A DNA stretch of 64,000 bases, from NCBI GenBank assembly GCA_023954155.1, contig JAMLIO010000004.1, positions 126,436 to 190,435 of the forward strand. The letters run 5' to 3'. Position 1 is the first letter of the stretch; each line of letters opens with the position of its first letter. Source of the DNA: Pseudobdellovibrionaceae bacterium. Its GTDB lineage: Bacteria > Bdellovibrionota > Bdellovibrionia > Bdellovibrionales > UBA1609. Shown here piece after piece: positions 1 through 64,000 of the stretch. The notes under the pieces were generated by a model. That model was not told the origin of the DNA. It was given only the letters and a program-made list of their open reading frames with translations, and made no database searches. The position numbers and the translations under genes were made by a program.

Positions 1-13
1 AAAAAGGATGATT

Positions 14-574
14 ATGAACTCAAGATCACTATTCCAAATTTTAGTTTTTTCTACTTTTCTGTTTACCAGTGCCAAGGCCTTTTCCCAAAGCCGTCTTGTG
101 GAGCCAAAGTTTGAAAATCAAAAGTTAGTTGTAGGCGAAGACATCAAAAAAGCTATGAGAGAGGAAAATTCCAAGTTTAAAATATTAAAACCCAAGAACT
201 TTTCTAAAAGCAGTCTTAAGTTATCAGATAATCAACCCATGGCTGTGATTGCCGATTATAACTCTGATGGAATAAAGGATATCGCTCTTTATGGTGTGGA
301 TCGCTCTAAAAGAAAAGCGATGGTGTATTTACTGGTCTCATCTAAATCAGAGGGGAAGTATAAGGCCTTTGAAGTGATGAGTGAGGATTTAAATAAAAAT
401 GTAGTTTCAGAAAACAACACGTATCTGTCAGGAAATCAGATTTTAAAATATAAACGTGATGTTTTAATGGTTGAGTTTTTTGATGATAGTTTTGCGGGCC
501 ATAGCGTATACTACTTCTCAAACTCTCAAAATCAGGTCATTGCTTATGACAAATATGATAAGTTTCTAGAGTAA
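14..574 (+). CDS. secreted protein with FG-GAP/VCBS-like motif, unknown function
   Basis: An upstream ATG at 8 is also in frame, but the purine-rich AAAAGG at 3-7 is better spaced for the ATG at 14. That start gives a typical signal peptide (MNSRSLFQILVFSTFLF, then small residues and a likely cut after AFS). The mature part is about 160 residues. Near its middle it carries DYNSDGIKDIALYG, which resembles the calcium-binding loop of FG-GAP/VCBS beta-propeller repeats, but only one copy is present, so a whole propeller is not supported. It is probably periplasmic or exported. It may be the end of a longer operon cut by the window edge. I do not recognise a specific family. Confidence 0.7.
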   Translation: MNSRSLFQILVFSTFLFTSAKAFSQSRLVEPKFENQKLVVGEDIKKAMREENSKFKILKPKNFSKSSLKLSDNQPMAVIADYNSDGIKDIALYGVDRSKRKAMVYLLVSSKSEGKYKAFEVMSEDLNKNVVSENNTYLSGNQILKYKRDVLMVEFFDDSFAGHSVYYFSNSQNQVIAYDKYDKFLE

Positions 575-891
575 TAGACATAGAATGGTCTTAAAGATTA
601 AGATGTATTAGGTAAAATGACATCCGATTGTACTATTATGTGCATCGTTGCATAGATAGCATTTTTTGTCAGTGTTTAGGTATCAATGCAGGTTCTATTG
701 GGCAGAGATATGCCATTGCTACTGCGCTCCATCTTGTCTCAAGATGAGTATATGCCATATAATGATCAGAGCTGTTTTTCATCGAAAAAATCTTTAAGAG
801 TATGTTGGCGTAGCCGATAAGACTATATTAACAACGAGATTATTTTTACAATAATAAGGACAGCTTAAGACACACCCCTTAGGAGGATGAT
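575..891. other. 317-bp intergenic region, no gene seen
   Basis: No credible ORF. It contains a 7-bp hairpin (730-736 with 740-746) without a U-tract, so it is not a clear terminator. It also holds the sigma-28-like promoter candidate listed separately. The rest is AT-rich with no recognisable element. Confidence 0.5.
794..820 (+). promoter_or_regulatory. candidate sigma-28 (FliA)-like promoter
   Basis: GCCGATAA at 813-820 is an exact match to the classical FliA -10 consensus. The upstream half TTAAGAG (794-800) matches the -35 (TAAAGTTT) only weakly, with about 12 bases between. It would start transcription some 65 bases before the gene at 892. The single strong half-site could be chance. 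Confidence 0.3.
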
Positions 892-1452
892 TTGAAAAAC
901 ATAGGCTGGTTTACACTGCTTTGTATGGTTTCTTTTGTGACAACGGGAATGAGCGACAGTGCCTTTGCTAAAATGACTGTAAATGCCAAAGAGTCTAAGC
1001 AGGTGAATGGTAAACGCAAGATTGCTACGACTCAAAAACTTGTGGTCACGGAAGTGGTGGAACGACTGGGAGTCAAAAACAGTTCAGATTATGCTCTTGC
1101 TCCTGGGGCTCACGAAGATTGTTTAGAAGGCAAGCTAAGAGTCCGTGGCTTAGAAGATGGCTCTATCAGCATTATGGTCGGCGAACGGGTTTTGGTTTTT
1201 GATGTTGTTGAAGGCGAAGCGGAATTTGACAATTCTGAACGTGATTGTCAGATCATTATTAAGACCCATTTTAAAGGCTCGCAAATCAGTTTCCAAGAAA
1301 ATTATAAATGTAAAAAACAAAAGCCTTTTAGTACTAAAAAGCTTCTTAGCTTTTCAAAAGCAAAAGATAAATCCATATTAGAATATACCATATCTGTTAT
1401 TGAGGGACGTAAATCGCAACAAAAAATAAAATGTAGATTGGAGTCCCAATGA
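892..1452 (+). CDS. secreted hypothetical protein
   Basis: It starts at TTG (892), supported by a strong AGGAGG at 881-886, five bases upstream. The N-terminus is a signal peptide (hydrophobic residues 5-20, then SAFA). The mature protein of about 160 residues has four cysteines that could form two disulfides, consistent with a periplasmic or surface location. Its stop overlaps the next start by four bases (ATGA), so it is translationally coupled to the transglycosylase-like gene. No recognised domain; function unknown. Confidence 0.75.
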   Translation: MKNIGWFTLLCMVSFVTTGMSDSAFAKMTVNAKESKQVNGKRKIATTQKLVVTEVVERLGVKNSSDYALAPGAHEDCLEGKLRVRGLEDGSISIMVGERVLVFDVVEGEAEFDNSERDCQIIIKTHFKGSQISFQENYKCKKQKPFSTKKLLSFSKAKDKSILEYTISVIEGRKSQQKIKCRLESQ

Positions 1453-2165
1453 TTAGAGTTATAATGAGTTTGATTCTGATTATTCCTATATTCAGTGCAA
1501 ATGCTGAAGTCAGTAGTGGGAGCGGTGCAGATCAAGGAACAACAGCAAGGGTAGCTCAAAAGACTGACGGTCAAAATTATAGTGTGAGACACTATGATGC
1601 GATTTTGAATCCAGACCCTAAAAAAAGACAAGCAAGTGCGGATTGTGATTTATTTATTGATAATAATGGAAGCTTTGGAACCTATGGTGAAGAACTTATA
1701 CGTACTACTCGTAACGAGGACTTTAAAGCTTGTTTTTACGAAAAGATTGATTTTTCTTATTTATGCCCTAGTTACTCTAGGTTTAGAGAGGAAAAAAAGA
1801 GCCAGTTTCTAGCCTTTCTGTTTGCCTCTATGGCTACCTATGAAAGTGCCTGTCGGAAGGGTAGCAGCGCGCCAGGTGTTAATGGTAAGGCTGATGGTCT
1901 GTTTATGCTTGAGTATAGTCAGTCTCAAAGAAGAGCCGCAGGGAGAGATCCAAAGTATTGTGCTACCAATGAGAGCGTGGACACCCAAGGGATTACTTTT
2001 CAAATGCAGTGTGCGGTTTCTATCTTTTCCAAATCTCATTGTGGGACAGGGACTAAACCAGGGAAAAACTCTTCAGATTACTGGCAAAAGTTAAGACCTG
2101 GCTCTAAAGGTGCAGACCGTGCTATTACGGCCATGGCTAAAAAATTTCCTGATTGTGGGAATTGA
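1449..2165 (+). CDS. secreted lytic-transglycosylase-like protein
   Basis: 238 residues with an N-terminal signal peptide (IIPIFSANA) and eight or more cysteines in the mature part. The segment MATYESAC (Glu132) followed by KADGLFMLE (about 147-155) resembles the SLT lysozyme-like core, where a catalytic Glu in an 'ES' motif precedes a 'GLMQ' motif. This suggests a peptidoglycan-cleaving enzyme in the periplasm, or one aimed at another cell's wall. The first 100 residues match nothing I know. It is coupled by a four-base overlap to the secreted protein upstream. The lysozyme-like assignment is inference from two short motifs. Confidence 0.65.
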   Translation: MIRVIMSLILIIPIFSANAEVSSGSGADQGTTARVAQKTDGQNYSVRHYDAILNPDPKKRQASADCDLFIDNNGSFGTYGEELIRTTRNEDFKACFYEKIDFSYLCPSYSRFREEKKSQFLAFLFASMATYESACRKGSSAPGVNGKADGLFMLEYSQSQRRAAGRDPKYCATNESVDTQGITFQMQCAVSIFSKSHCGTGTKPGKNSSDYWQKLRPGSKGADRAITAMAKKFPDCGN

Positions 2166-2196
2166 TCCTTAAAAGACCTGTGAACTCAAATAGTCC

Positions 2197-3453
2197 TTAG
2201 GGCAAAGACTTAGAGACCACCATGTGGATATCTCGGCCTGAAGGATTTTGAAAGGGTCGAAGTCCAAACTCACCAATCACCGCATAGAGATGATCAAAAA
2301 TATCGGCTTGGATGCTTTCATAAGCACTCCAGGCCGTATCAGTAGTAAAGACATAGATTTCAAGAGGGAGTCCCTCTGGTCCTGGAGCAAGCTGTCTGAC
2401 AAGGAAAGTGAGATTCTTGTGAATGAGAGGATGGTTTTTAAGATAGGCGATGATGTAGGCTCGAAAAGTACCTAGGTTAGTAAGTTTACGAAGGTTTACG
2501 TTATTAAGACCTTCACTAAGATCAGTCTGTCCTAAATTTTTATTAAACTGCTCTAGCTCCAGAGCCTTTTCGTTCATATACTGTTTGAGAACTTGAATTT
2601 GACCCAATCTTTGAAGGTCATCAGAACTTAAAAACTTTACAGTGTTAAGGTCTACACTCAGACTGCGTTTAATTCTGCGTCCACCAGACTCTTGCATTCC
2701 TCGCCAATTTTTAAAAGAGTTTTCCAGAAATTTATGGGCAGGAATGATGGTGAAGGTTTTGTCCCAGTTTTGAATGGTCACAGAATTCAGAGCGATCTCG
2801 ATCACATCTCCATCGGCTCCAAACTGTGGCATTTCAATCCAGTCTCCGACACGAAGATGTCCATTAGTGGTCAGTTGCACTCCTGCCACAAAAGAGAGGA
2901 TGGTGTCTTTAAAGACCAGCATTAAAATGGCAGTCATGGCTCCTAAACCACTGATAAAAATAATAGGTGATCTATCTAGCAGTATGGAAAGCACAAGAAT
3001 AAAGCTTGCAAAGAAGGCTAGAATTTGAATGCCTTGTAAGTACCCCTTGATGGGACGAGTGCGTGAAAGTGGAGACTTATTATAAATGGTATTGATGATA
3101 CGCAAGCAGCTCGAAATGATAAAAAAACCAAAAATTACATATAAGGCTAACACAGATCGATCAATAAGAAGCACGATGGAGTCTGGAAGGTCAGGAATCC
3201 ACTTGGCTCCAAGATTTAAGATGGTCAGGTAGGGTAATGACAATATCCAAAAGACAAGCTTATCGTCACGCAGAAAGATATGGACTAAGGTTTCATCGCG
3301 ATGACTGACTTTTTGCAGTATTTTTCTTAAAACGATTTTAATCACACGATCGAAGATAAAGATGGCCAAAAGAAGACAGACTAGACCTATCAAGATTTGG
3401 GACGAGTTTGAACTCAACCATTGGGGCCATAGTGAGTGTGAGGGGGTTTCCAT
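2197..3453 (-). CDS. MscS-family mechanosensitive channel, YbdG-type
   Basis: 418 residues. About five hydrophobic helices fill residues 15-190. The pore-lining helix and MscS beta domain follow (SFVAGVQL, then GHLRVGDWIEMP near 200-215). The motifs AHKFLENSFKNWRGMQESGG and RRIKRSL are characteristic of the YbdG/MscM subgroup. The channel would sit in the inner membrane and release solutes on hypo-osmotic shock. Start ATG 3453 has an AGGAG seven bases upstream. It is convergent with the transglycosylase-like gene and appears monocistronic. Confidence 0.9.
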   Translation of the reverse strand: METPSHSLWPQWLSSNSSQILIGLVCLLLAIFIFDRVIKIVLRKILQKVSHRDETLVHIFLRDDKLVFWILSLPYLTILNLGAKWIPDLPDSIVLLIDRSVLALYVIFGFFIISSCLRIINTIYNKSPLSRTRPIKGYLQGIQILAFFASFILVLSILLDRSPIIFISGLGAMTAILMLVFKDTILSFVAGVQLTTNGHLRVGDWIEMPQFGADGDVIEIALNSVTIQNWDKTFTIIPAHKFLENSFKNWRGMQESGGRRIKRSLSVDLNTVKFLSSDDLQRLGQIQVLKQYMNEKALELEQFNKNLGQTDLSEGLNNVNLRKLTNLGTFRAYIIAYLKNHPLIHKNLTFLVRQLAPGPEGLPLEIYVFTTDTAWSAYESIQADIFDHLYAVIGEFGLRPFQNPSGRDIHMVVSKSLP

Positions 3454-3877
3454 ATCTAAACTCCTAGGTTCATTTTAAAATTGAAGTTCTAAAAGATAGA
3501 ACATAGCTTGGGCTCCATGTGTACGACCTAGTAGAAGGCGGAAATGGTGACCACAGATACGTAAGTTATTGGTATTACAAATATATCCCTTCCAGTCACA
3601 TAGAAAAAATATATAAAGTATTATATTATATATATTTTACCAATATGAAGTGGTGTGATAGCTTAAAAGTGTAACGAGCTTTCTTGAAATTGTGCTTAAG
3701 CTTGCTGACCCTGATTGTCATAGCTGCGTAGGGGGACAGAAATGTAAGACAAAGCTTGGAAGTTAGGTTATAAAAAAGCTATAAGAATAAGAAGCATATT
3801 TTAATTAGTTTTTAAATTAAGAAAAATAAAATACTCAATGAGTAAGTATTATAAACGACAATAATAAGGAGCGTAAA
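3454..3877. other. 424-bp intergenic region between mscS-like gene and ahpC
   Basis: Very AT-rich in 3600-3650 and 3780-3850. It serves as the upstream region of both divergent genes. A 13-bp palindrome, TACTCAATGAGTA (3832-3844), lies about 34 bases before the ahpC start and is a possible operator. I see no ORF and no clear OxyR or PerR site. Confidence 0.5.
3756..3785 (+). promoter_or_regulatory. candidate sigma-70 promoter for ahpC
   Basis: TTGGAA (3756-3761) and TATAAG (3780-3785) are separated by 18 bases. Transcription would begin near 3792 and leave a leader of roughly 85 bases that includes the TACTCAATGAGTA palindrome. The -35 is imperfect, so this is a candidate only. Confidence 0.3.
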
Positions 3878-4441
3878 ATGACAATGATCAACTCACAAAT
3901 TCCAGAGTTCAAAGTACAAGCCTATCATAACAATGACTTTGTAACAGTGACGGATAAAGACCTAAAAGGAAAATGGTCTATATTTTTCTTTTATCCTGCT
4001 GACTTTACATTTGTTTGCCCTACAGAGTTAGGTGACATGGCTGATAAGTACGCGGCCTTTAAAGAAATTGGTGTTGAAGTTTATGGTGTAAGTACAGACA
4101 CTCACTTTACACACAAAGCGTGGCATGATGCTTCTGAAACGATCAAAAAGATCAAGTATCCCATGCTAGCTGATCCTACGGGTGCTCTTTCAAGAGCTTT
4201 TGGTGTGTACATCGAAGAAGAAGGTTTGGCTTACCGTGGAACATTTGTTGTGAACCCAGAAGGTAAGATTAAAGTTGCAGAAATGCACGATAATGGGATT
4301 GGTAGAAATGCTGATGAACTTTTGCGTAAAGTACAAGCCGCACAATTTATCGCGACTAATCCTGGCGAAGTTTGCCCTGCAAAATGGCAACCAGGAGCTA
4401 AAACATTAAAACCAGGTTTAGACTTAGTAGGAAAAATTTAA
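3878..4441 (+). CDS. ahpC: alkyl hydroperoxide reductase subunit C (2-Cys peroxiredoxin)
   Basis: 187 residues, the usual AhpC length. It reduces hydrogen peroxide and organic hydroperoxides in the cytoplasm and is recycled by AhpF. Peroxidatic Cys47 lies in FTFVCPTE and resolving Cys166 in GEVCPAKW. The GGLG-type region and the C-terminal helix typical of the sensitive AhpC class are present in outline. The start has AAGGAG about six bases upstream. A terminator follows directly, so ahpF is probably transcribed partly by read-through or from its own promoter. Confidence 0.96.
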   Translation: MTMINSQIPEFKVQAYHNNDFVTVTDKDLKGKWSIFFFYPADFTFVCPTELGDMADKYAAFKEIGVEVYGVSTDTHFTHKAWHDASETIKKIKYPMLADPTGALSRAFGVYIEEEGLAYRGTFVVNPEGKIKVAEMHDNGIGRNADELLRKVQAAQFIATNPGEVCPAKWQPGAKTLKPGLDLVGKI

Positions 4442-4456
4442 TTCTACGTTACAGTA

Positions 4457-4485
4457 CCTGCGCTTACTTTTAAAGCGCAGGTTTT
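4457..4485 (+). terminator. rho-independent terminator after ahpC
   Basis: Perfect 9-bp stem CCTGCGCTT (4457-4465) / AAGCGCAGG (4473-4481) with a 7-base loop, followed by TTTT. It lies 16 bases after the ahpC stop codon. Confidence 0.8.
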
Positions 4486-4632
4486 CCTTAAGATTTCTTA
4501 GTGAAATGTGTTGCTTTACAAAGTGAAGAACAAAGCCGAGATGCAATCCCCTTAAAACAAGACTGCCTTCTGAAAGCCATGATTCTAAATGGTTTGTTGG
4601 TGACGTCTATGTAAAGATAAAGGAGCTTTAAA

Positions 4633-6189
4633 ATGTTAGATACCTCTATTTTAGAACAACTAAAGACTGTTTTTGAAAAGTTAGAAGATCAAGTGGATCT
4701 GGTCTATGACGAGTCTGCTCATGAGGATCAGAAGGATTTGTTAGAAATACTTGGTGACGTGGCATCGACCTCTCCTTTGATTGTGGCAAGACCTTCTGGA
4801 CAGGTTTCTTCATTCCCAAAGTTTGAAATCTATAGAAAGTCTGTTGCAACGGGGATTATTTTTAAAGCTCTTCCCAGTGGTCATGAGTTCACTACTTTGA
4901 TTGTGGGAATTTTAAATGCCGATGGTAAAGGTAAAATGCCTGATGACGTCTTGGCGCAAAGAATCCGACGCCTCAAAAAAAATATACATCTGCAAACCTA
5001 TATCTCTTTAACCTGCGAAAATTGTCCTGATGTGGTTCAGAGTTTAAATCAGATTGTGTTAATTCATGGAAGTTTCACTCACGAAATTATTGACGGTGGT
5101 TATGTCCAGCAAGATATCCAAACATTAGGAATCCAAGGTGTTCCCAGTCTTGTGGCAAATCAAAAACTCATTCATTCTGGTCGAATCCAACTCTTAGATC
5201 TGGTTCAAAAGTTAGAAGAGACTTTTGGGATTGATGAAAGCATTGAAGTGAAACCAGTAGATGAACATCTAGGACACTTTGATGTGGTGGTTGTCGGTGG
5301 AGGACCTGCTGGGGTGTCTGCGGCGATCTATAGTGTGAGAAAAGGTTTATCCACGGCCCTTATCACTGAAAAGATGGGTGGACAGGTTCAAGAGACCAAA
5401 GGTATAGAAAATTTAATTTCTGTAGTGTACACCGAAGGCCCACAGTTAGCGGCAAAGTTACATGAGCATGTGACCAGTTATCCTGTTCAGGTCTTAGAAC
5501 ATCGACGGGTGAAGTCCATCACTAAAGGCTCAAAGCCCAAACATATTGAACTAGAAAGTGGTGAAACTCTCAGTGCAGATTCGGTGATCATTGCAACAGG
5601 TGCTAAGTGGCGCGAACTAGGTGTGGAAGGTGAAAAGGAATACATTGGCCGCGGGGTCGCGTTTTGTCCTCACTGTGATGGGCCCTATTATAAAGGTAAA
5701 TCTGTGGCAGTGATTGGTGGTGGAAATTCAGGAGTGGAAGCCGCTATTGATCTAGCTGGAATTGTCAAAGATGTTACTGTTTTTGAATATAATGAAAATC
5801 TTAAGGCAGATCAAATTTTGGTAGATAAACTGAAGGCTTTACCTAATGTAAAAGTGGTTACTCAGGCCAAGACCTTAGCTGTTTTAGGGGATGGTCAAAA
5901 AGTGACGGCATTAAAATATGAAAAGACGGATTCTAAAGAGGTGATCACTCAGGAGTTAGATGGAGTTTTCGTGCAGATTGGTCTTGTTCCTAATAGCCAA
6001 TTTTTAAAAGGCACCTTAGAACTGACAACTTTTGGCGAGATCCCCACAGACGAAAAAGGCCGCACTTCAGAAAAGGGGATATATGCCGCAGGTGATGTGA
6101 CAACCACTCCATATAAACAGATCATCATTTCAATGGGAGAGGGAGCTAAGGCGGCATTAGCGGCATTTGAAGACAGAATGTATCAGTAA
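4633..6189 (+). CDS. ahpF: alkyl hydroperoxide reductase subunit F
   Basis: 518 residues, full length. An N-terminal double-thioredoxin-fold domain carries CENC (Cys128/Cys131). An FAD-binding GGGPAG follows near 222-227. Then comes the thioredoxin-reductase-type redox centre CPHC (Cys345/Cys348) and the NADH-binding GGGNSG. It passes electrons from NAD(P)H to AhpC. AAGGAG precedes the start. It is separated from ahpC by a terminator and about 190 bases. Confidence 0.96.
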
Positions 6190-6319
6190 TTCATTTGGTA
6201 CATGGCTTTACAGCAAGAAAAGACCTCCGTTTTTCGCAAAACCTGGACTTAGCGATATTATATGGATTGGCATATAAACTGCACTTAATGACTAAAAATT
6301 AAGAAGTAGAGGTCTACCC

Positions 6320-7490
6320 ATGAAACATTTAATACTTTTTCTATTATTATTACCTGCCTATGCTACAGCCCAAGTTGAACGTCCACCCCCAGTATGTGAG
6401 CTTAGCCTTTGATGGTTCTAAGTCTACTGAAATGTGGAAGAGCACCTTAGATTTTGCCGCCAGAAATGACGTGAAATTTACGTATTTTGTCAGCTCTGTC
6501 TACTTTATTGACAATGGGAATAAGCGGACCTATGTCGCCCCTAAATTGGGTGCAGGAAAATCGGCTATTGGTTTTGGTGGAACAGCAGCAGATATTAAAG
6601 CTAGAAACTCTTGGATGGAAAAGGCCATTGCCCAAGGTCATGAGATGGCAGGCCACGCTAATGGGCATTTTGATGGGGGTAAATGGTCTTTAACAGATTG
6701 GCTTAATGAATTAGCTCAGTTCCAGCTCTTTATGTTTGAAGCCCCTAACTATGGTGGGGTTAAAAACCTTAAGCTTTGGGATTATGCCTACTCAAATCCT
6801 AACTTTGGTTTTAGGGCACCTCAATTAGGTCATAATGCCAATATGTTTAAAGCTCTTAAAAGTTCGGGTTATAAATACGACACAAGTAAAATTAAACGTA
6901 TGGATCAGTGGCCAGTGAAAAACTCTGAAGGACTATGGGAGTTTGCGTTGGCTGGTATTAAGTTGAGCCGCTCAGGAAAAAGTACGGCTTCAATGGATTA
7001 TAATTTATATGTGGCTCAATCAGGTGGTGTGAAAGGTAATTCCAAAAACTTCCAAGCCTGGGAAGATGAAGTTTTTGAAACATACATGAATTATTTTAAA
7101 AATAACTATCTTGGTAACCGTGCTCCTATCGATATTGGCCATCACTTCTCTTTATGGAACGGTGGTATCTATTGGAATGCTATGCAAAGATTTGCACAAA
7201 CTGTTTGTAATTTACCAGAAGTGGTTTGTGGTACTTATCAAGATCTTTTAAGTTTTGTGGAAAAGAAATCAAGTTCGACTTTGAATGCATATCAAGCAGG
7301 AAATTTTAAAAAGATGAGTTCTAATGCGATGCCAGCAATTTTACACAGAACATCTACAGTCAATCACACTGGGGAGCTTAATGCTAAAGAGCTAGACATT
7401 CTCCAACACCAACTTTGTCCACCAGAAGCTCATGACGAAGATTCTGAAGAGATCAAATTTGTTCCTTCACTAGGAACTCTTGAAATCTAA
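6320..7490 (+). pseudogene. polysaccharide deacetylase-like protein, frameshifted after the signal peptide
   Basis: The ATG at 6320 opens a clean signal peptide (MKHLILFLLLLPAYATAQ), but this frame stops about 30 codons later. The deacetylase domain is in another frame, open until 7490. Removing one C from the CCCCC run at 6386-6390 joins the two into about 390 residues. The domain shows NodB-family motifs: LAFDGSKS (motif 1), HANGH (motif 2, HxxxH) and FRAPQLGHN (motif 3). Enzymes of this class remove acetyl groups from peptidoglycan or other N-acetylated glycans in the periplasm. Motif 1 lacks the usual second Asp. The domain itself is undamaged, so a sequencing error, a recent mutation or phase variation are all possible. 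An internal start at 6360 would give a protein without a signal peptide. Confidence 0.75.
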
Positions 7491-7503
7491 CGGAGTATAT
7501 CGA

Positions 7504-7746
7504 ATGGTAACAGATGAGAATGATACAGAGAAAAGTCCCGTAATTAAGGATTTAGTCACTCTACCTTTTGTGGTTCTTTTTTTAATTCTTTCAGGATTCT
7601 ATAAACTTGTGTTTTGTCTTCCTTTATTTTTACTTCATGGAGCGACTCGGAGGTCCCTCTTTGCATTTCTTAAAGAAAGCTATGGTTCGTTAAGCAAAGA
7701 CTATCAAGAGCAGGTTAGATCTAGATATGATTATTCAATGTATTGA
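7504..7746 (+). CDS. small membrane protein, unknown function
   Basis: 80 residues from ATG 7504, with GGAG at 7492-7495. A longer reading from TTG 7480 overlaps the deacetylase stop and is less likely. The acidic N-terminus (TDENDTEK) is followed by one long or two short hydrophobic segments (residues about 19-45) and a charged C-terminus rich in Tyr and Arg. It lies 13 bases after the deacetylase gene and is probably co-transcribed with it. Family not recognised. Confidence 0.6.
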   Translation: MVTDENDTEKSPVIKDLVTLPFVVLFLILSGFYKLVFCLPLFLLHGATRRSLFAFLKESYGSLSKDYQEQVRSRYDYSMY

Positions 7747-7849
7747 ATAGTAAGTTCAGATTATACAGTATTATAAAAGACCGAAGACTCTGTTAATATG
7801 ATCTTGTGCTTAGGAATGGTCTTAAGCCAATCTACAGGAGGTCGTGATT

Positions 7850-8710
7850 ATGAAAAAGGTTCTAGTCACACAAAGAAGCGAAACTCCTCACTGGGTGGGG
7901 GATGGGTTTCCTGTCAGATCAATATTCACTTACAATGATTTGGCAAAAGAGATGTCACCATTTTTGTTGATGGACTATGCAGGTCCAGCTGAGTTTCCTC
8001 CATCAGCTCATAGAAAAGGTGTCGGAGAGCACCCTCATCGTGGTTTTGAAACAGTCACTATTGTTTACTCTGGTGAAGTGGAGCATCGTGATTCCGCAGG
8101 AGGCGGCGGTGTGATCAGCAGAGGTGATGTGCAGTGGATGACTGCGGCGTCAGGCGTTGTGCATGAAGAGATGCACGGTGAGAATTTTTCTAAAACTGGA
8201 GGACTGTTTGAAATGATCCAGCTTTGGGTGAATCTTCCACGCAAAGACAAAATGACAACCCCTCGATACCAAGGCATCACTGCAAAGCAAATACCTGCGG
8301 TGGATATTGATGGTGGAAGCTTAAGAGTCATTGCTGGGAATTTTCGGGAGCAACAAGGTCCAGCTCAAACTTTTTCTCCCATAAATCTGTGGGACATCAA
8401 AGTCAGTGAGGGTAGCAAAAATACTTTTACTGTACCTCAAGGTCATACGGCCTCAATCTTTGTATTGAGTGGAAAAATCCGTATTGGTGACAAAGAAGTT
8501 GAAGATGCGACTTTGGCACTTTTGGAAACCGAAGGTGATCGCTTTAGTTTTGAGGCACTTCAAGATTCTAAAATTTTATTTTTAGGAGGAGAGCCTTTAA
8601 ATGAACCCGTCATCGGTTATGGTCCATTTGTCATGAGCACTCAAAAAGAAATTTATCAAGCGTTCATGGACTACCAAGACGGGAAGATGGGTCAGCTGGT
8701 GAAAGCCTAA
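7850..8710 (+). CDS. pirin family protein
   Basis: 286 residues from ATG 7850, which has AGGAGG (7836-7841) eight bases upstream; a GTG at 7844 is too close to it. The N-terminal cupin shows the pirin signature GVGEHPHRGFETVTIV and the metal-binding His/Glu set (HPHRG, EHRDS, HEEMH). Pirins are iron-binding bicupins; some act as quercetinases, others as redox-sensitive regulators. The substrate here is unknown. It is convergent with a second pirin eight bases away. Confidence 0.9.
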   Translation: MKKVLVTQRSETPHWVGDGFPVRSIFTYNDLAKEMSPFLLMDYAGPAEFPPSAHRKGVGEHPHRGFETVTIVYSGEVEHRDSAGGGGVISRGDVQWMTAASGVVHEEMHGENFSKTGGLFEMIQLWVNLPRKDKMTTPRYQGITAKQIPAVDIDGGSLRVIAGNFREQQGPAQTFSPINLWDIKVSEGSKNTFTVPQGHTASIFVLSGKIRIGDKEVEDATLALLETEGDRFSFEALQDSKILFLGGEPLNEPVIGYGPFVMSTQKEIYQAFMDYQDGKMGQLVKA

Positions 8711-8718
8711 AGACTTCA

Positions 8719-9621
8719 CTAAGCAGGAAACGGAATGTCGGGGAGCGGAATATAATCTATTTCGCCCTCGACTTTACCCATTTCTTGTTTTTCCCAACGT
8801 TTTGCTGCTTGCTGAATTTTTTCTTTGCTAGAAGAAACTAAGTTCCACCAAATGTAGCGCGGCTCTTTAAAAGCGGTCCCCCCAATGAGGATCAAAGTGG
8901 TCCCTTTACCCAATTCTAATGAAATGTTTTTAGGATCACTGACAATGATCAAATCATCCATTTCAAGCTTATGGTCATTGATCGTAGCTTGTCCCTCTAC
9001 TAGAAAAATTCCAATCTCTTCTTCGGCAAGGCTCAATTTGTGATTTAAGTCTTGAGTGGATTTCATTTCCGCAAAAAATGTAGGAGAGTAAGTTTTTACA
9101 GGAGAAGTCAGCGTGTACCCCTCTTCTTGATAAGTTCCAATCATTAGTTTTCCATTCAGACCTTCGGTGAATTCGATGTCGGGAATTTGCGACTTTGGAT
9201 AATGTGTAAAATTAGGGTCGGTGTCTTCGTGTTCTACAGGCAAAGCCACCCAGACCTGAATGCCGTGAATGGGTGCGCTAGGATTAGGGAATTTGTCCTC
9301 GTCAGGGGTTCTTTCTGAATGAACAATGCCACGTCCTGCAGTCATCCAATTGATGTCGCCAGGAGAGATGACTTGTGAATAACCTAGACTGTCACGATGA
9401 TGGCCTCGACCAGAAAATAGGTAGGTCACAGTTGAAAGACCAATGTGGGGATGAGGGCGAACATCAAGCATGGCGGTTTCAGTGATTTTAAGTGGCCCCA
9501 TGTGATCCAAAAAAACAAAAGGTCCTACATGGCGACGTTCAGCGCTAGGAATAGTTCTAGCTACCATAAATCCACCAAGATCACGCTTGCGACCACTGAT
9601 AATGATATTTTCTTGACTCAT
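8719..9621 (-). CDS. pirin family protein (second copy)
   Basis: 300 residues. Cupin motifs RPHPHIGLSTVTYL, HHRDSLG and GIVHSERTP match the pirin signature. It is only distantly similar to the neighbour at 7850. Start ATG 9621 is supported by GAGGTG about six bases upstream. It is divergent from the LysR gene at 9741 with about 120 bases between, the usual layout for a regulator and its target. Confidence 0.9.
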   Translation of the reverse strand: MSQENIIISGRKRDLGGFMVARTIPSAERRHVGPFVFLDHMGPLKITETAMLDVRPHPHIGLSTVTYLFSGRGHHRDSLGYSQVISPGDINWMTAGRGIVHSERTPDEDKFPNPSAPIHGIQVWVALPVEHEDTDPNFTHYPKSQIPDIEFTEGLNGKLMIGTYQEEGYTLTSPVKTYSPTFFAEMKSTQDLNHKLSLAEEEIGIFLVEGQATINDHKLEMDDLIIVSDPKNISLELGKGTTLILIGGTAFKEPRYIWWNLVSSSKEKIQQAAKRWEKQEMGKVEGEIDYIPLPDIPFPA

Positions 9622-9740
9622 AAAAACACCTCGCTTTTGTAAAAGTATAAAATTTAAAACTTAAATTTAGTATTTAAAAAATTAAATTATTAGTCTGCAT
9701 TATGTGTTTTCTTTATTCAATGTGATGTATAATGGACATC

Positions 9741-10634
9741 ATGGATTTAAATGAAATACTTGTGTTTGTGAAAGTCATTCAAGCGGGCAGTTTTAATAAA
9801 GCTGCACAAATGTTAGAGATGCCCAATTCCACGGTCAGTTCAAAGGTCTCTAGTTTAGAAAAAAGATTAGGTGTGACATTGATTCACAGGACCACGCGAA
9901 AATTAAATCTTACGCAGGTGGGTGAAGAGTTTTATGTGAATTCATTAAAACATATCGAAGGACTTTTGGAGGCTCAGGATCAAGCCAGTCTTACGCAAGG
10001 TGAGCCCACAGGAACTTTAAAGGTGACAGCTCCACCACTGGTGGCCAGTCATATTTTGCCAGAAGTGATTGCTGAGTATGTAGAGACTTATCCCAAAGTG
10101 AATTTTGAGCTTTTGGCCACAGATGACCCAGTGGATTTGATTTCAGAAAACATTGATTTAGCCATTCGGACTGGCAAGCTTGTTGACTCTACGTTTAAGT
10201 TTAAAAAATTGGGTGTCAGTTACTTTGCGCCGTTTGCAAGCCCCAAGTATTTAAAAGCGCACCCTAAGATCGTACACCCGAAGGATCTGTTGCAACATAC
10301 CTGTTTGCAATTCACAAGTGTGGGCAAAGACAGTTGGGATTTTGTCAGTTCCAGTAAAAGTCGTGTCAGTGTAAAGATGAACAAAAAATTTATCATCAAT
10401 GAGTTGGGTGCCATTAAGGAATTGGCAATGAGTGGGAAAGGGGTGGCCCTTTTGCCGACTTTTATTTGTGATAAAGAGACAGATAAAAAAATCCTACAAA
10501 GAGTTTTACCTGACTGGAAGTCTGAAGCCCGTGAAGTGAGCTTTATTTATCCTGCTCACAGATTTGTATCGCCAAAGCTTAAGGCTTTTATAGATTTAGC
10601 AGGAGAGAAGATCAAAGCAAGATTGAGTGTGTGA
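9741..10634 (+). CDS. LysR-family transcriptional regulator
   Basis: 297 residues from ATG 9741. An ATG at 9732 is also in frame; neither has a clear ribosome-binding site, and MDLNEILVFVKV is the usual LysR beginning. Residues 1-60 form the winged helix-turn-helix (GSFNKAAQMLEMPNSTVSSK), followed by the linker helix and periplasmic-binding-protein-like effector domain. It belongs to the subgroup with the RTTRKLNLT motif. It is divergent from the pirin gene at 9621 and probably regulates it. Confidence 0.92.
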   Translation: MDLNEILVFVKVIQAGSFNKAAQMLEMPNSTVSSKVSSLEKRLGVTLIHRTTRKLNLTQVGEEFYVNSLKHIEGLLEAQDQASLTQGEPTGTLKVTAPPLVASHILPEVIAEYVETYPKVNFELLATDDPVDLISENIDLAIRTGKLVDSTFKFKKLGVSYFAPFASPKYLKAHPKIVHPKDLLQHTCLQFTSVGKDSWDFVSSSKSRVSVKMNKKFIINELGAIKELAMSGKGVALLPTFICDKETDKKILQRVLPDWKSEAREVSFIYPAHRFVSPKLKAFIDLAGEKIKARLSV

Positions 10635-10647
10635 CAAAAGGTAAAAC

Positions 10648-10836
10648 TTAAAAGCTCGCCATCAGTTTTTGACAACGATCTATGACTTCTATTTTGTTTT
10701 CAGGGTGTGATTTACAAAGGGAGTTAAGGTTGTCATAGCGTCTGATGTATTCCTTTTGCTGGCGAAGGTGCTGAGCGAAGCGTTCCTTACCTCCGAATCG
10801 ATTCGGTGCCTGTCGCATCTGATCTAACATCACCAT
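10648..10836 (-). CDS. small hypothetical protein
   Basis: 62 residues, hydrophilic and rich in Arg, Gln and Lys, with two cysteines. The frame is open upstream of the ATG but has no other start codon and no clear ribosome-binding site. The composition looks protein-like and it does not overlap the LysR gene. No family recognised; it may be spurious. Confidence 0.35.
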   Translation of the reverse strand: MVMLDQMRQAPNRFGGKERFAQHLRQQKEYIRRYDNLNSLCKSHPENKIEVIDRCQKLMASF

Positions 10837-10874
10837 ACTGATTTCACTTCTGATTTCATCATTTATATTAACTT

Positions 10875-11042
10875 ATGAACAAATATAAGAATTTTATTGT
10901 AGCTTCTGTCGTGTTTTTTCTTTTAGGCTATCTGATTTTCTATATGAACCCCGCGTTATTTGAATTTGAAAAAGATCACTTTAAAGCGCAGCTTTCCAAG
11001 CTGCAGTATATCTTTATTTTGCCTGCCGTGATCGTAATCTGA
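10875..11042 (+). CDS. small two-helix membrane protein, unknown
   Basis: A 55-residue reading frame from ATG 10875. It has a Lys/Asn N-terminus, a hydrophobic helix (IVASVVFFLLGYLIFYM), a charged stretch (FEFEKDHFKAQLSK) and a second hydrophobic end (YIFILPAVIVI). The helix-charged-helix layout argues for a real small inner-membrane protein. No Shine-Dalgarno sequence is obvious. Unknown function. Confidence 0.4.
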   Translation: MNKYKNFIVASVVFFLLGYLIFYMNPALFEFEKDHFKAQLSKLQYIFILPAVIVI

Positions 11043-11166
11043 CTTGAAATATTGGATGCGCATATGCCTCGATCAAACTAGCTAGCTGAAAATCATAAAC
11101 ACGGGCTAGTTATTCATTTTACATTTGTTACTTAGATGGAATTTTGAGTAAAGTTGAGACATAAAC

Positions 11167-11243
11167 TGGGGCGACCGACGGGGCTTGAACCCGCGACAAC
11201 CGGAATCACAATCCGGGGCTCTACCAACTGAGCTACGGCCGCC
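11167..11243 (-). tRNA. tRNA-His (GTG)
   Basis: The reverse strand folds as a full cloverleaf. The 7-bp acceptor GCGGCCG/CGGTCGC has one G-U pair. The D-arm GTAGCTCAGTTGGTAGAGC and T-loop GGTTCAAGCC are standard, and the anticodon loop TTGTGAT reads GTG. The extra G-1 (opposite 11243) pairs with C73 (opposite 11170), the tRNA-His identity element. CCA is encoded at 11169-11167. Confidence 0.97.
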
Positions 11244-11392
11244 ACAAAAGACAGGTTTCAAAATCTACTGATTTCGTAATGAAATCAAGAGTTTTTAACC
11301 AGAAGTGGGGAATATAAGAACGAAACTCAGAAAAGCCAAGCCTAAACCTAGATCGTGCCTAAAATTAGGGCAAAGCTGAGCGCATAAAAAAA

Positions 11393-11415
11393 GGGCCTCT
11401 TTGTATAAGAGGCCC
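11393..11415 (-). terminator. rho-independent terminator of the metalloprotease gene
   Basis: Perfect 8-bp stem GGGCCTCT (11393-11400) / AGAGGCCC (11408-11415) with a 7-base loop. On the minus strand it is followed by a run of T (the A-run at 11386-11392). It lies 30 bases beyond the stop of the gene at 11446. Confidence 0.85.
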
Positions 11416-11445
11416 TAAAGGGTAAATCTAAATTGATCGAAAATA

Positions 11446-12342
11446 TTAAGCTGAGGGTCTAAACCAGCAAAGAGGTCGTAATCCACGAGGGTGATTGTCT
11501 TTTTTGTTGCAAGTTCCATAGCGTTCATCATTATTGCTGACGTCATTTCTATAAGAGACATCACAGATAGCACCTTGGAAGTACGTGTCTGTTCTGCACT
11601 GAGACTCTGGGTGATTGTCGTTAGTTCTTGAAACCACATTAGGATTAGGTGTGGATAAACTGATGGGCTTAGATGCTGACCCAAAAGAGTTAAACATGCG
11701 TCCAATGGCGTATCCACCCATAGTGGCTCTTAAGCAGATCTCTTGATCATCGCTATTTGTGAAGCTTTTGGCGCATTCGGCTTTGGCCATATTCAGTTCA
11801 CTAGCAGGATAATTAGAAAGATTAGGACCAGCTACAGCAAGATTAAGCTTTTGTCCTTCGATCAAAAGTCTTCGGAAGCACTTCAGGCTGGCGTAGTAAT
11901 CGGCTTGTCCTTCGTTGCTAGCCCAAGCGGCTCCACCCCAAAATCCGCCTGCTTTTTTAGGTGCACCACCAAGGTGATGTCCTAACTCATGACAGGCGAC
12001 GAGACGAAACGCATCGACAGTCACATCAGGGTGACGCGCAAGACCACCGTACATGACAATGTAACGATAAATGCCAGACTGATACGCCATCGCATTGACG
12101 TCAGCGGTTTCCCATTTACGTTCAACCACTAAGCGAGCCGCGTCCACACGGCTGACTTCTAAGTTCATAACAGCTTCAAATTCATCTAGCACTTGATCAA
12201 ACTCTGCCTTGGTGATTCCACCTGAAGATTTTTGGTCTGCAGGAAACGACAGGTCGTTTTTCGGAAAGCAATCTGATGTGTGTGCATGATGAAATGAAGT
12301 GGTGAATAACCCTATTGATAAGATAATGAATGCCTTAAGCAT
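11446..12342 (-). CDS. secreted zinc metalloprotease-like protein
   Basis: 298 residues with a signal peptide (MLKAFIILSIGLFTTSF). HELGHHLGG at about 118-126 is an HExxHxxG zinc motif. No third His follows at metzincin spacing. NEGQAD (Glu144/Asp148) lies about 25 residues later and could supply the third ligand, as in gluzincins. Eight or so cysteines suggest disulfides and export. It may act in the periplasm or outside the cell. GGGAG precedes the start and a terminator follows the stop. Protein family not named with confidence. Confidence 0.75.
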   Translation of the reverse strand: MLKAFIILSIGLFTTSFHHAHTSDCFPKNDLSFPADQKSSGGITKAEFDQVLDEFEAVMNLEVSRVDAARLVVERKWETADVNAMAYQSGIYRYIVMYGGLARHPDVTVDAFRLVACHELGHHLGGAPKKAGGFWGGAAWASNEGQADYYASLKCFRRLLIEGQKLNLAVAGPNLSNYPASELNMAKAECAKSFTNSDDQEICLRATMGGYAIGRMFNSFGSASKPISLSTPNPNVVSRTNDNHPESQCRTDTYFQGAICDVSYRNDVSNNDERYGTCNKKDNHPRGLRPLCWFRPSA

Positions 12343-12570
12343 ATTTTTGGCTCCCTTCCTTATAATTGCCCCATTCCTTGATTGAGCAACGCGTTAGGTC
12401 TAGGTGACCAGCAGATTAAGCTTTTCATTTGTATAAATATTTTTTATGAAAGAACGCTTATTTAGTAAGCAGTTAATATCATTTCACTTTTAAGGTTTTT
12501 TTTTGTAAACCTTAATGTGACCTAGTTTTAAATCACATCGGAAGTCTTAGGACCAAAATCAAGGAGAGTT

Positions 12571-14052
12571 ATGTATTTACTAGACAAATGGGAGAACGAA
12601 GCCCGAGTCGTTGTAAAGGCGTTAGAGTGCAAATCCCTAAGGGAAAAGCCCTCATGCTTTTTGATTGTTGCAGAGGATTATAAACAACTCTCAGTTATAT
12701 CTAAAAATTTACTGGAAAAGTGGCAGCTTGAAATCTTTAAAGATGAAAAAGAAAGTTGCAGATGTTTTAAAAACAGGGACACGCAAGTGTTGGTCGTCAT
12801 TTTAAACTTTGATAAAGAAGAAAGTCTATATGGGCAGCTTTGTGATAGCTTAAGGGTCTATGTTCGCAACCAAGTGGGACAAGCTCTGCATGGCAAGTGT
12901 GATAAAGCTTACTTAGTTGTTGATGAAAATTCAAAACATGCTCATGACATTGTCACAGGTGTTACTGAAGCTATCACTTTTGGAGCTTACAGTTTTAAAA
13001 ACACTAAGAAACCGACTTTTAGCATCTATATGAAAAAAGCTTTGGTGGAGACAGCACATCAGGCATGGCAAAAGGCTGAGGCCACCAACTTTGCGCGCTT
13101 TTTGGTGGACATGCCCGCTAACGAATTGAACCCTCAAAGTTATGTGCAGCTTTTGCAAACCTTGGTGAAGGGCAAAAAAGATTTTAAGATCACTGTAAAA
13201 AGCAAAGACTTAAAAAGTGAAGGCTACGAACTGGTAGATGCTGTGGGTAAAGGGGCTGAAAATCCCCCCGCGTTAGTGCGAGTGTCTTACACCGCACCTG
13301 CATCACAAAAGACCAAATCTAAGAAGGCTGGTCGAGTGGCCTTTGTCGGCAAAGGCATCACCTTTGATACGGGAGGTTTAGATCTTAAACCTTCTAACTT
13401 TATGCGATTGATGAAAAAAGACATGGGAGGCTCTGCGGCTGTAGCAGGATTGCTTTTTTATCATTTACAAAATCGTCCTGATCATGATGTGGATTACTTT
13501 TTTGCCATCGCCGAAAACTCAGTGGACGCTAATGCCTTCAGACCAGGTGATGTGTACCGTGGCGGCAATGGTCTAAGCGTTGAAATTCATAACACCGATG
13601 CCGAAGGACGCCTAGTTCTTGCAGATGCCCTAGCTTGGCTTGCCAAAGATAAAACTCCACCTGAAGTGGTGATTGATGTTGCGACTTTAACAGGAGCGAT
13701 CAAAGCAGGTTTGGGGTCTTATGTGGGTGGACTGTTTTCTAATGACCGCGCACTGTCTCAAGAGCTGCAAGACGCCTCTGCACGCACTGGTGATCATCTG
13801 TGGCCTATGCCTATGCCTTATTGGACTGAAGCTGAGATTAAAAAATCAGAAGTCGCAGACCTTGTGAATGCCACTGACGGTTACGGGGGTGCCATCACTG
13901 CCGCTCAGTTTTTAAAACAATTTGTTCCTAAAAAATCCAAATGGGCACATTTAGACATTTACGCTTGGATTGATTCGGCTCGTGGTCCTTTTAAACAAAA
14001 AGGGGGATCAGGACAGGGAGTTTTGGTGCTGCTCGATTGGCTGCAATCTTAA
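12571..14052 (+). CDS. pepA: leucyl aminopeptidase, M17 family
   Basis: 493 residues. The C-terminal catalytic domain has the M17 signatures GKGITFDTGG (Lys261, Asp266), MKKDMGGSAA and NTDAEGRLVL (341-350, Arg347), which bind two metal ions. The N-terminal 170 residues form the usual macrodomain-like regulatory part but are divergent. It cleaves N-terminal residues from peptides in the cytoplasm. Start ATG follows AAGGAG. A weak 7-bp hairpin overlaps the end of the gene. Confidence 0.93.
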   Translation: MYLLDKWENEARVVVKALECKSLREKPSCFLIVAEDYKQLSVISKNLLEKWQLEIFKDEKESCRCFKNRDTQVLVVILNFDKEESLYGQLCDSLRVYVRNQVGQALHGKCDKAYLVVDENSKHAHDIVTGVTEAITFGAYSFKNTKKPTFSIYMKKALVETAHQAWQKAEATNFARFLVDMPANELNPQSYVQLLQTLVKGKKDFKITVKSKDLKSEGYELVDAVGKGAENPPALVRVSYTAPASQKTKSKKAGRVAFVGKGITFDTGGLDLKPSNFMRLMKKDMGGSAAVAGLLFYHLQNRPDHDVDYFFAIAENSVDANAFRPGDVYRGGNGLSVEIHNTDAEGRLVLADALAWLAKDKTPPEVVIDVATLTGAIKAGLGSYVGGLFSNDRALSQELQDASARTGDHLWPMPMPYWTEAEIKKSEVADLVNATDGYGGAITAAQFLKQFVPKKSKWAHLDIYAWIDSARGPFKQKGGSGQGVLVLLDWLQS

Positions 14053-14076
14053 GAATCAACGGGTTCTTATTTCTTT
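14051..14076 (+). terminator. weak terminator after leucyl aminopeptidase
   Basis: Stem AAGAATC/GGTTCTT (14051-14057 with 14062-14068) includes one G-U pair, has a 4-base loop and is followed by a T-rich stretch. Confidence 0.4.
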
Positions 14077-14168
14077 AAGCTGTAATTTTTAAAATCAAAA
14101 TGAAGCATTTTTTAGTTTCTGAGCCTAGTTTTTTGTGGGCTTATAAGAATTTATGATAAGATCAACTG

Positions 14169-14738
14169 ATGTTAAGGTCAGTTTTTCAAAAAATCTTAGG
14201 AATTATCTTACTGATAGGTCTTTGGGGTATCGTATTTGAAATATCTGCTGTCGTTTTGACTTCTAAAGCTTGGGCAAAACAGCCTAAGGCCAGTTTGGGT
14301 ACCGAAGCTGCGCAGACGACGTTCTCACCTGAGAGGGCAGAAGAGTTTGCCTTTGTACGATTAAAAGATGCCACACAAGAAGATGCTGTTTTTAATCCTG
14401 AACAGTACAAAGACATGGACTCAGTGTGGGTGGTCTTTCAAAAAGGATGTAGCACTTGTCATAAGGTTCTTAAGGAAAGCTCTTGTTACGCCAGAAAAAA
14501 TAAAGTGGCGGTTATTGCTCTGGGGCTTTATGACACGCCTTCAGAGCTTCTTAAGGATGCACGCCAACATGGTTTTAAAGGTCCTGTGGTGACTAGCGAG
14601 GAAGCTGTGGATGTGAAGTTCAATTTAGAAGTGACACCCACCACATTTGTGATGCACAAAAATCAACTGCGCAAAAAATTTGAAGCCTATGTGTCTTGTG
14701 CCAAAATCAAATCGGCACTTAAGAAGCGCGAGTATTAA
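14169..14738 (+). CDS. membrane-anchored thioredoxin-fold protein
   Basis: 189 residues. One N-terminal hydrophobic helix (residues 8-30) is a signal anchor or signal peptide ending near AWA. A CSTC redox centre (Cys94/Cys97) and a VTPTTF cis-Pro loop match TlpA/thioredoxin-like proteins, with two or three further cysteines. It probably acts in the periplasm as a disulfide reductase or oxidase. Its 3' end overlaps the convergent 462-aa gene by 20 bases. Confidence 0.75.
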   Translation: MLRSVFQKILGIILLIGLWGIVFEISAVVLTSKAWAKQPKASLGTEAAQTTFSPERAEEFAFVRLKDATQEDAVFNPEQYKDMDSVWVVFQKGCSTCHKVLKESSCYARKNKVAVIALGLYDTPSELLKDARQHGFKGPVVTSEEAVDVKFNLEVTPTTFVMHKNQLRKKFEAYVSCAKIKSALKKREY

Positions 14739-16107
14739 AAAGCTTGTATTTTTTAATATAATGCACGACCTGTTCTGGAACTAACCTTTCCCATGCGGGA
14801 TCACCTTCCGTCATCATACGTCGAACTTCTGAGGATAAGGTGGACGCACTGACTTCATCGCAACCCGCTAAATCAATAAGCTTTTTGTTTTGAATCAGAT
14901 AATCGTATAAACCCACAAGCTTTGCGTTAGGAAAAAAGCTTTGCGTGGTGGCACAGATTTCATCGGTTTTATAAGGGTAAACATAAACACAGCTATTACG
15001 ATCAAAAAGTTGGGCGGCCCCTTCAAAAATACCACCGTCTAAATCTAGGCATTGGTTTTCATCAAAGAAGTAATCCAGTTGATTTCCGCCGATGACCATA
15101 GCAACAGGTTGTCCTGTCCATTGTCTTAAGTATTGCTTCAGGCGATAAAATTCAACAAAGTCAGAAATGATCACCTTACACCCGATTTGCGCCAGACAGT
15201 CCACACGATCTAAAAAGTCCTTACGGTCAATGGCTTGATTCTCTTCTAAAAGTTGAGACATGGTGATTTCAAAAAAAGGAACAGGTGAGGTGGGCAGATT
15301 AAAATCTTGCTTGAACTGTCCAATGCCTGATTCTGAAATTTGTAAATTCACATTTGTAATAGGGCGAAAGGCACCTCGTTGCACAAAAACAGCCTGATCA
15401 AAAAAGATATCACCAGCATGGGCCACTGCTCCGTTTTCATCAAAAACAACTGCGGAAGTCATTTTTTGTTCTAAGAGCTCTAGGCACATCAATCTATTAT
15501 CAATGTGCTCTAAATCAGGACCGTTAAAACTGATCATATCTATATCCACACGGCCGTGGCTGATGTTATCCGTTAAAGAAGCAATAAAGTCCTTGGGTGA
15601 GTGAAGCTTATAGTAACACGCATACAGAAGATTCACACCTAAATGCCCTAGGGCTTCAGCTTGTTGTAAACGTGTGTTGTCCTTCATGTTCACGTGCAAG
15701 ACCACATCGTTAAACTTATCACCAGCTTCTGTTTGAAAGCGCACAGCCAGCCAGCCATGACGACGGTTGGTGGCCACAGTGTTGGCAAAAGTAAAAAAAC
15801 GCTTATGTTGTTTGTCTTTCAAGCGAGTTTTTAGCAGATGAAACTCATGAGTGATCATTTTTAAGACTCTGGATTGGCAGACATAACGTCCTGACTCTTC
15901 TTTTCCATAGATCTCATCACTAAAAACCATATCATAAGCAGAAATGGCTTTAGCTACGGTGTTGGACGCGTGTCCTGCTTGAAAGAAGTGGCGTGCGACT
16001 TCTTGCCCAGCTCCGATCTCTGCGAAGGTGCCGTAAATGCTTTCTTCCATGTTGATCTCATGGGCTTTTTTGATCGTCGGGATGATAAAGTCTTTTGCTG
16101 TTTCCAT
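14719..16107 (-). CDS. conserved 462-aa protein of unknown function
   Basis: 462 residues without signal peptide or membrane helices, so cytoplasmic. The N-terminal block (ESIYGTFAEIGAGQEVARHF, then TVAKAISAYDM and VFSDEIYG) is strongly patterned and belongs to a family I recall as widespread in bacteria under inconsistent labels, including TonB-dependent receptor and nicotinate-nucleotide adenylyltransferase. The sequence supports neither name: there is no beta-barrel pattern and no HxGH nucleotidyltransferase motif that I can see. It lies 23 bases after fadD on the same strand and is probably co-transcribed with it. Confidence 0.7.
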   Translation of the reverse strand: METAKDFIIPTIKKAHEINMEESIYGTFAEIGAGQEVARHFFQAGHASNTVAKAISAYDMVFSDEIYGKEESGRYVCQSRVLKMITHEFHLLKTRLKDKQHKRFFTFANTVATNRRHGWLAVRFQTEAGDKFNDVVLHVNMKDNTRLQQAEALGHLGVNLLYACYYKLHSPKDFIASLTDNISHGRVDIDMISFNGPDLEHIDNRLMCLELLEQKMTSAVVFDENGAVAHAGDIFFDQAVFVQRGAFRPITNVNLQISESGIGQFKQDFNLPTSPVPFFEITMSQLLEENQAIDRKDFLDRVDCLAQIGCKVIISDFVEFYRLKQYLRQWTGQPVAMVIGGNQLDYFFDENQCLDLDGGIFEGAAQLFDRNSCVYVYPYKTDEICATTQSFFPNAKLVGLYDYLIQNKKLIDLAGCDEVSASTLSSEVRRMMTEGDPAWERLVPEQVVHYIKKYKLFNTRAS

Positions 16108-16130
16108 GTGAGCCTTAATCGTTTTTAGAT

Positions 16131-17837
16131 TTACTGAGCGTTCTTTTTCATTTCCTCTTCTTTAAGAGTGCGTCTTAAGATTTTACCTACGTTGGTTTTA
16201 GGAAGTTCATCACGGAACTCTACAAACTCAGGTCGTTTGTAACCAGTCAGTGTCTCTTTGGCAAAACTTTTAATTTCTTCTTCTGTGAGACTGGGGTCAG
16301 ACTTCACAATAAACACTTTCACAGTTTCGGTTGATTTCTCGCTAGGAATTCCAATGGCAGCCACCTCTAAAACTTTAGGGTGAGCAGCAAGGGCATCTTC
16401 CACTTCATTGGGATACACGTTAAAACCTGAAACTAAAATCATATCCTTTTTACGATCTACAATTTTGAAAAATCCTTGTTCATCCATGGTGGCGATGTCA
16501 CCAGTTTTAAATAGCCCCTCTTTGGTAAAGGCCTTGGCGTTCTCTTCGGGTTTGTTCCAGTAGCCACGCATGACTTGTGGACCACCAATGCACAGCTCGC
16601 CACGTTCGCCTTGAGCCACTTCCACATCGTTATCATCTACAATTTTCATAACAGTGCTAGGAAGAGGTAAACCAATGGTGCCAATTTTATGAGTGCCGTC
16701 CAAAGGATTACAACTGGCTACAGGAGAAGTTTCTGTCAAACCAAAGCCTTCAAGGATAGGTTTGCCTGTGAGTTTTGTCCAACGTTCACAAACCGCGTTC
16801 TGTAGGGCCATACCTCCAGCCACTGCCACTTTAAGTTGTTTGAAATTGATCTTGGTAAAGTCAGGATGATTCATCAGAGCGTTGAACAGAGTGTTTACAC
16901 CTGTCATCACCGAGTACTTTTCTTTTTGCATCAACTTGATAAAGGCAGGGATGTCTCTAGGGTTGGTGATGAGAATATTTTTACAACCATAGTGCATGAA
17001 TGCAAAACAATTCACTGTTAAAGAAAAGATATGGTAAAGCGGCAAGGGAGTTAAAATCACCTCTTCGCCTTTAATGATAAAGGGCCTCTTCCACTCTAAA
17101 ATCTGTAACATGTTGGATGCAATATTTTTGTGTGTGAGTTCTGCACCTTTAGCTACACCTGTCGTTCCACCAGTGTATTGCAAGAAGGCCGTATCATTGA
17201 CAGAAGACTCCACTTTGACTTTTGGAGCTTTGGCACCAATGTTCAGCGCTTCATGAAACCCAACACTGCCTTTAATGGCGTTCACAGGAGGTGTTTTTCC
17301 CTGCTGTTTGAATTCTTTTTTGTTTTTTAAATTCAGAACAAAGTTATAGATCATGCTCTTAGGCCAACCTAAAAGATCTCCCACCTCTGTGGTGATCACA
17401 GTTTTGATCGAGCATTGAGATGCAATTTTATTATAGCGGTGACCAAAGGGCGAAAAGATAAGTAGGGCTTTGACATCTGCGTCTGTGAACTGATGAAGCA
17501 TTTCGCGTTCTGTGTACAGAGGATTGGTGTTGACGATGATCAGCCCCGCTTTAAGTGCTGCGATGAGAGCTATGGGATATTGCAGGAGATTGGGGAGTTG
17601 GATGGCAATACGATCGCCTTTTTTTAAGCCGATATGGTGAACAAAAAAGGAGGCTAAGTGATCACTCATTTCATCAAGTTCATTAAATGTAAGCGTACTG
17701 CCAAAGTTTTGAAATGCAATTTCATCTTTGTAATTGCTGACTGCTTCTGCAATGACTTGAGTTAAAGGTTTGATTTCGCTCTCATTGATCTCCGTATTTA
17801 CACCTTGTGGATATGACTTGATCCAAACTTTTTCCAT
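16131..17837 (-). CDS. fadD: long-chain fatty acid-CoA ligase
   Basis: 568 residues, typical FadD length. The AMP-binding P-loop YTGGTTGVAKGAELTH, the GFGLTETSP adenylate motif and the C-terminal DRKKDMILVSGFNVYP and KTNVGKILRR (catalytic Lys) are all present. It activates fatty acids to acyl-CoA with ATP at the inner membrane. It is upstream of the 462-aa gene and divergent from the DedA gene. Confidence 0.93.
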   Translation of the reverse strand: MEKVWIKSYPQGVNTEINESEIKPLTQVIAEAVSNYKDEIAFQNFGSTLTFNELDEMSDHLASFFVHHIGLKKGDRIAIQLPNLLQYPIALIAALKAGLIIVNTNPLYTEREMLHQFTDADVKALLIFSPFGHRYNKIASQCSIKTVITTEVGDLLGWPKSMIYNFVLNLKNKKEFKQQGKTPPVNAIKGSVGFHEALNIGAKAPKVKVESSVNDTAFLQYTGGTTGVAKGAELTHKNIASNMLQILEWKRPFIIKGEEVILTPLPLYHIFSLTVNCFAFMHYGCKNILITNPRDIPAFIKLMQKEKYSVMTGVNTLFNALMNHPDFTKINFKQLKVAVAGGMALQNAVCERWTKLTGKPILEGFGLTETSPVASCNPLDGTHKIGTIGLPLPSTVMKIVDDNDVEVAQGERGELCIGGPQVMRGYWNKPEENAKAFTKEGLFKTGDIATMDEQGFFKIVDRKKDMILVSGFNVYPNEVEDALAAHPKVLEVAAIGIPSEKSTETVKVFIVKSDPSLTEEEIKSFAKETLTGYKRPEFVEFRDELPKTNVGKILRRTLKEEEMKKNAQ

Positions 17838-17966
17838 GCGTATCCCCCATACTTCAATTACTGCTTGTATTTTTAGCAGTTTGCTCAGCCATTTGAAAAA
17901 AAGGCTGACTGCGGTTCATAAAATGCTATAAAGCCTAAAGATAATCATGACATAGTTTTTTATGGT

Positions 17967-18686
17967 GTGGGAGGGCATATCGAAAGTTTAAGCCAGTGGG
18001 TCATGGAATGGTTTACAATCTATGCTTATCAGCCAGAAATTGTTTACCTGTCTGTGATCGGCCTTATGCTCTTATCTGGTTTTGGGCTGCCCTTGCCTGA
18101 AGAGGTGGTGATCATCTCTTCGAGTCTTTTAGCTTTTATGGCTTTACACCCCCACTTATACCCTCCGCCAGAGCCTGGTCTGCGGGGTGTGGATGTCTAT
18201 ATGTTGGCTGCGGTTTGTTTTTTTGCAGTTTTATTCAGCGATTTTGTGGTGTTTCAGCTAGGGCGTACTTTTGGGCACACTAGTATGTTTCAAAGTATGG
18301 TGAATCCCCGCCTATTTAGACGCGCAAGATTTTGGACCACTAAATATGGGGCATTGATGGTAGGGGTCTTTCGCTTTATTCCAGGTATTCGTTTCCCAGG
18401 ACACTTGGCGTGTGGAGCATTAGGGATCTCCCCGTGGAAGTTTTTACTTGTAGACACTATTGTGGTCATCCTTGTGATTCCCACTCAGGTCTTTTTGATT
18501 GCCTTTTTTGGTGAAGACATTTTGGCCTTTATGAAAAAGTATAAGCTCTATATCGCTGGCATTGTGGCGGTAGTGGTCTTATACATCATTTTTAAGATCT
18601 TTATGACCATCCGCCGCGCTCTTTTAGCTCGCAGAACTAAAAGACAAGAAGCTGCACTTAAGAATCGTAATTCTGTTGAACCTTAA
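17967..18686 (+). CDS. DedA-family membrane protein
   Basis: 239 residues starting at GTG 17967; ATG 18003 (MEWFTIY) is an alternative, and neither has a strong ribosome-binding site. The hallmark GFGLPLPEEVVIISSS segment and FRFIPGIRFPGH (the conserved R/G-rich loop) identify the DedA/VTT family. These proteins span the inner membrane four to six times and support lipid-carrier recycling and envelope integrity. The C-terminal tail is strongly basic (RRALLARRTKRQ). Confidence 0.88.
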   Translation: MGGHIESLSQWVMEWFTIYAYQPEIVYLSVIGLMLLSGFGLPLPEEVVIISSSLLAFMALHPHLYPPPEPGLRGVDVYMLAAVCFFAVLFSDFVVFQLGRTFGHTSMFQSMVNPRLFRRARFWTTKYGALMVGVFRFIPGIRFPGHLACGALGISPWKFLLVDTIVVILVIPTQVFLIAFFGEDILAFMKKYKLYIAGIVAVVVLYIIFKIFMTIRRALLARRTKRQEAALKNRNSVEP

Positions 18687-18716
18687 TTTCTGGCGACAGT
18701 CTGTGCGTCCTAAATT

Positions 18717-19421
18717 TTATTCGTGAGCTAAAACTTTTTTGGACACAATTTTTAAATGCGCATCAAGGTCGTAGACCAAGGGCACACCAGTTTCAATTTC
18801 AAGTTGTGTGATATCTTGGCTAGAAATGCCTTCGAGTTGCATGATCAGAGCACGCAGGCTATTGCCGTGGGCCACAACCAAAAGTTTTTTTCCTGCTTGC
18901 AGTTGGGGAGCTAGTGTGGATTGCCAGAATGGGAGCACACGCTGTTGGGTCATCTCTAAAGACTCTCCAAGCGGAATGTCGGTGAGTCCCAGTTGGGCGT
19001 ACTTGTCTTGTTCAGACTGGGGAATTTCGTGGGCACTCATACTTGGCGGTGGGGTCGAGTAGCTGCGACGCCATTCTTTAACTTGATCTTCACCATATTT
19101 GGCAATGGTTTCGGCTTTATTTAATCCTTGCAGAGCGCCGTAATGACGTTCGTTGAGTTGCCAAGCTTTTTGTACGGGAAGCCATACTAAATCCATATTC
19201 TTTACAATAGTCCACATGGTAAAAATAGAACGTTTCAAAACTGAGGTGTAAACCTGATCAAAGTGAGTAATGCCATGACGTTTTAAATTTTCTGCTGCTG
19301 ACAGTGCTTCTGCATATCCTTTTTCAGTCAAATCTGCGTCGTACCACCCTGTGAATTGATTTTTAAGATTCCATTCACTTTGACCATGGCGAATTAAAAC
19401 TAATTGTGTATGTGCGCTCAT
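18717..19421 (-). CDS. gpmA: 2,3-bisphosphoglycerate-dependent phosphoglycerate mutase
   Basis: 234 residues. LIRHGQSEWN (phospho-acceptor His12), TGWYDADLTEKG, ERHYGALQG and VAHGNSLRAL are the standard GpmA motifs. It interconverts 3- and 2-phosphoglycerate in glycolysis. The start has AAGGA upstream. Convergent with the DedA gene. Confidence 0.95.
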   Translation of the reverse strand: MSAHTQLVLIRHGQSEWNLKNQFTGWYDADLTEKGYAEALSAAENLKRHGITHFDQVYTSVLKRSIFTMWTIVKNMDLVWLPVQKAWQLNERHYGALQGLNKAETIAKYGEDQVKEWRRSYSTPPPSMSAHEIPQSEQDKYAQLGLTDIPLGESLEMTQQRVLPFWQSTLAPQLQAGKKLLVVAHGNSLRALIMQLEGISSQDITQLEIETGVPLVYDLDAHLKIVSKKVLAHE

Positions 19422-19475
19422 TGTTAATCCTTTGAAGGCATTGCCGTTTAGGATTTCGTATCATTTTCTCTAAAT

Positions 19476-20444
19476 TCAGTCTAGCGATGACGAGACTCTG
19501 TGCGCCTCTGTATCAAAAAGCCGTCCTTGAAAAGTCTGACGTTTCAGAAACTCATCCACAAGATACTGGTGGGTTTCCTTCTTACGTGAAGTCCAGCTTG
19601 GGGCAATCAGCTCTTCTTTTCTGGAGGCGTAGGCAGCGAGTCGGTGAACGGGAATGTCTGGAGAGAGTCGTTCGATAAAGTGAGTGACCATTTCTGCGTA
19701 AGGCTCACGTTCAATGGGAGTGAACTGCTCGGCAAAATATAAATCTGCCAGAGGTGTTTGATCTAAGACATGAAGATTATGCAGCTTCACACTGTCAATA
19801 TTGAGAGAATTACAGATGCTTGCCGCCTCACGAACATCTTGTAGAGTTTCGTTGGGCCAGCCAAACATAAGATGCAGGCCGATCTTTACATCCGTGTTTT
19901 CACGAATGCGCTCGATGGCTTTAAAGGACTGTTCTGCTGTATGACCTCGTTTCATGAATTCTAACTGCGCATTGGAAAAGCTTTGTGCACCCAGTTCAAT
20001 AAACATAAAACGCTTTTCATGAAACTCCTGCCAAAGTTTAAATAAAGCAGGGGAGATGCAATCAGGACGAGTGCCCACGACAAAACCTACGATGTCTTCG
20101 TATTCTAGGCAAAGCTCGAACTGCTCTCTTAAGGTGCTGATCTTCTCAAAGCTATTGGTGTAGGCCTGAAAGTACACCAGAAATTTTTTAGCGTTAAATT
20201 TTTTGCCGATTTGGGTTTTGTACTTTTCAATCTGTGCTCGGAGGTTCATGGTGAGGGATTCTGAACGCGCAGCAGACCCCCAAACATCACAAAAAATGCA
20301 GGTCTCCATGCCCTTTAAACCACGGCGATTAGGACAGTCATCGACTGTGGTGACAGGAATTTTATAAACTTTTTCCCCGAAAAGGCGTTCATAATAGACG
20401 CTAATGGGGTAATAGGGGTTGCCCTTCCATGCATTCAGGTTCAT
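19476..20444 (-). CDS. radical SAM protein, TIGR01212 family (YhcC/YtqA-MnmL type)
   Basis: The radical SAM cluster cysteines have the spacing of this family, C-x11-C-x2-C (CPNRRGLKGMETCIFC), instead of the common CxxxCxxC. KFLVYFQAYTNSF, GTRPDCISP and LHLMFGWPNET are further family blocks. The longest reading starts at ATG 20480 and would overlap the divergent methyltransferase gene by 27 bases. ATG 20444 (MNLNAWKG) avoids this and is used here. In Bacillus the homologue YtqA (MnmL) acts in making mnm5U34 of tRNA. The neighbouring MnmC-type methyltransferase suggests the same here; that role is inference. Confidence 0.88.
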   Translation of the reverse strand: MNLNAWKGNPYYPISVYYERLFGEKVYKIPVTTVDDCPNRRGLKGMETCIFCDVWGSAARSESLTMNLRAQIEKYKTQIGKKFNAKKFLVYFQAYTNSFEKISTLREQFELCLEYEDIVGFVVGTRPDCISPALFKLWQEFHEKRFMFIELGAQSFSNAQLEFMKRGHTAEQSFKAIERIRENTDVKIGLHLMFGWPNETLQDVREAASICNSLNIDSVKLHNLHVLDQTPLADLYFAEQFTPIEREPYAEMVTHFIERLSPDIPVHRLAAYASRKEELIAPSWTSRKKETHQYLVDEFLKRQTFQGRLFDTEAHRVSSSLD

Positions 20445-20453
20445 ATAAGGTTT

Positions 20454-21248
20454 ATGGTCGATAAGGATATACCTAGTCAAGATGAATTCCCTTTTGAGTG
20501 GATCACCACTAAAGATGGGTCTTTTACTCTTAAACCCTTACAAGAGGGATCTGAGTGGATGCACTCTTTACACGGGGCCTACAGTGAATCCCAGTACATT
20601 TATGGTGAGGCCATACGTAAAGCTCTTACAAGAACTGAAGCGGTGGCTTTGCCTCAACCACTGCATATCTTTTCTTTGGGACTGGGTTTAGGTTATGTCG
20701 AGTGGATTGCGCTTTTGGAATGCTTAAGGGCGCAAGTGCAGTTTCAGATTCACACTTATGAGTCTGAAGACAGTTTGAAGGATCTATTTATTCAGAATGC
20801 GTGTCATGACAGTTTGGCCTTTTCTTATTTAACCAAACATCTGCTTTTGGATTACACCCCAGAAGAGATTTCGCACGCTCTGAATGTTTTGAAGTTTAGT
20901 TTTTCACCAGATCATGAGGATCATACAAAGCCTCTTTGTTTTTATCCCGCCTTTCCGTCGGCGGATGTTGGCAGCACATCTTTAAACAGCCCTGCCTGTC
21001 ATCTTATTTTGTATGATGCTTATAGTTCAAAGTCACAAAATGAACTGTGGGAGCAAAAGCAGTTAGAAGTGTTTTTGTCTTTACAGGCGGCAGAAGAGTT
21101 TTGTGTGTTTGCCACATACGCCAGCACTTCGGCATTAAAAAAAGCCCTTAAGAATAAGGGCTTCAAGTTAGAATCTAAAAAAGGTTTTGCGAATAAAAGA
21201 GAAAGTATCCTAGCCGTGAGAGACTTGGGCTCTCTTGGAGTTATTTAA
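20454..21248 (+). CDS. MnmC-type tRNA wobble-uridine methyltransferase domain protein
   Basis: 264 residues. The opening TKDGSFTLKP followed by LHGAYSESQYIY, the SAM-binding loop FSLGLGLGYVE, LILYDAYSSKSQNELW (matching the DGFAP-KNP-MW block of MnmC) and the C-terminal KGFANKRESILAV match the methyltransferase half of E. coli MnmC. The FAD oxidase half is absent. It would methylate nm5U34 to mnm5U34 in tRNA. It starts ten bases from the radical SAM gene, head to head. Its stop overlaps that of the protease gene at 21241 by eight bases. Confidence 0.8.
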   Translation: MVDKDIPSQDEFPFEWITTKDGSFTLKPLQEGSEWMHSLHGAYSESQYIYGEAIRKALTRTEAVALPQPLHIFSLGLGLGYVEWIALLECLRAQVQFQIHTYESEDSLKDLFIQNACHDSLAFSYLTKHLLLDYTPEEISHALNVLKFSFSPDHEDHTKPLCFYPAFPSADVGSTSLNSPACHLILYDAYSSKSQNELWEQKQLEVFLSLQAAEEFCVFATYASTSALKKALKNKGFKLESKKGFANKRESILAVRDLGSLGVI

Positions 21249-21256
21249 ACTCCAAG
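21234..21256. terminator. hairpin shared by two convergent stop codons
   Basis: Perfect 9-bp stem CTTGGAGTT (21234-21242) / AACTCCAAG (21248-21256) with a 5-base loop. It spans the overlapping stops of the methyltransferase and the protease genes. No U-tract follows on either strand, so termination is uncertain. Confidence 0.4.
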
Positions 21257-22566
21257 GCCCAGTTGTTTAAGCGACCAGCATCTAAATAAGCCAGATCAAG
21301 AATATAAAGCTGCCAGCGTCCAGCAGGTTCATTCTTTAAAACATTCATATCTCCTGTTGAGATTAGAGTATCGCCAAAAACTCCCACTAAGTTTCTCATA
21401 GAGCCCCCTTGGCGGTTACGTAAGTTGACCACTTTGCCTGTGGGACTTACTAAACCAATAGCAAGGTCACCTACATACGGGTGAGTGATATTGACATGAA
21501 CTTTGATGTTTCTGCCCTGTACGGCTTGTGTAGAGTCAATGTTGCTCAGTAAGCCATCGCGAGAGTTGTCAGGAATATTTTGCACAGAGTTGGATTGGAA
21601 CATGGCAGGTGTAGCACTACCAGTGTCTTCGTCTTCATCGTCTTCTCCGCCTACGTCAGTACCACCGCCGTTACCACCACCATTTAAGGCAGGAACGAAA
21701 GATAAGACGTTTTCAATTTTAGTGACGTCTTCCCCACGGCAACCACCATCTGCACACACATTGGATCTGCGGCAACCATTGCTAAATACGAAGTCGTTAT
21801 CACCACGAACTAAAATGCCTTCTACTTCATGAGTTTGAGTGTTAAACACAGCAGAGCCTGAGTTCCCACCATAAGTATCTAGGTTGGCCACAAAGTAAGA
21901 ATTAGCTACGGATCTTACACGAGCATTGTCAGCAATTTTAGAAGGTAGTCCTGCGGGGTGACCAATCACAACGAGTTCAGTATTGCGTGCGATGGTTCCT
22001 GAGCGACGGATGGACAAAGGCTGATAACCTACCACTGGTCTATCCAAACGAACAACGGCATAGTCGGCTCCTGCACCTTCAACTTGAGTGGTGAGAAGTT
22101 CGCGACAGCCATAAACATCATCTTTGGATAAAGTTTTATAATCATGGTTACGAGTTTTAAGCGCAAAACCAAAAGCAAACTTTGTAGTGTTACACGAAGA
22201 TTGTGAACGGATACAGTGTCCAGCAGTCACAATAAGATCGGGTCCAACTAAGAAGCCAGAACAAAAAGCTCCTGTACCTTGATTTTGGAAAGGCTCATCA
22301 GAACACCAATTAGGACGAGAGGTTCTTACAGCTACACTGTTGCCTGATGTTACGAGATCAGAACTATAAAATAGACCTACAGTAGATTGAGCAAGTCTTT
22401 GAAATGCAGCATCGGCCTCATACCAGTCTCTGCGATCATCAGAACCATAGATCACTTGTGTTTCAAATTGTGGTTCCGTTGTTGTTTTGTGTGATTCTGC
22501 GTCTTGGCCACAGCCCGCAAGAAGTAAAGCCGAAAGTGCGAGCATAAGCGTTGCTGGTTTAAAAAT
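21241..22566 (-). CDS. trypsin-like serine protease lipoprotein with C-terminal P domain
   Basis: 441 residues from ATG 22566, which follows a strong GGAGGGG; an in-frame ATG at 22602 lacks one. The signal peptide ends in lipobox LLAGC (Cys20), so it is lipid-anchored. The catalytic triad is His118 (VTAGHC), Asp169 (GADYAV) and Ser237 (GGNSGSA). A Gly-rich then acidic linker (about 305-325) joins a proprotein-convertase P domain (IPDNSRDG, then VNITHPYVGDLAIGLVSP and the terminal WALEF). P domains stabilise proteases or bind proteins at surfaces. It probably faces the periplasm or cell surface. Confidence 0.88.
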   Translation of the reverse strand: MFKPATLMLALSALLLAGCGQDAESHKTTTEPQFETQVIYGSDDRRDWYEADAAFQRLAQSTVGLFYSSDLVTSGNSVAVRTSRPNWCSDEPFQNQGTGAFCSGFLVGPDLIVTAGHCIRSQSSCNTTKFAFGFALKTRNHDYKTLSKDDVYGCRELLTTQVEGAGADYAVVRLDRPVVGYQPLSIRRSGTIARNTELVVIGHPAGLPSKIADNARVRSVANSYFVANLDTYGGNSGSAVFNTQTHEVEGILVRGDNDFVFSNGCRRSNVCADGGCRGEDVTKIENVLSFVPALNGGGNGGGTDVGGEDDEDEDTGSATPAMFQSNSVQNIPDNSRDGLLSNIDSTQAVQGRNIKVHVNITHPYVGDLAIGLVSPTGKVVNLRNRQGGSMRNLVGVFGDTLISTGDMNVLKNEPAGRWQLYILDLAYLDAGRLNNWALEFK

Positions 22567-22818
22567 CATTGACCCCTCCGTGGTTGCTTTTAATCCGTGC
22601 AAAAATACTGGACTAAAATTTAGATTTCCCCAGACAAAAGGATACGCTGACTAGACTTTTAGAGCGATTTTAAAAAATCTTAAATCAATCCAAAGGTCCT
22701 GTTTAAGACTAAAAACAATACTAAGGTCTAGTTGGTGATAGAAAACGCTTATGTTAATGATAAAAGCTTTGGTTGTAAAAGGTCTAGGTTTCTTACATTG
22801 CCTTAAAGAAATGAACTC

Positions 22819-25194
22819 TTAAAAAGTTCCTATAGAAATATGAAGACGTGCAGGAGACTCTCCAAGATATTTTTTACGATCTAATTTGAATCCTAAATCT
22901 ACACTTAATGCACCTACTGGTGTGTTGAATCTGACTCCGACGCCTGCAGCATCACGGTAAGCATCATTGAAATTCACACCATCAATCAGCACAGCCCCAC
23001 CATCATAAAAGACAGAGCCCCAGAGCTGTTTGTAAAGTGGCACGCGCATTTCTGTTTTAAACAAATAGTAATAGGAGTCGGTGGGAATAGTCAGAAGTCC
23101 TCCACCTTGATAACCCCCGATGATTTGCCCTTGTAAATCATAATTAGAGGGTATGCGTTCGTACTGTTTACTAGGGTCAAATCCACGAATGGTGTTGGCA
23201 CCACCTAAGAAGAACGCTCTACTTTGAGGAAAGAAGTCCGTGTCACGACTTAAGTTTCTTAAATAACCACCGCGCACAGTGTTCACCCAAACTAAATGTT
23301 CATTCAAATCATCGTACCTTGTGTAGCTGGCTTGCATACGCACAAAAGAGTTTTTACTAGAGGCCGCATTACTCTCTACACGTGTTCCTAAAAGTGATGG
23401 TGCAAATTCGCCTTCGAGGCGTGAGAAAAACCCCTTTGTGGGCAAGACAGGGTTATTGCGATAATCAATGTCTACGGCTGGACCAAAGGAACCAATCTGT
23501 TCACGCACATCATCAGAAAAACCAGAACCTGCATGTTTAATATGATAAAATTTAATGTAATCAAAACCTAAGATGGTCCAAGTCGCTTTGATGTGGGAGT
23601 TGACCTGATTTTCAACTACAAAATCAAAACCGCTAGAGCTAAAAATGGTGGTCTGCTTACGTGTAGGTGTGTCTTCGATGTTAAAGATGTTTTTGGAACT
23701 GTCCACTGTCATACGACCACTGAAATTACTGCCAAATAAAAAAGGTTCAAAGAAAGAGACAAAACTTCTGTATTCAATAAAGTCTGACTCCAGAAAACTA
23801 GATTGGAGTTCAAGACGTGAGTTGATCGCACGCCCTGTTCCCCAGAGGTTGCGGTACAGCACTCCAGTGTAAGCTTTGATCGTGAGCTCCCTTTGGTTAT
23901 TTACACCAAAACCCACTTGCACTAATCCAGGTTTTCTTTCTTCCACATCAATGCTCACCAGATGCCCAGGGCGGTCAACTTGTTTGATGAACTGGATGTC
24001 AGCTCTGGAAAATAAAGACAGAAGACCTAGGCGTTGACGGGCAGTTTGGAGCTTACTTGCTGTCAATACGTCTCCCACTTCAAATCCTAAACTTTTTTGA
24101 ATTAAAAAATCAGAGGTCTTTTCGTTCCCTTTGATTTGAATGTCACCCACGATGATTTTTGGTCCTTCTTGGATTTCAATATCAATGCTAGCTAGACGCT
24201 GTTCGTAATCAATTTGGACTAGATTTTTTTTTCCAGGATTAAGTTCCGCTTTGAGATAACCTGTTGAGATGTAGTAATCAATAATGGTTTGTAAACCCTC
24301 TTCAAACTTATAAAAGTTGATCACATCATTCTGCTTTAAACCCAAAAGCACTTCCAGCCATTCAGAATCAATGTCTTTGTTACCTATAAAATTGATAGAG
24401 TAAATCCGAATGGGAACACCTTCATGAAGCTCAAAACTTAAGTTGAGCACATTGGGTTTAATAGGGTCTTCACTGACTTTCACTCCAGAGACAGAGGCCT
24501 CAAGGTAACCTTGGTTCTTAAGATCAGTAACAAGGTTATTGATTCCATTCTCGAAATCTTTAGAAGAAAAGCCCCCCTTTTTAATTAAGGCAGAACTTCG
24601 ATTTTTGATAAACTGAACATAATATTTTTGTGGTCGACTGTATGAACCTAAAATTGTGATTTTTCCCAGCTTCGAATACGTTCCTTCTTGAATGTTGTAG
24701 GTGAGTCGAATGAGTCGATCTTGTTGAAAGTATTTTTTTTCATAAGTGACTTCGGTTTTGTTAAATCCCATCTCTGCATAAAGGCGTAAGATTAAACCTC
24801 TAAGATCTTCTTGAATGGAATAGGACGTGCTATTGAGCTCACTGAGATTAAAGGCCTCTTTAATCTTGGTGTCACTGATACTTGTGTTGCCGTTAAAGAG
24901 AACCAAATATTTTTGCTCGTCAGTGACATAAACCGTTTTATCTGTCAGATGAATATCAATTCTGGAGGTAAGATAACGTTCTTTTCTTAAGGCCACCATG
25001 ACTCTTTGTTTGATCTCGTTGCTGTCATTGGTATTTAGTTTTTTGAGACTATCTTGGACAATCTTATACACGTCAGGGTTTTGAGTTTTCACAGACCAGC
25101 TTTTGGCCTGAGCACCACTCAAAAAAAGAAAAGTCACAAAGAGGAAGAATAGAGCTTTAAGGCCTCTATTCAAATTCAAAGCTGTACTGTACAT
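22819..25194 (-). CDS. Omp85 outer-membrane assembly protein, BamA/TamA-like
   Basis: 791 residues with a signal peptide (ALFFLFVTFLFLSGAQA). Residues about 30-430 are POTRA-type repeats (VTYEKKYFQ, IRIYSINFIGNKDIDS, IIVGDIQIKGNEKTS). The C-terminal barrel has the Omp85 loop-6 motif GGANTIRGF and ends in Phe. The roughly 400-residue N-terminus is large enough for five POTRAs, as in BamA, whereas TamA has three. It directly follows tamB, overlapping its end by 29 bases, and the pair would insert proteins or move lipids into the outer membrane. Confidence 0.9.
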   Translation of the reverse strand: MYSTALNLNRGLKALFFLFVTFLFLSGAQAKSWSVKTQNPDVYKIVQDSLKKLNTNDSNEIKQRVMVALRKERYLTSRIDIHLTDKTVYVTDEQKYLVLFNGNTSISDTKIKEAFNLSELNSTSYSIQEDLRGLILRLYAEMGFNKTEVTYEKKYFQQDRLIRLTYNIQEGTYSKLGKITILGSYSRPQKYYVQFIKNRSSALIKKGGFSSKDFENGINNLVTDLKNQGYLEASVSGVKVSEDPIKPNVLNLSFELHEGVPIRIYSINFIGNKDIDSEWLEVLLGLKQNDVINFYKFEEGLQTIIDYYISTGYLKAELNPGKKNLVQIDYEQRLASIDIEIQEGPKIIVGDIQIKGNEKTSDFLIQKSLGFEVGDVLTASKLQTARQRLGLLSLFSRADIQFIKQVDRPGHLVSIDVEERKPGLVQVGFGVNNQRELTIKAYTGVLYRNLWGTGRAINSRLELQSSFLESDFIEYRSFVSFFEPFLFGSNFSGRMTVDSSKNIFNIEDTPTRKQTTIFSSSGFDFVVENQVNSHIKATWTILGFDYIKFYHIKHAGSGFSDDVREQIGSFGPAVDIDYRNNPVLPTKGFFSRLEGEFAPSLLGTRVESNAASSKNSFVRMQASYTRYDDLNEHLVWVNTVRGGYLRNLSRDTDFFPQSRAFFLGGANTIRGFDPSKQYERIPSNYDLQGQIIGGYQGGGLLTIPTDSYYYLFKTEMRVPLYKQLWGSVFYDGGAVLIDGVNFNDAYRDAAGVGVRFNTPVGALSVDLGFKLDRKKYLGESPARLHISIGTF

Positions 25195-28100
25195 CTACAC
25201 CCATAACATTTTCTTCTAAAAAACGTCTTGTTCTTAATAATGTTGCGTCTTCAAGTTCGTAGTTCTCCCATCCTCCAATGATAGAGAAATTTTTGGTAAA
25301 CTTGTACTCAATTTGTGTTGAGGTCCTTTTATTTGTTCCCAAGGTACGACTTCCAGTGGCTGAAAATTTAGGAGTGAATTTCTTTTGAATCATCACCTTA
25401 GGACTGACGTCCTGATCCTCAAAAGAAGAAGTGAAGTTGACCTGCACCCCTAAACGATCCTGTAAATCCCTTGCAAATTCATTTTGTAAAAAGATTCCGC
25501 CCAATTGGTATCCTGTTTGAGTCTGTTGACTGTCAGCACTGACTTCCTGTCCTGGGCGATAAGAATCTTTCACGCCTAGGGCGATCAAAGACAGGATTTG
25601 ATTTTCAGATAAACTGGGTTGGCTGGAAAAGAACAGAGCAGGGGATTTGGCTGTACCCTGAATGATGACTTGAATGTCATAGTCTTTACCTAAAAGTTCA
25701 TTATTGTCAGTGATACGAGTTTCGGCACTGATATTGAGCATAGCATGTTCTGCGGAAGTGCGATTAAAAGTGACTTGGCCCGAGTTGGCTTTAAAGCGCT
25801 TGTCCTGAAAGATCAGTTGCGAGTTAGGAGTCAGCTCCACACTTCCTGTGAGGATGGGAGCCGTGGGGCTGCCTTCAATGCGCAGATTTGCACTGGCTGT
25901 ACCGTCGACCATAGAGTTTTTTACTTTTAAAGGCTGTTGGGTTTCTATTTTTACATCTAAGAGCAAGGGAGTACGTGCTCTGTTAGATTCGGGAATATGT
26001 TGGCTGATAGGAATGGAATACTTGGACCCATCGCCTTCTGTGAACTCCATTTCAAAAAAGCCATCAAAAATTTTAAAGTTACCACCTAGAGTGTAAGGGA
26101 AGTCATCGCCAGTAAAATAAAAATTACCGCTAGAGGTAGTTTTAACATTTTCTGGAATGTCTAAAGAGATACGATCTGTTTTACCAGCAAAGTTGACCTT
26201 TAAGCCATATTTTAAATCGATATATCCTGCTCCATCCACAGTACCACCTGCAAATTCACCGTGTGTGCCTTGGAATAAAATTTTTGTATTTTGCAATTCT
26301 AAATCTGAATGAATATTTTGAAAAGGATGTTTGAGGTTTTCAAGTTTGACAAACAGGTTTCGGATTTTTCCTCGTCCAGACATTTGAAACTCTGGAAAGA
26401 CTCTAAACTGACTTTGAATTTCAACCATTCCGCGCGAGTCACTCAGATCGGGGATAAAAGCCCGTAAAAAACTTAAGTTTAAATTTCCTTTGGCAGTATG
26501 AAGATCGTTCCCGTTAAACTTAATATGAAAGACGTTTTCCAGCGCATCTTTAAGATGAATCTGCCCATCAATTTTACTTTTATTAAATTTGATTTCTGTG
26601 GGGACCACGGACTGTAGACTGTAGCTGCTTTCTTTACCCACAGTGATACTTTCTAAAGCTAACGATCCAGTAAGATTTTGTTTTACATTCCCATGGCTGA
26701 TCAAATGAGAGGTGCCTGTGATATTGATCTGGGCCTCTGTTTCTGTCACTTTGCTGTTGAACATGGTTAAAAGGGCCATGGGATTAAAATTAGAGTACTC
26801 AGCAATGGCTCCAAGAGTGGCATCCTCGTGGTGAGGAATTAAGAATCGTCCCTTTGCTCGTCCATCAAAAAAAGTCCCTTCGTATTCTGAATAGTCCTTG
26901 TGAATAATAAAATCAAAGTCGGAGGACCCCATCTGTGTGGCGGTCTGCATGGATTTAGTTAAAGCATGACCACTAACTTGAGGCAGAAGGATATGGTCCT
27001 TAAGGTCGACCTTCACTGAGGCCATACCCTCTAAGTTGACCCCTAGTTCTTTAAAGAAATTGATGTTGGCAAGACTGATGGAATCAGCAAAAGCAATGAT
27101 ATCAATCATGCCCTTAGGGTCCACCTTGCCTTGGATGTTGAACTGATCAGATAAATAAAAGACGGAACTGTTGACATTAACCTGTCCTTTGTCCGCCTTA
27201 ATATCAATGTTAAGATTTTGGTATCGGTCCTTGTGCAGAATACCGTTGTTAAACTTAGCTTGTAGATCATAACTCATGGCCCCTAGGTTGAGTGGACCGT
27301 GCAGATCAATGCTCACATCTCCTTCACCTGAAATGTAAATGGGGACTTCGGCGATATCTTTGATCGCAGTAAAGATATCTTGCACAAAAACTCGGTTGGC
27401 ATTGGCCTTCACAGCAATAAGATCTGTTAAAAGGTCCAAATGGATGTCAGCATAGATCAAAGAGGAATTGATCTTTGACTGGGAGTTTTTAAAATACAGC
27501 TGTCCTTTTTCGTAAGAGACCTTGCTGATCACCGAACCTAGATTGTAGTCAAAAAAACTAAAGTCAGAAAAATCAGCGTTGATTTCAAACACACCCCATC
27601 GTGAAGCGCCTTGAGTGGAGCCCGAAATCTTGCCTACTCCTTCTAGAGGAATGTTGGCAAGATTATTGATATCTTTAAAACTCACGAGGTCAGAACTGTA
27701 TCTGATGTCAAAGCCCTTGGAGTAATCGACAAAACCATGGGTTTCCGCCACCGACTCATTAAACTGATGTGAACTTTCAAAGGTCACGTTCTTTAAACTT
27801 AAAGTTCCACTTGTAGTGAATTTATGTGGAGTCAGATCCACGATGACATGTGAAGAGTCTCTGGCGTTGCTGGACCACACTTTGAGAGTGTCGATATTCC
27901 CACTCACTTGGCATCCCACTTCGGGGGAAGGATAAAGAGGTCCTTTGCATTTAGCTGTGCCCTTAAGGGGAGCTAAAAGTGGGATGTCTTTTAGACCCAG
28001 ATTATGTGTTAAAAAATATCCCAGTTCAAGTTCTTGAACTTTAATATGTCCTTCCACAGAGGCTTTTTTTTGCTTGAAGTCCGCATGGATTAGAATCTTT

Positions 28101-29110
28101 TCTGCTAAAGCACTTAGTTTTTGATCGTTCAGTTCAAGCTTTAAAATTTGAATCAGATCTTTTTTGAAGGTTCCATGTACTTCTGCTTGCTCAACAGCAA
28201 TGGTGTCTACCTTAAGCTGATTCCATTTGCTGCTAAAGCTCATTTTGGGAAAACCATCGGTTTCCATTTTGTTATATACAGAGAGTTGCAAAACGCCTTG
28301 CAAGGGAACTTCATCCCCTTTTATAAATTTTTGCATCAAAGGATTTAAGTCTTCAAGCTGGATACGACCTGTGACATTCAGGTCGGCGTTTAAGAGTTTT
28401 TCAGGGGCTTCCAAAAGCTGAGTGTTAAAAGGTTCGGACAGGCTCGCGCCCATTTGTAAATAAGACTTCGCAGTTCCAAGGGTGAAGTTGCCTAAGGTGA
28501 TTTTATCAGAATAAAAATTCGCTTTTAAACTTTGTAATTTTGTTTTTGGGAACGCCTTGGCGGTGTCAGTGACAAAAGTGTTTTTTAATGTGACCTCAAT
28601 GCTACTCCATTTTTTCTTTAAAGAGACATCTTCGACGGCAAATTCATAATCCAAAAATTTTACTTTTGTATCGTCAATCCCAATTGAGAAAAACGGCAGG
28701 GCACGTAAGTTTTCATAAGTGAACTCAGGTAAAGGTTTATCAGATTTGGTTTTTTGGGTGAGCACTTCCAGATCGGCTCCGCTGATTTGAATGTGATTCA
28801 CTTTTAATTGTGCACTGAGCAGATTCACGATGGTGGGATACACGGCAATTCTTTGTATGGTGACCGATTTCACCTCTTGCACGTCTTTAAGTGAGGCGTG
28901 CACATCGTTAAGCCTTACATGTGGTGGAAGCAATTTGATTTTAACGCTTCGGATATCAAGGCTTTCCAGTTCGGGAATGGTGGCGGCCTCTTTTAAGATG
29001 AGAGCTTTGATCTTGGATTCAAATTGAGGTTTAACAGCAATAAATGCGATCAGCACCGCTAAAAAAAATAGGGCTAGGCTGATGATTTGCTTGTTACCCC
29101 ACTTGGTCAT
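25166..29110 (-). CDS. tamB: TamB-family translocation/assembly module protein
   Basis: 1314 residues, usual TamB size. One N-terminal inner-membrane helix (ISLALFFLAVLIAFIA) is followed by a long beta-rich region of AsmA/DUF490 type. The C-terminal TamB domain contains the typical VEGTASANLRIEG-like segment, LTGSVEL and GQVTFNR. TamB spans the periplasm and works with an Omp85 partner in outer-membrane biogenesis and phospholipid transport. It overlaps both neighbours (17 bases upstream, 29 downstream), consistent with a coupled operon. Confidence 0.92.
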   Translation of the reverse strand: MTKWGNKQIISLALFFLAVLIAFIAVKPQFESKIKALILKEAATIPELESLDIRSVKIKLLPPHVRLNDVHASLKDVQEVKSVTIQRIAVYPTIVNLLSAQLKVNHIQISGADLEVLTQKTKSDKPLPEFTYENLRALPFFSIGIDDTKVKFLDYEFAVEDVSLKKKWSSIEVTLKNTFVTDTAKAFPKTKLQSLKANFYSDKITLGNFTLGTAKSYLQMGASLSEPFNTQLLEAPEKLLNADLNVTGRIQLEDLNPLMQKFIKGDEVPLQGVLQLSVYNKMETDGFPKMSFSSKWNQLKVDTIAVEQAEVHGTFKKDLIQILKLELNDQKLSALAEKILIHADFKQKKASVEGHIKVQELELGYFLTHNLGLKDIPLLAPLKGTAKCKGPLYPSPEVGCQVSGNIDTLKVWSSNARDSSHVIVDLTPHKFTTSGTLSLKNVTFESSHQFNESVAETHGFVDYSKGFDIRYSSDLVSFKDINNLANIPLEGVGKISGSTQGASRWGVFEINADFSDFSFFDYNLGSVISKVSYEKGQLYFKNSQSKINSSLIYADIHLDLLTDLIAVKANANRVFVQDIFTAIKDIAEVPIYISGEGDVSIDLHGPLNLGAMSYDLQAKFNNGILHKDRYQNLNIDIKADKGQVNVNSSVFYLSDQFNIQGKVDPKGMIDIIAFADSISLANINFFKELGVNLEGMASVKVDLKDHILLPQVSGHALTKSMQTATQMGSSDFDFIIHKDYSEYEGTFFDGRAKGRFLIPHHEDATLGAIAEYSNFNPMALLTMFNSKVTETEAQINITGTSHLISHGNVKQNLTGSLALESITVGKESSYSLQSVVPTEIKFNKSKIDGQIHLKDALENVFHIKFNGNDLHTAKGNLNLSFLRAFIPDLSDSRGMVEIQSQFRVFPEFQMSGRGKIRNLFVKLENLKHPFQNIHSDLELQNTKILFQGTHGEFAGGTVDGAGYIDLKYGLKVNFAGKTDRISLDIPENVKTTSSGNFYFTGDDFPYTLGGNFKIFDGFFEMEFTEGDGSKYSIPISQHIPESNRARTPLLLDVKIETQQPLKVKNSMVDGTASANLRIEGSPTAPILTGSVELTPNSQLIFQDKRFKANSGQVTFNRTSAEHAMLNISAETRITDNNELLGKDYDIQVIIQGTAKSPALFFSSQPSLSENQILSLIALGVKDSYRPGQEVSADSQQTQTGYQLGGIFLQNEFARDLQDRLGVQVNFTSSFEDQDVSPKVMIQKKFTPKFSATGSRTLGTNKRTSTQIEYKFTKNFSIIGGWENYELEDATLLRTRRFLEENVMGVDVQYSFEFE

Positions 29111-30131
29111 GATGTTGCCACAGATTCAGGTAGAATGAAGTTTGTCTAAAATCAGGTTTGGTCTTTTGAATTGCTTTCATAATCTCAATAGCGTGTTTTT
29201 TGTCATTCAAGTACCATAAACAAATAGCATGATAGTAATAGAATGTAAAAATGCTATCAGACATTGTGCCCTGAGTTTCTTGATGTTTTCTGAGTTCGGC
29301 AAGTGCTTCTAAATAACGCTCAATTTTGATCAAATGTTCAATATACAGCCAGAAGTGCTGAGTTTTAAGTTCAGGATGCTGTTCAAAGATCTCAACCACA
29401 GTTTCATTTTCGTGAGCCAAAATGAAGGCTTCGATCAGATGGATCATATTCTCATCGTTAAAGCTGTCTTTAAAAAGATGATAGATAGGGGAGGTGGATT
29501 CTTTTTTAAATTCTAAAATGGATGGAGTGGCACTACGACTTTTTTTACGTTTAGAGTGGGTTTCAATGATTCGTGCGGCTTCTTTCTCGAAGAGCTTTTG
29601 TTTTTCATTCACAAAACGTGGATCATTAGGAAAAGCTTCAAGCAGTTTATCTAGAGTCTTTTTGGCTTCTTTATCAAGACGCTGAGTTCTGGCAAACTCC
29701 AGCTTATCCACAAGATCGGTCTTGATTTCGTTGTATCGTCTTTCAAAAATTTCTAGCTGCTGAGTTTTCGCTTCTTCAAACACTTTATCGTGAATTGTAA
29801 AAGGGGTGTTATGAGTTTTAACAATGTTAAGATAGTCATTGAGATCGACAAACACCTGTGCGTTCACTTCAGGGTTAGAATGTCTAAAAAAATGTACAAA
29901 ATGAAAAAGAGCATTGCCAGGAATATTTCCAGGTTTGTTAAAACAACTGACTAAAAAAAACTTTAAAGCTCGATAATGTTTGACCTGCCATAAAAAAGTA
30001 GAAATCTGTGCTAATTCTTTTTTAGGAATCTGTTCGATGATGGAATCTTCAGTGATCATGGTTTGCAAAACATCAAAGACAGCATTTTCACTGAGATCGG
30101 TTTTTTTGATTTGATAAAAGAAGTCTTTCAT
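29094..30131 (-). CDS. helical TPR-like protein, unknown function
   Basis: 345 residues without signal peptide. It is almost entirely helical, with a coiled-coil-like basic centre (ARIIETHSKRKKSR) and a C-terminal stretch that reads like tetratricopeptide units (LIKIERYLEALAELRK, HAICLWYLNDKKHAIEIM). Its stop overlaps the tamB start by 17 bases, so it is translationally coupled to tamB. It may be a cytoplasmic accessory to envelope assembly, but nothing in the sequence proves that. Confidence 0.75.
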   Translation of the reverse strand: MKDFFYQIKKTDLSENAVFDVLQTMITEDSIIEQIPKKELAQISTFLWQVKHYRALKFFLVSCFNKPGNIPGNALFHFVHFFRHSNPEVNAQVFVDLNDYLNIVKTHNTPFTIHDKVFEEAKTQQLEIFERRYNEIKTDLVDKLEFARTQRLDKEAKKTLDKLLEAFPNDPRFVNEKQKLFEKEAARIIETHSKRKKSRSATPSILEFKKESTSPIYHLFKDSFNDENMIHLIEAFILAHENETVVEIFEQHPELKTQHFWLYIEHLIKIERYLEALAELRKHQETQGTMSDSIFTFYYYHAICLWYLNDKKHAIEIMKAIQKTKPDFRQTSFYLNLWQHHDQVG

Positions 30132-30257
30132 GCCTCAACTATCGGCATTTCAGAAGTAAAAATTAACAAAGATTATAAATACTTAGGTGTTTTTTCTGAA
30201 CCTAAAAAGTCCATTTTAAAAACCTGTAAGAGGGTGTTAAAAGTTGCAGGGACACAT

Positions 30258-30291
30258 AGCTCTGAGTCTAGGAGTTTTTAGAGTCAGAGCT
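30258..30291 (-). terminator. imperfect inverted repeat downstream of efp
   Basis: AGCTCTGA (30258-30265) pairs with TCAGAGCT (30284-30291), with further inner pairing after one mismatch. It lies just beyond the efp stop. No clear U-tract follows on the minus strand, so it is a possible terminator only. Confidence 0.3.
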
Positions 30292-30297
30292 TAGGGG

Positions 30298-30861
30298 TTA
30301 CTCCTTAGAAACGCGTTCGATGTAAAGCCCTTCGTTGGTATCGACTTTGATCAAGTCTCCTTCGTTGATATGCAAAGGAACTTGCACCACGGCCCCTGAT
30401 TCTAAGGTGGCAGGTTTAGTCGTATTAGACACCGTATTGCCCTTTAGTCCAGGGTCAGTTTGAGCAATTCTTAGAACCACATGATTGGGCAGTTCGATAG
30501 AAATGGCACGCCCATTAAACAGGATCATCTGCACTTCAAGATTTTCTTTGAGGTAAAGTTTAGAGTCCCCCAAGACTTCGGAAGATAGGGCAAACTGTTC
30601 AAAGTTCTTTTGATCCATAAAGTTGTAACTGTCATCGGCGTACAAGTAAGACACATCACGATACTCGATATCGGGCACTTCAAATTTTTCGCCAGATTTA
30701 AACGTTCTTTCAAGGTTAGAGCCAGTCAGAATGTTTTTCAGTTTTGTGCGAGTAAACTGGTTCCCTTTACCAGGTTTAACGTGTTGAAAGTCCACAATGG
30801 CGTAGGGTTCACCATCAATTAAAATCTTTAAGTTCTTTTTAAAATCTGCTGTTTGATACAT
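30298..30861 (-). CDS. efp: elongation factor P
   Basis: 187 residues with the three beta-barrel domains of EF-P. The loop VKPGKGNQF carries Lys32, the position modified with beta-lysine in EpmA-containing bacteria. The C-terminal LESGAVVQVPLHINEGDLIKV block matches the family, and the protein ends in RVSKE. It relieves ribosome stalling at polyproline. Confidence 0.95.
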   Translation of the reverse strand: MYQTADFKKNLKILIDGEPYAIVDFQHVKPGKGNQFTRTKLKNILTGSNLERTFKSGEKFEVPDIEYRDVSYLYADDSYNFMDQKNFEQFALSSEVLGDSKLYLKENLEVQMILFNGRAISIELPNHVVLRIAQTDPGLKGNTVSNTTKPATLESGAVVQVPLHINEGDLIKVDTNEGLYIERVSKE

Positions 30862-30929
30862 GCGGCTAAAGTAACACTGAAGCCTTGTGTTGGGAATGTA
30901 GAGTGAAGCATTTCATTACGGCGCGTTAG

Positions 30930-31727
30930 CTAAGATAAAATTCGTCGTGCCTCAATTCGATCATGAAGAGCACGTAATTTAGCTATTTTTTTAGACAGCA
31001 CAACGTCGTTTTTCAATTCATTATAGTTAGTGCCATCACCTTGAAAGCGCTTTTCCACGTACTGTCTGCGTCTTAAGAACTCGGGCTCTTGTCCTAATTT
31101 GTTTATAGCCTCTTCAATACTTTCCAGAGCTTGAGTGAAGTCGCGACGAGCAATGTGAGCGTCAATCAAGGTGGCATACCGATCGACTTCATAACTGCGC
31201 GTCTTTTTGGCCAAGGGAACGGGAGATACGGCTTCCGTCTTTGGCGCCACTTGCGATGGGGAAGAAACAGTGTTGTGGTCCCCTTGGTCTTCGTAATCTG
31301 ATGAGGCTTTTAGGGCCTCAAGTTTTTTAGTCATGGCTTTGGCTTTTTCGTCAAGCGGATCAAGGTACAAAGCCATTTTAAAAGCTTGTAAAGACAGGTC
31401 GATCTTTCCTGTTTCCAGGTAGCATTCCCCTAAAAGTTTATGGGCTAGCAGAAGTTCAGGGTTAAGTTCTGAGGCGTGTTTCAGTTCAGAAATGGCTTTG
31501 GGCCATAAGTTTTGCGCCATATAGATGCGCCCCAAGGTCATGCGCCCACTGGCAAATTCAGGATGAGCGCTGACTCCTTTAAGAGCAATGTCTAAGGCAT
31601 GTTCAATCTGACCATTTTTACGATAAGCTTCAGCCAAGGGTGCAAAGACCTTAGAGCCAGGATCACGACGATAGAGATCCAGATACTTTTCGATTGAGTT
31701 TCTGTTTGACTGAGTCATCGTTTCCAT
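30930..31727 (-). CDS. TPR-repeat protein
   Basis: 265 residues with consecutive tetratricopeptide repeats in residues 15-135 (SKVFAPLAEAYRKNGQIEHA, LAHKLLGECYLETGKIDLSL, FKMALYLDPLDEKAKAM). A low-complexity Ser/Pro/Lys linker precedes a second helical part (DFTQALESIEEAINKLG). No signal peptide. Probably a cytoplasmic scaffold. It lies 68 bases upstream of efp on the same strand and may be in its operon. Confidence 0.82.
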   Translation of the reverse strand: METMTQSNRNSIEKYLDLYRRDPGSKVFAPLAEAYRKNGQIEHALDIALKGVSAHPEFASGRMTLGRIYMAQNLWPKAISELKHASELNPELLLAHKLLGECYLETGKIDLSLQAFKMALYLDPLDEKAKAMTKKLEALKASSDYEDQGDHNTVSSPSQVAPKTEAVSPVPLAKKTRSYEVDRYATLIDAHIARRDFTQALESIEEAINKLGQEPEFLRRRQYVEKRFQGDGTNYNELKNDVVLSKKIAKLRALHDRIEARRILS

Positions 31728-31874
31728 TCTTACATCCTAAAAATTCAGTGGCAACGGGCAAATCAAGAAGCTCTTGATCCTTAGGCCGCTCCAGTCCATG
31801 ATAGTCTACGTGGGCCAGATATGCAAAGTCAGGGTGCAACCATCATAGGCCTTTAACATCTTGGGGAGACACAC

Positions 31875-32378
31875 ATGCACGTTATACTAGGGATAGACCC
31901 AGGTTCGGTTCATTTGGGATACTCGGTATTAGCAGTGAATGACCGTCATGAAATTGGCCTTTTAGATTTTGGTGTCATCGAAAACCCGAAGTTAAGCTCC
32001 CTAGAGCGTTTGGGACTGATCCACAAAGAAATCAATGACTTGCTGCTTAAATATCAACCCCAAAGTGCGGCCATCGAAAAGGTGTTTTTGGGTAAGAATC
32101 CTCAAAGTGTTTTTCGTTTAGGTTTAGCAAGGGGCGCTGCTCTTGCCGCGCTTGCCGCTCATCAAGTCAGTGTGCATGAGTTTTCGCCTAAAGCGATGAA
32201 AAAGTATGTCACAGGTTCGGGTGTGGCCAGCAAAGAGAGTGTACTGATCGCCGTGCAACGTCTGCTGGGAATCCGCGCAGACATTCGTTATGATGCTGCG
32301 GATGCTATTGGTTTAGGCTATGTTTTGGCTCGACAGGTTATTGGCGCGCAAATGGGAAATCAATTTGTCATCAAGTAA
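31875..32378 (+). CDS. ruvC: Holliday junction resolvase RuvC
   Basis: 167 residues. LGIDPGSVHLGYSV (first catalytic Asp), AAIEKVFLGKNPQS (Glu) and DAADAIGLGYV (C-terminal Asp pair) form the RNase H-like active site. It cuts Holliday junctions after RuvAB branch migration. First gene of a ruvC-ruvA-ruvB run. Confidence 0.95.
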   Translation: MHVILGIDPGSVHLGYSVLAVNDRHEIGLLDFGVIENPKLSSLERLGLIHKEINDLLLKYQPQSAAIEKVFLGKNPQSVFRLGLARGAALAALAAHQVSVHEFSPKAMKKYVTGSGVASKESVLIAVQRLLGIRADIRYDAADAIGLGYVLARQVIGAQMGNQFVIK

Positions 32379-32419
32379 AAACAAGTCAATAATGTCACCT
32401 GATAAAAAGGAGGCAGGCC

Positions 32420-33001
32420 TTGATTTCTATGCTCTCGGGTTTGGTTTTTGACCGCGACGAAGACAGCTTACACATTGAAACCCACGATATTGGCTATCAG
32501 GTGTTTGTGCCTCTGTCTTTATTGGCTCAGTACACTGTGGGGCAAAAGATCAAGCTTCGCATTTTTACACATGTCAGAGAAGATCTGATTCAGCTTTTTG
32601 GTTTTGAATCCAAAGTCCAAGAGAATATGTTTCGCAGTTTATTAAAAGTAAATGGCATTGGTCCGAAAGTGGCTTTGGGAATTTTATCCTCCGCCGACTC
32701 TGACCAGTTCAAGTCGATGATTGAAAGTAAAGACGTCAAAGCTTTAAGTCGTTTACCTAAAGTAGGAAAAAAGACGGCAGAACAAATCCTATTAAAACTA
32801 GGAGAGCTAGATTGGGAGCAGCGCCGCCAAAAAGAAGAGCCTGCCATTTTAGAAAATCCCGTAGCCAAAAAATTAAAACTTGCACTGGTGAATTTAGGTT
32901 TTTCTGCATCGGATGTGCATGACGTGGTGATGGGACTGGATTTAAAACAACCTTTTGAAGATAACTTTAAAAACAGTTTGGCTCAACTCAGTCAGATGTA
33001 A
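32420..33001 (+). CDS. ruvA: Holliday junction DNA helicase subunit RuvA
   Basis: 193 residues from TTG 32420, which follows AAGGAGG (32407-32413) by six bases. The resulting MISMLSG matches the MIxxLxG beginning of RuvA; the ATG nine bases later is too far from the ribosome-binding site. The OB fold is followed by helix-hairpin-helix motifs (LLKVNGIGPKVALGIL, LSRLPKVGKKTAEQI) and the C-terminal RuvB-binding domain. Confidence 0.95.
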   Translation: MISMLSGLVFDRDEDSLHIETHDIGYQVFVPLSLLAQYTVGQKIKLRIFTHVREDLIQLFGFESKVQENMFRSLLKVNGIGPKVALGILSSADSDQFKSMIESKDVKALSRLPKVGKKTAEQILLKLGELDWEQRRQKEEPAILENPVAKKLKLALVNLGFSASDVHDVVMGLDLKQPFEDNFKNSLAQLSQM

Positions 33002-33052
33002 AACGCGTCCCAGAAGTGGAATGCCAAGATTTAACATAGAGGGTGTATTCAA

Positions 33053-34072
33053 ATGCAAGACGAAGTGAAATGGACATCGGGGCACTTTAAAACCAGCACA
33101 GATCAGGGTGTGGATAAGGCTCTTAGGCCTCAAAAGTTTGAGGACTTCCCTGGGCAGTACACTGTAAAAGAAAAGCTTAAGATCTTTGTTCAAGCCGCCA
33201 AACAACGAGAGGAAGCCATTGATCATATTCTGCTCAGTGGCCCTCCAGGACTGGGTAAAACCACTTTGGCCCAGATCATTGCCAATGAAATGGGGGTGGC
33301 TTTTAAATCCACATCGGCTCCCGCTTTATCGCGCAAAGGGGATTTGGCTGCGATCTTGACAAGCCTTGCTCCCAATTCAGTTTTGTTTATTGATGAGATT
33401 CATCGTCTCAATAAAGACGTCGAAGAGTATTTATACAGCGCTATGGAAGATTACTTTATTGACCTGGTGACAGGTGAAGGTTTAGGGGCCCAAAGCATGC
33501 GCTTCCAACTTGTGCCTTTCACTTTGATTGGGGCGACAACGCGCGCAGGGCTTTTAAAGGCGCCGTTTCGTGATCGCTTTGGCATTCATGAAAGACTGCA
33601 ATTTTATGATCTGATGTCTTTACAACAGATCATAAAGCGTTCATCGGATCTTCTCAATATCCCCATCAACGAGGCGGGAAGCCTTGAGGTGGCTAGAAGA
33701 AGTCGTGGGACTCCTAGGGTGGCTAACCGTTTTTTAAGACGCATTCGAGACTACGCAGAAGTGCAAAAGCAAGATGTGATTGATGAGATCTTGGCTGACT
33801 TTGCTTTAAAACATTTGGAAGTGGATGAGATGGGCTTAGAAAAAATGGATCGTCGTTATCTAGAGATCATAGCCCACAAATTTGCAGGTGGACCTGTCGG
33901 GGTGGATACACTTGCTGCGGCTTTGAGTGAAGAGCGCGACACCTTAGAAGAGGTCTATGAACCTTATTTGATCAAAGAGGGCTTTATTAAAAAAAGTTCA
34001 CGTGGTCGTGAGCTGACCGACTTGGGACGCAAGTACATAGAAGATCGATCAGAAGATGAAAAGGACCTGTGA
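33053..34072 (+). CDS. ruvB: Holliday junction branch-migration ATPase RuvB
   Basis: 339 residues. Walker A GPPGLGKT (63-70), Walker [11 protein letters not shown], sensor GATTRAGLL and the C-terminal winged helix ([11 protein letters not shown]) are complete. It forms the hexameric motor acting with RuvA. It starts 51 bases after ruvA. Confidence 0.97.
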
Positions 34073-34162
34073 ACAGGGCGTGTTGACGCAGAGGTGGCTT
34101 AAAGGCCGCAGCTTTTTAACACAACATTGCTTTTTGTCGCATTTTCTGGTTTTTTAAGCATT

Positions 34163-35071
34163 ATGTCATTTCAAAGAACACTTAGAAAAGCAGTTGAAAT
34201 TAAAGGTATTGGTTTGCACTCAGGCAAAGAGGCTACGGCTCTCTTTACACCTGCACCTGCCAACTCGGGCATCCATCTGATTCGTAAAGATTTAGAGGGT
34301 GATCCCACATTTAAATTAACTCCAGCACAAGTGATGGCCACAGATATGGCCACTACCTTGGGACTCACGCAAAAGACCTCAGTGTCTACAGTGGAGCATG
34401 CTCTGGCTGCCGTTGCCGCTTTAGGTTTAGACAATTTAAACATTGAGGTCTTTGGACCTGAGATGCCTATTATGGATGGCAGTGCGGCTCCCTTTTTTAA
34501 ACAACTGCAAGCAGCAGGTTTACATGAGTATGTAGAGCCTAAGTTTTATTTTAAAATCGAAAAGCCAGTGAAAGTGGGCAACGATGAAAAGCATGCTTAC
34601 CTTTTGCCCTACAGTGGGCTTAAGGTGACCAACACCATTGATTTTGCTCACCCCAGTATTGGTAAACAGTTTTTTGAATTTGAATTGAGTCCAAGGGCCT
34701 TTGAAGAGGACATCATGTATGCCCGAACTTTTGGCTTTATGAAAGATGTGGAAGCCTTAAGATCACGAGGGTTAGCCATGGGGGGCAGCCTAGAAAATGC
34801 GGTGGTTTTAGATGAGGAAAAGGTTTTAAACCCTGAAGGCTTACGTTTTCCTGATGAGTTTGTCAGACACAAGATTTTAGACACCATCGGGGACATGATG
34901 ACCTTGGGGCATCCACTGCTAGGGCACATGGTGCTTTACCGTTGTGGGCATGACCTGATGAATCAACTGATGAAGGCTGTTTTGCAACAAGAAGACAGTT
35001 ATAGGGTTTGCCAATTGACAGAAAACGACTATAACTCAGGGCAAGCCATGTTTGGCAAGGAGGAAGCATGA
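34163..35071 (+). CDS. lpxC: UDP-3-O-acyl-N-acetylglucosamine deacetylase LpxC
   Basis: 302 residues from ATG 34163 (MSFQRTLRKAVEIKGIGLHSG, trimmed to the family start); an in-frame ATG at 34127 adds a non-conserved extension. Zinc and catalytic motifs are TVEHALAAVAALG and DTIGDMMTLGHPLLGH. It commits UDP-GlcNAc derivatives to lipid A synthesis, confirming a lipopolysaccharide-type outer membrane. Its stop overlaps the ald start by four bases. No strong ribosome-binding site is visible. Confidence 0.95.
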   Translation: MSFQRTLRKAVEIKGIGLHSGKEATALFTPAPANSGIHLIRKDLEGDPTFKLTPAQVMATDMATTLGLTQKTSVSTVEHALAAVAALGLDNLNIEVFGPEMPIMDGSAAPFFKQLQAAGLHEYVEPKFYFKIEKPVKVGNDEKHAYLLPYSGLKVTNTIDFAHPSIGKQFFEFELSPRAFEEDIMYARTFGFMKDVEALRSRGLAMGGSLENAVVLDEEKVLNPEGLRFPDEFVRHKILDTIGDMMTLGHPLLGHMVLYRCGHDLMNQLMKAVLQQEDSYRVCQLTENDYNSGQAMFGKEEA

Positions 35072-36180
35072 TTATCGGTGTTCCAAAAGAGATTAAAATT
35101 TCCGAGAATCGCGTAGGGCTAACTGAAGCGGGTGTAAAACAACTAGTTTTAGAAGGACACACAGTTCTTGTAGAAAAAGACGCAGGATTAGGAAGTTTCA
35201 TTAAAAATGAAGAGTACGAAAAAGCAGGTGCTGAAATTGTAGAAACTAAAGCAGAAGTCTACAAGCGCGCTGAAATGATCATCAAAGTGAAAGAACCTCT
35301 TCCAGATGAATATGATTTGATGCAAGAGAATCAAATTCTTTATACCTATTTGCATTTAGCTGCAGAACCACAATTGACCAAAGTTTTATGTCAAAGAAAA
35401 GTCAAAGCCGTAGCGTATGAAACCATTGAAGCTGCGGATGGATCACTGCCTTTACTGACACCCATGAGTGCCGTGGCAGGAAGAATGGCGACACAAATTG
35501 GAGCCTTCTATTTACAAAAAGACAAAGGCGGCAAAGGAATTCTATTAGGTGGAGTTTCTGGAGTGCAAAGAGGAAAGGTCACCATCTTAGGCGCAGGTGT
35601 TGTTGGGACTAACGCTGCAAAAATGGCAGTGGGTCTTGGTGCGGATGTGACGGTTCTGGATGTAAACCACAAAAGGTTAGAGTATTTAGATGACGTCTTC
35701 CAAGGACGTTTAAGAACACTTTATTCTAACGTGCAAAATATTGAAGAGGCGGTGGTGCAGTCTGATCTTGTGATCGGTGGAGTATTGATCCCTGGTCGTA
35801 AAGCTCCAAAACTTGTGAACAAAGACATGATCATGGCTATGAGTGAAGGCAGCGTTGTGGTGGACGTGGCTGTGGACCAAGGGGGATGTATTGAAACTTG
35901 CAAACCCACTTCACACACAGAACCTACATTCCAAGTGGGCGGCGTAATTCATTACTGTGTGCCTAATATGCCAGGTGTAGTTGCAAGAACTTCCACTTAC
36001 GCTTTAACTAACGCCACATTTAGATACGGTTCTAAAATCGCAGAGATGGGCGTAGAAAAGGCTGTGGCTTCAGATCCGTTACTTTTAAAAGGATTAAATG
36101 TTTACAACGGTCATGTGACTTATGAACCTGTTGCTAGAGATTTAGAACTTGAGTATCGTCCTTACAAAGAACTTATTTAA
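35068..36180 (+). CDS. ald: alanine dehydrogenase
   Basis: 370 residues, usual length. [28 protein letters not shown] (catalytic His region), the NAD-binding [13 protein letters not shown] and the conserved [20 protein letters not shown] block identify it. It oxidises L-alanine to pyruvate and ammonia with NAD, or the reverse. GGAGG precedes its ATG, which overlaps the lpxC stop (ATGA); pairing it with lipid A synthesis is unusual. Confidence 0.95.
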
Positions 36181-36188
36181 AGTCATAA

Positions 36189-36926
36189 TCAGTTAAGGTG
36201 GAAGATGAGGTGTCCCCACTTGTGGCTGTACACCAGCTTTCGCCCATGCTTTTTAAACCAAAGATCAGTTTTTGTATTATATGTATGACGTCGCAACTGT
36301 TTGCTCGCAATCAACATGTGAGCGGTGGTGGTGTGTCTTTTCCAAGCTTGCTTAGAGGTCTGAGAGGATAAGGCTCCGTGCTGACTTAAGGTTAAAATGT
36401 GATGAGGTGTTAGGGGGACTAGAGTATGTCCTCCCACCCAGAATTTCTTTTGATATAGAGAAACCGAAGATTGAATATGTAATGGACAACTCGGATTTTT
36501 CAGAAGATGAGCCAAATTTTTATTATTTTTAAACTCTGTCCAAAACGACGAACAAGAAGGGTTGAGCCACTTTTTATAAAACCAGGATAGATTTAAATGA
36601 TGGCGATCTAGATGAGTCAGAAAAACTTGATTTGGAAACCTCTGACACAGAGACATGAGCTTTGGATCAAACCGTAAACGCTCACCACCCAGGTCTATAT
36701 GCAAACACGTGTGATTCTGAATTAAGGTGTGCCACTGACCATAACCTGTATTCCAAACGATGTAATACTCAAAGGCATCATGCCCTATGCGTAGGGGTTG
36801 AAAACACAAGACATAAATCAAAATGAGAAAGAAATTTTTTAAGAAGTGATGTGCGCCGCTACGTTGCAGGCGCAGAATAGGGATCAAAGTTAAAAATATT
36901 ATTCTTAACCCTTTATTTTTAAAGAC
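36189..36926 (-). CDS. ComEC C-terminal-like protein (degenerate beta-lactamase fold)
   Basis: 245 residues from ATG 36926, which overlaps the upstream ORF's stop by eight bases; the frame is open further upstream. After a hydrophobic helix (LKNFFLILIYVLCF), NTGYGQWHTLI and IDLGG mirror the VGQGDA and DTGG blocks of the ComEC metallo-beta-lactamase domain. LTHLDRHHLNL mirrors its HxDxDH motif with the second Asp replaced by His. The later AHMLIASKQLRRHT resembles the degraded HHGS block. The active site looks incomplete. It probably works with the channel protein encoded just upstream. Confidence 0.65.
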   Translation of the reverse strand, partial: VFKNKGLRIIFLTLIPILRLQRSGAHHFLKNFFLILIYVLCFQPLRIGHDAFEYYIVWNTGYGQWHTLIQNHTCLHIDLGGERLRFDPKLMSLCQRFPNQVFLTHLDRHHLNLSWFYKKWLNPSCSSFWTEFKNNKNLAHLLKNPSCPLHIQSSVSLYQKKFWVGGHTLVPLTPHHILTLSQHGALSSQTSKQAWKRHTTTAHMLIASKQLRRHTYNTKTDLWFKKHGRKLVYSHKWGHLIFHLN

Positions 36927-37863
36927 CATAAATATATTTTTTGCGATGATACATGCGCAAAAATTCGCAAGCTTCAAAACACAGTACAGCAGAGACAAAA
37001 TAAGAAAGGATATGCCAACGTGAGGGTTGGTACATTAAAAAATCTAATTGCGGTAAAGTGTTGGGGTGACTCACTAATAAAATCCAATGAAGACTCGATT
37101 GCAAATAGGTCAGCACAAAATCAAAAGCCAGAGCTATGGGTTGCAAGACTAGGGCAACAAGAGCTAAGCCCATGAGTAAGGGACTTAAAATAGGGGCTAA
37201 AAACATATTATTCAGAATAAATTGTGTCTGTTGAGCTTGCATCTGTAACAAGAGTGGAGACATGACGCCAAAAATAACAACATGAGTCCACCAAGATAGA
37301 CCTGAAATGTAGGCTAGGCTGTAACTGGCTAAAACGCTCAGCTGAAAGGACAGAGAAAAAAGATCTGAAGGGAAAATAAAAAGATAGATGAGATTAGCCG
37401 CACTGACTCTCCTGAAGTGGGTCCACCCTAAAGAGTATTTTTGAGAACATGGAAGGAGTAGAATCTGTAGGGTGGCCCTCACAATAGGAGCTTCAAAGCC
37501 TGACATCAAAAGCATAAAAAGTAGAACAAGGGACTGTGTTCCTGTTTTGAATTTTAAAGGCGAACATCTTTTGACATATTTAAGTGCCAAGTAGACGTTA
37601 GAACCCGAGGCGACAAGAATATGAACCACCCCCATTTGGGTGAGTTGGGATTGGAGATTTGGGGCGTGAGATTCCTTAAAAGCGGCTCCACAGAAAAGGG
37701 CTTGAGCCACCTGATTGATCTGGGCAGGAGATTTAAAATAGTTGATGCAAATTTTTTGTGCAGGGCTTGTCCAGTCTCTGATTTTTTGACCTAGATTTAG
37801 AAAAATCAAAGCTAAAAAAATAAGCATTGCTAGGCAGAAAGGTGTTGATGATTTTTTAGGCAT
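36919..37863 (-). CDS. comEC: ComEC/Rec2 competence-domain membrane protein
   Basis: 314 residues with about eight hydrophobic helices. VVHILVASGSNVYLAL corresponds to the HLLAISGLHVGL signature of the ComEC competence domain, and LSFQLSVLASYSLAYI to its second conserved block. The N-terminal OB-like domain is missing. ComEC forms the inner-membrane channel that takes up single-stranded DNA. The beta-lactamase-like half is a separate, overlapping gene. dprA, another transformation gene, lies 3.5 kb away. Confidence 0.75.
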   Translation of the reverse strand: MPKKSSTPFCLAMLIFLALIFLNLGQKIRDWTSPAQKICINYFKSPAQINQVAQALFCGAAFKESHAPNLQSQLTQMGVVHILVASGSNVYLALKYVKRCSPLKFKTGTQSLVLLFMLLMSGFEAPIVRATLQILLLPCSQKYSLGWTHFRRVSAANLIYLFIFPSDLFSLSFQLSVLASYSLAYISGLSWWTHVVIFGVMSPLLLQMQAQQTQFILNNMFLAPILSPLLMGLALVALVLQPIALAFDFVLTYLQSSLHWILLVSHPNTLPQLDFLMYQPSRWHILSYFVSAVLCFEACEFLRMYHRKKYIYGL

Positions 37864-38184
37864 TTAAGCCTTGATATTCAAAATAAGTACTTAATATTAA
37901 AGGAGTTAGAGCTGAGCCTTGTGTAAATTGGCCGAAGGCCGATCACAGATTCTTAAATGGGCATAAAAATTTAGCTTAAAAATACAATAAACTTTAATAT
38001 TTTCATATATTTACTTGATGGTTAAAAATCATGCAAATCGCTGAACTTCGCTACCAAGGTCCAGCACAAGGAGTTTGCATGGGGTATTTCCCCAAAAAAT
38101 GTGGATAACTTTGTGAATGTAAAACTAGACCCTTATTTTGATTTTGCAACTGTGAGCATTTAAACTATTTTAAGAGGCTGCAAC
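37864..38184. other. 321-bp intergenic region between comEC-like and LysM genes
   Basis: AT-rich, and it probably holds promoters for both divergent genes. It contains a perfect DnaA-box sequence TGTGGATAA (38100-38108), a small GGCCGAAGGCC hairpin (about 37931-37941) and a 25-codon ORF at 38031 that I do not accept as a gene. One DnaA box alone is not an origin. Confidence 0.4.
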
Positions 38185-39423
38185 ATGAAGTTACATACAG
38201 GCATTTTGGTGAGTTTAATCTTAGTAGGATCAACAGCTTATGCACAGAAGCGTCATAAACAATTTGGTCTAAAAGAAAAAGAAATTTCCAGAGCTTATAA
38301 CAACTACTGGTCAACGCCTGTAGAGAATTGGTCCAACATCATCCGCCAACAGAACATAAGTACCTATTCAATTGTAAAAGGGGATACGCTTTCAGAGCTG
38401 AGCACGGTGCTTTTTGGTAATGAAAGCTATTGGACCAAAATGTGGGCTACAAACCCTTATATTAAAAACCCACATTTGATTTATGAAACAGACCAAATAC
38501 ATTTTATTTCTGGGGCTGCGAAAAGAAATGCCGCACCTATCGTGGGTTACGAAGTGGATCATGCTGCAAGTTCACGTAAGGAGCTGATTGCCTTCTCTGT
38601 GGATGAAGACACGATTAAGATTCCTGAGCCTATGCGTTTTCCGCCAGTGATCTCGCAACTTCCTGGGTCATTCCCATCTTGGTTGCCAAAGGCTGCGGCT
38701 AAAGACGGTGGAATTATGGCGATAGAAAGAGACGACAGCGCTTTAAGACGCGCAGAGATGGACTTTCTTTTAGAGTCCTTTGTGTCTGATAGATCATTAG
38801 ATGTCAGAGGTGTTGTGCGCAACTTTCGCAATGTCATGTCCAACACGGGTTCTACCTATGGACGTCTATATGTGGAAGCTCGCGGTGAAGGCCTAGAGAT
38901 GGGTCAGGTTTATACTGTAGCTGAGCGACGAGGGACCATTGAAACCTCTTTAGGAATTAAATACCCAGGGGCTTATCTCTATGAAAACCTAGGTGAAGCA
39001 GTAGTGCGCAGAAAGATTAACGACAGAGTGTTTGAAATTGAAGTCACTTCAAGCACAGGCTTAGTTGGACGTGGAGCTGTATTATTGCCAGGAAAAATTT
39101 CTAGATACGATTTGGATTTCAATATTGCTAATATTAAAGAGGTCGCAGCCACAATATTAAGAGGCAACTCACTCTTTGGTCACCATATCTATAATATTGG
39201 ACAAGTGGTGTATTTGTCTAAGGGTTATAATGATGGAGTGGAAACGGGAGATGTGGTGCGCATCAATGAAGAGAGACATTTAAGAAATAACTTATTCTTT
39301 GATGTGGATGTTAAAAATCCTGTGGGGATTGTTAAAGTGGTTAAATCTACACCCAGTTTTTCTACGGGTGTCGTGGTGTCTCTTGCAGATTTTATGATTC
39401 CAGGTGATAAAACTCATAGATGA
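38185..39423 (+). CDS. LysM-domain secreted protein
   Basis: 412 residues with a signal peptide (ILVSLILVGSTAYAQ). A LysM domain at about 52-112 (STYSIVKGDTLSELS and the closing IYETDQIHFI) binds peptidoglycan or related glycans. The remaining 290 residues are of unknown fold and include Gly/Arg-rich blocks (YVEARGEGLEMGQVYTV, GYNDGVETGDVVRINEE) resembling repeated beta units. It overlaps the next gene, an LptF/G permease, by four bases, implying a shared envelope role. Confidence 0.82.
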   Translation: MKLHTGILVSLILVGSTAYAQKRHKQFGLKEKEISRAYNNYWSTPVENWSNIIRQQNISTYSIVKGDTLSELSTVLFGNESYWTKMWATNPYIKNPHLIYETDQIHFISGAAKRNAAPIVGYEVDHAASSRKELIAFSVDEDTIKIPEPMRFPPVISQLPGSFPSWLPKAAAKDGGIMAIERDDSALRRAEMDFLLESFVSDRSLDVRGVVRNFRNVMSNTGSTYGRLYVEARGEGLEMGQVYTVAERRGTIETSLGIKYPGAYLYENLGEAVVRRKINDRVFEIEVTSSTGLVGRGAVLLPGKISRYDLDFNIANIKEVAATILRGNSLFGHHIYNIGQVVYLSKGYNDGVETGDVVRINEERHLRNNLFFDVDVKNPVGIVKVVKSTPSFSTGVVVSLADFMIPGDKTHR

Positions 39424-40628
39424 AACTGAATTTAAAAATTCAAATATATATACTCAAAGAGCTTCTATCGCCCTTTATCCTAAGTCTTTTTGTGTTTTTA
39501 TTTACCATACTTATGGTGCAGGCTTTTAGGTTTACTGACATCTTATTGATGAGCGGTGGGGAACTCAGTGTCATTTTAAATCTTCTTAAGAATCTCATTG
39601 TTTCAGCCTTTCCCATTATTTTTCCGCTTTCATTGCTAGCGGCTATTTTATTAGGCTATGGTCGCTTAAGCCAAGACTCAGAACTGGTGGCCTTTTCGGC
39701 ACTAGGTTACAGTTACAAACAGCTTGTGATTCCCGCCTTTATTTTAGGTGGCGGTGTTTTTTATCTTAGTCTTTTAAGCATCACTGATGTGGGCCCAAGA
39801 GGGACTCAGCTTTCTCGTGATCTAGCAAGACAGGTTCAGACCGAAACTTTAAAAACCACTTTAAAACCAGGCGTTTTTGTTAATGTCAGTGGGGTGACGT
39901 TTTATCTGCAAGAGATGGATCATAAAAGTAAAGAGACCTTTAAAAAGATTTTTATCTTAGATCAACGCAATACTAAGAGAGCTGTGATCCTTTCTGAAAG
40001 CGGTCAACTGATGGACAGTGAAGACACGCAAGCGGCTCAGGCTTCGTTTTTAAAACTTCTTAATGGCAATATTCATTTTCGTCCACGTCAAGAGTCTCAT
40101 GCCGTTGTGAATTACAAAGAGTATGATTTGTCTTTTGCCAACAAAGAGGCCTCATTGCGTTCGGATTCTCCTAAAGCCTATACCAGTACTGAGCTACCAG
40201 CACGCGTCCAAGAGATCGCGGCTCTTGTTGCAAAGACTTCAGAAGATTTAGCAAACACTTCTGCAGACAGTCCTGAAGTGGGGCCTCTCAAGAAGAGTTT
40301 AAAAAATAATAAGGAGCTTCTGAATGAATTCGCTCTTGAAGGGTCGAAGAGAGTGCAAATCGCTTTAGCCTGCCTAGTGTTTATTGTTATGGGACTCAGT
40401 TTTGGTTTTCATACTTTTAATAGAGTGTCACGTTCTGAAAGTTTGGGAATCTGTTTAGGCTTAGGTATCATGTATTGGATCGTGTATTTTATTTTTGAAT
40501 CCTTAGGTTATAAACTGCAAAATGCTTTAATGATGGCTGTTCCTAATCTGATATTTTTAGGCATTTCCTTTGTATATTTGATCTACCGCAATGGTGGATT
40601 TCGGTTGAAGACTTTTAAGCAAACTTAG
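39420..40628 (+). CDS. LptF/LptG family permease
   Basis: 402 residues of the YjgP/YjgQ family. It has three N-terminal membrane helices (YILKELLSPFILSLFVFLF and following), a periplasmic beta-jellyroll (about 125-225) and three C-terminal helices. LptF/G with LptB drives lipopolysaccharide from the inner membrane to the periplasmic bridge. Only one of the two subunits is present. An extra Ser/Asp-rich stretch (about 255-290) sits before the last helices. The 3' end overlaps the convergent dprA by 72 bases. Confidence 0.88.
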   Translation: MKLNLKIQIYILKELLSPFILSLFVFLFTILMVQAFRFTDILLMSGGELSVILNLLKNLIVSAFPIIFPLSLLAAILLGYGRLSQDSELVAFSALGYSYKQLVIPAFILGGGVFYLSLLSITDVGPRGTQLSRDLARQVQTETLKTTLKPGVFVNVSGVTFYLQEMDHKSKETFKKIFILDQRNTKRAVILSESGQLMDSEDTQAAQASFLKLLNGNIHFRPRQESHAVVNYKEYDLSFANKEASLRSDSPKAYTSTELPARVQEIAALVAKTSEDLANTSADSPEVGPLKKSLKNNKELLNEFALEGSKRVQIALACLVFIVMGLSFGFHTFNRVSRSESLGICLGLGIMYWIVYFIFESLGYKLQNALMMAVPNLIFLGISFVYLIYRNGGFRLKTFKQT

Positions 40629-41462
40629 GTCCTTGTGGTCTCGAACGATCATAGCGCCATCGTAAATCAATTGTAATGATCCCGAATAATTGGTGTCGAG
40701 AGGAAACGAAGGGACTACAGCAAGGGGAGTATTTAGGTTTTGGCAATAGAGTGCGGTCTTATAGGTGCCACTTCTTTTTTCTGCTTCCACAATCACACAT
40801 AAGTCAGCCATAGCCGCAATGAGTTCGTTGCGGCTATGAAAATTATGTTTACGCATGGGGGTTTGAGGCAAGTAGTGACTGACTAGAGCACCTTGGTTTT
40901 CCAGAATAGATTCCTTAAGGGGCAATAGAGATTGGGGATAAATGCAATCATGCCCCGAAGGTAAAAATACAGTGGTGGCTTTTTTATAAAGTAAGGCACT
41001 GCTGTGGGCCCTTTGGTCTATTCCTCTAGCTCCTCCGCTGACAATATTTAAAGGCCCTACATCATAGGTGAGAAACTTTTGAAACTCTTCGTTCATCCAT
41101 TTTAAAGTGTGGATTTGAGCATCACGTTTTCCTACAACAGCTAAATTAAAATGCGTGTCCCAAGTGGGATGTCCCTGAACAAACAGTAAGGGTGGGGGAG
41201 TTGTCAGATGTAAAAAAGAGGGAGGATAAAGTTCTGAGAAGGGAGTCAGTACAAAGAAGCTTTCTTGCCAAGACTGTAGTGTCTCGTCAATGGTGTGATA
41301 AGTGCTGGCATTGGTAAGTTTGTCTTCGATTCTTAAGGCTAAAGATGGAGATAGATGGGAGTGTTCTAAAGTCTGAAGAACTTCATGCAGTTCTTCTAAG
41401 GATAATTTGGGGAGCAAACCTAGAGCAACCCCTGCGCAGAGATGTAAGTGTGACCATTTCAT
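40557..41462 (-). CDS. dprA: DNA processing protein DprA
   Basis: 301 residues. FVLTPFSELYPPSFLHL, VVGKRDA, IVSGGARGIDQRAHSSAL and HNFHSRNELIAAMAD are the Rossmann-fold DprA motifs. It protects incoming single-stranded DNA and loads RecA during transformation. The C-terminal DprA winged helix is absent or very short. The gene end overlaps the permease end by 72 bases on the opposite strand. Confidence 0.88.
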   Translation of the reverse strand: MKWSHLHLCAGVALGLLPKLSLEELHEVLQTLEHSHLSPSLALRIEDKLTNASTYHTIDETLQSWQESFFVLTPFSELYPPSFLHLTTPPPLLFVQGHPTWDTHFNLAVVGKRDAQIHTLKWMNEEFQKFLTYDVGPLNIVSGGARGIDQRAHSSALLYKKATTVFLPSGHDCIYPQSLLPLKESILENQGALVSHYLPQTPMRKHNFHSRNELIAAMADLCVIVEAEKRSGTYKTALYCQNLNTPLAVVPSFPLDTNYSGSLQLIYDGAMIVRDHKDLSLLKSLQPKSTIAVDQIYKGNA

Positions 41463-41489
41463 AAGAACCTACAAGCAAGGCGCAGGCCC

Positions 41490-41522
41490 TTTTAAAAACA
41501 AGGGTTTTAGATGTTAAAACCC
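41490..41522 (-). terminator. terminator after thioredoxin gene
   Basis: Perfect 8-bp stem GGGTTTTA (41502-41509) / TAAAACCC (41515-41522) with a 5-base loop. On the minus strand it is followed by TTGTTTTTAAAA. It lies 23 bases beyond the trxA stop. Confidence 0.65.
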
Positions 41523-41544
41523 CATGTCCGATTCACGATACAGA

Positions 41545-41865
41545 TTAAATGTGTGGGCCCACTTTATTTGCAATATCTTCTTTGGCCACATTGCCAATGA
41601 TCTGCTCGACCTCTTCGCCGTTTTTGAAAAGAATCATTGTGGGAATAGAGCGCACGCCAAACTTCACAGCACTTTCGCGGTTCTCATCAATATTCACTTT
41701 AACCACTTGAGCTTTACCATTCCATTCGGAAGCAAGCTCTTCTAATTTAGGAGCCAAGGCACGACAAGGGCCACACCACTCTGCCCAAAAATCTACGAGG
41801 ACAGGAACATTAGATTTTAAAACTTCTGTTTCAAATGTAGCGTCGGTAACGGCTTTGGTTGACAT
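41545..41865 (-). CDS. trxA: thioredoxin
   Basis: 106 residues from ATG 41865, which follows AAGGAG; a longer reading from 41964 has no support. The WCGPC active site and the [14 protein letters not shown] cis-Pro block are canonical. General cytoplasmic disulfide reductant. Confidence 0.95.
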
Positions 41866-42085
41866 ATTTATCTCCTTGTTTTCAATCGTTATAGTCGGCA
41901 GCAAGAGGTCTAACTTGTTGCAGGTATGTTCTCTTAATATTGTGACTGTTTGCTTAAAAGGCAAGGTCAGTCATGTTAAGCGAGGGGACCGTAAAATTTA
42001 ATAAGAGCTATAGCCCAAAGGATTTGCTATCTTAATGACTTATCGGTCAGCTTTAAAAAAGGCCTTAAATTTCTAAACCCTTGGA

Positions 42086-43198
42086 TTAAAAGAAGCTTCG
42101 GTTATAGGCGATGCTTGAGATGATTCCTAGTGAGGCCATGGTGGTCAGCATAGATGAACCCCCATAGGAAAGCAGTGGCAAGGGCACCCCCACAATGGGC
42201 AATAACCCCATGATCATCCCTATATTGATAAAAAAGTGCCAAAATAAAATCGCAAGTATGCCTACGATGACAATGCTCCCATAGGGGTCCGAGGTGGTCT
42301 GGGCCACCCGTAAGCCCAAAAGAATAAGAATGGCAAAGAGGGCAATAGTAGTGAGACTTCCCACAAACCCATGCTCTTCACTTAACACACTAAAGATAAA
42401 ATCAGTATGTCGTTCGGGCAGGAATTCCAGTTGGGACTGAGTCCCCTTGCGAAATCCTTTTCCTAAAATTTTACCACTGCCCACCGCGATTTTAGATTGA
42501 ATCGAATTGTAACCTGCTCCACGAGGGTCACGACCTGGTGATAGAAAGGTTAGAACTCTTCCTTTTTGATATTCTTTAAGTCCATATTTCCAAGCTACAG
42601 GGATCGCAATGATGGTCCCAATGATGGCTGTGATGATGATGGACCTTTTGACTTTTACAAAAATAAGCATGGTGCCCACAATGGCCACATAAAGCAGTGA
42701 GGTTCCAAGGTCAGGCTGAGCGACCGTGAGAGCAAAAGGAATAAGTAAAAAGACCATGGGGATTAAAAGATCTTTTAAGCTCATGCCATCCTCTTTGACA
42801 CGAGCGGTGAAGATTTTGGCTAGAAGTAAAACTAGAGCGAGCTTCATGGTTTCTGAAGGCTGATATTTAAAAAAGCCCAAGTCTATCCAGCGCTGAGCCC
42901 CTAGGGCAGTTCGTCCAAATAAATCCACTACGACAAGCGCCCCAATATTGAGCACATAAATGACCATCACCCAACGTTTGATAAATTGATAGTTGATAAA
43001 GGTCACAATAAAAAAGATCACCCACCCTGCTAGCAGCCAGACAATCTGTTGCCAAAACAAACGATTCATATTGGAAGTAGCCAGCCCATGGGAGGCACTG
43101 TAAAGGTTGATCAACCCAATAATGTTTAAGGCCAAGATGACAATGGCAAAGTTGACATCAAACTTACGAATTCTTTGGTTATCACCAATGCTAATCAT
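42086..43198 (-). CDS. rodA: rod-shape SEDS glycosyltransferase RodA
   Basis: 370 residues with ten hydrophobic helices. GRTALGAQRWIDLG, KYQPSETMKLALV, RHTDFIFSVLSEEHGF and LPLLSYGGSSML are the SEDS signatures. It polymerises peptidoglycan glycan strands with PBP2 during elongation. It overlaps the mrdA end by eight bases. It is the last gene of mreC-mreD-mrdA-rodA. Confidence 0.95.
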   Translation of the reverse strand: MISIGDNQRIRKFDVNFAIVILALNIIGLINLYSASHGLATSNMNRLFWQQIVWLLAGWVIFFIVTFINYQFIKRWVMVIYVLNIGALVVVDLFGRTALGAQRWIDLGFFKYQPSETMKLALVLLLAKIFTARVKEDGMSLKDLLIPMVFLLIPFALTVAQPDLGTSLLYVAIVGTMLIFVKVKRSIIITAIIGTIIAIPVAWKYGLKEYQKGRVLTFLSPGRDPRGAGYNSIQSKIAVGSGKILGKGFRKGTQSQLEFLPERHTDFIFSVLSEEHGFVGSLTTIALFAILILLGLRVAQTTSDPYGSIVIVGILAILFWHFFINIGMIMGLLPIVGVPLPLLSYGGSSMLTTMASLGIISSIAYNRSFF

Positions 43199-45164
43199 TG
43201 CGCATCCCTATTTTCTTTTTATCAGTTACAAAAAGATCAGGATGATATTTGCGCATGTAGCCCTCCATCACATCTCTTGCAAGAGGGGCCGAGCCCGTAC
43301 TTCCATGACAAGAGTGCATAGTGATGACAGCCACTGCAATTTCAGGATTATCTGCGGGAGCATATCCTACGTACCAACCATGATGTCGATCTTCGATCTT
43401 TCGATCTTCACACTTTGAATAAATATCATCGGCCTTAAAGCTTCTGACCTGTGAGGTTCCAGTTTTACCTGCCATATCTACATGGGGAATCTTCCACCAA
43501 CGAGCCGTTCCACGTTCGCCATTGTTCACACGCCATAGGCCTTTTTTGACAGCTTGAAAACTTTCTTTTTTGATAGTTAAACCTGAAGGATTATTTTCTT
43601 CAGTCATATCGTAACGCATAAGTGGGTGGAACTCTTGTAAGCTTTGGTTGACGTTTTTGCTGGCTAAAACTTTTTTGACTAAAAGAGGTTTATAAAGTTT
43701 CCCTTCATTACCAATAGCCAAATAAGCTAAAGCCATTTGTAAAGGAGTCACATCCAAAGAGCCTTGCCCAATGGCATGAGATAGATCTTCCCCTTTTTGC
43801 CATTCTTCGCCTCGGTTTTTAAGTTTCCAATCGCGTGAGGGGACAAGACCTGGGGTCTCGTGGTCTATCCCCACATTGGTTTTTACCCCCAAACCAAAAG
43901 CTCTAGCAAACTTTGCCATGATGTCGATGTTTAAACCCACAGCCAGTTTATAGAAGAACACGTTACTTGAGGTTTCAAGAGCTGTAGAGACATTCACCAG
44001 ACCATGACCATGTCTTGTGTGATTGTGATAACGTCGACGACCCAAAACAAAAAAGCCAGGAGAGTCCATCAGAGTGTCAGGTTTAATGATGTCTTCTTCT
44101 AAAGCGGCTAAGGCCACAAAGACTTTGAAGGTGGAACCAGGAGAGAAGTGATCCTGAATGACTTTGTTTCTAAGAGGCTTAAAAGGGTGCATGATCAACT
44201 CGTTCCAATCTTTGCTGGATATTCCATATAAAAATTGGTTCGAGTCATAGGAAGGTTCACTGACCCAAGCTAGAATTTCCCCCTGTTTATTAAGAGCGAC
44301 TAGGGCCCCAATTCTTTGTCCAATATGGTCTTCACGTTGAAAGGCTTTGTTGGCGATCTCTTGAATGTCTTGGTCAATAGTCAATTGCAGATGGTGTCCT
44401 GACTGAGGTGGAATGGGAGCGAGGTTAGAACCTTCAAGCACAGTCTCTTCGATGTCTGTCACGCGACCGTGAGCATCGACTTGCACGTATGTAAGACCAT
44501 CTTCCCCACGAATTTCGTGGTCCCAAATTTTTTCCAGTCCCTTTTTCCCTATCATGTCCCCTGGGCTAAGACCTCGGCCTGCCACATCAGAATTATTAAG
44601 CTGAGCCCGAGAAACTTGTGAGATGTATCCAAACATTTGCGCGGCACTGTTACCAAAAGGATAAGAGCGAAAGATGAACTCTTCGACGTTTAAACTGGGA
44701 TGATCAAGACGTAAAAGTTTAAGAGCTAAAGTTTGATCAAAATTTAAATTATCAGCAATCACCGCTGGGAAGAACGTTCCGTTTTTAATAATGCTACGGC
44801 GGATCTGTTCTCGAACTTGAGCTGAGGTCATGCCTAGAATAGGGCCTACCTTCTCTGCTATAAGATTACGTTCTTCTTCTTTAAGGTTTTGCAGGTTTAA
44901 AGTCAGTTGCAGCACCATGGTGTTATCGACAAGTACACGTCCTTCGCGGTCCAAAATATACCCACGAGGGGCAAGTACTTTTTTTTGTTTCACACGGTTT
45001 TTCACGGAAACGTTTCTAAGTTGTTCACCTTGAATGATCTGCAAATGCCATAAACGGGCTAGAAGAATAAAAAATAGAAGTCCTAAGAAAAAGTATAGGA
45101 TCACAAAACGAGAAGAGAGGGTGTGAATCTGTTTCTCTGAGTCATATATGACTTCACCGCTCAT
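43191..45164 (-). CDS. mrdA: penicillin-binding protein 2 (transpeptidase)
   Basis: 657 residues. A signal anchor at about 20-42 is followed by the PBP dimerisation domain and the transpeptidase domain with SPGSTFK (SxxK, catalytic Ser), SSNVFFYK (SxN) and KTGTSQ (KTG). It crosslinks peptidoglycan in the elongasome with RodA. It starts five bases after mreD. Confidence 0.95.
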   Translation of the reverse strand: MSGEVIYDSEKQIHTLSSRFVILYFFLGLLFFILLARLWHLQIIQGEQLRNVSVKNRVKQKKVLAPRGYILDREGRVLVDNTMVLQLTLNLQNLKEEERNLIAEKVGPILGMTSAQVREQIRRSIIKNGTFFPAVIADNLNFDQTLALKLLRLDHPSLNVEEFIFRSYPFGNSAAQMFGYISQVSRAQLNNSDVAGRGLSPGDMIGKKGLEKIWDHEIRGEDGLTYVQVDAHGRVTDIEETVLEGSNLAPIPPQSGHHLQLTIDQDIQEIANKAFQREDHIGQRIGALVALNKQGEILAWVSEPSYDSNQFLYGISSKDWNELIMHPFKPLRNKVIQDHFSPGSTFKVFVALAALEEDIIKPDTLMDSPGFFVLGRRRYHNHTRHGHGLVNVSTALETSSNVFFYKLAVGLNIDIMAKFARAFGLGVKTNVGIDHETPGLVPSRDWKLKNRGEEWQKGEDLSHAIGQGSLDVTPLQMALAYLAIGNEGKLYKPLLVKKVLASKNVNQSLQEFHPLMRYDMTEENNPSGLTIKKESFQAVKKGLWRVNNGERGTARWWKIPHVDMAGKTGTSQVRSFKADDIYSKCEDRKIEDRHHGWYVGYAPADNPEIAVAVITMHSCHGSTGSAPLARDVMEGYMRKYHPDLFVTDKKKIGMRND

Positions 45165-45168
45165 GCGC

Positions 45169-45696
45169 TTAATCTCCTAAACCTTGAAACTCTGATGTTC
45201 GACTCCAGCGGTCTAATTTTTGCGAGAGGAAGTAAAGTGGGTAACTCATTACGGCTAACATTAAAGGCTGAATCAACCATTTGCCGATTTCAGGGACGAT
45301 GATCGGTGGTCCCTCGCTTGAAAAAGACAGAACAAAGTGCAGTGCTGGGAAAAGTAGAGCAGCACTGAGACTGACCAGAAAGAAGAAAGAAAACTCAGGC
45401 CAGAAGAAACGCTGTTTGATGAACTGTACAAAAACAAAAAGCATGATTAAAGCGGCTAGTAGCAGTCCGATAGGAATGGAAGTGAAACCCGCTAAAATGA
45501 AGGTGGTCACATAGGTGAAGATCAAGCTGTACCAGAAGGAATGGTAAAGGATCACAAAGACAAAGGGCAAAGCCCACAATTGCGGTTGAGGTAAATTCAT
45601 GGCAGGCCACAAGATGGTTTGAGCCCCAATGCAAATGGCAGTGAAGAAGGCAAACATGAAAAAGTTAAGGACCAATCTGAGATTCTTTTTAGGCAT
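45169..45696 (-). CDS. mreD: rod shape-determining protein MreD
   Basis: 175 residues with five or six hydrophobic helices and little else. Identification rests on size, topology and position between mreC and mrdA. The start ATG overlaps the mreC stop by one base (TAATG). Confidence 0.8.
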   Translation of the reverse strand: MPKKNLRLVLNFFMFAFFTAICIGAQTILWPAMNLPQPQLWALPFVFVILYHSFWYSLIFTYVTTFILAGFTSIPIGLLLAALIMLFVFVQFIKQRFFWPEFSFFFLVSLSAALLFPALHFVLSFSSEGPPIIVPEIGKWLIQPLMLAVMSYPLYFLSQKLDRWSRTSEFQGLGD

Positions 45697-46514
45697 TATT
45701 CTTTCTCCGAAATCTTTTTAATGACTAAAACGCGCTCGAGTTTATTGAGGTCCTCTAGAGGGCGTATGATGACACGTTTGCTGATGTTAAAGGCGTCGTT
45801 TTTAGAACTTTCAACGATTCCTAGCGGAAATCCTTTAGGCAGCATTTGGCTGTAGGGACTAGTCACAATGAGGTCACCTTTGAGGACATCATCAGGACGA
45901 CGGATGTTTTTGAGCTGAAGAGAGGTAGGACTACGGCCTTCCAGTAAGCCACGCACACGAGAGCGTTGAACCATGGCGTCCACCACAGCATAACGGTCGG
46001 TGATCAAAAGGGCGTTGCTGGTTTCAGGCAGAACTTCGGTGACGTAGCCAATGATATTCCCTGATTCACTTAAGAGCCCCATATACCGTTCAAGCCCCTG
46101 ATTGGCTCCTTTATTGAGCGTAATGCTTTCCATGTCAGGGAGAGCATCAAAACTGATGATTTCAGCAGCAATCAATTTGTGACTCGAAGAGCTTTTTAAA
46201 TCTAACAGTTTGCGGAGTTGCTGATTTTCTAGGCGTATTTCCTCGTAGCGAGCCACACGGGCATTCATAAAGGCTAAACGACGTTTTTGCTCCTCCTGCT
46301 GTTTTTTGATGTAAAGAAGATTCAGATATTCGTCAGTATTGCTGATAATGCGGTCACTGACCCAGTTAAAACCTGTTTGCACAGCGTGAGCGGTGTAGAC
46401 AAAGGGCAAATGCAAAGAGCGCCAGCGCCCTCCTTCAACATTGTAACTCACCAGAGGTACAACTACGATAAGCATAAAGCCAAAAAAGCGTTTGAGATCA
46501 AAGTTACCGTTCAA
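45696..46514 (-). CDS. mreC: rod shape-determining protein MreC
   Basis: 272 residues starting at TTG 46514; a stop lies upstream in frame and no ATG precedes the membrane helix. One N-terminal helix is followed by a coiled coil (IKKQQEEQKRRLAFMNARVA) and the MreC beta domains (GANQGLERYMGLL, VITDRYAVVDAMVQRSRVRG, VTSPYSQMLPKGFPLG). It links the periplasmic synthases to the MreB cytoskeleton. mreB is not adjacent in this window. Confidence 0.92.
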   Translation of the reverse strand: MNGNFDLKRFFGFMLIVVVPLVSYNVEGGRWRSLHLPFVYTAHAVQTGFNWVSDRIISNTDEYLNLLYIKKQQEEQKRRLAFMNARVARYEEIRLENQQLRKLLDLKSSSSHKLIAAEIISFDALPDMESITLNKGANQGLERYMGLLSESGNIIGYVTEVLPETSNALLITDRYAVVDAMVQRSRVRGLLEGRSPTSLQLKNIRRPDDVLKGDLIVTSPYSQMLPKGFPLGIVESSKNDAFNISKRVIIRPLEDLNKLERVLVIKKISEKE

Positions 46515-46678
46515 GTTCTTTTTGCCCCTTTTCCTGCTGTAAAATTATGGTTCTTAGTCTATGGCACCATATCGTTTTGCAAAGCGCAATTATGATTTTC
46601 ATATTATAGTTTAATTTAATTGCTAAAATCAAAAACTGTAGCAAAATATTTTGAGATTTAACACAAGAGGGCCAAACC

Positions 46679-48232
46679 ATGTCTAAGAACTTTAGAAGAA
46701 TTTTTGAGAAGCTTCGTCGACCCGATAAAAACCGTAAGAACCCAATTGCACTGCTTTTCTTTGGTGCGGTCTTTGCCATGATCATTTTTGCCTTCATTTT
46801 TATGGATCCAGGCATGATGGGTGGGGGGTCTTATGGAAACAGTGTCGCCATTCGTGTGGGCTCCTCAGTCATTCCCGTGTCTACTTATCGCCAACAGATG
46901 CAAATGGTAGAGCAAAGCATGGGTGGGATGCTCAATTCTGGTAATGATTACGTCATCAATATGATTCGTAGACAAATGCAGCAGCAGGCCATCAGTGCCA
47001 TGGTCAACAAAGAGATCATGGAGTCCATTCAAGATAAAGAAGGGCTTATCATCCCAGATGGTATGATCTCTAAGGCGATTATTGATCTAGATTTTTTAAA
47101 AGAAGACGGTCGCTTTCAACGAGACAGGTACTACGCGTTTCTGGCCAACATGGGTATGGCGGCTGAAGATTTTGAAAAAGGCTTTAGAAAAGACTTGCGT
47201 TATATGCTGGTGCAAGACCTCTTCGCAGAGTCTTTTAAAAAGAACAGTCTTGAGGACCGAGTCACTGAGGGGATGAAGGACCTGCGTTTTCAGTTTGACT
47301 ATGTGACTTTGGCTGAAGAGGACTTTAAAGCCCGTATGACCGTGACAGATGAAGAGGCTACACAGTTTTTACAGGACAGCAGTCAGCTTAAAAAAGCAAA
47401 AGACCATTATTCTAAAAATTTAGATCTTTACACCGTTCCAGATTCTGTAAAGGCCAAGATGATTTTGATCCTAGCAGAGGACGGCAGCCCGCAGTCTTTT
47501 GCAGACGCCAGAACTAGATTGGATGAAATTTCACAGACTCTTACAGTTGAGAACTTTGCCGAAAAGGCCAAAGAGCATTCAGATGACCCCACGGCGGCCC
47601 AAGGGGGCGAATTAGGTTATGTGGAAAGAGGGACCTATATTCCTGAATGGGATGATGTGGCCTTTAATACGAAGGTGGGAAAAATCTCAAGTCCTTTTAG
47701 AACTGATGCAGGTTGGATGCGCCTTCTGATTGAAGAGAAAAAAGTAGCTAAGAAGACTCAATTTGAAGATGTAAAACTGGACGTAGCTAAAAACCTAGTG
47801 GCCAGCACAAAAGCTCAGGCCACTTTTGACCAAATCCGAGGGCTTTTAAGAGACAAAAAAATACAAGACATCGAAACAGTTCTTAAAGACAATGACCTAC
47901 AATGGATCAGCACTCCAGTTATGGGCTTAGATGTGAACGCCATCCCAGGAATTGGCACTTCAGAAAGAATCGTTTCCAGCGTCTTGTCTTTAACTCAAGA
48001 CCAAGAGGTCTTTCCGTCACTCATTCCTTTTGACGAAAAATTATATTTACTTCGTCGCGGTAAAGTCACATTAGACAAAAGCAATGTATCTTCTCCTATG
48101 ATGCAAAACATGAATGAGCCTAAGCGCGACACAGTGGCTTTAGTTCAATGGTTAGACGCCCAAATGAAAAACTTCAAAGTAGACATGAACCCAGCTCTTC
48201 AAGAAGAAATGGAACAAAGACAAAGAAACTAA
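46679..48232 (+). CDS. PpiD/SurA-like periplasmic peptidyl-prolyl isomerase/chaperone
   Basis: 517 residues. One N-terminal membrane helix (IALLFFGAVFAMIIFAFIFM) anchors it in the inner membrane. A SurA-N-type helical domain follows. A parvulin domain at about 250-345 has AKEHSDDPTAAQGGELGYVE and VGKISSPFRTDAGW. It helps outer-membrane and secreted proteins fold. It is divergent from the mre operon. Confidence 0.88.
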   Translation: MSKNFRRIFEKLRRPDKNRKNPIALLFFGAVFAMIIFAFIFMDPGMMGGGSYGNSVAIRVGSSVIPVSTYRQQMQMVEQSMGGMLNSGNDYVINMIRRQMQQQAISAMVNKEIMESIQDKEGLIIPDGMISKAIIDLDFLKEDGRFQRDRYYAFLANMGMAAEDFEKGFRKDLRYMLVQDLFAESFKKNSLEDRVTEGMKDLRFQFDYVTLAEEDFKARMTVTDEEATQFLQDSSQLKKAKDHYSKNLDLYTVPDSVKAKMILILAEDGSPQSFADARTRLDEISQTLTVENFAEKAKEHSDDPTAAQGGELGYVERGTYIPEWDDVAFNTKVGKISSPFRTDAGWMRLLIEEKKVAKKTQFEDVKLDVAKNLVASTKAQATFDQIRGLLRDKKIQDIETVLKDNDLQWISTPVMGLDVNAIPGIGTSERIVSSVLSLTQDQEVFPSLIPFDEKLYLLRRGKVTLDKSNVSSPMMQNMNEPKRDTVALVQWLDAQMKNFKVDMNPALQEEMEQRQRN

Positions 48233-48279
48233 TAAAAACCCCTAAGAAGTTTTAACCTCTAAATTTTTAGACTTCGCAC

Positions 48280-48300
48280 GCCAAACCCTTCCAGTTTGGC
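48280..48300. repeat. 7-bp hairpin flanking the large inverted repeat
   Basis: GCCAAAC (48280-48286) pairs with GTTTGGC (48294-48300) over a 7-base loop, four bases before the left 40-bp arm. GCCAAAC also recurs inside the central hairpin (48393-48399). Confidence 0.6.
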
Positions 48301-48303
48301 GCA

Positions 48304-48462
48304 GCCCCTTCGTGGGGTGTGTTTTGGGAATTTATTTGTATATGGTCGAAATGCGAGTTCGGCTTGGCGTAGCTTTGCGAACGCAAAGCTATGCCAAACG
48401 TCACTGTCTGAGCATTTTGAGTATATACAAATAAATTCCCAAAACACACCCCACGAAGGGGC
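48304..48462. repeat. perfect 40-bp inverted repeat with nested hairpin
   Basis: The left arm 48304-48343 is the exact reverse complement of the right arm 48423-48462. The 79-base centre contains a second hairpin of 16 pairs (48364-48379 with 48382-48397, one G-U pair, 2-base loop). Each 40-bp arm also starts with its own short palindrome (CCCCTTCGTGGGG). RNA from either strand would fold into a long rod with a branched tip. The structure could be a non-autonomous mobile repeat, an attenuator-like terminator or a structured RNA. I do not recognise it as a known REP or MITE family. Confidence 0.85.
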
Positions 48463-48639
48463 CAGCTCAGTAGAAGTGTTGCCGTGTTGTAGAGGTAAAA
48501 GTTCACAGGTTTTAGGATAGTGTTCTATTCTAAGTCAGGGGGTGTTTTGTTCCATTTTTGTCTCAAAATGACATATTTTTGGCTAAAAAAGTTTTTGAGT
48601 GCTCAGGACTTTATTTGAAGTCACCGACAAGACTTTAGT

Positions 48640-50469
48640 ATGAAAATATTAGCAGTTTTGATTGTGACATTGTTGTGGCCGTTTATGTCTGTAGCACAGT
48701 CGGGGGACTTTGCTCCAGGTGAGATTATTGTCAAATTTAAATCCCCTAAATCAGACTTTAGGTCTTTGGGTAAGGCCGCAGCAAATGCGCAATTGACCCA
48801 CCAGAAGGCATGGCGTTCTGGGAACTTTCATCAGTTTTCTATGAAGACTTCAGATTCTGTGTACGATGTTTTGCAAAGACTAAAAGAAGATCCAGAAGTC
48901 GAATACGCCGAACCCAATTACTATCTTTATTCCAATCAACAAGCTTACTCTGCGACATCTGCGGCGATTGGTGTTGTAGAATCATGGAGCGTTCAGTCTG
49001 GAAATAGTGGGGGCGAGGCTCCTATTATTGCCATTTTAGATTCAGGTGTGGATGTCAATCATAGGGTGTTTAAAAATACAGGTCGTTTATGGACGAATCC
49101 TGGGGAATTAAATCATAACGGTTATGATGATGACCGTAACGGTTACAGAGACGACATTCACGGCTGGAACTTTATTGAGAACAACCCCAATGTGGATGAT
49201 CCTGCTCAAGGAACTGGACACGGAACCCATGTGGCGGGGATTGCTGTAGGGGTATCCGAAGAGATCAATAACTTTAAACCTAATAATGCGCCACCCGCTA
49301 AAGTGCAGATCATGGCTTTGAAATTCCTTGATGCTCAGGGTGTGGGAAAGACTTCTAATGCGATTGAAGCTATCTATTACGCTGTTGATAATGGCGCACG
49401 AGTGATCAACAACTCTTGGGGGGGCAGAAACTACAGTGCTGCACTACATGAGGCTCTGACTTACGCTTATAATAAAGGTGTGATCATTGTGTCTGCAGCA
49501 GGAAATAATGGAACAGATAATGATTTAAATCCCATGTATCCTGCCTCTTATGATGTTCCTAGTATGATCAGTGTCGCTGCTGTAGATAACTACGATCGTT
49601 TAGCTGATTTTTCAAATTATGGAGCAGAATCAGTACATGTGACGGCCCCAGGTATAGCCATTTACAGTACTGTGCCCACGGGTACAGGCCGTGAGTATTA
49701 TTATAAATCAGGAACCAGTATGGCGGCTCCGTTTATTGCGGGTCTTGCCGCTATGTTGATTCGTGAAGCTCCAGGGCTTACAGGTTATCAGATCAAAGAA
49801 AAGATTTTACAGTCTAGTCCTTCAGTGACTCGTTGTACGAGCTTACCAGTGCAGTTTTGTGTGGAAGATGATCGACGTATGGATGCTCGTGAAGCCGTGG
49901 TTTATGCTAAGAGTTCCAATAAAGAGGCTCCCTATCAGCCTTACTACTCTCCAAGTTATAAGATGGGTTCACGTGATTTAGCGTCGAGCGATCTTGTAGC
50001 TCAAGGATTTGGTTGTGGTACTGTCAGACAGCTTTATACAGATGCGAACTCTAATCTAGGACAAAAAAATAAACCTAGACATCCTTCTCCACTCACTCTT
50101 GTTCTGTTAGCCGCCCCTGTGCTTTTAGCCTTAGGGTTTAAATATCGTTACCGTCAGCATGATCGCAGAGCTTCAGAGCGTCAGCGTATCTTTATGCGTG
50201 GACAGATTGTCACGGATCGCGGATTTGTGGTTCCTGTGCAGGTCTTATGTTGGTCTGCAGGAGGCGCTGGTATCCAATTGACTGATGATGATCGTGAGGC
50301 CTTTAAAAATGCCGAGTCTTTCTCTAACGTCACTCTAAGAATCAAATCTAAGTTGGGGCAAATTGTGGTGTCTTCGGCCAAAGTGGTGCGCAAAGACCAA
50401 TCAGGATATATGGGTATCCAGTTTGACTCTGGTGCAGAGGTAGAAGGCGGTAAGGCGAAAGGGTCTTAA
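48640..50469 (+). CDS. subtilisin-like protease fused through a membrane helix to a PilZ domain
   Basis: 609 residues. A signal peptide (to about 19) is followed by an I9-type propeptide (about 23-97). The S8 domain has the triad Asp134 (AILDSGVD), His194 (GTGHGTHVAG) and Ser360 (SGTSMAAPF) and oxyanion Asn289. A linker and a membrane helix at about 483-500 (PLTLVLLAAPVLLALGF) follow. The 109-residue tail reads as a PilZ domain: RASER (510-514, RxxxR), CWSAGG (537-542, matching (D/N)xSxxG except Cys for the first residue) and YMGIQF. The topology puts the protease outside the inner membrane and the putative c-di-GMP sensor in the cytoplasm. A strong terminator follows the gene. Confidence 0.9.
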   Translation: MKILAVLIVTLLWPFMSVAQSGDFAPGEIIVKFKSPKSDFRSLGKAAANAQLTHQKAWRSGNFHQFSMKTSDSVYDVLQRLKEDPEVEYAEPNYYLYSNQQAYSATSAAIGVVESWSVQSGNSGGEAPIIAILDSGVDVNHRVFKNTGRLWTNPGELNHNGYDDDRNGYRDDIHGWNFIENNPNVDDPAQGTGHGTHVAGIAVGVSEEINNFKPNNAPPAKVQIMALKFLDAQGVGKTSNAIEAIYYAVDNGARVINNSWGGRNYSAALHEALTYAYNKGVIIVSAAGNNGTDNDLNPMYPASYDVPSMISVAAVDNYDRLADFSNYGAESVHVTAPGIAIYSTVPTGTGREYYYKSGTSMAAPFIAGLAAMLIREAPGLTGYQIKEKILQSSPSVTRCTSLPVQFCVEDDRRMDAREAVVYAKSSNKEAPYQPYYSPSYKMGSRDLASSDLVAQGFGCGTVRQLYTDANSNLGQKNKPRHPSPLTLVLLAAPVLLALGFKYRYRQHDRRASERQRIFMRGQIVTDRGFVVPVQVLCWSAGGAGIQLTDDDREAFKNAESFSNVTLRIKSKLGQIVVSSAKVVRKDQSGYMGIQFDSGAEVEGGKAKGS

Positions 50470-50887
50470 TCCCCTTAAGAGAGGTGATGGCGCAAGTCGA
50501 TGATAAGCGCCAATCTTGAGTTTGTACTGCACATGTGGCTAAAAGCTTGAACCTTCAAAGGACAAATTTTAAAAATACTCGCTTTAATGAGGCGAGTATT
50601 TTTTTATGGCTTTAATACTTAAAGTCTGATTCTGACTTGAGATCACAAAATAGTCATTTCTAGAACTCATAAACTCAAATTCAAAATCTTGGCGAGTCAA
50701 GCCCACAAAAAGACAAACGGTTTTGCACTTTATTGCAGAGTGTGAATCAAGAATCAACACGTTTTCATTTATCTGCACTCAAGGCAAAATACGCTCAATT
50801 CCTAAGAATTTGTCTACAAACCCTTAAAAGTATTGTAGAAGAAGTCTAAATAAACACAAATGGCTACAACAAAAAAGGGGTGGAAGT
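50470..50887. other. 418-bp intergenic region before the haem-type operon
   Basis: It contains the terminator of the protease gene (50574-50606) and the upstream region of the operon at 50888. A 64-codon minus-strand ORF (50584-50778) reaches into the terminator and is doubtful. No Fur-box-like palindrome could be recognised. Confidence 0.4.
50574..50606 (+). terminator. rho-independent terminator after the subtilase-PilZ gene
   Basis: Perfect 9-bp stem AATACTCGC (50574-50582) / GCGAGTATT (50592-50600) with a 9-base loop, followed by six T. The A-run before it would also make it work on the minus strand. Confidence 0.85.
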
Positions 50888-52039
50888 ATGAAAGCTTATA
50901 TGAACGTCACATTTCTATGTGTAAGTGTATTAGGCCTTGCTGTAAGTGGGTGTCAAAGTACACCTAAAAAACAAGCTGCAAATCAAGAAGAGGCTGTGGG
51001 TCGTTTGATTAAACCTCATCTTGGCAAAGAAGATTTTAGAGGTGGAAGCACAAGTGGAGCTGACGTCGTGATGGATAACGACACGGGTTCGAAATACTTT
51101 CAAGCCATTCAAGAGGCTAAAACCAAAAAAGAAAAAGATCGCCAAGCCATCCTAGCGCAAGTGGGTGATTACAAAGTGAGTTTTGAATTTATCGAGACTT
51201 TTGCTTTTGATAAATCACAAGCTTTAGATAAACCGTATTTTTCTTGGGCCACAGAGTACATCTTTCCTTTAGAGGTCAAAGACAACTTTATCAGCTTACA
51301 GCACATTTTAGTGATGACCATGAAAGAGGACTCTGGAAAAACAACAGAGCCTTATGTGGTCAAGCACTGGAGACAAGATTGGACTTATGAAGCCAAAGAC
51401 ATGCTGACTTTTGTGGGCAACATGTCTTGGAAAACAACTCAATTAACACCAGCGCAATGGAGAGGAGCTTGGGTTCAAGCTGTGTACCAAGTGGATGATT
51501 CTCCACGATACAATGCTGTAGGAAAATGGGTTCACACACCTGACTTTTCTACTTGGGACGCCGAATCTGCGTGGCGCCCTCTACCACGTCGAGAGCACAC
51601 TCAGAGATCCGATTATCAAGCCCTAGATTCTAAAAATCGTGTCACTGTCACTCCTACAGGTTGGTATCATGAACAGGATAACGTCAAAGTCGTGGTGGAC
51701 CCTAAAACTCAAAAACCCACAGGTTATATTACTCGTGAAATTGGTTTTAATAGATACGAACGCATTAAGGATTATGATTTCAGTGTAGGTAAAGAGTACT
51801 GGAATAAAACAGCTCCTTACTGGGCCAGCGTCCGTAAGCATTGGGATGATGTGATCAAAAAGACCAAAGCTTTTAGTTTAGCAGATGAAGTTGCAGATAA
51901 AAAACTTTACAAATATCACTTCGAATTTGCCAATCAAATTGTGGAAGACAGCAAAGACAAAAAAGATTTTAAAGCCGACGCCAATGTATATAAAACTCAC
52001 GCGACAAAAACCATTGACTCTTTTGTGCGCAAAAACTGA
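50888..52039 (+). CDS. DUF6607-like lipoprotein of a TonB-receptor operon
   Basis: 383 residues. The lipobox LAVSGC places lipidated Cys at 22. The body is rich in Trp and Tyr (VKHWRQDWTYE, MSWKTTQLTPAQWRGAW, WYHEQDNVKVV), a pattern I associate with the DUF6607 family found beside TonB-dependent receptors and HmuY proteins. It stands 11 bases before the receptor gene, so the three genes form an operon. The function is unknown; handling of haem at the outer membrane is inference. GGGG(T)GGAAG precedes the start. Confidence 0.75.
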   Translation: MKAYMNVTFLCVSVLGLAVSGCQSTPKKQAANQEEAVGRLIKPHLGKEDFRGGSTSGADVVMDNDTGSKYFQAIQEAKTKKEKDRQAILAQVGDYKVSFEFIETFAFDKSQALDKPYFSWATEYIFPLEVKDNFISLQHILVMTMKEDSGKTTEPYVVKHWRQDWTYEAKDMLTFVGNMSWKTTQLTPAQWRGAWVQAVYQVDDSPRYNAVGKWVHTPDFSTWDAESAWRPLPRREHTQRSDYQALDSKNRVTVTPTGWYHEQDNVKVVVDPKTQKPTGYITREIGFNRYERIKDYDFSVGKEYWNKTAPYWASVRKHWDDVIKKTKAFSLADEVADKKLYKYHFEFANQIVEDSKDKKDFKADANVYKTHATKTIDSFVRKN

Positions 52040-52050
52040 TTGGATGTAGA

Positions 52051-54060
52051 ATGTTAAGATGGGTTCTTGTTCTTTTATGTTTAGCTTTAGCAAGTGTAGA
52101 GACATTTGCTGCTGAAAGCGTAGAAGAAAAGATAGAGCCCGTCGTATTTACAGGCACCCGTCGTGCTAGGTCTCTCACCAACTCACCTGTGAAGACTGAA
52201 CATGTAGGCAAAGAGGTCATCGAAAGAAATCATCACTCTGATGTGTCGCAAGTTTTAGATAATATTCCAGGTGTGACCTTGCAAAATCTGACAGGGCGCT
52301 TAGGACAAGCTCCTGTGATTCAAGGTTTGAGTGACGATCGGGTCTTGGTGCTGATTGATGGTATCCCTCAGTTGCAAATCTCATCTTCAGGTTATGATCT
52401 CACTCAGATGTCTGTAAACGACATCGAAAGCGTGGAAGTGATCAAAGGGGCAGCGTCTTCGCTTTATGGCAGTCAAGCTATGGGCGGAGTGATCAACATC
52501 ATCACCAAAAGACCTACAGAACGCACGGCTTACTCACTGGATCTTAAAAATCTTTATACCTCTGACGAGCAATTGGATTCTGTGCGGACTTTACCTAACG
52601 TCATCAACGCCCATGTCTCTGGTGGTGTTTCGGATTTGTTTTTGTATAAGTTGTCCTTTGGTCATCGCCGTCAAGGTGTGATTGATTTAGATCCTTCTAC
52701 CGTTGCGCAAGACGTGGGGGAGACTTTAAGACATAATCTTTCAGGCAATCTGACCAAAAAGTTCAACAAAAATATGACAGTGAGCCTAGATGCTCAACTT
52801 ATAGATGAAGAGTTAAGTAAAACCGTCTCCGCACCTGTGGGTGGAATGGGGTATGTGCCTATTTTAAACGAAAGTTACACCACCACGCAGACTTACACTT
52901 TAGGCAACAACTACAGCTTTTATAATGGATCAAATTTAAAAACGACGTTGTTTTATTCCCAAGTGGTAGACAGGTTGGTGCTCAATGATAACCCCGCAAC
53001 CTCTTATGTTGAAAATGAAAAAAGTGCTGATCTCAACACTGTGATGCTTGAAACTCAGTACGACGTCGAGTTTTTCCCTAACCAAGAGACCACAATTGGG
53101 GCTCAGTATCGGTACCAGTTCCTAGATCAAGACAATGTGGTGAATAACTCTTCAGGCTCTGCATCGAATAAAGAAGTGGATAGAAAAACACTTTGGTCGG
53201 TAGAGTCTTACGCCCAACACAGTTTAAAATATAAAAACACGGAATTCACTCCTGGTGTGAGAGGGCAATATGACAGCCACTTTGGTTCGCAAGTCACGCC
53301 TTCAATGAATTTTATGTACTCACCTAAATGGTTTGAAGACATACAGAGCAACATCCGTGGGTCTATTGGTGTAGGATATAGAGTGCCCACATTAAGAGAG
53401 CGCTTCTTTTATATGGACCACCGTGCCCTTGCAGGATACATCATTGAAGGTTCCACAGATCTTCAACCTGAACAGTCGGTCAGTTATCAATTAGGTATTG
53501 AACTGATCAATCGAGACAAGTTTTCTTTTCACATGAATGGATTTTTAAATAATGTGCGTGACATGGTCAGTGTGATTGAAGGGACAACTTCGGATGGTAC
53601 GATGCTGTTCACTTACGGTAATATTGAAAATGTGCAGACTCGAGGGGTGGAGTTCACGGCTTCCGTGCAGCCTTTTGCAAAATGGACCATCGAACAAGAT
53701 GTGACTCTTTCTAGGTCCATCAATCAAAACGAAAATACTGAAGTGCCTCTAAGGCCCAGAACCATTTATAAATTACGAGCCCATTGGCAGGCAAACAGCA
53801 AATTGATGCTGTCAGGGATATTTAGATATCAAAGTGATGAGTACGTAAATGTCTCTAACACGGACATTTCACAGTCCTATTCGGTTTTGGATCTGATGCT
53901 GAATTATCAGTATGATCCACGTTTGAAGTTGTATGCAGGGGTAGAAAATATGTTCGATGTTACTCGTAATCCTGCTAAGGACGGGGAAATGTTGGCCTTT
54001 GATAATCGTCCTGTGATGGGTCGACAGTTTTATATTGGAATCAACTTTGCAAATATGTAA
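52051..54060 (+). CDS. TonB-dependent outer-membrane receptor
   Basis: 669 residues. A signal peptide is followed by a TonB-box-like EPVVFTGTR, the plug domain (about 45-155: VLIDGIPQLQ, IESVEVIKGAASSLYGSQAMGGVINI) and a 22-strand-type barrel ending in aromatic NFANM. TonB-ExbBD energy drives uptake of a bound ligand. The HmuY-like gene behind it suggests haem or a related iron source. TonB is not encoded in the window. Confidence 0.92.
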   Translation: MLRWVLVLLCLALASVETFAAESVEEKIEPVVFTGTRRARSLTNSPVKTEHVGKEVIERNHHSDVSQVLDNIPGVTLQNLTGRLGQAPVIQGLSDDRVLVLIDGIPQLQISSSGYDLTQMSVNDIESVEVIKGAASSLYGSQAMGGVINIITKRPTERTAYSLDLKNLYTSDEQLDSVRTLPNVINAHVSGGVSDLFLYKLSFGHRRQGVIDLDPSTVAQDVGETLRHNLSGNLTKKFNKNMTVSLDAQLIDEELSKTVSAPVGGMGYVPILNESYTTTQTYTLGNNYSFYNGSNLKTTLFYSQVVDRLVLNDNPATSYVENEKSADLNTVMLETQYDVEFFPNQETTIGAQYRYQFLDQDNVVNNSSGSASNKEVDRKTLWSVESYAQHSLKYKNTEFTPGVRGQYDSHFGSQVTPSMNFMYSPKWFEDIQSNIRGSIGVGYRVPTLRERFFYMDHRALAGYIIEGSTDLQPEQSVSYQLGIELINRDKFSFHMNGFLNNVRDMVSVIEGTTSDGTMLFTYGNIENVQTRGVEFTASVQPFAKWTIEQDVTLSRSINQNENTEVPLRPRTIYKLRAHWQANSKLMLSGIFRYQSDEYVNVSNTDISQSYSVLDLMLNYQYDPRLKLYAGVENMFDVTRNPAKDGEMLAFDNRPVMGRQFYIGINFANM

Positions 54061-54083
54061 GTTTAGAAAGAAAGGATAAAACC

Positions 54084-54857
54084 ATGAAAGAAAGGATAAA
54101 GATTCAAATTTTATCAGTCATTCTTATGACATTCACAGCGTGCGGAGAGTTAGAGTCTAAATCTAATAATACCCTTCCTCCTTCATCAGGCGGAGCAAAT
54201 GGGGAACAGTCAGCTACCCAGAATGAAGATGTCACTAGTGCAGAAGATACAGATGAGATGGTGGTGATCACAGGCCCTGAAGTTTTAGCTTCGACCTTGG
54301 TTTTTACAGATACGCTATTTTCAGATTATAAGTGGTACAGTTACAATATGCTTAATCATAGAGTGTATCCACTTTTTGATGTGTATGCGATCCGTTCAGG
54401 TTCTGCTGGACAGTACTATAAGGTGCAGATCATTGATTACTATTCTAAAACCACACAAGAGGCAGGCCACTACGAGCTTCGCGTTCAACGTCCTGATGGT
54501 GTAGTGAAAACAGTATCTGTTGCCGCCGTTGGATGTGGTGATCCCATTGGTGGAGTCGTGCCTGAGTGTGACGAGAAGAACACCTATGTCTTCTTAAACC
54601 TTGATACAAATCAAGTGACACACATGACGGCAGAAGTGGCTATTACTAAAGCGGACTGGGATTTAGGGTTTAAAAGAACGGATGTGTTGCTAAACAGTCC
54701 ATCAGCAGGAGCGGGTTCTACTCAAGGTGCCTTTCTGTACAGAAACCCAGACTTCTTTGGCGCTTTTGGTTTTGCCAAATATGATCTGCTTATGGAGGCG
54801 TACGTAAACGGTGGTGAAGAGCAAGCCTTCCATGATGCAGGTTTTGTTGTCCCTTAA
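54084..54857 (+). CDS. HmuY-like haem-binding lipoprotein
   Basis: 257 residues with lipobox MTFTAC (Cys20) and an acidic linker. The segments WYSYNMLNHRVYP and YYKVQIIDYYSKTTQEAGHYELRV resemble HmuY, whose fold contains a YYKxQFxxYY strand. HmuY proteins capture haem outside the cell and hand it to a TonB receptor. The haem ligands cannot be assigned by eye. Last gene of the operon; its stop codon lies inside the terminator stem. Confidence 0.72.
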   Translation: MKERIKIQILSVILMTFTACGELESKSNNTLPPSSGGANGEQSATQNEDVTSAEDTDEMVVITGPEVLASTLVFTDTLFSDYKWYSYNMLNHRVYPLFDVYAIRSGSAGQYYKVQIIDYYSKTTQEAGHYELRVQRPDGVVKTVSVAAVGCGDPIGGVVPECDEKNTYVFLNLDTNQVTHMTAEVAITKADWDLGFKRTDVLLNSPSAGAGSTQGAFLYRNPDFFGAFGFAKYDLLMEAYVNGGEEQAFHDAGFVVP

Positions 54858-54876
54858 TGTCTTAAGGGACTTTTTT
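54849..54876 (+). terminator. terminator of the haem-type operon
   Basis: Perfect 9-bp stem GTCCCTTAA (54849-54857) / TTAAGGGAC (54862-54870) with a 4-base loop, followed by six T. It overlaps the stop codon of the HmuY-like gene. Confidence 0.9.
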
Positions 54877-54945
54877 GAATTTCAACATGTGTAGATCAAT
54901 ATAAGAAACCTTAGACTGATGGCTTCTAATACGCGTTGGTGATTG

Positions 54946-55935
<990 letters not shown>

Positions 55936-55945
55936 TTAAGTTCGT

Positions 55946-58273
55946 TTACAAACTACACGCCACACAGCCTTGCACTTCAGTTCCTGCAAGGGCTAATTGT
56001 CGAAGACGGATGTAGTAAATAGTTTTAATGCCTTTTGTCCACGCATAAATCTGCGCACGGTTAATATCCCGTGTGGTGGCGGTGTCTTTAAAGAATAAAG
56101 TTAAAGACAGACCCTGATCCACATGTTCTGTGGCGGCGGCATAGGTGTCGATGATCTTTTCAGGACCAATCTCGTATGCATCTTGATAATATTCCAAGTT
56201 GTCATTGGTCATAAAGGGTGCTGGGTAGTACACGCGTCCCACCTTGCCTTCTTTACGAATCTCGATCTTTGAAGCGATAGGGTGAATAGAAGATGTGGAA
56301 TTGTTGATATAAGAAATAGACCCTGTAGGAGGCACTGCTTGCAAATAACGGTTATAAATCCCGTGGGCCATGACAGACTGTTTTAACTCTTCCCAGTCTT
56401 TTTGCGTGGGAATCGTCACCCCTGCATTGTCAAACAAAGCTTTAACTTTTTCAGTTTTGGGCTCCCATTTTTTCTCGGTATACTTATTAAAGAATTCTCC
56501 TGAGGCGTATTTTGATTTTTCAAAACCTTTAAAAGTCGATTTCTTTTCTATGGCAATCTGGTTGGATGCGCGAAGGGCATGGTAGGTGATGGTGTAAAAG
56601 TACATGCTAGTAAAATCAATGCCTTCAGGGGAGCCGTAAAAAATACGCTCTTTAGCCAAATAACCATGTAAGTTCATTTGTCCTAAACCAATGGCATGCG
56701 AGTCGCTATTGCCCTTAGCAATAGAAGGAACGGATTCAATGTCACTCATATCAGATACGGCTGTTAAAGCGCGGATCGCAACCTCTACGGTTTTACCAAA
56801 ATCTTCAGACTCCATGGTCATGGCAATATTTAAAGATCCAAGGTTACAAGAGATATCGGTCCCCATACTTTCGTAGCTTAAGTCAGCGTTATAAGTGCTC
56901 TCTTCAGCCGACTGCAAAATTTCAGAGCACAGGTTGCTCATAGTGACTTTGCCTGAAACAGGGTGAGCACGATTCACATTGTCTTCAAACATGATGTAAG
57001 GGTAACCTGATTCAAATTGAATTTCGGCTAGAGTTTGAAAAAACTTTCGGGCGTTGATTTTCTTTTTTCTGATTTTGGGATTGTCCACCATCTCATAGTA
57101 CTTTTCAGTGATGGAGATTTCAGAAAAGGGCTTTTTGTAGTACTGAGCCACATCATAAGGTGAGAACAAATACATGTCTTCGTTGTCTTTAGCCAATTGG
57201 AAAGTGATATCTGGAATCACCACCCCTAAAGATAAAGTTTTAATACGAATCTTCTCGTCGGCGTTTTCTCTTTTGGTGTCTAAGAAGTTCATGATGTCAG
57301 GGTGATGGGCATTCAGGTAAACCGCTCCAGCTCCTTGACGTGATCCCAGTTGGTTGGCGTAAGAAAACGCGTCTTCTAGAAGTTTCATAATGGGCACAAT
57401 ACCAGAAGACTGTCCTTCAATACGTTTGATCGGTGCTCCTGTTTCGCGAATGTTTGTCAGCAAGAAGGCTACACCTCCGCCGCGCTTTGAAAGTTGAAGG
57501 GCCGAGTTGATGGACCTGCCGATGGATTCCATATTGTCTTCCATGCGAAGTAAAAAACAAGAGACAAGTTCACCACGTTGCTTTTTGCCTGCGTTAAGAA
57601 AAGTAGGAGTGGCAGGTTGGAAGCGACCTGCGATCATTTCATCCACCATGTGAGTAGCAAGGGCTTCGTCACCTCTAGCGAGATAAAGTGCAGTCATGAC
57701 CACGCGGTCTTCGTATCTTTCCAGATAGCGTTTGCCATCAAACGTTTTTAGGGTGTAGCCCGTATAATATTTAAAAGCTCCTAAAAAAGTCTGGAAACGA
57801 AATTTCTTTTCGTAGGCATGATCATATAAAGAGGACACAAATTCAAAACTGTATTGATCCAAGACCTCTTTTTCGTAATATCCTTCCGTCACAAGATAGT
57901 TAAGTTTTTCTTTAAGGTTATGAAAAAAGACGGTGTTCTGATTGACGTGCTGTAAGAAGTACTGTCTTGCTGCGGCTTTGTCTTTATCAAACTGAATTTG
58001 GTTGTTTTCATCATACAGATTAAGCATGGCATTTAAAGCATGATAATCCGTGAGGGCTGACATGGCCTCAGACTTATGAGGTTCTGTGTTTTTAACAGGT
58101 GTTACTTCTGGTGCTTTTGCCTTTACAGGGACTTTTTTTGTGGCTTTAGCGTTAGGTTTTGCGACCTTGGTGTCTGTGGACGCCTGAGATGTAGTGGGGG
58201 CGTCAGTATGAGCTTGGGGTGGTGCCTGTTCTACAGGGCTATGCGCTCTTGCTTCTGTGTCCATGATTTCCAT
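55946..58273 (-). CDS. nrdE: class Ib ribonucleotide reductase large subunit with N-terminal extension
   Basis: 775 residues, about 60-70 longer than usual. Conserved NrdE sequence begins at about residue 72 ([16 protein letters not shown]). The first 70 residues are a low-complexity Ala/Pro/Thr/Lys stretch. ATG 58273 has a GGAG ten bases upstream; the Met at residue 71 (58063) has only a poor site. Catalytic features are [23 protein letters not shown] and the C-terminal CVAC redox pair. There is no ATP cone, as expected for class Ib. It overlaps nrdI by 43 bases. Confidence 0.94.
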
Positions 58274-58683
58274 AATTTTTCTACTCCATTTTTTACATTT
58301 ATGACATCTTCATCAGTGCCAGCTAATTCAAATCTATATAGGTAAGGAACCTTGCAGCGTGAAGCGATCACATCACCTGCGAAGGCATAAAATTGTCCAA
58401 AGTTTCTGTTTCCAGAGGCAATGACTCCTCTGATCCAACGTCTGTTGTTGGGGTTATTCAGAAAGTGAATCACAGGTTTAGGAACGGCCCCTGTTCCGTC
58501 GTGTCCCGCATAGGTCGGAACAATCAGAACGTAGGGTGTAGATACTTCTAGCGCGGACTCCACTTGTGCGGAGTTTGCATCTTGTTCAGGTATACGCACC
58601 GAAGGCAGTCCCAGTTTAGTGATAAACCGATGGGTGTTCTGCGAACGGCTGGAATAGTAAACAAGTAAAGGTTGTGGGGTCAT
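58231..58683 (-). CDS. nrdI: class Ib RNR flavodoxin-like protein NrdI
   Basis: 150 residues with the flavodoxin fold typical of Nrd[15 protein letters not shown] binds the FMN phosphate, and [19 protein letters not shown] is the family signature. It supplies the oxidant for the Mn2 cofactor of NrdF. Overlaps the nrdE start by 43 bases. Confidence 0.94.
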
Positions 58684-58773
58684 CGTTTTTGTTCCAAATT
58701 AAGGTGATTCAAAATCCTGTCATTAGGGACAGGGCTCTTGGGCCGTGTCCCACGTTGTTAAAAATAATCCAAA

Positions 58774-58992
58774 TTATAGGGATCCGATTTTGTCGGGTCT
58801 AAATCCTGACCAATGGTCATCGCCAGCAATGACAACAGGAACTTGTTTATAGCCCAAGTTTCTTACCCTTTGCATGGCCTCATCATCCAAGGTGAGGTCT
58901 ACAATTTGGAATTTAATGCCTTTTTGTTCAAGGGCTTTATAAGTAGCAACGCATTGAACACAGGCGGGTTGGCTATAAACGATCACAGACAT
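58774..58992 (-). CDS. nrdH: glutaredoxin-like electron donor NrdH
   Basis: 72 residues with QPACVQC (CxxC) and the substrate-loop GDDHWSGFRPDKI of NrdH. It reduces NrdE. AAGGAG seven bases before the ATG. First gene of the operon, downstream of two NrdR-like boxes. Confidence 0.94.
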   Translation of the reverse strand: MSVIVYSQPACVQCVATYKALEQKGIKFQIVDLTLDDEAMQRVRNLGYKQVPVVIAGDDHWSGFRPDKIGSL

Positions 58993-59391
58993 GAAATACT
59001 CCTTTGTTGTTATAGTTGTTCTGTTTTGTGTGTGGTCCCTAGTGGGAGGTTGTAAGGGGACATACTCTCTTTTTTAGCCCCTCACACTAGATATGGTATT
59101 TCCATTGATTTTTGTGTCAACACCTAGTGTTTTTTGATAGATTTGTAAGCACTAGGATTTTACTAAGTCAAAATCGCGAGTCAAAATTTTGAACATCAGC
59201 GGCGACTACTGTCCTGTGAGTAAAGCTATTGTTTTATGTCCACACAATTAGTGATAAAAAAATGCGTTCTAGTACTGGACCTTTTGCGTTTATTTTTTCA
59301 AGTAGAGGCTTGACCCTTGATGAAAGTCTAGGAAGCGGGCAATAGGTGCCACTGATCTGAGCAGTTGCAATTTACAATTCAAATTTTTAAG
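58993..59391. other. 399-bp intergenic region with the nrd control region
   Basis: Holds the nrdH promoter region and two NrdR-like boxes (59084-59130), listed separately. The remaining 260 bases towards 59391 show no ORF or clear signal. Confidence 0.5.
59084..59130 (-). promoter_or_regulatory. tandem NrdR-like boxes upstream of nrdH
   Basis: On the minus strand, 59099-59084 reads ATACCATATCTAGTGT, 13 of 16 matches to the NrdR box consensus ACAC(A/T)ATATAT(A/T)GTGT. A weaker copy (10 of 16) lies at 59130-59115. Their starts are 31 bases apart, three helical turns, the spacing known for NrdR pairs. NrdR represses ribonucleotide reductase operons according to ATP/dATP. Confidence 0.6.
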
Positions 59392-59820
59392 TCAATTTTT
59401 TTTATTTTTCTTAGACGCGCAGTCAGCGATAGGCAACTGTTTGATTTCAAAAAGCCATTGGCCAATGACAAACTCATCGCCTGAGAATTGTGTGTGGGCT
59501 TCAATGCACTGGCCCTTTTTCAGTTGGTCTTGTTTGTTTCTAAGTTGAAAAGTTTGATGAGTAAGAATTTTTTTACAGTCGCCTTGCTGATCTTTGGCTA
59601 AGGCACTAAATAGAACTTTGAGGCTCACATCATGGTAGGTATGAGTGACAGGAAGCTTTGAGTTTTTTAGTAGGACAGGGTCATATTCAAAAACGCGGGT
59701 GCTTAAGCCTTCAATTTGACCACGAATTAGGCAAATAGGGCTGGGAAGGGCAGGAGCGGCTTGGGATGGGACTCCCCACAACAGAAACATAAGCAGGCAT
59801 AAGGATTTTAGGTGTGACAT
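59392..59820 (-). CDS. small secreted hypothetical protein
   Basis: 142 residues from ATG 59820 (MSHLKSLCLLMFLLWGVPSQA, a signal peptide); an in-frame ATG at 59847 is less likely, and no clear ribosome-binding site is seen for either. The mature part has several cysteines (ICLIRG, DCKKI, QCIEAH, DCASKK), suggesting disulfides. No recognised domain. Confidence 0.6.
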   Translation of the reverse strand: MSHLKSLCLLMFLLWGVPSQAAPALPSPICLIRGQIEGLSTRVFEYDPVLLKNSKLPVTHTYHDVSLKVLFSALAKDQQGDCKKILTHQTFQLRNKQDQLKKGQCIEAHTQFSGDEFVIGQWLFEIKQLPIADCASKKNKKN

Positions 59821-59887
59821 GTTTTGATTGTATAGGTGCATTTGCATTTCTGACTAGGGGGACTGGTCTAAAAACTTTTAAAAATCG

Positions 59888-59916
59888 TTGCAACTCTTAG
59901 GGATTTCGCCTAATTT
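59888..59916 (+). promoter_or_regulatory. candidate promoter of tRNA-Leu
   Basis: TTGCAA (59888-59893) and TAATTT (59911-59916) with a 17-base spacer. The start would fall about 15 bases before the mature tRNA. Confidence 0.5.
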
Positions 59917-59937
59917 CTTAGTTCGATTCATCACAAG

Positions 59938-60024
59938 GCCCTTGTGGCGGAATTGGTAGACGCAGTGGATTCAAAATCCACCGCCTTCACGGGCGTGGGA
60001 GTTCAAGTCTCCCCGAGGGCACCA
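59938..60024 (+). tRNA. tRNA-Leu (CAA)
   Basis: 87 bases, with the long variable arm of class II tRNAs. Acceptor GCCCTTG/CGAGGGC pairs fully with one G-U, the T-loop is GTTCAAGTC, the anticodon loop TTCAAAA reads CAA, and CCA is encoded at the end. An 8-bp hairpin (60028-60049) follows directly. Confidence 0.96.
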
Positions 60025-60027
60025 ATC

Positions 60028-60049
60028 GCAAATTCTTGTAGGAATTTGC
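60028..60049 (+). terminator. hairpin immediately after tRNA-Leu
   Basis: Perfect 8-bp stem GCAAATTC (60028-60035) / GAATTTGC (60042-60049), 6-base loop, with no strong U-tract. It may end or help process the tRNA transcript. Confidence 0.4.
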
Positions 60050-60154
60050 TCCTGAGCTCGGAGATCAGATATCGGAGCTTAGAGCTCTGAGAGCTAGTCG
60101 TGTGCTTACACATCCTTGCTGATGAAGTTGAATGATGGGGCGAGGTGGGTGAGT

Positions 60155-60538
60155 ATGGGTGTTTCAACTACAGAACTCGAGAAAGCGGTTAAGTCTTTAG
60201 AAGAAGCTCTTGAGCTTCATCAAAAAGCTGAAACAGACATAGAAAAAAAAGCATTTAGAGATGCTGTGATTCAAAGATTTGAATTTTCTATTGAATTGAG
60301 CTGGAAAACCTCGATGAAAATTTTAGGCTCAGCCACTGCGGCAGCCAAACCTGCTATTCGTGAGATGGCTCGTAATAATTTGATTCAAGATCCTGAGTCT
60401 TGGCTAAAATTCATAGATGCAAGAAATGAAACCTCTCACACTTATGACGAAGATGTGGCCCAAAAAGTTTATTTGGTAGTTTTAAGCTTTCTGCCTTTTG
60501 CCAAAGAGCTTTTACAAAAATTAAAGCAGTCATCATGA
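60155..60538 (+). CDS. HEPN-domain toxin, HepT/HI0074 type
   Basis: 127 residues from ATG 60155, with GAGGTG upstream; a longer reading from 60116 is less likely. The sequence is all helical. It carries RNETSHTY (Arg90, His95, Tyr97), an exact RX4HXY motif of HepT ribonuclease toxins, whose Tyr is AMPylated by the partner antitoxin. It overlaps the nucleotidyltransferase gene by four bases. It lies just after tRNA-Leu, a common insertion point for accessory genes. Confidence 0.85.
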   Translation: MGVSTTELEKAVKSLEEALELHQKAETDIEKKAFRDAVIQRFEFSIELSWKTSMKILGSATAAAKPAIREMARNNLIQDPESWLKFIDARNETSHTYDEDVAQKVYLVVLSFLPFAKELLQKLKQSS

Positions 60539-60837
60539 AATTTGGACTTAAAGAATCGGATCTTCTATTTTTACAAGAAAACCTGATCCAACCTTTGAAA
60601 GGTCAGGGTTTTAAAGTTTATGTTTTTGGATCTCGTGCTACAGGTAAAAATCATCCGTTTTCTGATATTGATATTTTATTAGAGGGAAATGTGAGCAGCG
60701 ATAAAGATATTATAATTATTCAAATTAAAGAACTGTTTGAGGAATCTAACTTTCCCTATAAAATTGATTTAGTTAAATCTGAAAATCTAGCCCAAAGCTA
60801 CCGACCCAGTGTTATGAAAGATAGAGTTGAAGTGTAA
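60535..60837 (+). CDS. MntA/HI0073-type nucleotidyltransferase antitoxin
   Basis: 100 residues of a minimal nucleotidyltransferase. VFGSRATGKNHPFSDIDILL has the GSX10DXD motif (Ser33, Asp44, Asp46). MntA proteins AMPylate and silence HepT. Coupled to the toxin gene by an ATGA overlap. More AT-rich than the core genes. Confidence 0.88.
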   Translation: MKFGLKESDLLFLQENLIQPLKGQGFKVYVFGSRATGKNHPFSDIDILLEGNVSSDKDIIIIQIKELFEESNFPYKIDLVKSENLAQSYRPSVMKDRVEV

Positions 60838-60863
60838 ACATCACTTTAAATGCTCCAAAAGAA

Positions 60864-61940
60864 TCACAGTTTCTTTAAAAAGAAGATCACTTCTTTTTGT
60901 GTTCCCACCAAATAGACCTCTTGGTCCTCTTGAGTTCTTAAAGGGTAGACAGCGTGGATACGATCGGCTCTCTTGACCGTTTCACTGTAGTGACCTTGCG
61001 GAAGGGTGTTGAGTATAAGCTGCTCTTTTACGGCGAGGGTTTTTCGATCAAGGATAGAAATAGTTTGGTCTTCGCCAGTAATGAAGGTGTCTGAAGTTAA
61101 AGGTAGGACATGGTTTTTAAGTTGATCGTTTACAACAGTGCTTTTGCGGTAGTTGTCATTGATGTGGGCAGAAGACCACATTCCTGAGAGCCATCCCACT
61201 TCGCTTCCGTCAACTAAACTGAAGTAACTGGGGTGGTTGCCGCTTTCTGTGAGGTAACCTATATCTACTCGAATGTAATGGTCTCCGAGATCAATACTGC
61301 GCACATAGTACAGGTTATAAAGCTCAATAGCTTGAGTGACAAATTGGCCTTTAAAAAAATCATAAATTCTTAAGTAGCCATTATCGTTCTCTTGAGGGCC
61401 TCGAGATATGTTGGAAAAGATCATATAGAGTCGACCTTCGTGGTCATCTACTTTTAAGATCTGCGCCGATTTTTTTGTTATGTTTTGAACTTCTTTTTGA
61501 GCCGCATAAAGCTGTTCTAGAGCTTCTCCAAAAGTAGACACTTGCGTGTCACCGTTTAGCTTAGCCGTTTTAAATCGCTCAAGCATCAAGTCGTCATAAT
61601 AAAAAATGGGGCTGGAGAAAATGGTTTTGCCATTATCAAAGTATTGTCGTGCATATTTTTGACTGCTGATTTGAGTCAGTGAACTGCCAAAGATTTCCAT
61701 TTCACCAAAAAGATCTTCTCCCATTCCGCCACCAGACATAAAGCCTAGCATGTTGGAATTATGTGCCTGTTGAATTTGTCTTTCATAGCTGATGATTCCA
61801 GCCAAAAGATCTGTGGTTTCTTCTAAATACACTTTAGATTCAAGTTGATAGAGTTCAAAGCTTGGGGCTGAGGCATAAGACTGCGGAAGTGCAAACGCTG
61901 TCACTAATAATAAAGTGAAGTGAGTGGTCCATTTTTTCAT
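60864..61940 (-). CDS. secreted hypothetical protein
   Basis: 358 residues from ATG 61940, preceded by AAGGGG. An upstream extension to 62150 enters the IS end and is rejected. Signal peptide MKKWTTHFTLLLVTAFALPQ is followed by a mature protein with mixed beta character (YIRVDIGYLTESGNHPSYF) and a Gly/Met stretch (GFMSGGGMGEDLFGEM). No domain recognised. Its promoter region would lie between 61941 and the IS end, so the insertion may affect expression. Confidence 0.65.
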   Translation of the reverse strand: MKKWTTHFTLLLVTAFALPQSYASAPSFELYQLESKVYLEETTDLLAGIISYERQIQQAHNSNMLGFMSGGGMGEDLFGEMEIFGSSLTQISSQKYARQYFDNGKTIFSSPIFYYDDLMLERFKTAKLNGDTQVSTFGEALEQLYAAQKEVQNITKKSAQILKVDDHEGRLYMIFSNISRGPQENDNGYLRIYDFFKGQFVTQAIELYNLYYVRSIDLGDHYIRVDIGYLTESGNHPSYFSLVDGSEVGWLSGMWSSAHINDNYRKSTVVNDQLKNHVLPLTSDTFITGEDQTISILDRKTLAVKEQLILNTLPQGHYSETVKRADRIHAVYPLRTQEDQEVYLVGTQKEVIFFLKKL

Positions 61941-62160
61941 GATTAACCCCTTTAGTGGAATTGTTAATAGTCCATATCCCACACTCAAAGTAACGGCAAC
62001 CGTTCTCTTTCCAGAGGAGGTGAATAACGAATAGTTCCAAAGTAAATGCGACGCACCAATAGGGATTGAAGTTTGCTTTGAAAGGACAAACTTAGCATAG
62101 TCCTTTTTAAGTTTATGGGGGGCTAAAATGCTGACCTGCCCCCGAAGCATGAACCAAATA

Positions 62161-63054
62161 CTAAGAGACTATCTGCATAGCAAGATCTTCTCTTTTTACC
62201 GTAAAAGTTTCAGGAGCTGGGGGCTTATATCCAAGACTACTGTGTGGCCTTACGGTGTTATATTCTACTCGCCATCTTTCAATTAACACTTGAGCTTCTT
62301 TTAACGTGTAAAATAATTCTCTACTTAAAAACTCATCCCTTAATCTTCCATTAAATGATTCATTATAACCATTTTTCCACGGACTTCCTGGATGGATATA
62401 AAGTGTTTCCACATTGATTATACTTAACCAATTTCTTACAAACTTTGATGTAAATTCAGCTCCGTTATCAGACCTTATATATTCAGGTATTCCTTTGTGG
62501 ATAAACAACTTTGATATTGTCATCACAACATCCTTGGAGTTAAGCCGCCTTCTAACCCTTATTGCTAAGCACTCCCTTGTAAATTCATCAAGCACAGTCA
62601 GCATCCTGATTTTTCTGCCATCATTAGTTTGATCTTCAACAAAATCATAGCTCCAAACATGGTTCCTGTACTCAGGTCTTTTTCTTATGCATGATCCATC
62701 GCTAAGCCATAGCCTTGCTCTTTTAGGCTGTTTAACAGGAACCTTAAGACCTTCTTCTCGCCATATCCTATAAACTTTTTTATGATTCACATTAAACCCT
62801 TCAAGTCTTAATAATGCCCATACTCTTCTGTAGCCGTACCTTCCATATTTCTTAGCTAGATCAATAACTCTTAATCTAATAAGCTGATCCTCATTGCTTT
62901 CTATAAACTCTAATCTTTGTGTAGATCTTGGCTGATTGATTACCCTGCAAGCTCTTCGCTCTGATACTTTAAACTTTTCTATAAAGCGATCTACTGCCTT
63001 ACGCCGCCTTGCAGGGCTTAGAAGTTTCCCGAAGCTATGCCCTTTAACATCGCA
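62161..63054 (-). CDS. IS407-type transposase OrfB (made by -1 frameshift)
   Basis: The frame is open from 63054 to 62161. It has no conventional start before its conserved N-terminus ([35 protein letters not shown]) and is -1 relative to orfA. The DDE integrase core is intact: Asp in WSYDFVED, Asp in [10 protein letters not shown] and Glu in NGYNESFNG, with the usual C-terminal [12 protein letters not shown] fused OrfAB of about 379 residues would be the active transposase. A GTG at 62790 would make only a truncated protein. Confidence 0.92.
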
Positions 63055-63299
63055 TTATCTAGGGCCATATCTGCAACTAACTTCTTAAGCCTTGCATTTT
63101 CGCGCTCAAGATCTTTTAGCTTCTTGGCTTGATCTATTTCAAGGCCACCGTATTCTTTGCGCCATCTGTAGTAACTTTGCGGTGATATTTCTAACTGCTT
63201 GCAGACTAGCTCTAGCGCTGTGCCTTTTGCTAACATCACTTCTGCTTGACGAAGTTTTGATACGATTTCTTCTGCCTTAACCCTTTTTCCTCGTGGCAT
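63018..63299 (-). CDS. IS407-type transposase OrfA
   Basis: 93 residues. A helix-turn-helix ([20 protein letters not shown]) is followed by a leucine-zipper-like coiled coil ([20 protein letters not shown]). It binds the IS ends and joins OrfB by frameshifting near its stop codon. Confidence 0.93.
63024..63030 (-). promoter_or_regulatory. putative -1 ribosomal frameshift site
   Basis: The heptamer G GGA AAC, in orfA phase, fits the X XXY YYZ slippery pattern and lies one codon before the orfA stop (TAA, 63020-63018). Slipping back one base changes GGA AAC to GGG AAA and continues into the orfB frame. A downstream stimulatory structure was not worked out. Confidence 0.7.
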
Positions 63300-63366
63300 C
63301 TTCTTTCTCCCATTTTTAAGCCCTAGTTTATCATACTTTTTGGCTCAACTTTTGGGGAGCAGGTCA

Positions 63367-63543
63367 GATCGCTTAGATATTCCATTTTATGTTTTAAATT
63401 GTGAGAGTGAGTTTCAATCTAAAGTGATTGATCCTTTTGTAGAGTCTTACCTTCAGGGCGAGACCCCAATTCCATGTGTGAATTGCAACACCTATTTGAA
63501 GTTTGATCAGGACAAAAGGCGAGAAATTAAAAGAAAAACATGA
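63367..63543 (+). pseudogene. mnmA (tRNA 2-thiouridylase) fragment
   Basis: About 58 codons directly abutting the right IS end. [36 protein letters not shown] and NTYLKFDQ match the internal part of MnmA/TrmU (the family has PFYVVN, F-EYL-G-TPNPCV-CN-YIKF), including the catalytic Cys. The 5' third with the PP-loop is absent, and the match ends abruptly at KFDQ with a stop shortly after. It cannot encode a working enzyme. A full copy is presumably elsewhere in the genome. Confidence 0.82.
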
Positions 63544-63706
63544 CGGCGTATTACTTACGTAAAATCTTTTAAGAAAAACATATAATTTGTGGAAAAAACT
63601 AAATATAAGTCCAATTGGAATTGCCGCTTTGTTGTTGATTTGTTTACTAACAACCGTCACAATTTAGAGACAAATAGGTAAATTTAATTATTTTTTAAGG
63701 GGGACT

Positions 63707-64000
63707 ATGAAATTTTTTACAACTTTAGCCTTTGCTTTAAGTACTATGACTGGTTTTTTTATTACTAGTGCACAAGCAAATGAAACTAAATCAGAATTTT
63801 TCTATCAAGCTGGAGCTGACGAATCTTTTATTCAAGGATCAATTAGACATCATGCCGTTGAACTTGAAAGCATAACAGGAGAAAGCGTTTCAATTAAAGA
63901 TCTTAATATTAAACTTGCATATGAAATTGGACTATCAGATAGCCTTGCAGCTTATGGTAATATTGGTTATGGCGATTTAGATTTTGCTGGGATTTTGACA
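63707..64000 (+). CDS. probable outer-membrane beta-barrel protein, 5' part
   Basis: 98 codons, running off the window end. AAGGGGG lies about five bases before the ATG. A signal peptide (MKFFTTLAFALSTMTGFFIT, then SAQA) is followed by alternating hydrophobic and polar strands with turns (KLAYEIGLSDSLAAYGNIGY), typical of small porin-like barrels. Family not identified from the part present. Confidence 0.7.
   Translation, partial: MKFFTTLAFALSTMTGFFITSAQANETKSEFFYQAGADESFIQGSIRHHAVELESITGESVSIKDLNIKLAYEIGLSDSLAAYGNIGYGDLDFAGILT

Follow-up and report, generated by a model that had tools for sequence, protein, structure and literature searches.

Can a cyclic dinucleotide inside the cell act on a protease outside it through a single polypeptide? 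This question is raised by one complete gene in the 64,000-nt stretch of DNA analyzed here (the window), which belongs to a genome of 2.44 Mb that is 99% complete. The encoded protein of 609 amino acids had been described, from its sequence, as an extracytoplasmic subtilase connected by one membrane helix to a cytoplasmic PilZ domain, and this layout was recovered in full (Table 1), including the complete propeptide, the catalytic triad, the three tail motifs RASER, CWSAGG and YMGIQF, and the helix, originally placed at about residues 483-500. The protease has both the fold and the Asp-His-Ser triad of the S8 family, and its nearest solved chain is deseasin MCP-01 (3vv3, E 1e-54). We therefore assign the overall anatomy, an exported subtilase with one helix and an inner PilZ-fold tail, with high confidence.

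Table 1. Features of the subtilase-PilZ gene and protein, in window coordinates
Feature	Position	Strand	Evidence or remark
Subtilase - membrane helix - PilZ protein, complete gene	48640..50469	+	609 aa; layout kept across the order
Predicted Sec signal peptide, residues 1-19	48640..48696	+	top hydrophobic segment at the N-terminus; helix 2-15 in the model
Fervidolysin-type propeptide (Fervidolysin_NPro-like), residues 19-93	48694..48918	+	PF22148, E 1.6e-11
Peptidase S8 domain, residues 125-393	49012..49818	+	PF00082, E 1.2e-50, far over the cut-off
Catalytic Asp134	49039..49041	+	70/70 orthologs
Catalytic His194	49219..49221	+	70/70 orthologs
Catalytic Ser360	49717..49719	+	70/70 orthologs
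Gly458-Cys459-Gly460, start of the sorting-tag-like module	50011..50019	+	Cys in 70/70
Membrane helix, residues 482-500, with invariant Pro493, then basic residues	50083..50139	+	hydrophobicity; model; alignment
PilZ-fold domain, residues 508-597	50161..50430	+	Pfam matches of orthologous tails; model; structure searches
RxxxR (R510-A-S-E-R514)	50167..50181	+	both Arg in 63/63 tails
CWSAGG (537-542), altered (D/N)xSxxG	50248..50265	+	D/N position: Ser 31, Thr 25, Cys 5, Asp 1, Asn 1
YMGIQF, residues 590-595			present in the tail

No more than two hydrophobic windows of 19 residues are prominent in the protein, one at the N-terminus and the other coinciding with the helix. The mean number of Lys and Arg in the 15 residues flanking the helix is 5.75 on the tail side versus 1.26 on the protease side, and only 2 of 69 orthologs depart from this bias, with counts that are equal or inverted. 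The signal peptide and the Lys/Arg asymmetry jointly predict a topology with the protease outside and PilZ inside, as had been proposed, with 67 of the 69 orthologs conforming to the positive-inside rule. The linker of ~35 residues between the protease and the helix (residues 443-479) is modelled with low confidence, as disordered.

The PilZ assignment of the tail stood, but not by the route suggested for checking it: at a threshold as loose as E 1, PF07238 still matches neither the whole window protein nor its tail taken alone, and a profile of the protein's own family does not detect this tail either. By contrast, PF07238 matches 62 of the 63 aligned tails at E <= 0.01 (best E 1.5e-20), the window tail being the sole miss; in the ortholog (L066/L303) from genome G072, which we take to be Bdellovibrio bacteriovorus HD100, S8 is found with E 1.6e-48 and PilZ with E 2.9e-18, at 66.5 bits versus the PF07238 cut-off of 22.5. 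A 446-aa PilZ candidate that a crude regular expression returned from the same genome proved false. For the window tail, an AlphaFold2 model built with its orthologs has a pLDDT of 80.6 and consists of a helix and a six-stranded barrel. Solved PilZ domains, many of them bound to c-di-GMP, top both structure searches with this model: Foldseek gives E 1e-4 to 1e-3 against the BcsA PilZ domain and the PA0012-c-di-GMP complex, and VIA gives Z of ~9-11 against BcsA, MapZ, PlzA and VCA0042, with the single-domain matches at rmsd 2.3-3.4 across 82-98 residues. Thus, judging from its relatives and modelled fold rather than from its own Pfam score, the window tail is a PilZ domain. The two failed profile searches could be taken to mean that it is not, or that the likeness arose by chance, but this is hardly credible given the orthologous Pfam matches and the match of the model to solved PilZ domains, and chance is excluded because the entire layout is conserved throughout the order.

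The window tail is, nevertheless, an unusually diverged member of its family. The ratio of PilZ identity to protease identity is 0.49, compared to 0.7-0.94 in most members, which places this tail among the four that diverge fastest relative to their own protease, and the C-terminal Trp helix is missing. A frameshift was rejected as the cause, as the other frames after position 50300 do not encode the PilZ C-terminal helix; simple divergence is preferred.

Conservation of the fusion among relatives, which the original prediction proposed to survey, was assessed by searching 291 genomes from across the phylum with a full-length profile. Matches that extend through PilZ occur in 87 of 97 order members and in both genomes from a second order within the class; some S8 match is present in 98 of 99 relatives. 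Among the matches listed from the 192 genomes of other classes, which reach E ~1e-120, well below the scores of full-length copies, none runs into PilZ. Of the 10 genomes of the order without the full fusion, two (G002 and G021) encode a protein that ends right after the helix, two (G312 and G315) have the gene broken by contig ends, five small genomes lack it, and the remaining one is G309. The named orthologs all come from Bdellovibrio, Bdellovibrionales or Bdellovibrionota, and the relatives include a B. bacteriovorus-type genome. A profile search of contigs gave, among the matches listed, five PilZ fusions (L122 and L124-L127), all of them under these three names; general subtilases filled the list, so fusions beyond the phylum are conceivable. 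Outside the class, a family (f14; for example, in GWA2_38_16) combines a subtilase with a Cys-helix-basic end and has no PilZ. In the tree of protease domains, these PilZ-less subtilases form one supported group, and the order's own PilZ-less copies are scattered, with six label changes, at least two of which are forced by well-supported branches. This pattern fits a scenario in which an older, tagged subtilase gained PilZ in the class, followed by losses or by the emergence of additional tag-only copies; the root is ambiguous. The source genome itself encodes a second subtilase with a Cys-helix-basic end and no PilZ (L003, C1:289558-290691), which adjoins ATP synthase genes.

The original prediction missed a Gly-Cys-Gly motif and its likeness to a cleavable C-terminal sorting tag, and because of this likeness, the probable mechanism differs from the one first proposed. 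Across the 70 aligned orthologs, Gly458, Cys459 and Pro493 are invariant and Gly460 is retained in 69, so that the motif and the helix proline match the catalytic core in conservation, whereas the intervening linker differs in length between orthologs and is disordered in the model. The same succession of Cys motif, Pro-containing helix and basic residues is found at the extreme C-terminus of five PilZ-less subtilases (L128, L202, L208, L209 and L213). A profile of the module identified further C-terminal copies, in the same and related genomes, in C25-like peptidases (L088, L265 and L266), Gly-rich proteins (L220 and L275), metalloprotease-like proteins (L272 and L276), a pair of CxxCH proteins (L273 and L274), a PilZ-less paralog (L269) and others, the protein types being our reading of the sequences. 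The individual matches are modest (mostly E 1e-5 to 1e-2 per genome), but their position and build are consistent. A Gly/Pro-rich spacer between the Gly-Cys-Gly motif and the Pro-containing helix, and an Arg/Lys end, can be seen in L003, L088, L220, L265, L266 and L268-L277.

Sequence comparison makes it probable that this recurrent module is a MYXO-CTERM-like sorting signal of Bdellovibrionota that lies beyond the NCBIfam and Pfam models at their cut-offs, except in L088, an unrelated exported protein whose tail scores 20.3 bits against the TIGR03901 cut-off of 20. No known CTERM model exceeds its cut-off for the subtilase-PilZ family, no member of which matches TIGR03901 (20 bits), and searches of 12 genomes with TIGR03901 gave no match over the cut-off. 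The family shares with MYXO-CTERM the Cys-helix-basic order and neither the TIGR03901 score nor the terminal position: the helix is followed by a further ~105 residues that contain PilZ, and only in the PilZ-less homologs does the module end the protein. A CPBP myxosortase was rejected as the general processing enzyme because no CPBP-type protease was detected in two of the seven genomes examined, G072 and G002, both of which carry the module; rhomboids are present in module-bearing genomes but also in all control genomes, that is, nearly universally. An intrachain disulfide was likewise rejected as the role of Cys459, given that the column of C407, another cysteine of the linker, is not conserved and no other Cys falls in the columns conserved in 68 of 70 sequences; an intermolecular disulfide is possible.

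All 63 tails, that of the window protein included, preserve the two RxxxR arginines and the SxGG, a retention beyond what the fold itself demands. The second canonical receptor motif, (D/N)xSxxG, is not intact in the window tail. The Cys at its first position was rightly flagged as an alteration that might affect ligand binding but is not peculiar to this protein, Ser, Thr or Cys occupying the position in 61 of the 63 tails. Asp or Asn occurs there in just two tails, L052 (genome G053) and L085 (G082), which are also among the most diverged PilZ tails. The source genome encodes five other PilZ proteins, and in those read the residue is D or N three times (once in NISISG) and Q once, so the substitution is a property of the subtilase-PilZ family. 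Of 99 relatives, 97 encode GGDEF enzymes. Three GGDEF domains occur in the source genome, where no EAL domain was detected, and an absence of c-di-GMP from this organism was rejected on their account. Furthermore, B. bacteriovorus makes 3',3'-cGAMP via a Hypr GGDEF enzyme in which an Asp-to-Ser change relaxes the choice of purine (PMC9140294); by analogy, one might speculate that the Ser/Thr-altered PilZ pocket serves cGAMP in the same manner.

Taken together, these observations lead us to a tentative proposal for the function of the protein. A Sec-exported, self-processing subtilase would sit in the inner membrane, its protease facing outward and its PilZ domain facing the cytoplasm, with the tripartite tag-like module (Gly-Cys-Gly, Pro-containing helix and basic residues) between them. 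PilZ would bind either a partner protein or a cyclic dinucleotide, be it c-di-GMP or, with the pocket altered, a similar molecule, and its state would set the fate of the protease: retention on the inner membrane, or processing close to the Cys followed by outward transport. The analysis shows the domain layout, the predicted topology, the conservation, the altered pocket and the tag module with its copies on other proteins; we infer the ligand, the processing and the coupling alike. Besides the domain and fold evidence and the positive-inside topology, such PilZ-dependent retention or processing is suggested by the invariance of Cys459 and Pro493 within a variable, disordered linker, by the presence of the same module at the ends of PilZ-less subtilases and unrelated exported proteins, by the Cys-dependent cleavage of the similarly built MYXO-CTERM tags (PMC11980579), and by the intact RxxxR and SxGG along with the prevalence of GGDEF enzymes. 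Against it count the sub-threshold TIGR03901 scores, the missing CPBP proteases in G072 and G002, and the fast divergence of the window PilZ tail and its lack of the Trp helix. In addition, G002 and G021 have lost PilZ with the rest of the protein kept, which implies that the core enzyme works without it, and, the pocket being non-canonical, nucleotide binding is not assured.

The original idea was a permanent tether that is never cut at the Cys, with the PilZ ligand directly altering the activity, dimerization or polar position of the protease, in effect a one-chain counterpart of LapD-LapG. This alternative, which we consider possible but doubtful, agrees with the single-pass layout and the conserved RxxxR and SxGG; it has a precedent in LapD-LapG, and BcsA, one of the top structure matches, also has its PilZ domain after membrane helices. 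However, the low-confidence linker provides no rigid coupling, and the tether leaves unexplained the invariant Gly-Cys-Gly motif and its reuse on unrelated proteins. PilZ-gated processing is narrowly favored over allostery through the helix because PilZ sits exactly behind a sorting-type module, and simple allostery is disfavored by the flexibility of the linker.

A PilZ domain that no longer binds nucleotides and instead anchors the protease to a complex or a cell pole through protein-protein contacts is rather unlikely; it would apply best to the window species, with its PilZ domain in decay. The replacement of D/N, the failure of Pfam and of the family profile to detect the highly diverged window tail, and the loss of PilZ in G002 and G021 all speak for such an anchor. 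Conversely, the Arg pair and SxGG are intact throughout, including in the window protein, and in most members PilZ is nearly as conserved as the protease. A further reading, which we regard as improbable, is that the cytoplasmic end of a sorting tag was extended into a nucleotide-sensing PilZ domain, letting a second messenger control when the exported protease is cleaved and deployed at the surface; in this reading, the Ser/Thr-altered pocket may read 3',3'-cGAMP.

The genomic neighborhood adds limited context. Next to the subtilase gene, window positions 42086-48232 carry rodA, PBP2, mreD and mreC on the minus strand, together with a gene for a PpiD/SurA-like foldase. The ppiD-like and mreC/mreD/PBP2 neighbors recur at 15-18 of 41 loci, so a conserved operon was rejected, the conservation being only partial. 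Just upstream of the gene, at 48304-48462, is a near-perfect inverted repeat, with 51-nt arms that are 94% complementary and an inner pair of 16 nt; it has no Rfam match and no second copy in the window, and a long hairpin and a small mobile element are both conceivable.

If the proposed coupling is real, a single polypeptide joins an inner second messenger to an outside-facing protease in predatory bacteria in which c-di-GMP and cGAMP are known to govern invasion and exit; the class-wide conservation provides a comparative set, in which the natural PilZ-loss forms serve as controls. Separately from the PilZ question, the Cys-helix-basic module points to a protein-sorting route in Bdellovibrionota that is probably undescribed.

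Comparison with known systems delimits what is new. The PilZ domains of BcsA, Alg44 and PA0012 are canonical c-di-GMP receptors. They share the fold and RxxxR with the window family, and that of BcsA is also located behind membrane helices, but the output of BcsA and Alg44 is polysaccharide synthesis, whereas the partner domain here is a protease. Mycosin, the S8 protease of type VII secretion systems, is similarly exported and has a C-terminal helix but lacks PilZ; it is the best NCBIfam match of the window protein, with E 2e-37 and 129 bits against a cut-off of 278.75. The closest counterpart is Subt-PilZ of B. bacteriovorus HD100 (NP_969350.1), tabulated in 2008 under 'Signalling' (Table 3 of PMC2605481), which has the same domain order and very probably is the ortholog represented by L066/L303 in G072; the entry lists the domain pair only, with no topology, Cys-helix module, pocket analysis or survey. 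Genome G072 contains two PilZ genes ~24 kb, or 20 open reading frames, apart, the second of which is the subtilase-PilZ ortholog; given this spacing, it may correspond to Bd2545, which, like the pilZ gene Bd2524, is down-regulated on leaving attack phase (PMC2797640). In the open-access literature, we found no paper on the function of the protein and no description of its class-wide conservation, altered pocket or surface-sorting tag. Hence the domain pairing has been known since 2008, and the conservation across the class, the altered pocket and the built-in tag seem to be new.

The module of the window family resembles the MYXO-CTERM of Myxococcus xanthus, where, in the TraA-MrtX system, cleavage and anchoring at the surface depend on the Cys (PMC11980579): both comprise an invariant Cys motif, a membrane helix and basic cytoplasmic residues on exported proteins. 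The window-family module differs in being internal, with PilZ behind it, in its longer spacing from Cys to helix and in the invariant Pro of the helix, as well as in the TIGR03901 score and the CPBP-less genomes noted above; we draw the analogy and do not claim membership. Finally, the original prediction considered the inside-out design undescribed, which is not supported in view of both the 2008 entry (PMC2605481) and the LapD-LapG system of Pseudomonas fluorescens, in which control of periplasmic proteolysis by cytoplasmic c-di-GMP is established (PMC3032545, PMC3032553). The likeness to LapD-LapG, in which a c-di-GMP input inside has a proteolytic output across the inner membrane, is an analogy only. 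That system consists of two proteins, with a degenerate GGDEF-EAL receptor and a cysteine protease and with neither PilZ nor subtilase, and the window protein falls outside its definition, Pfam returning only S8 and the propeptide from the 609 residues.
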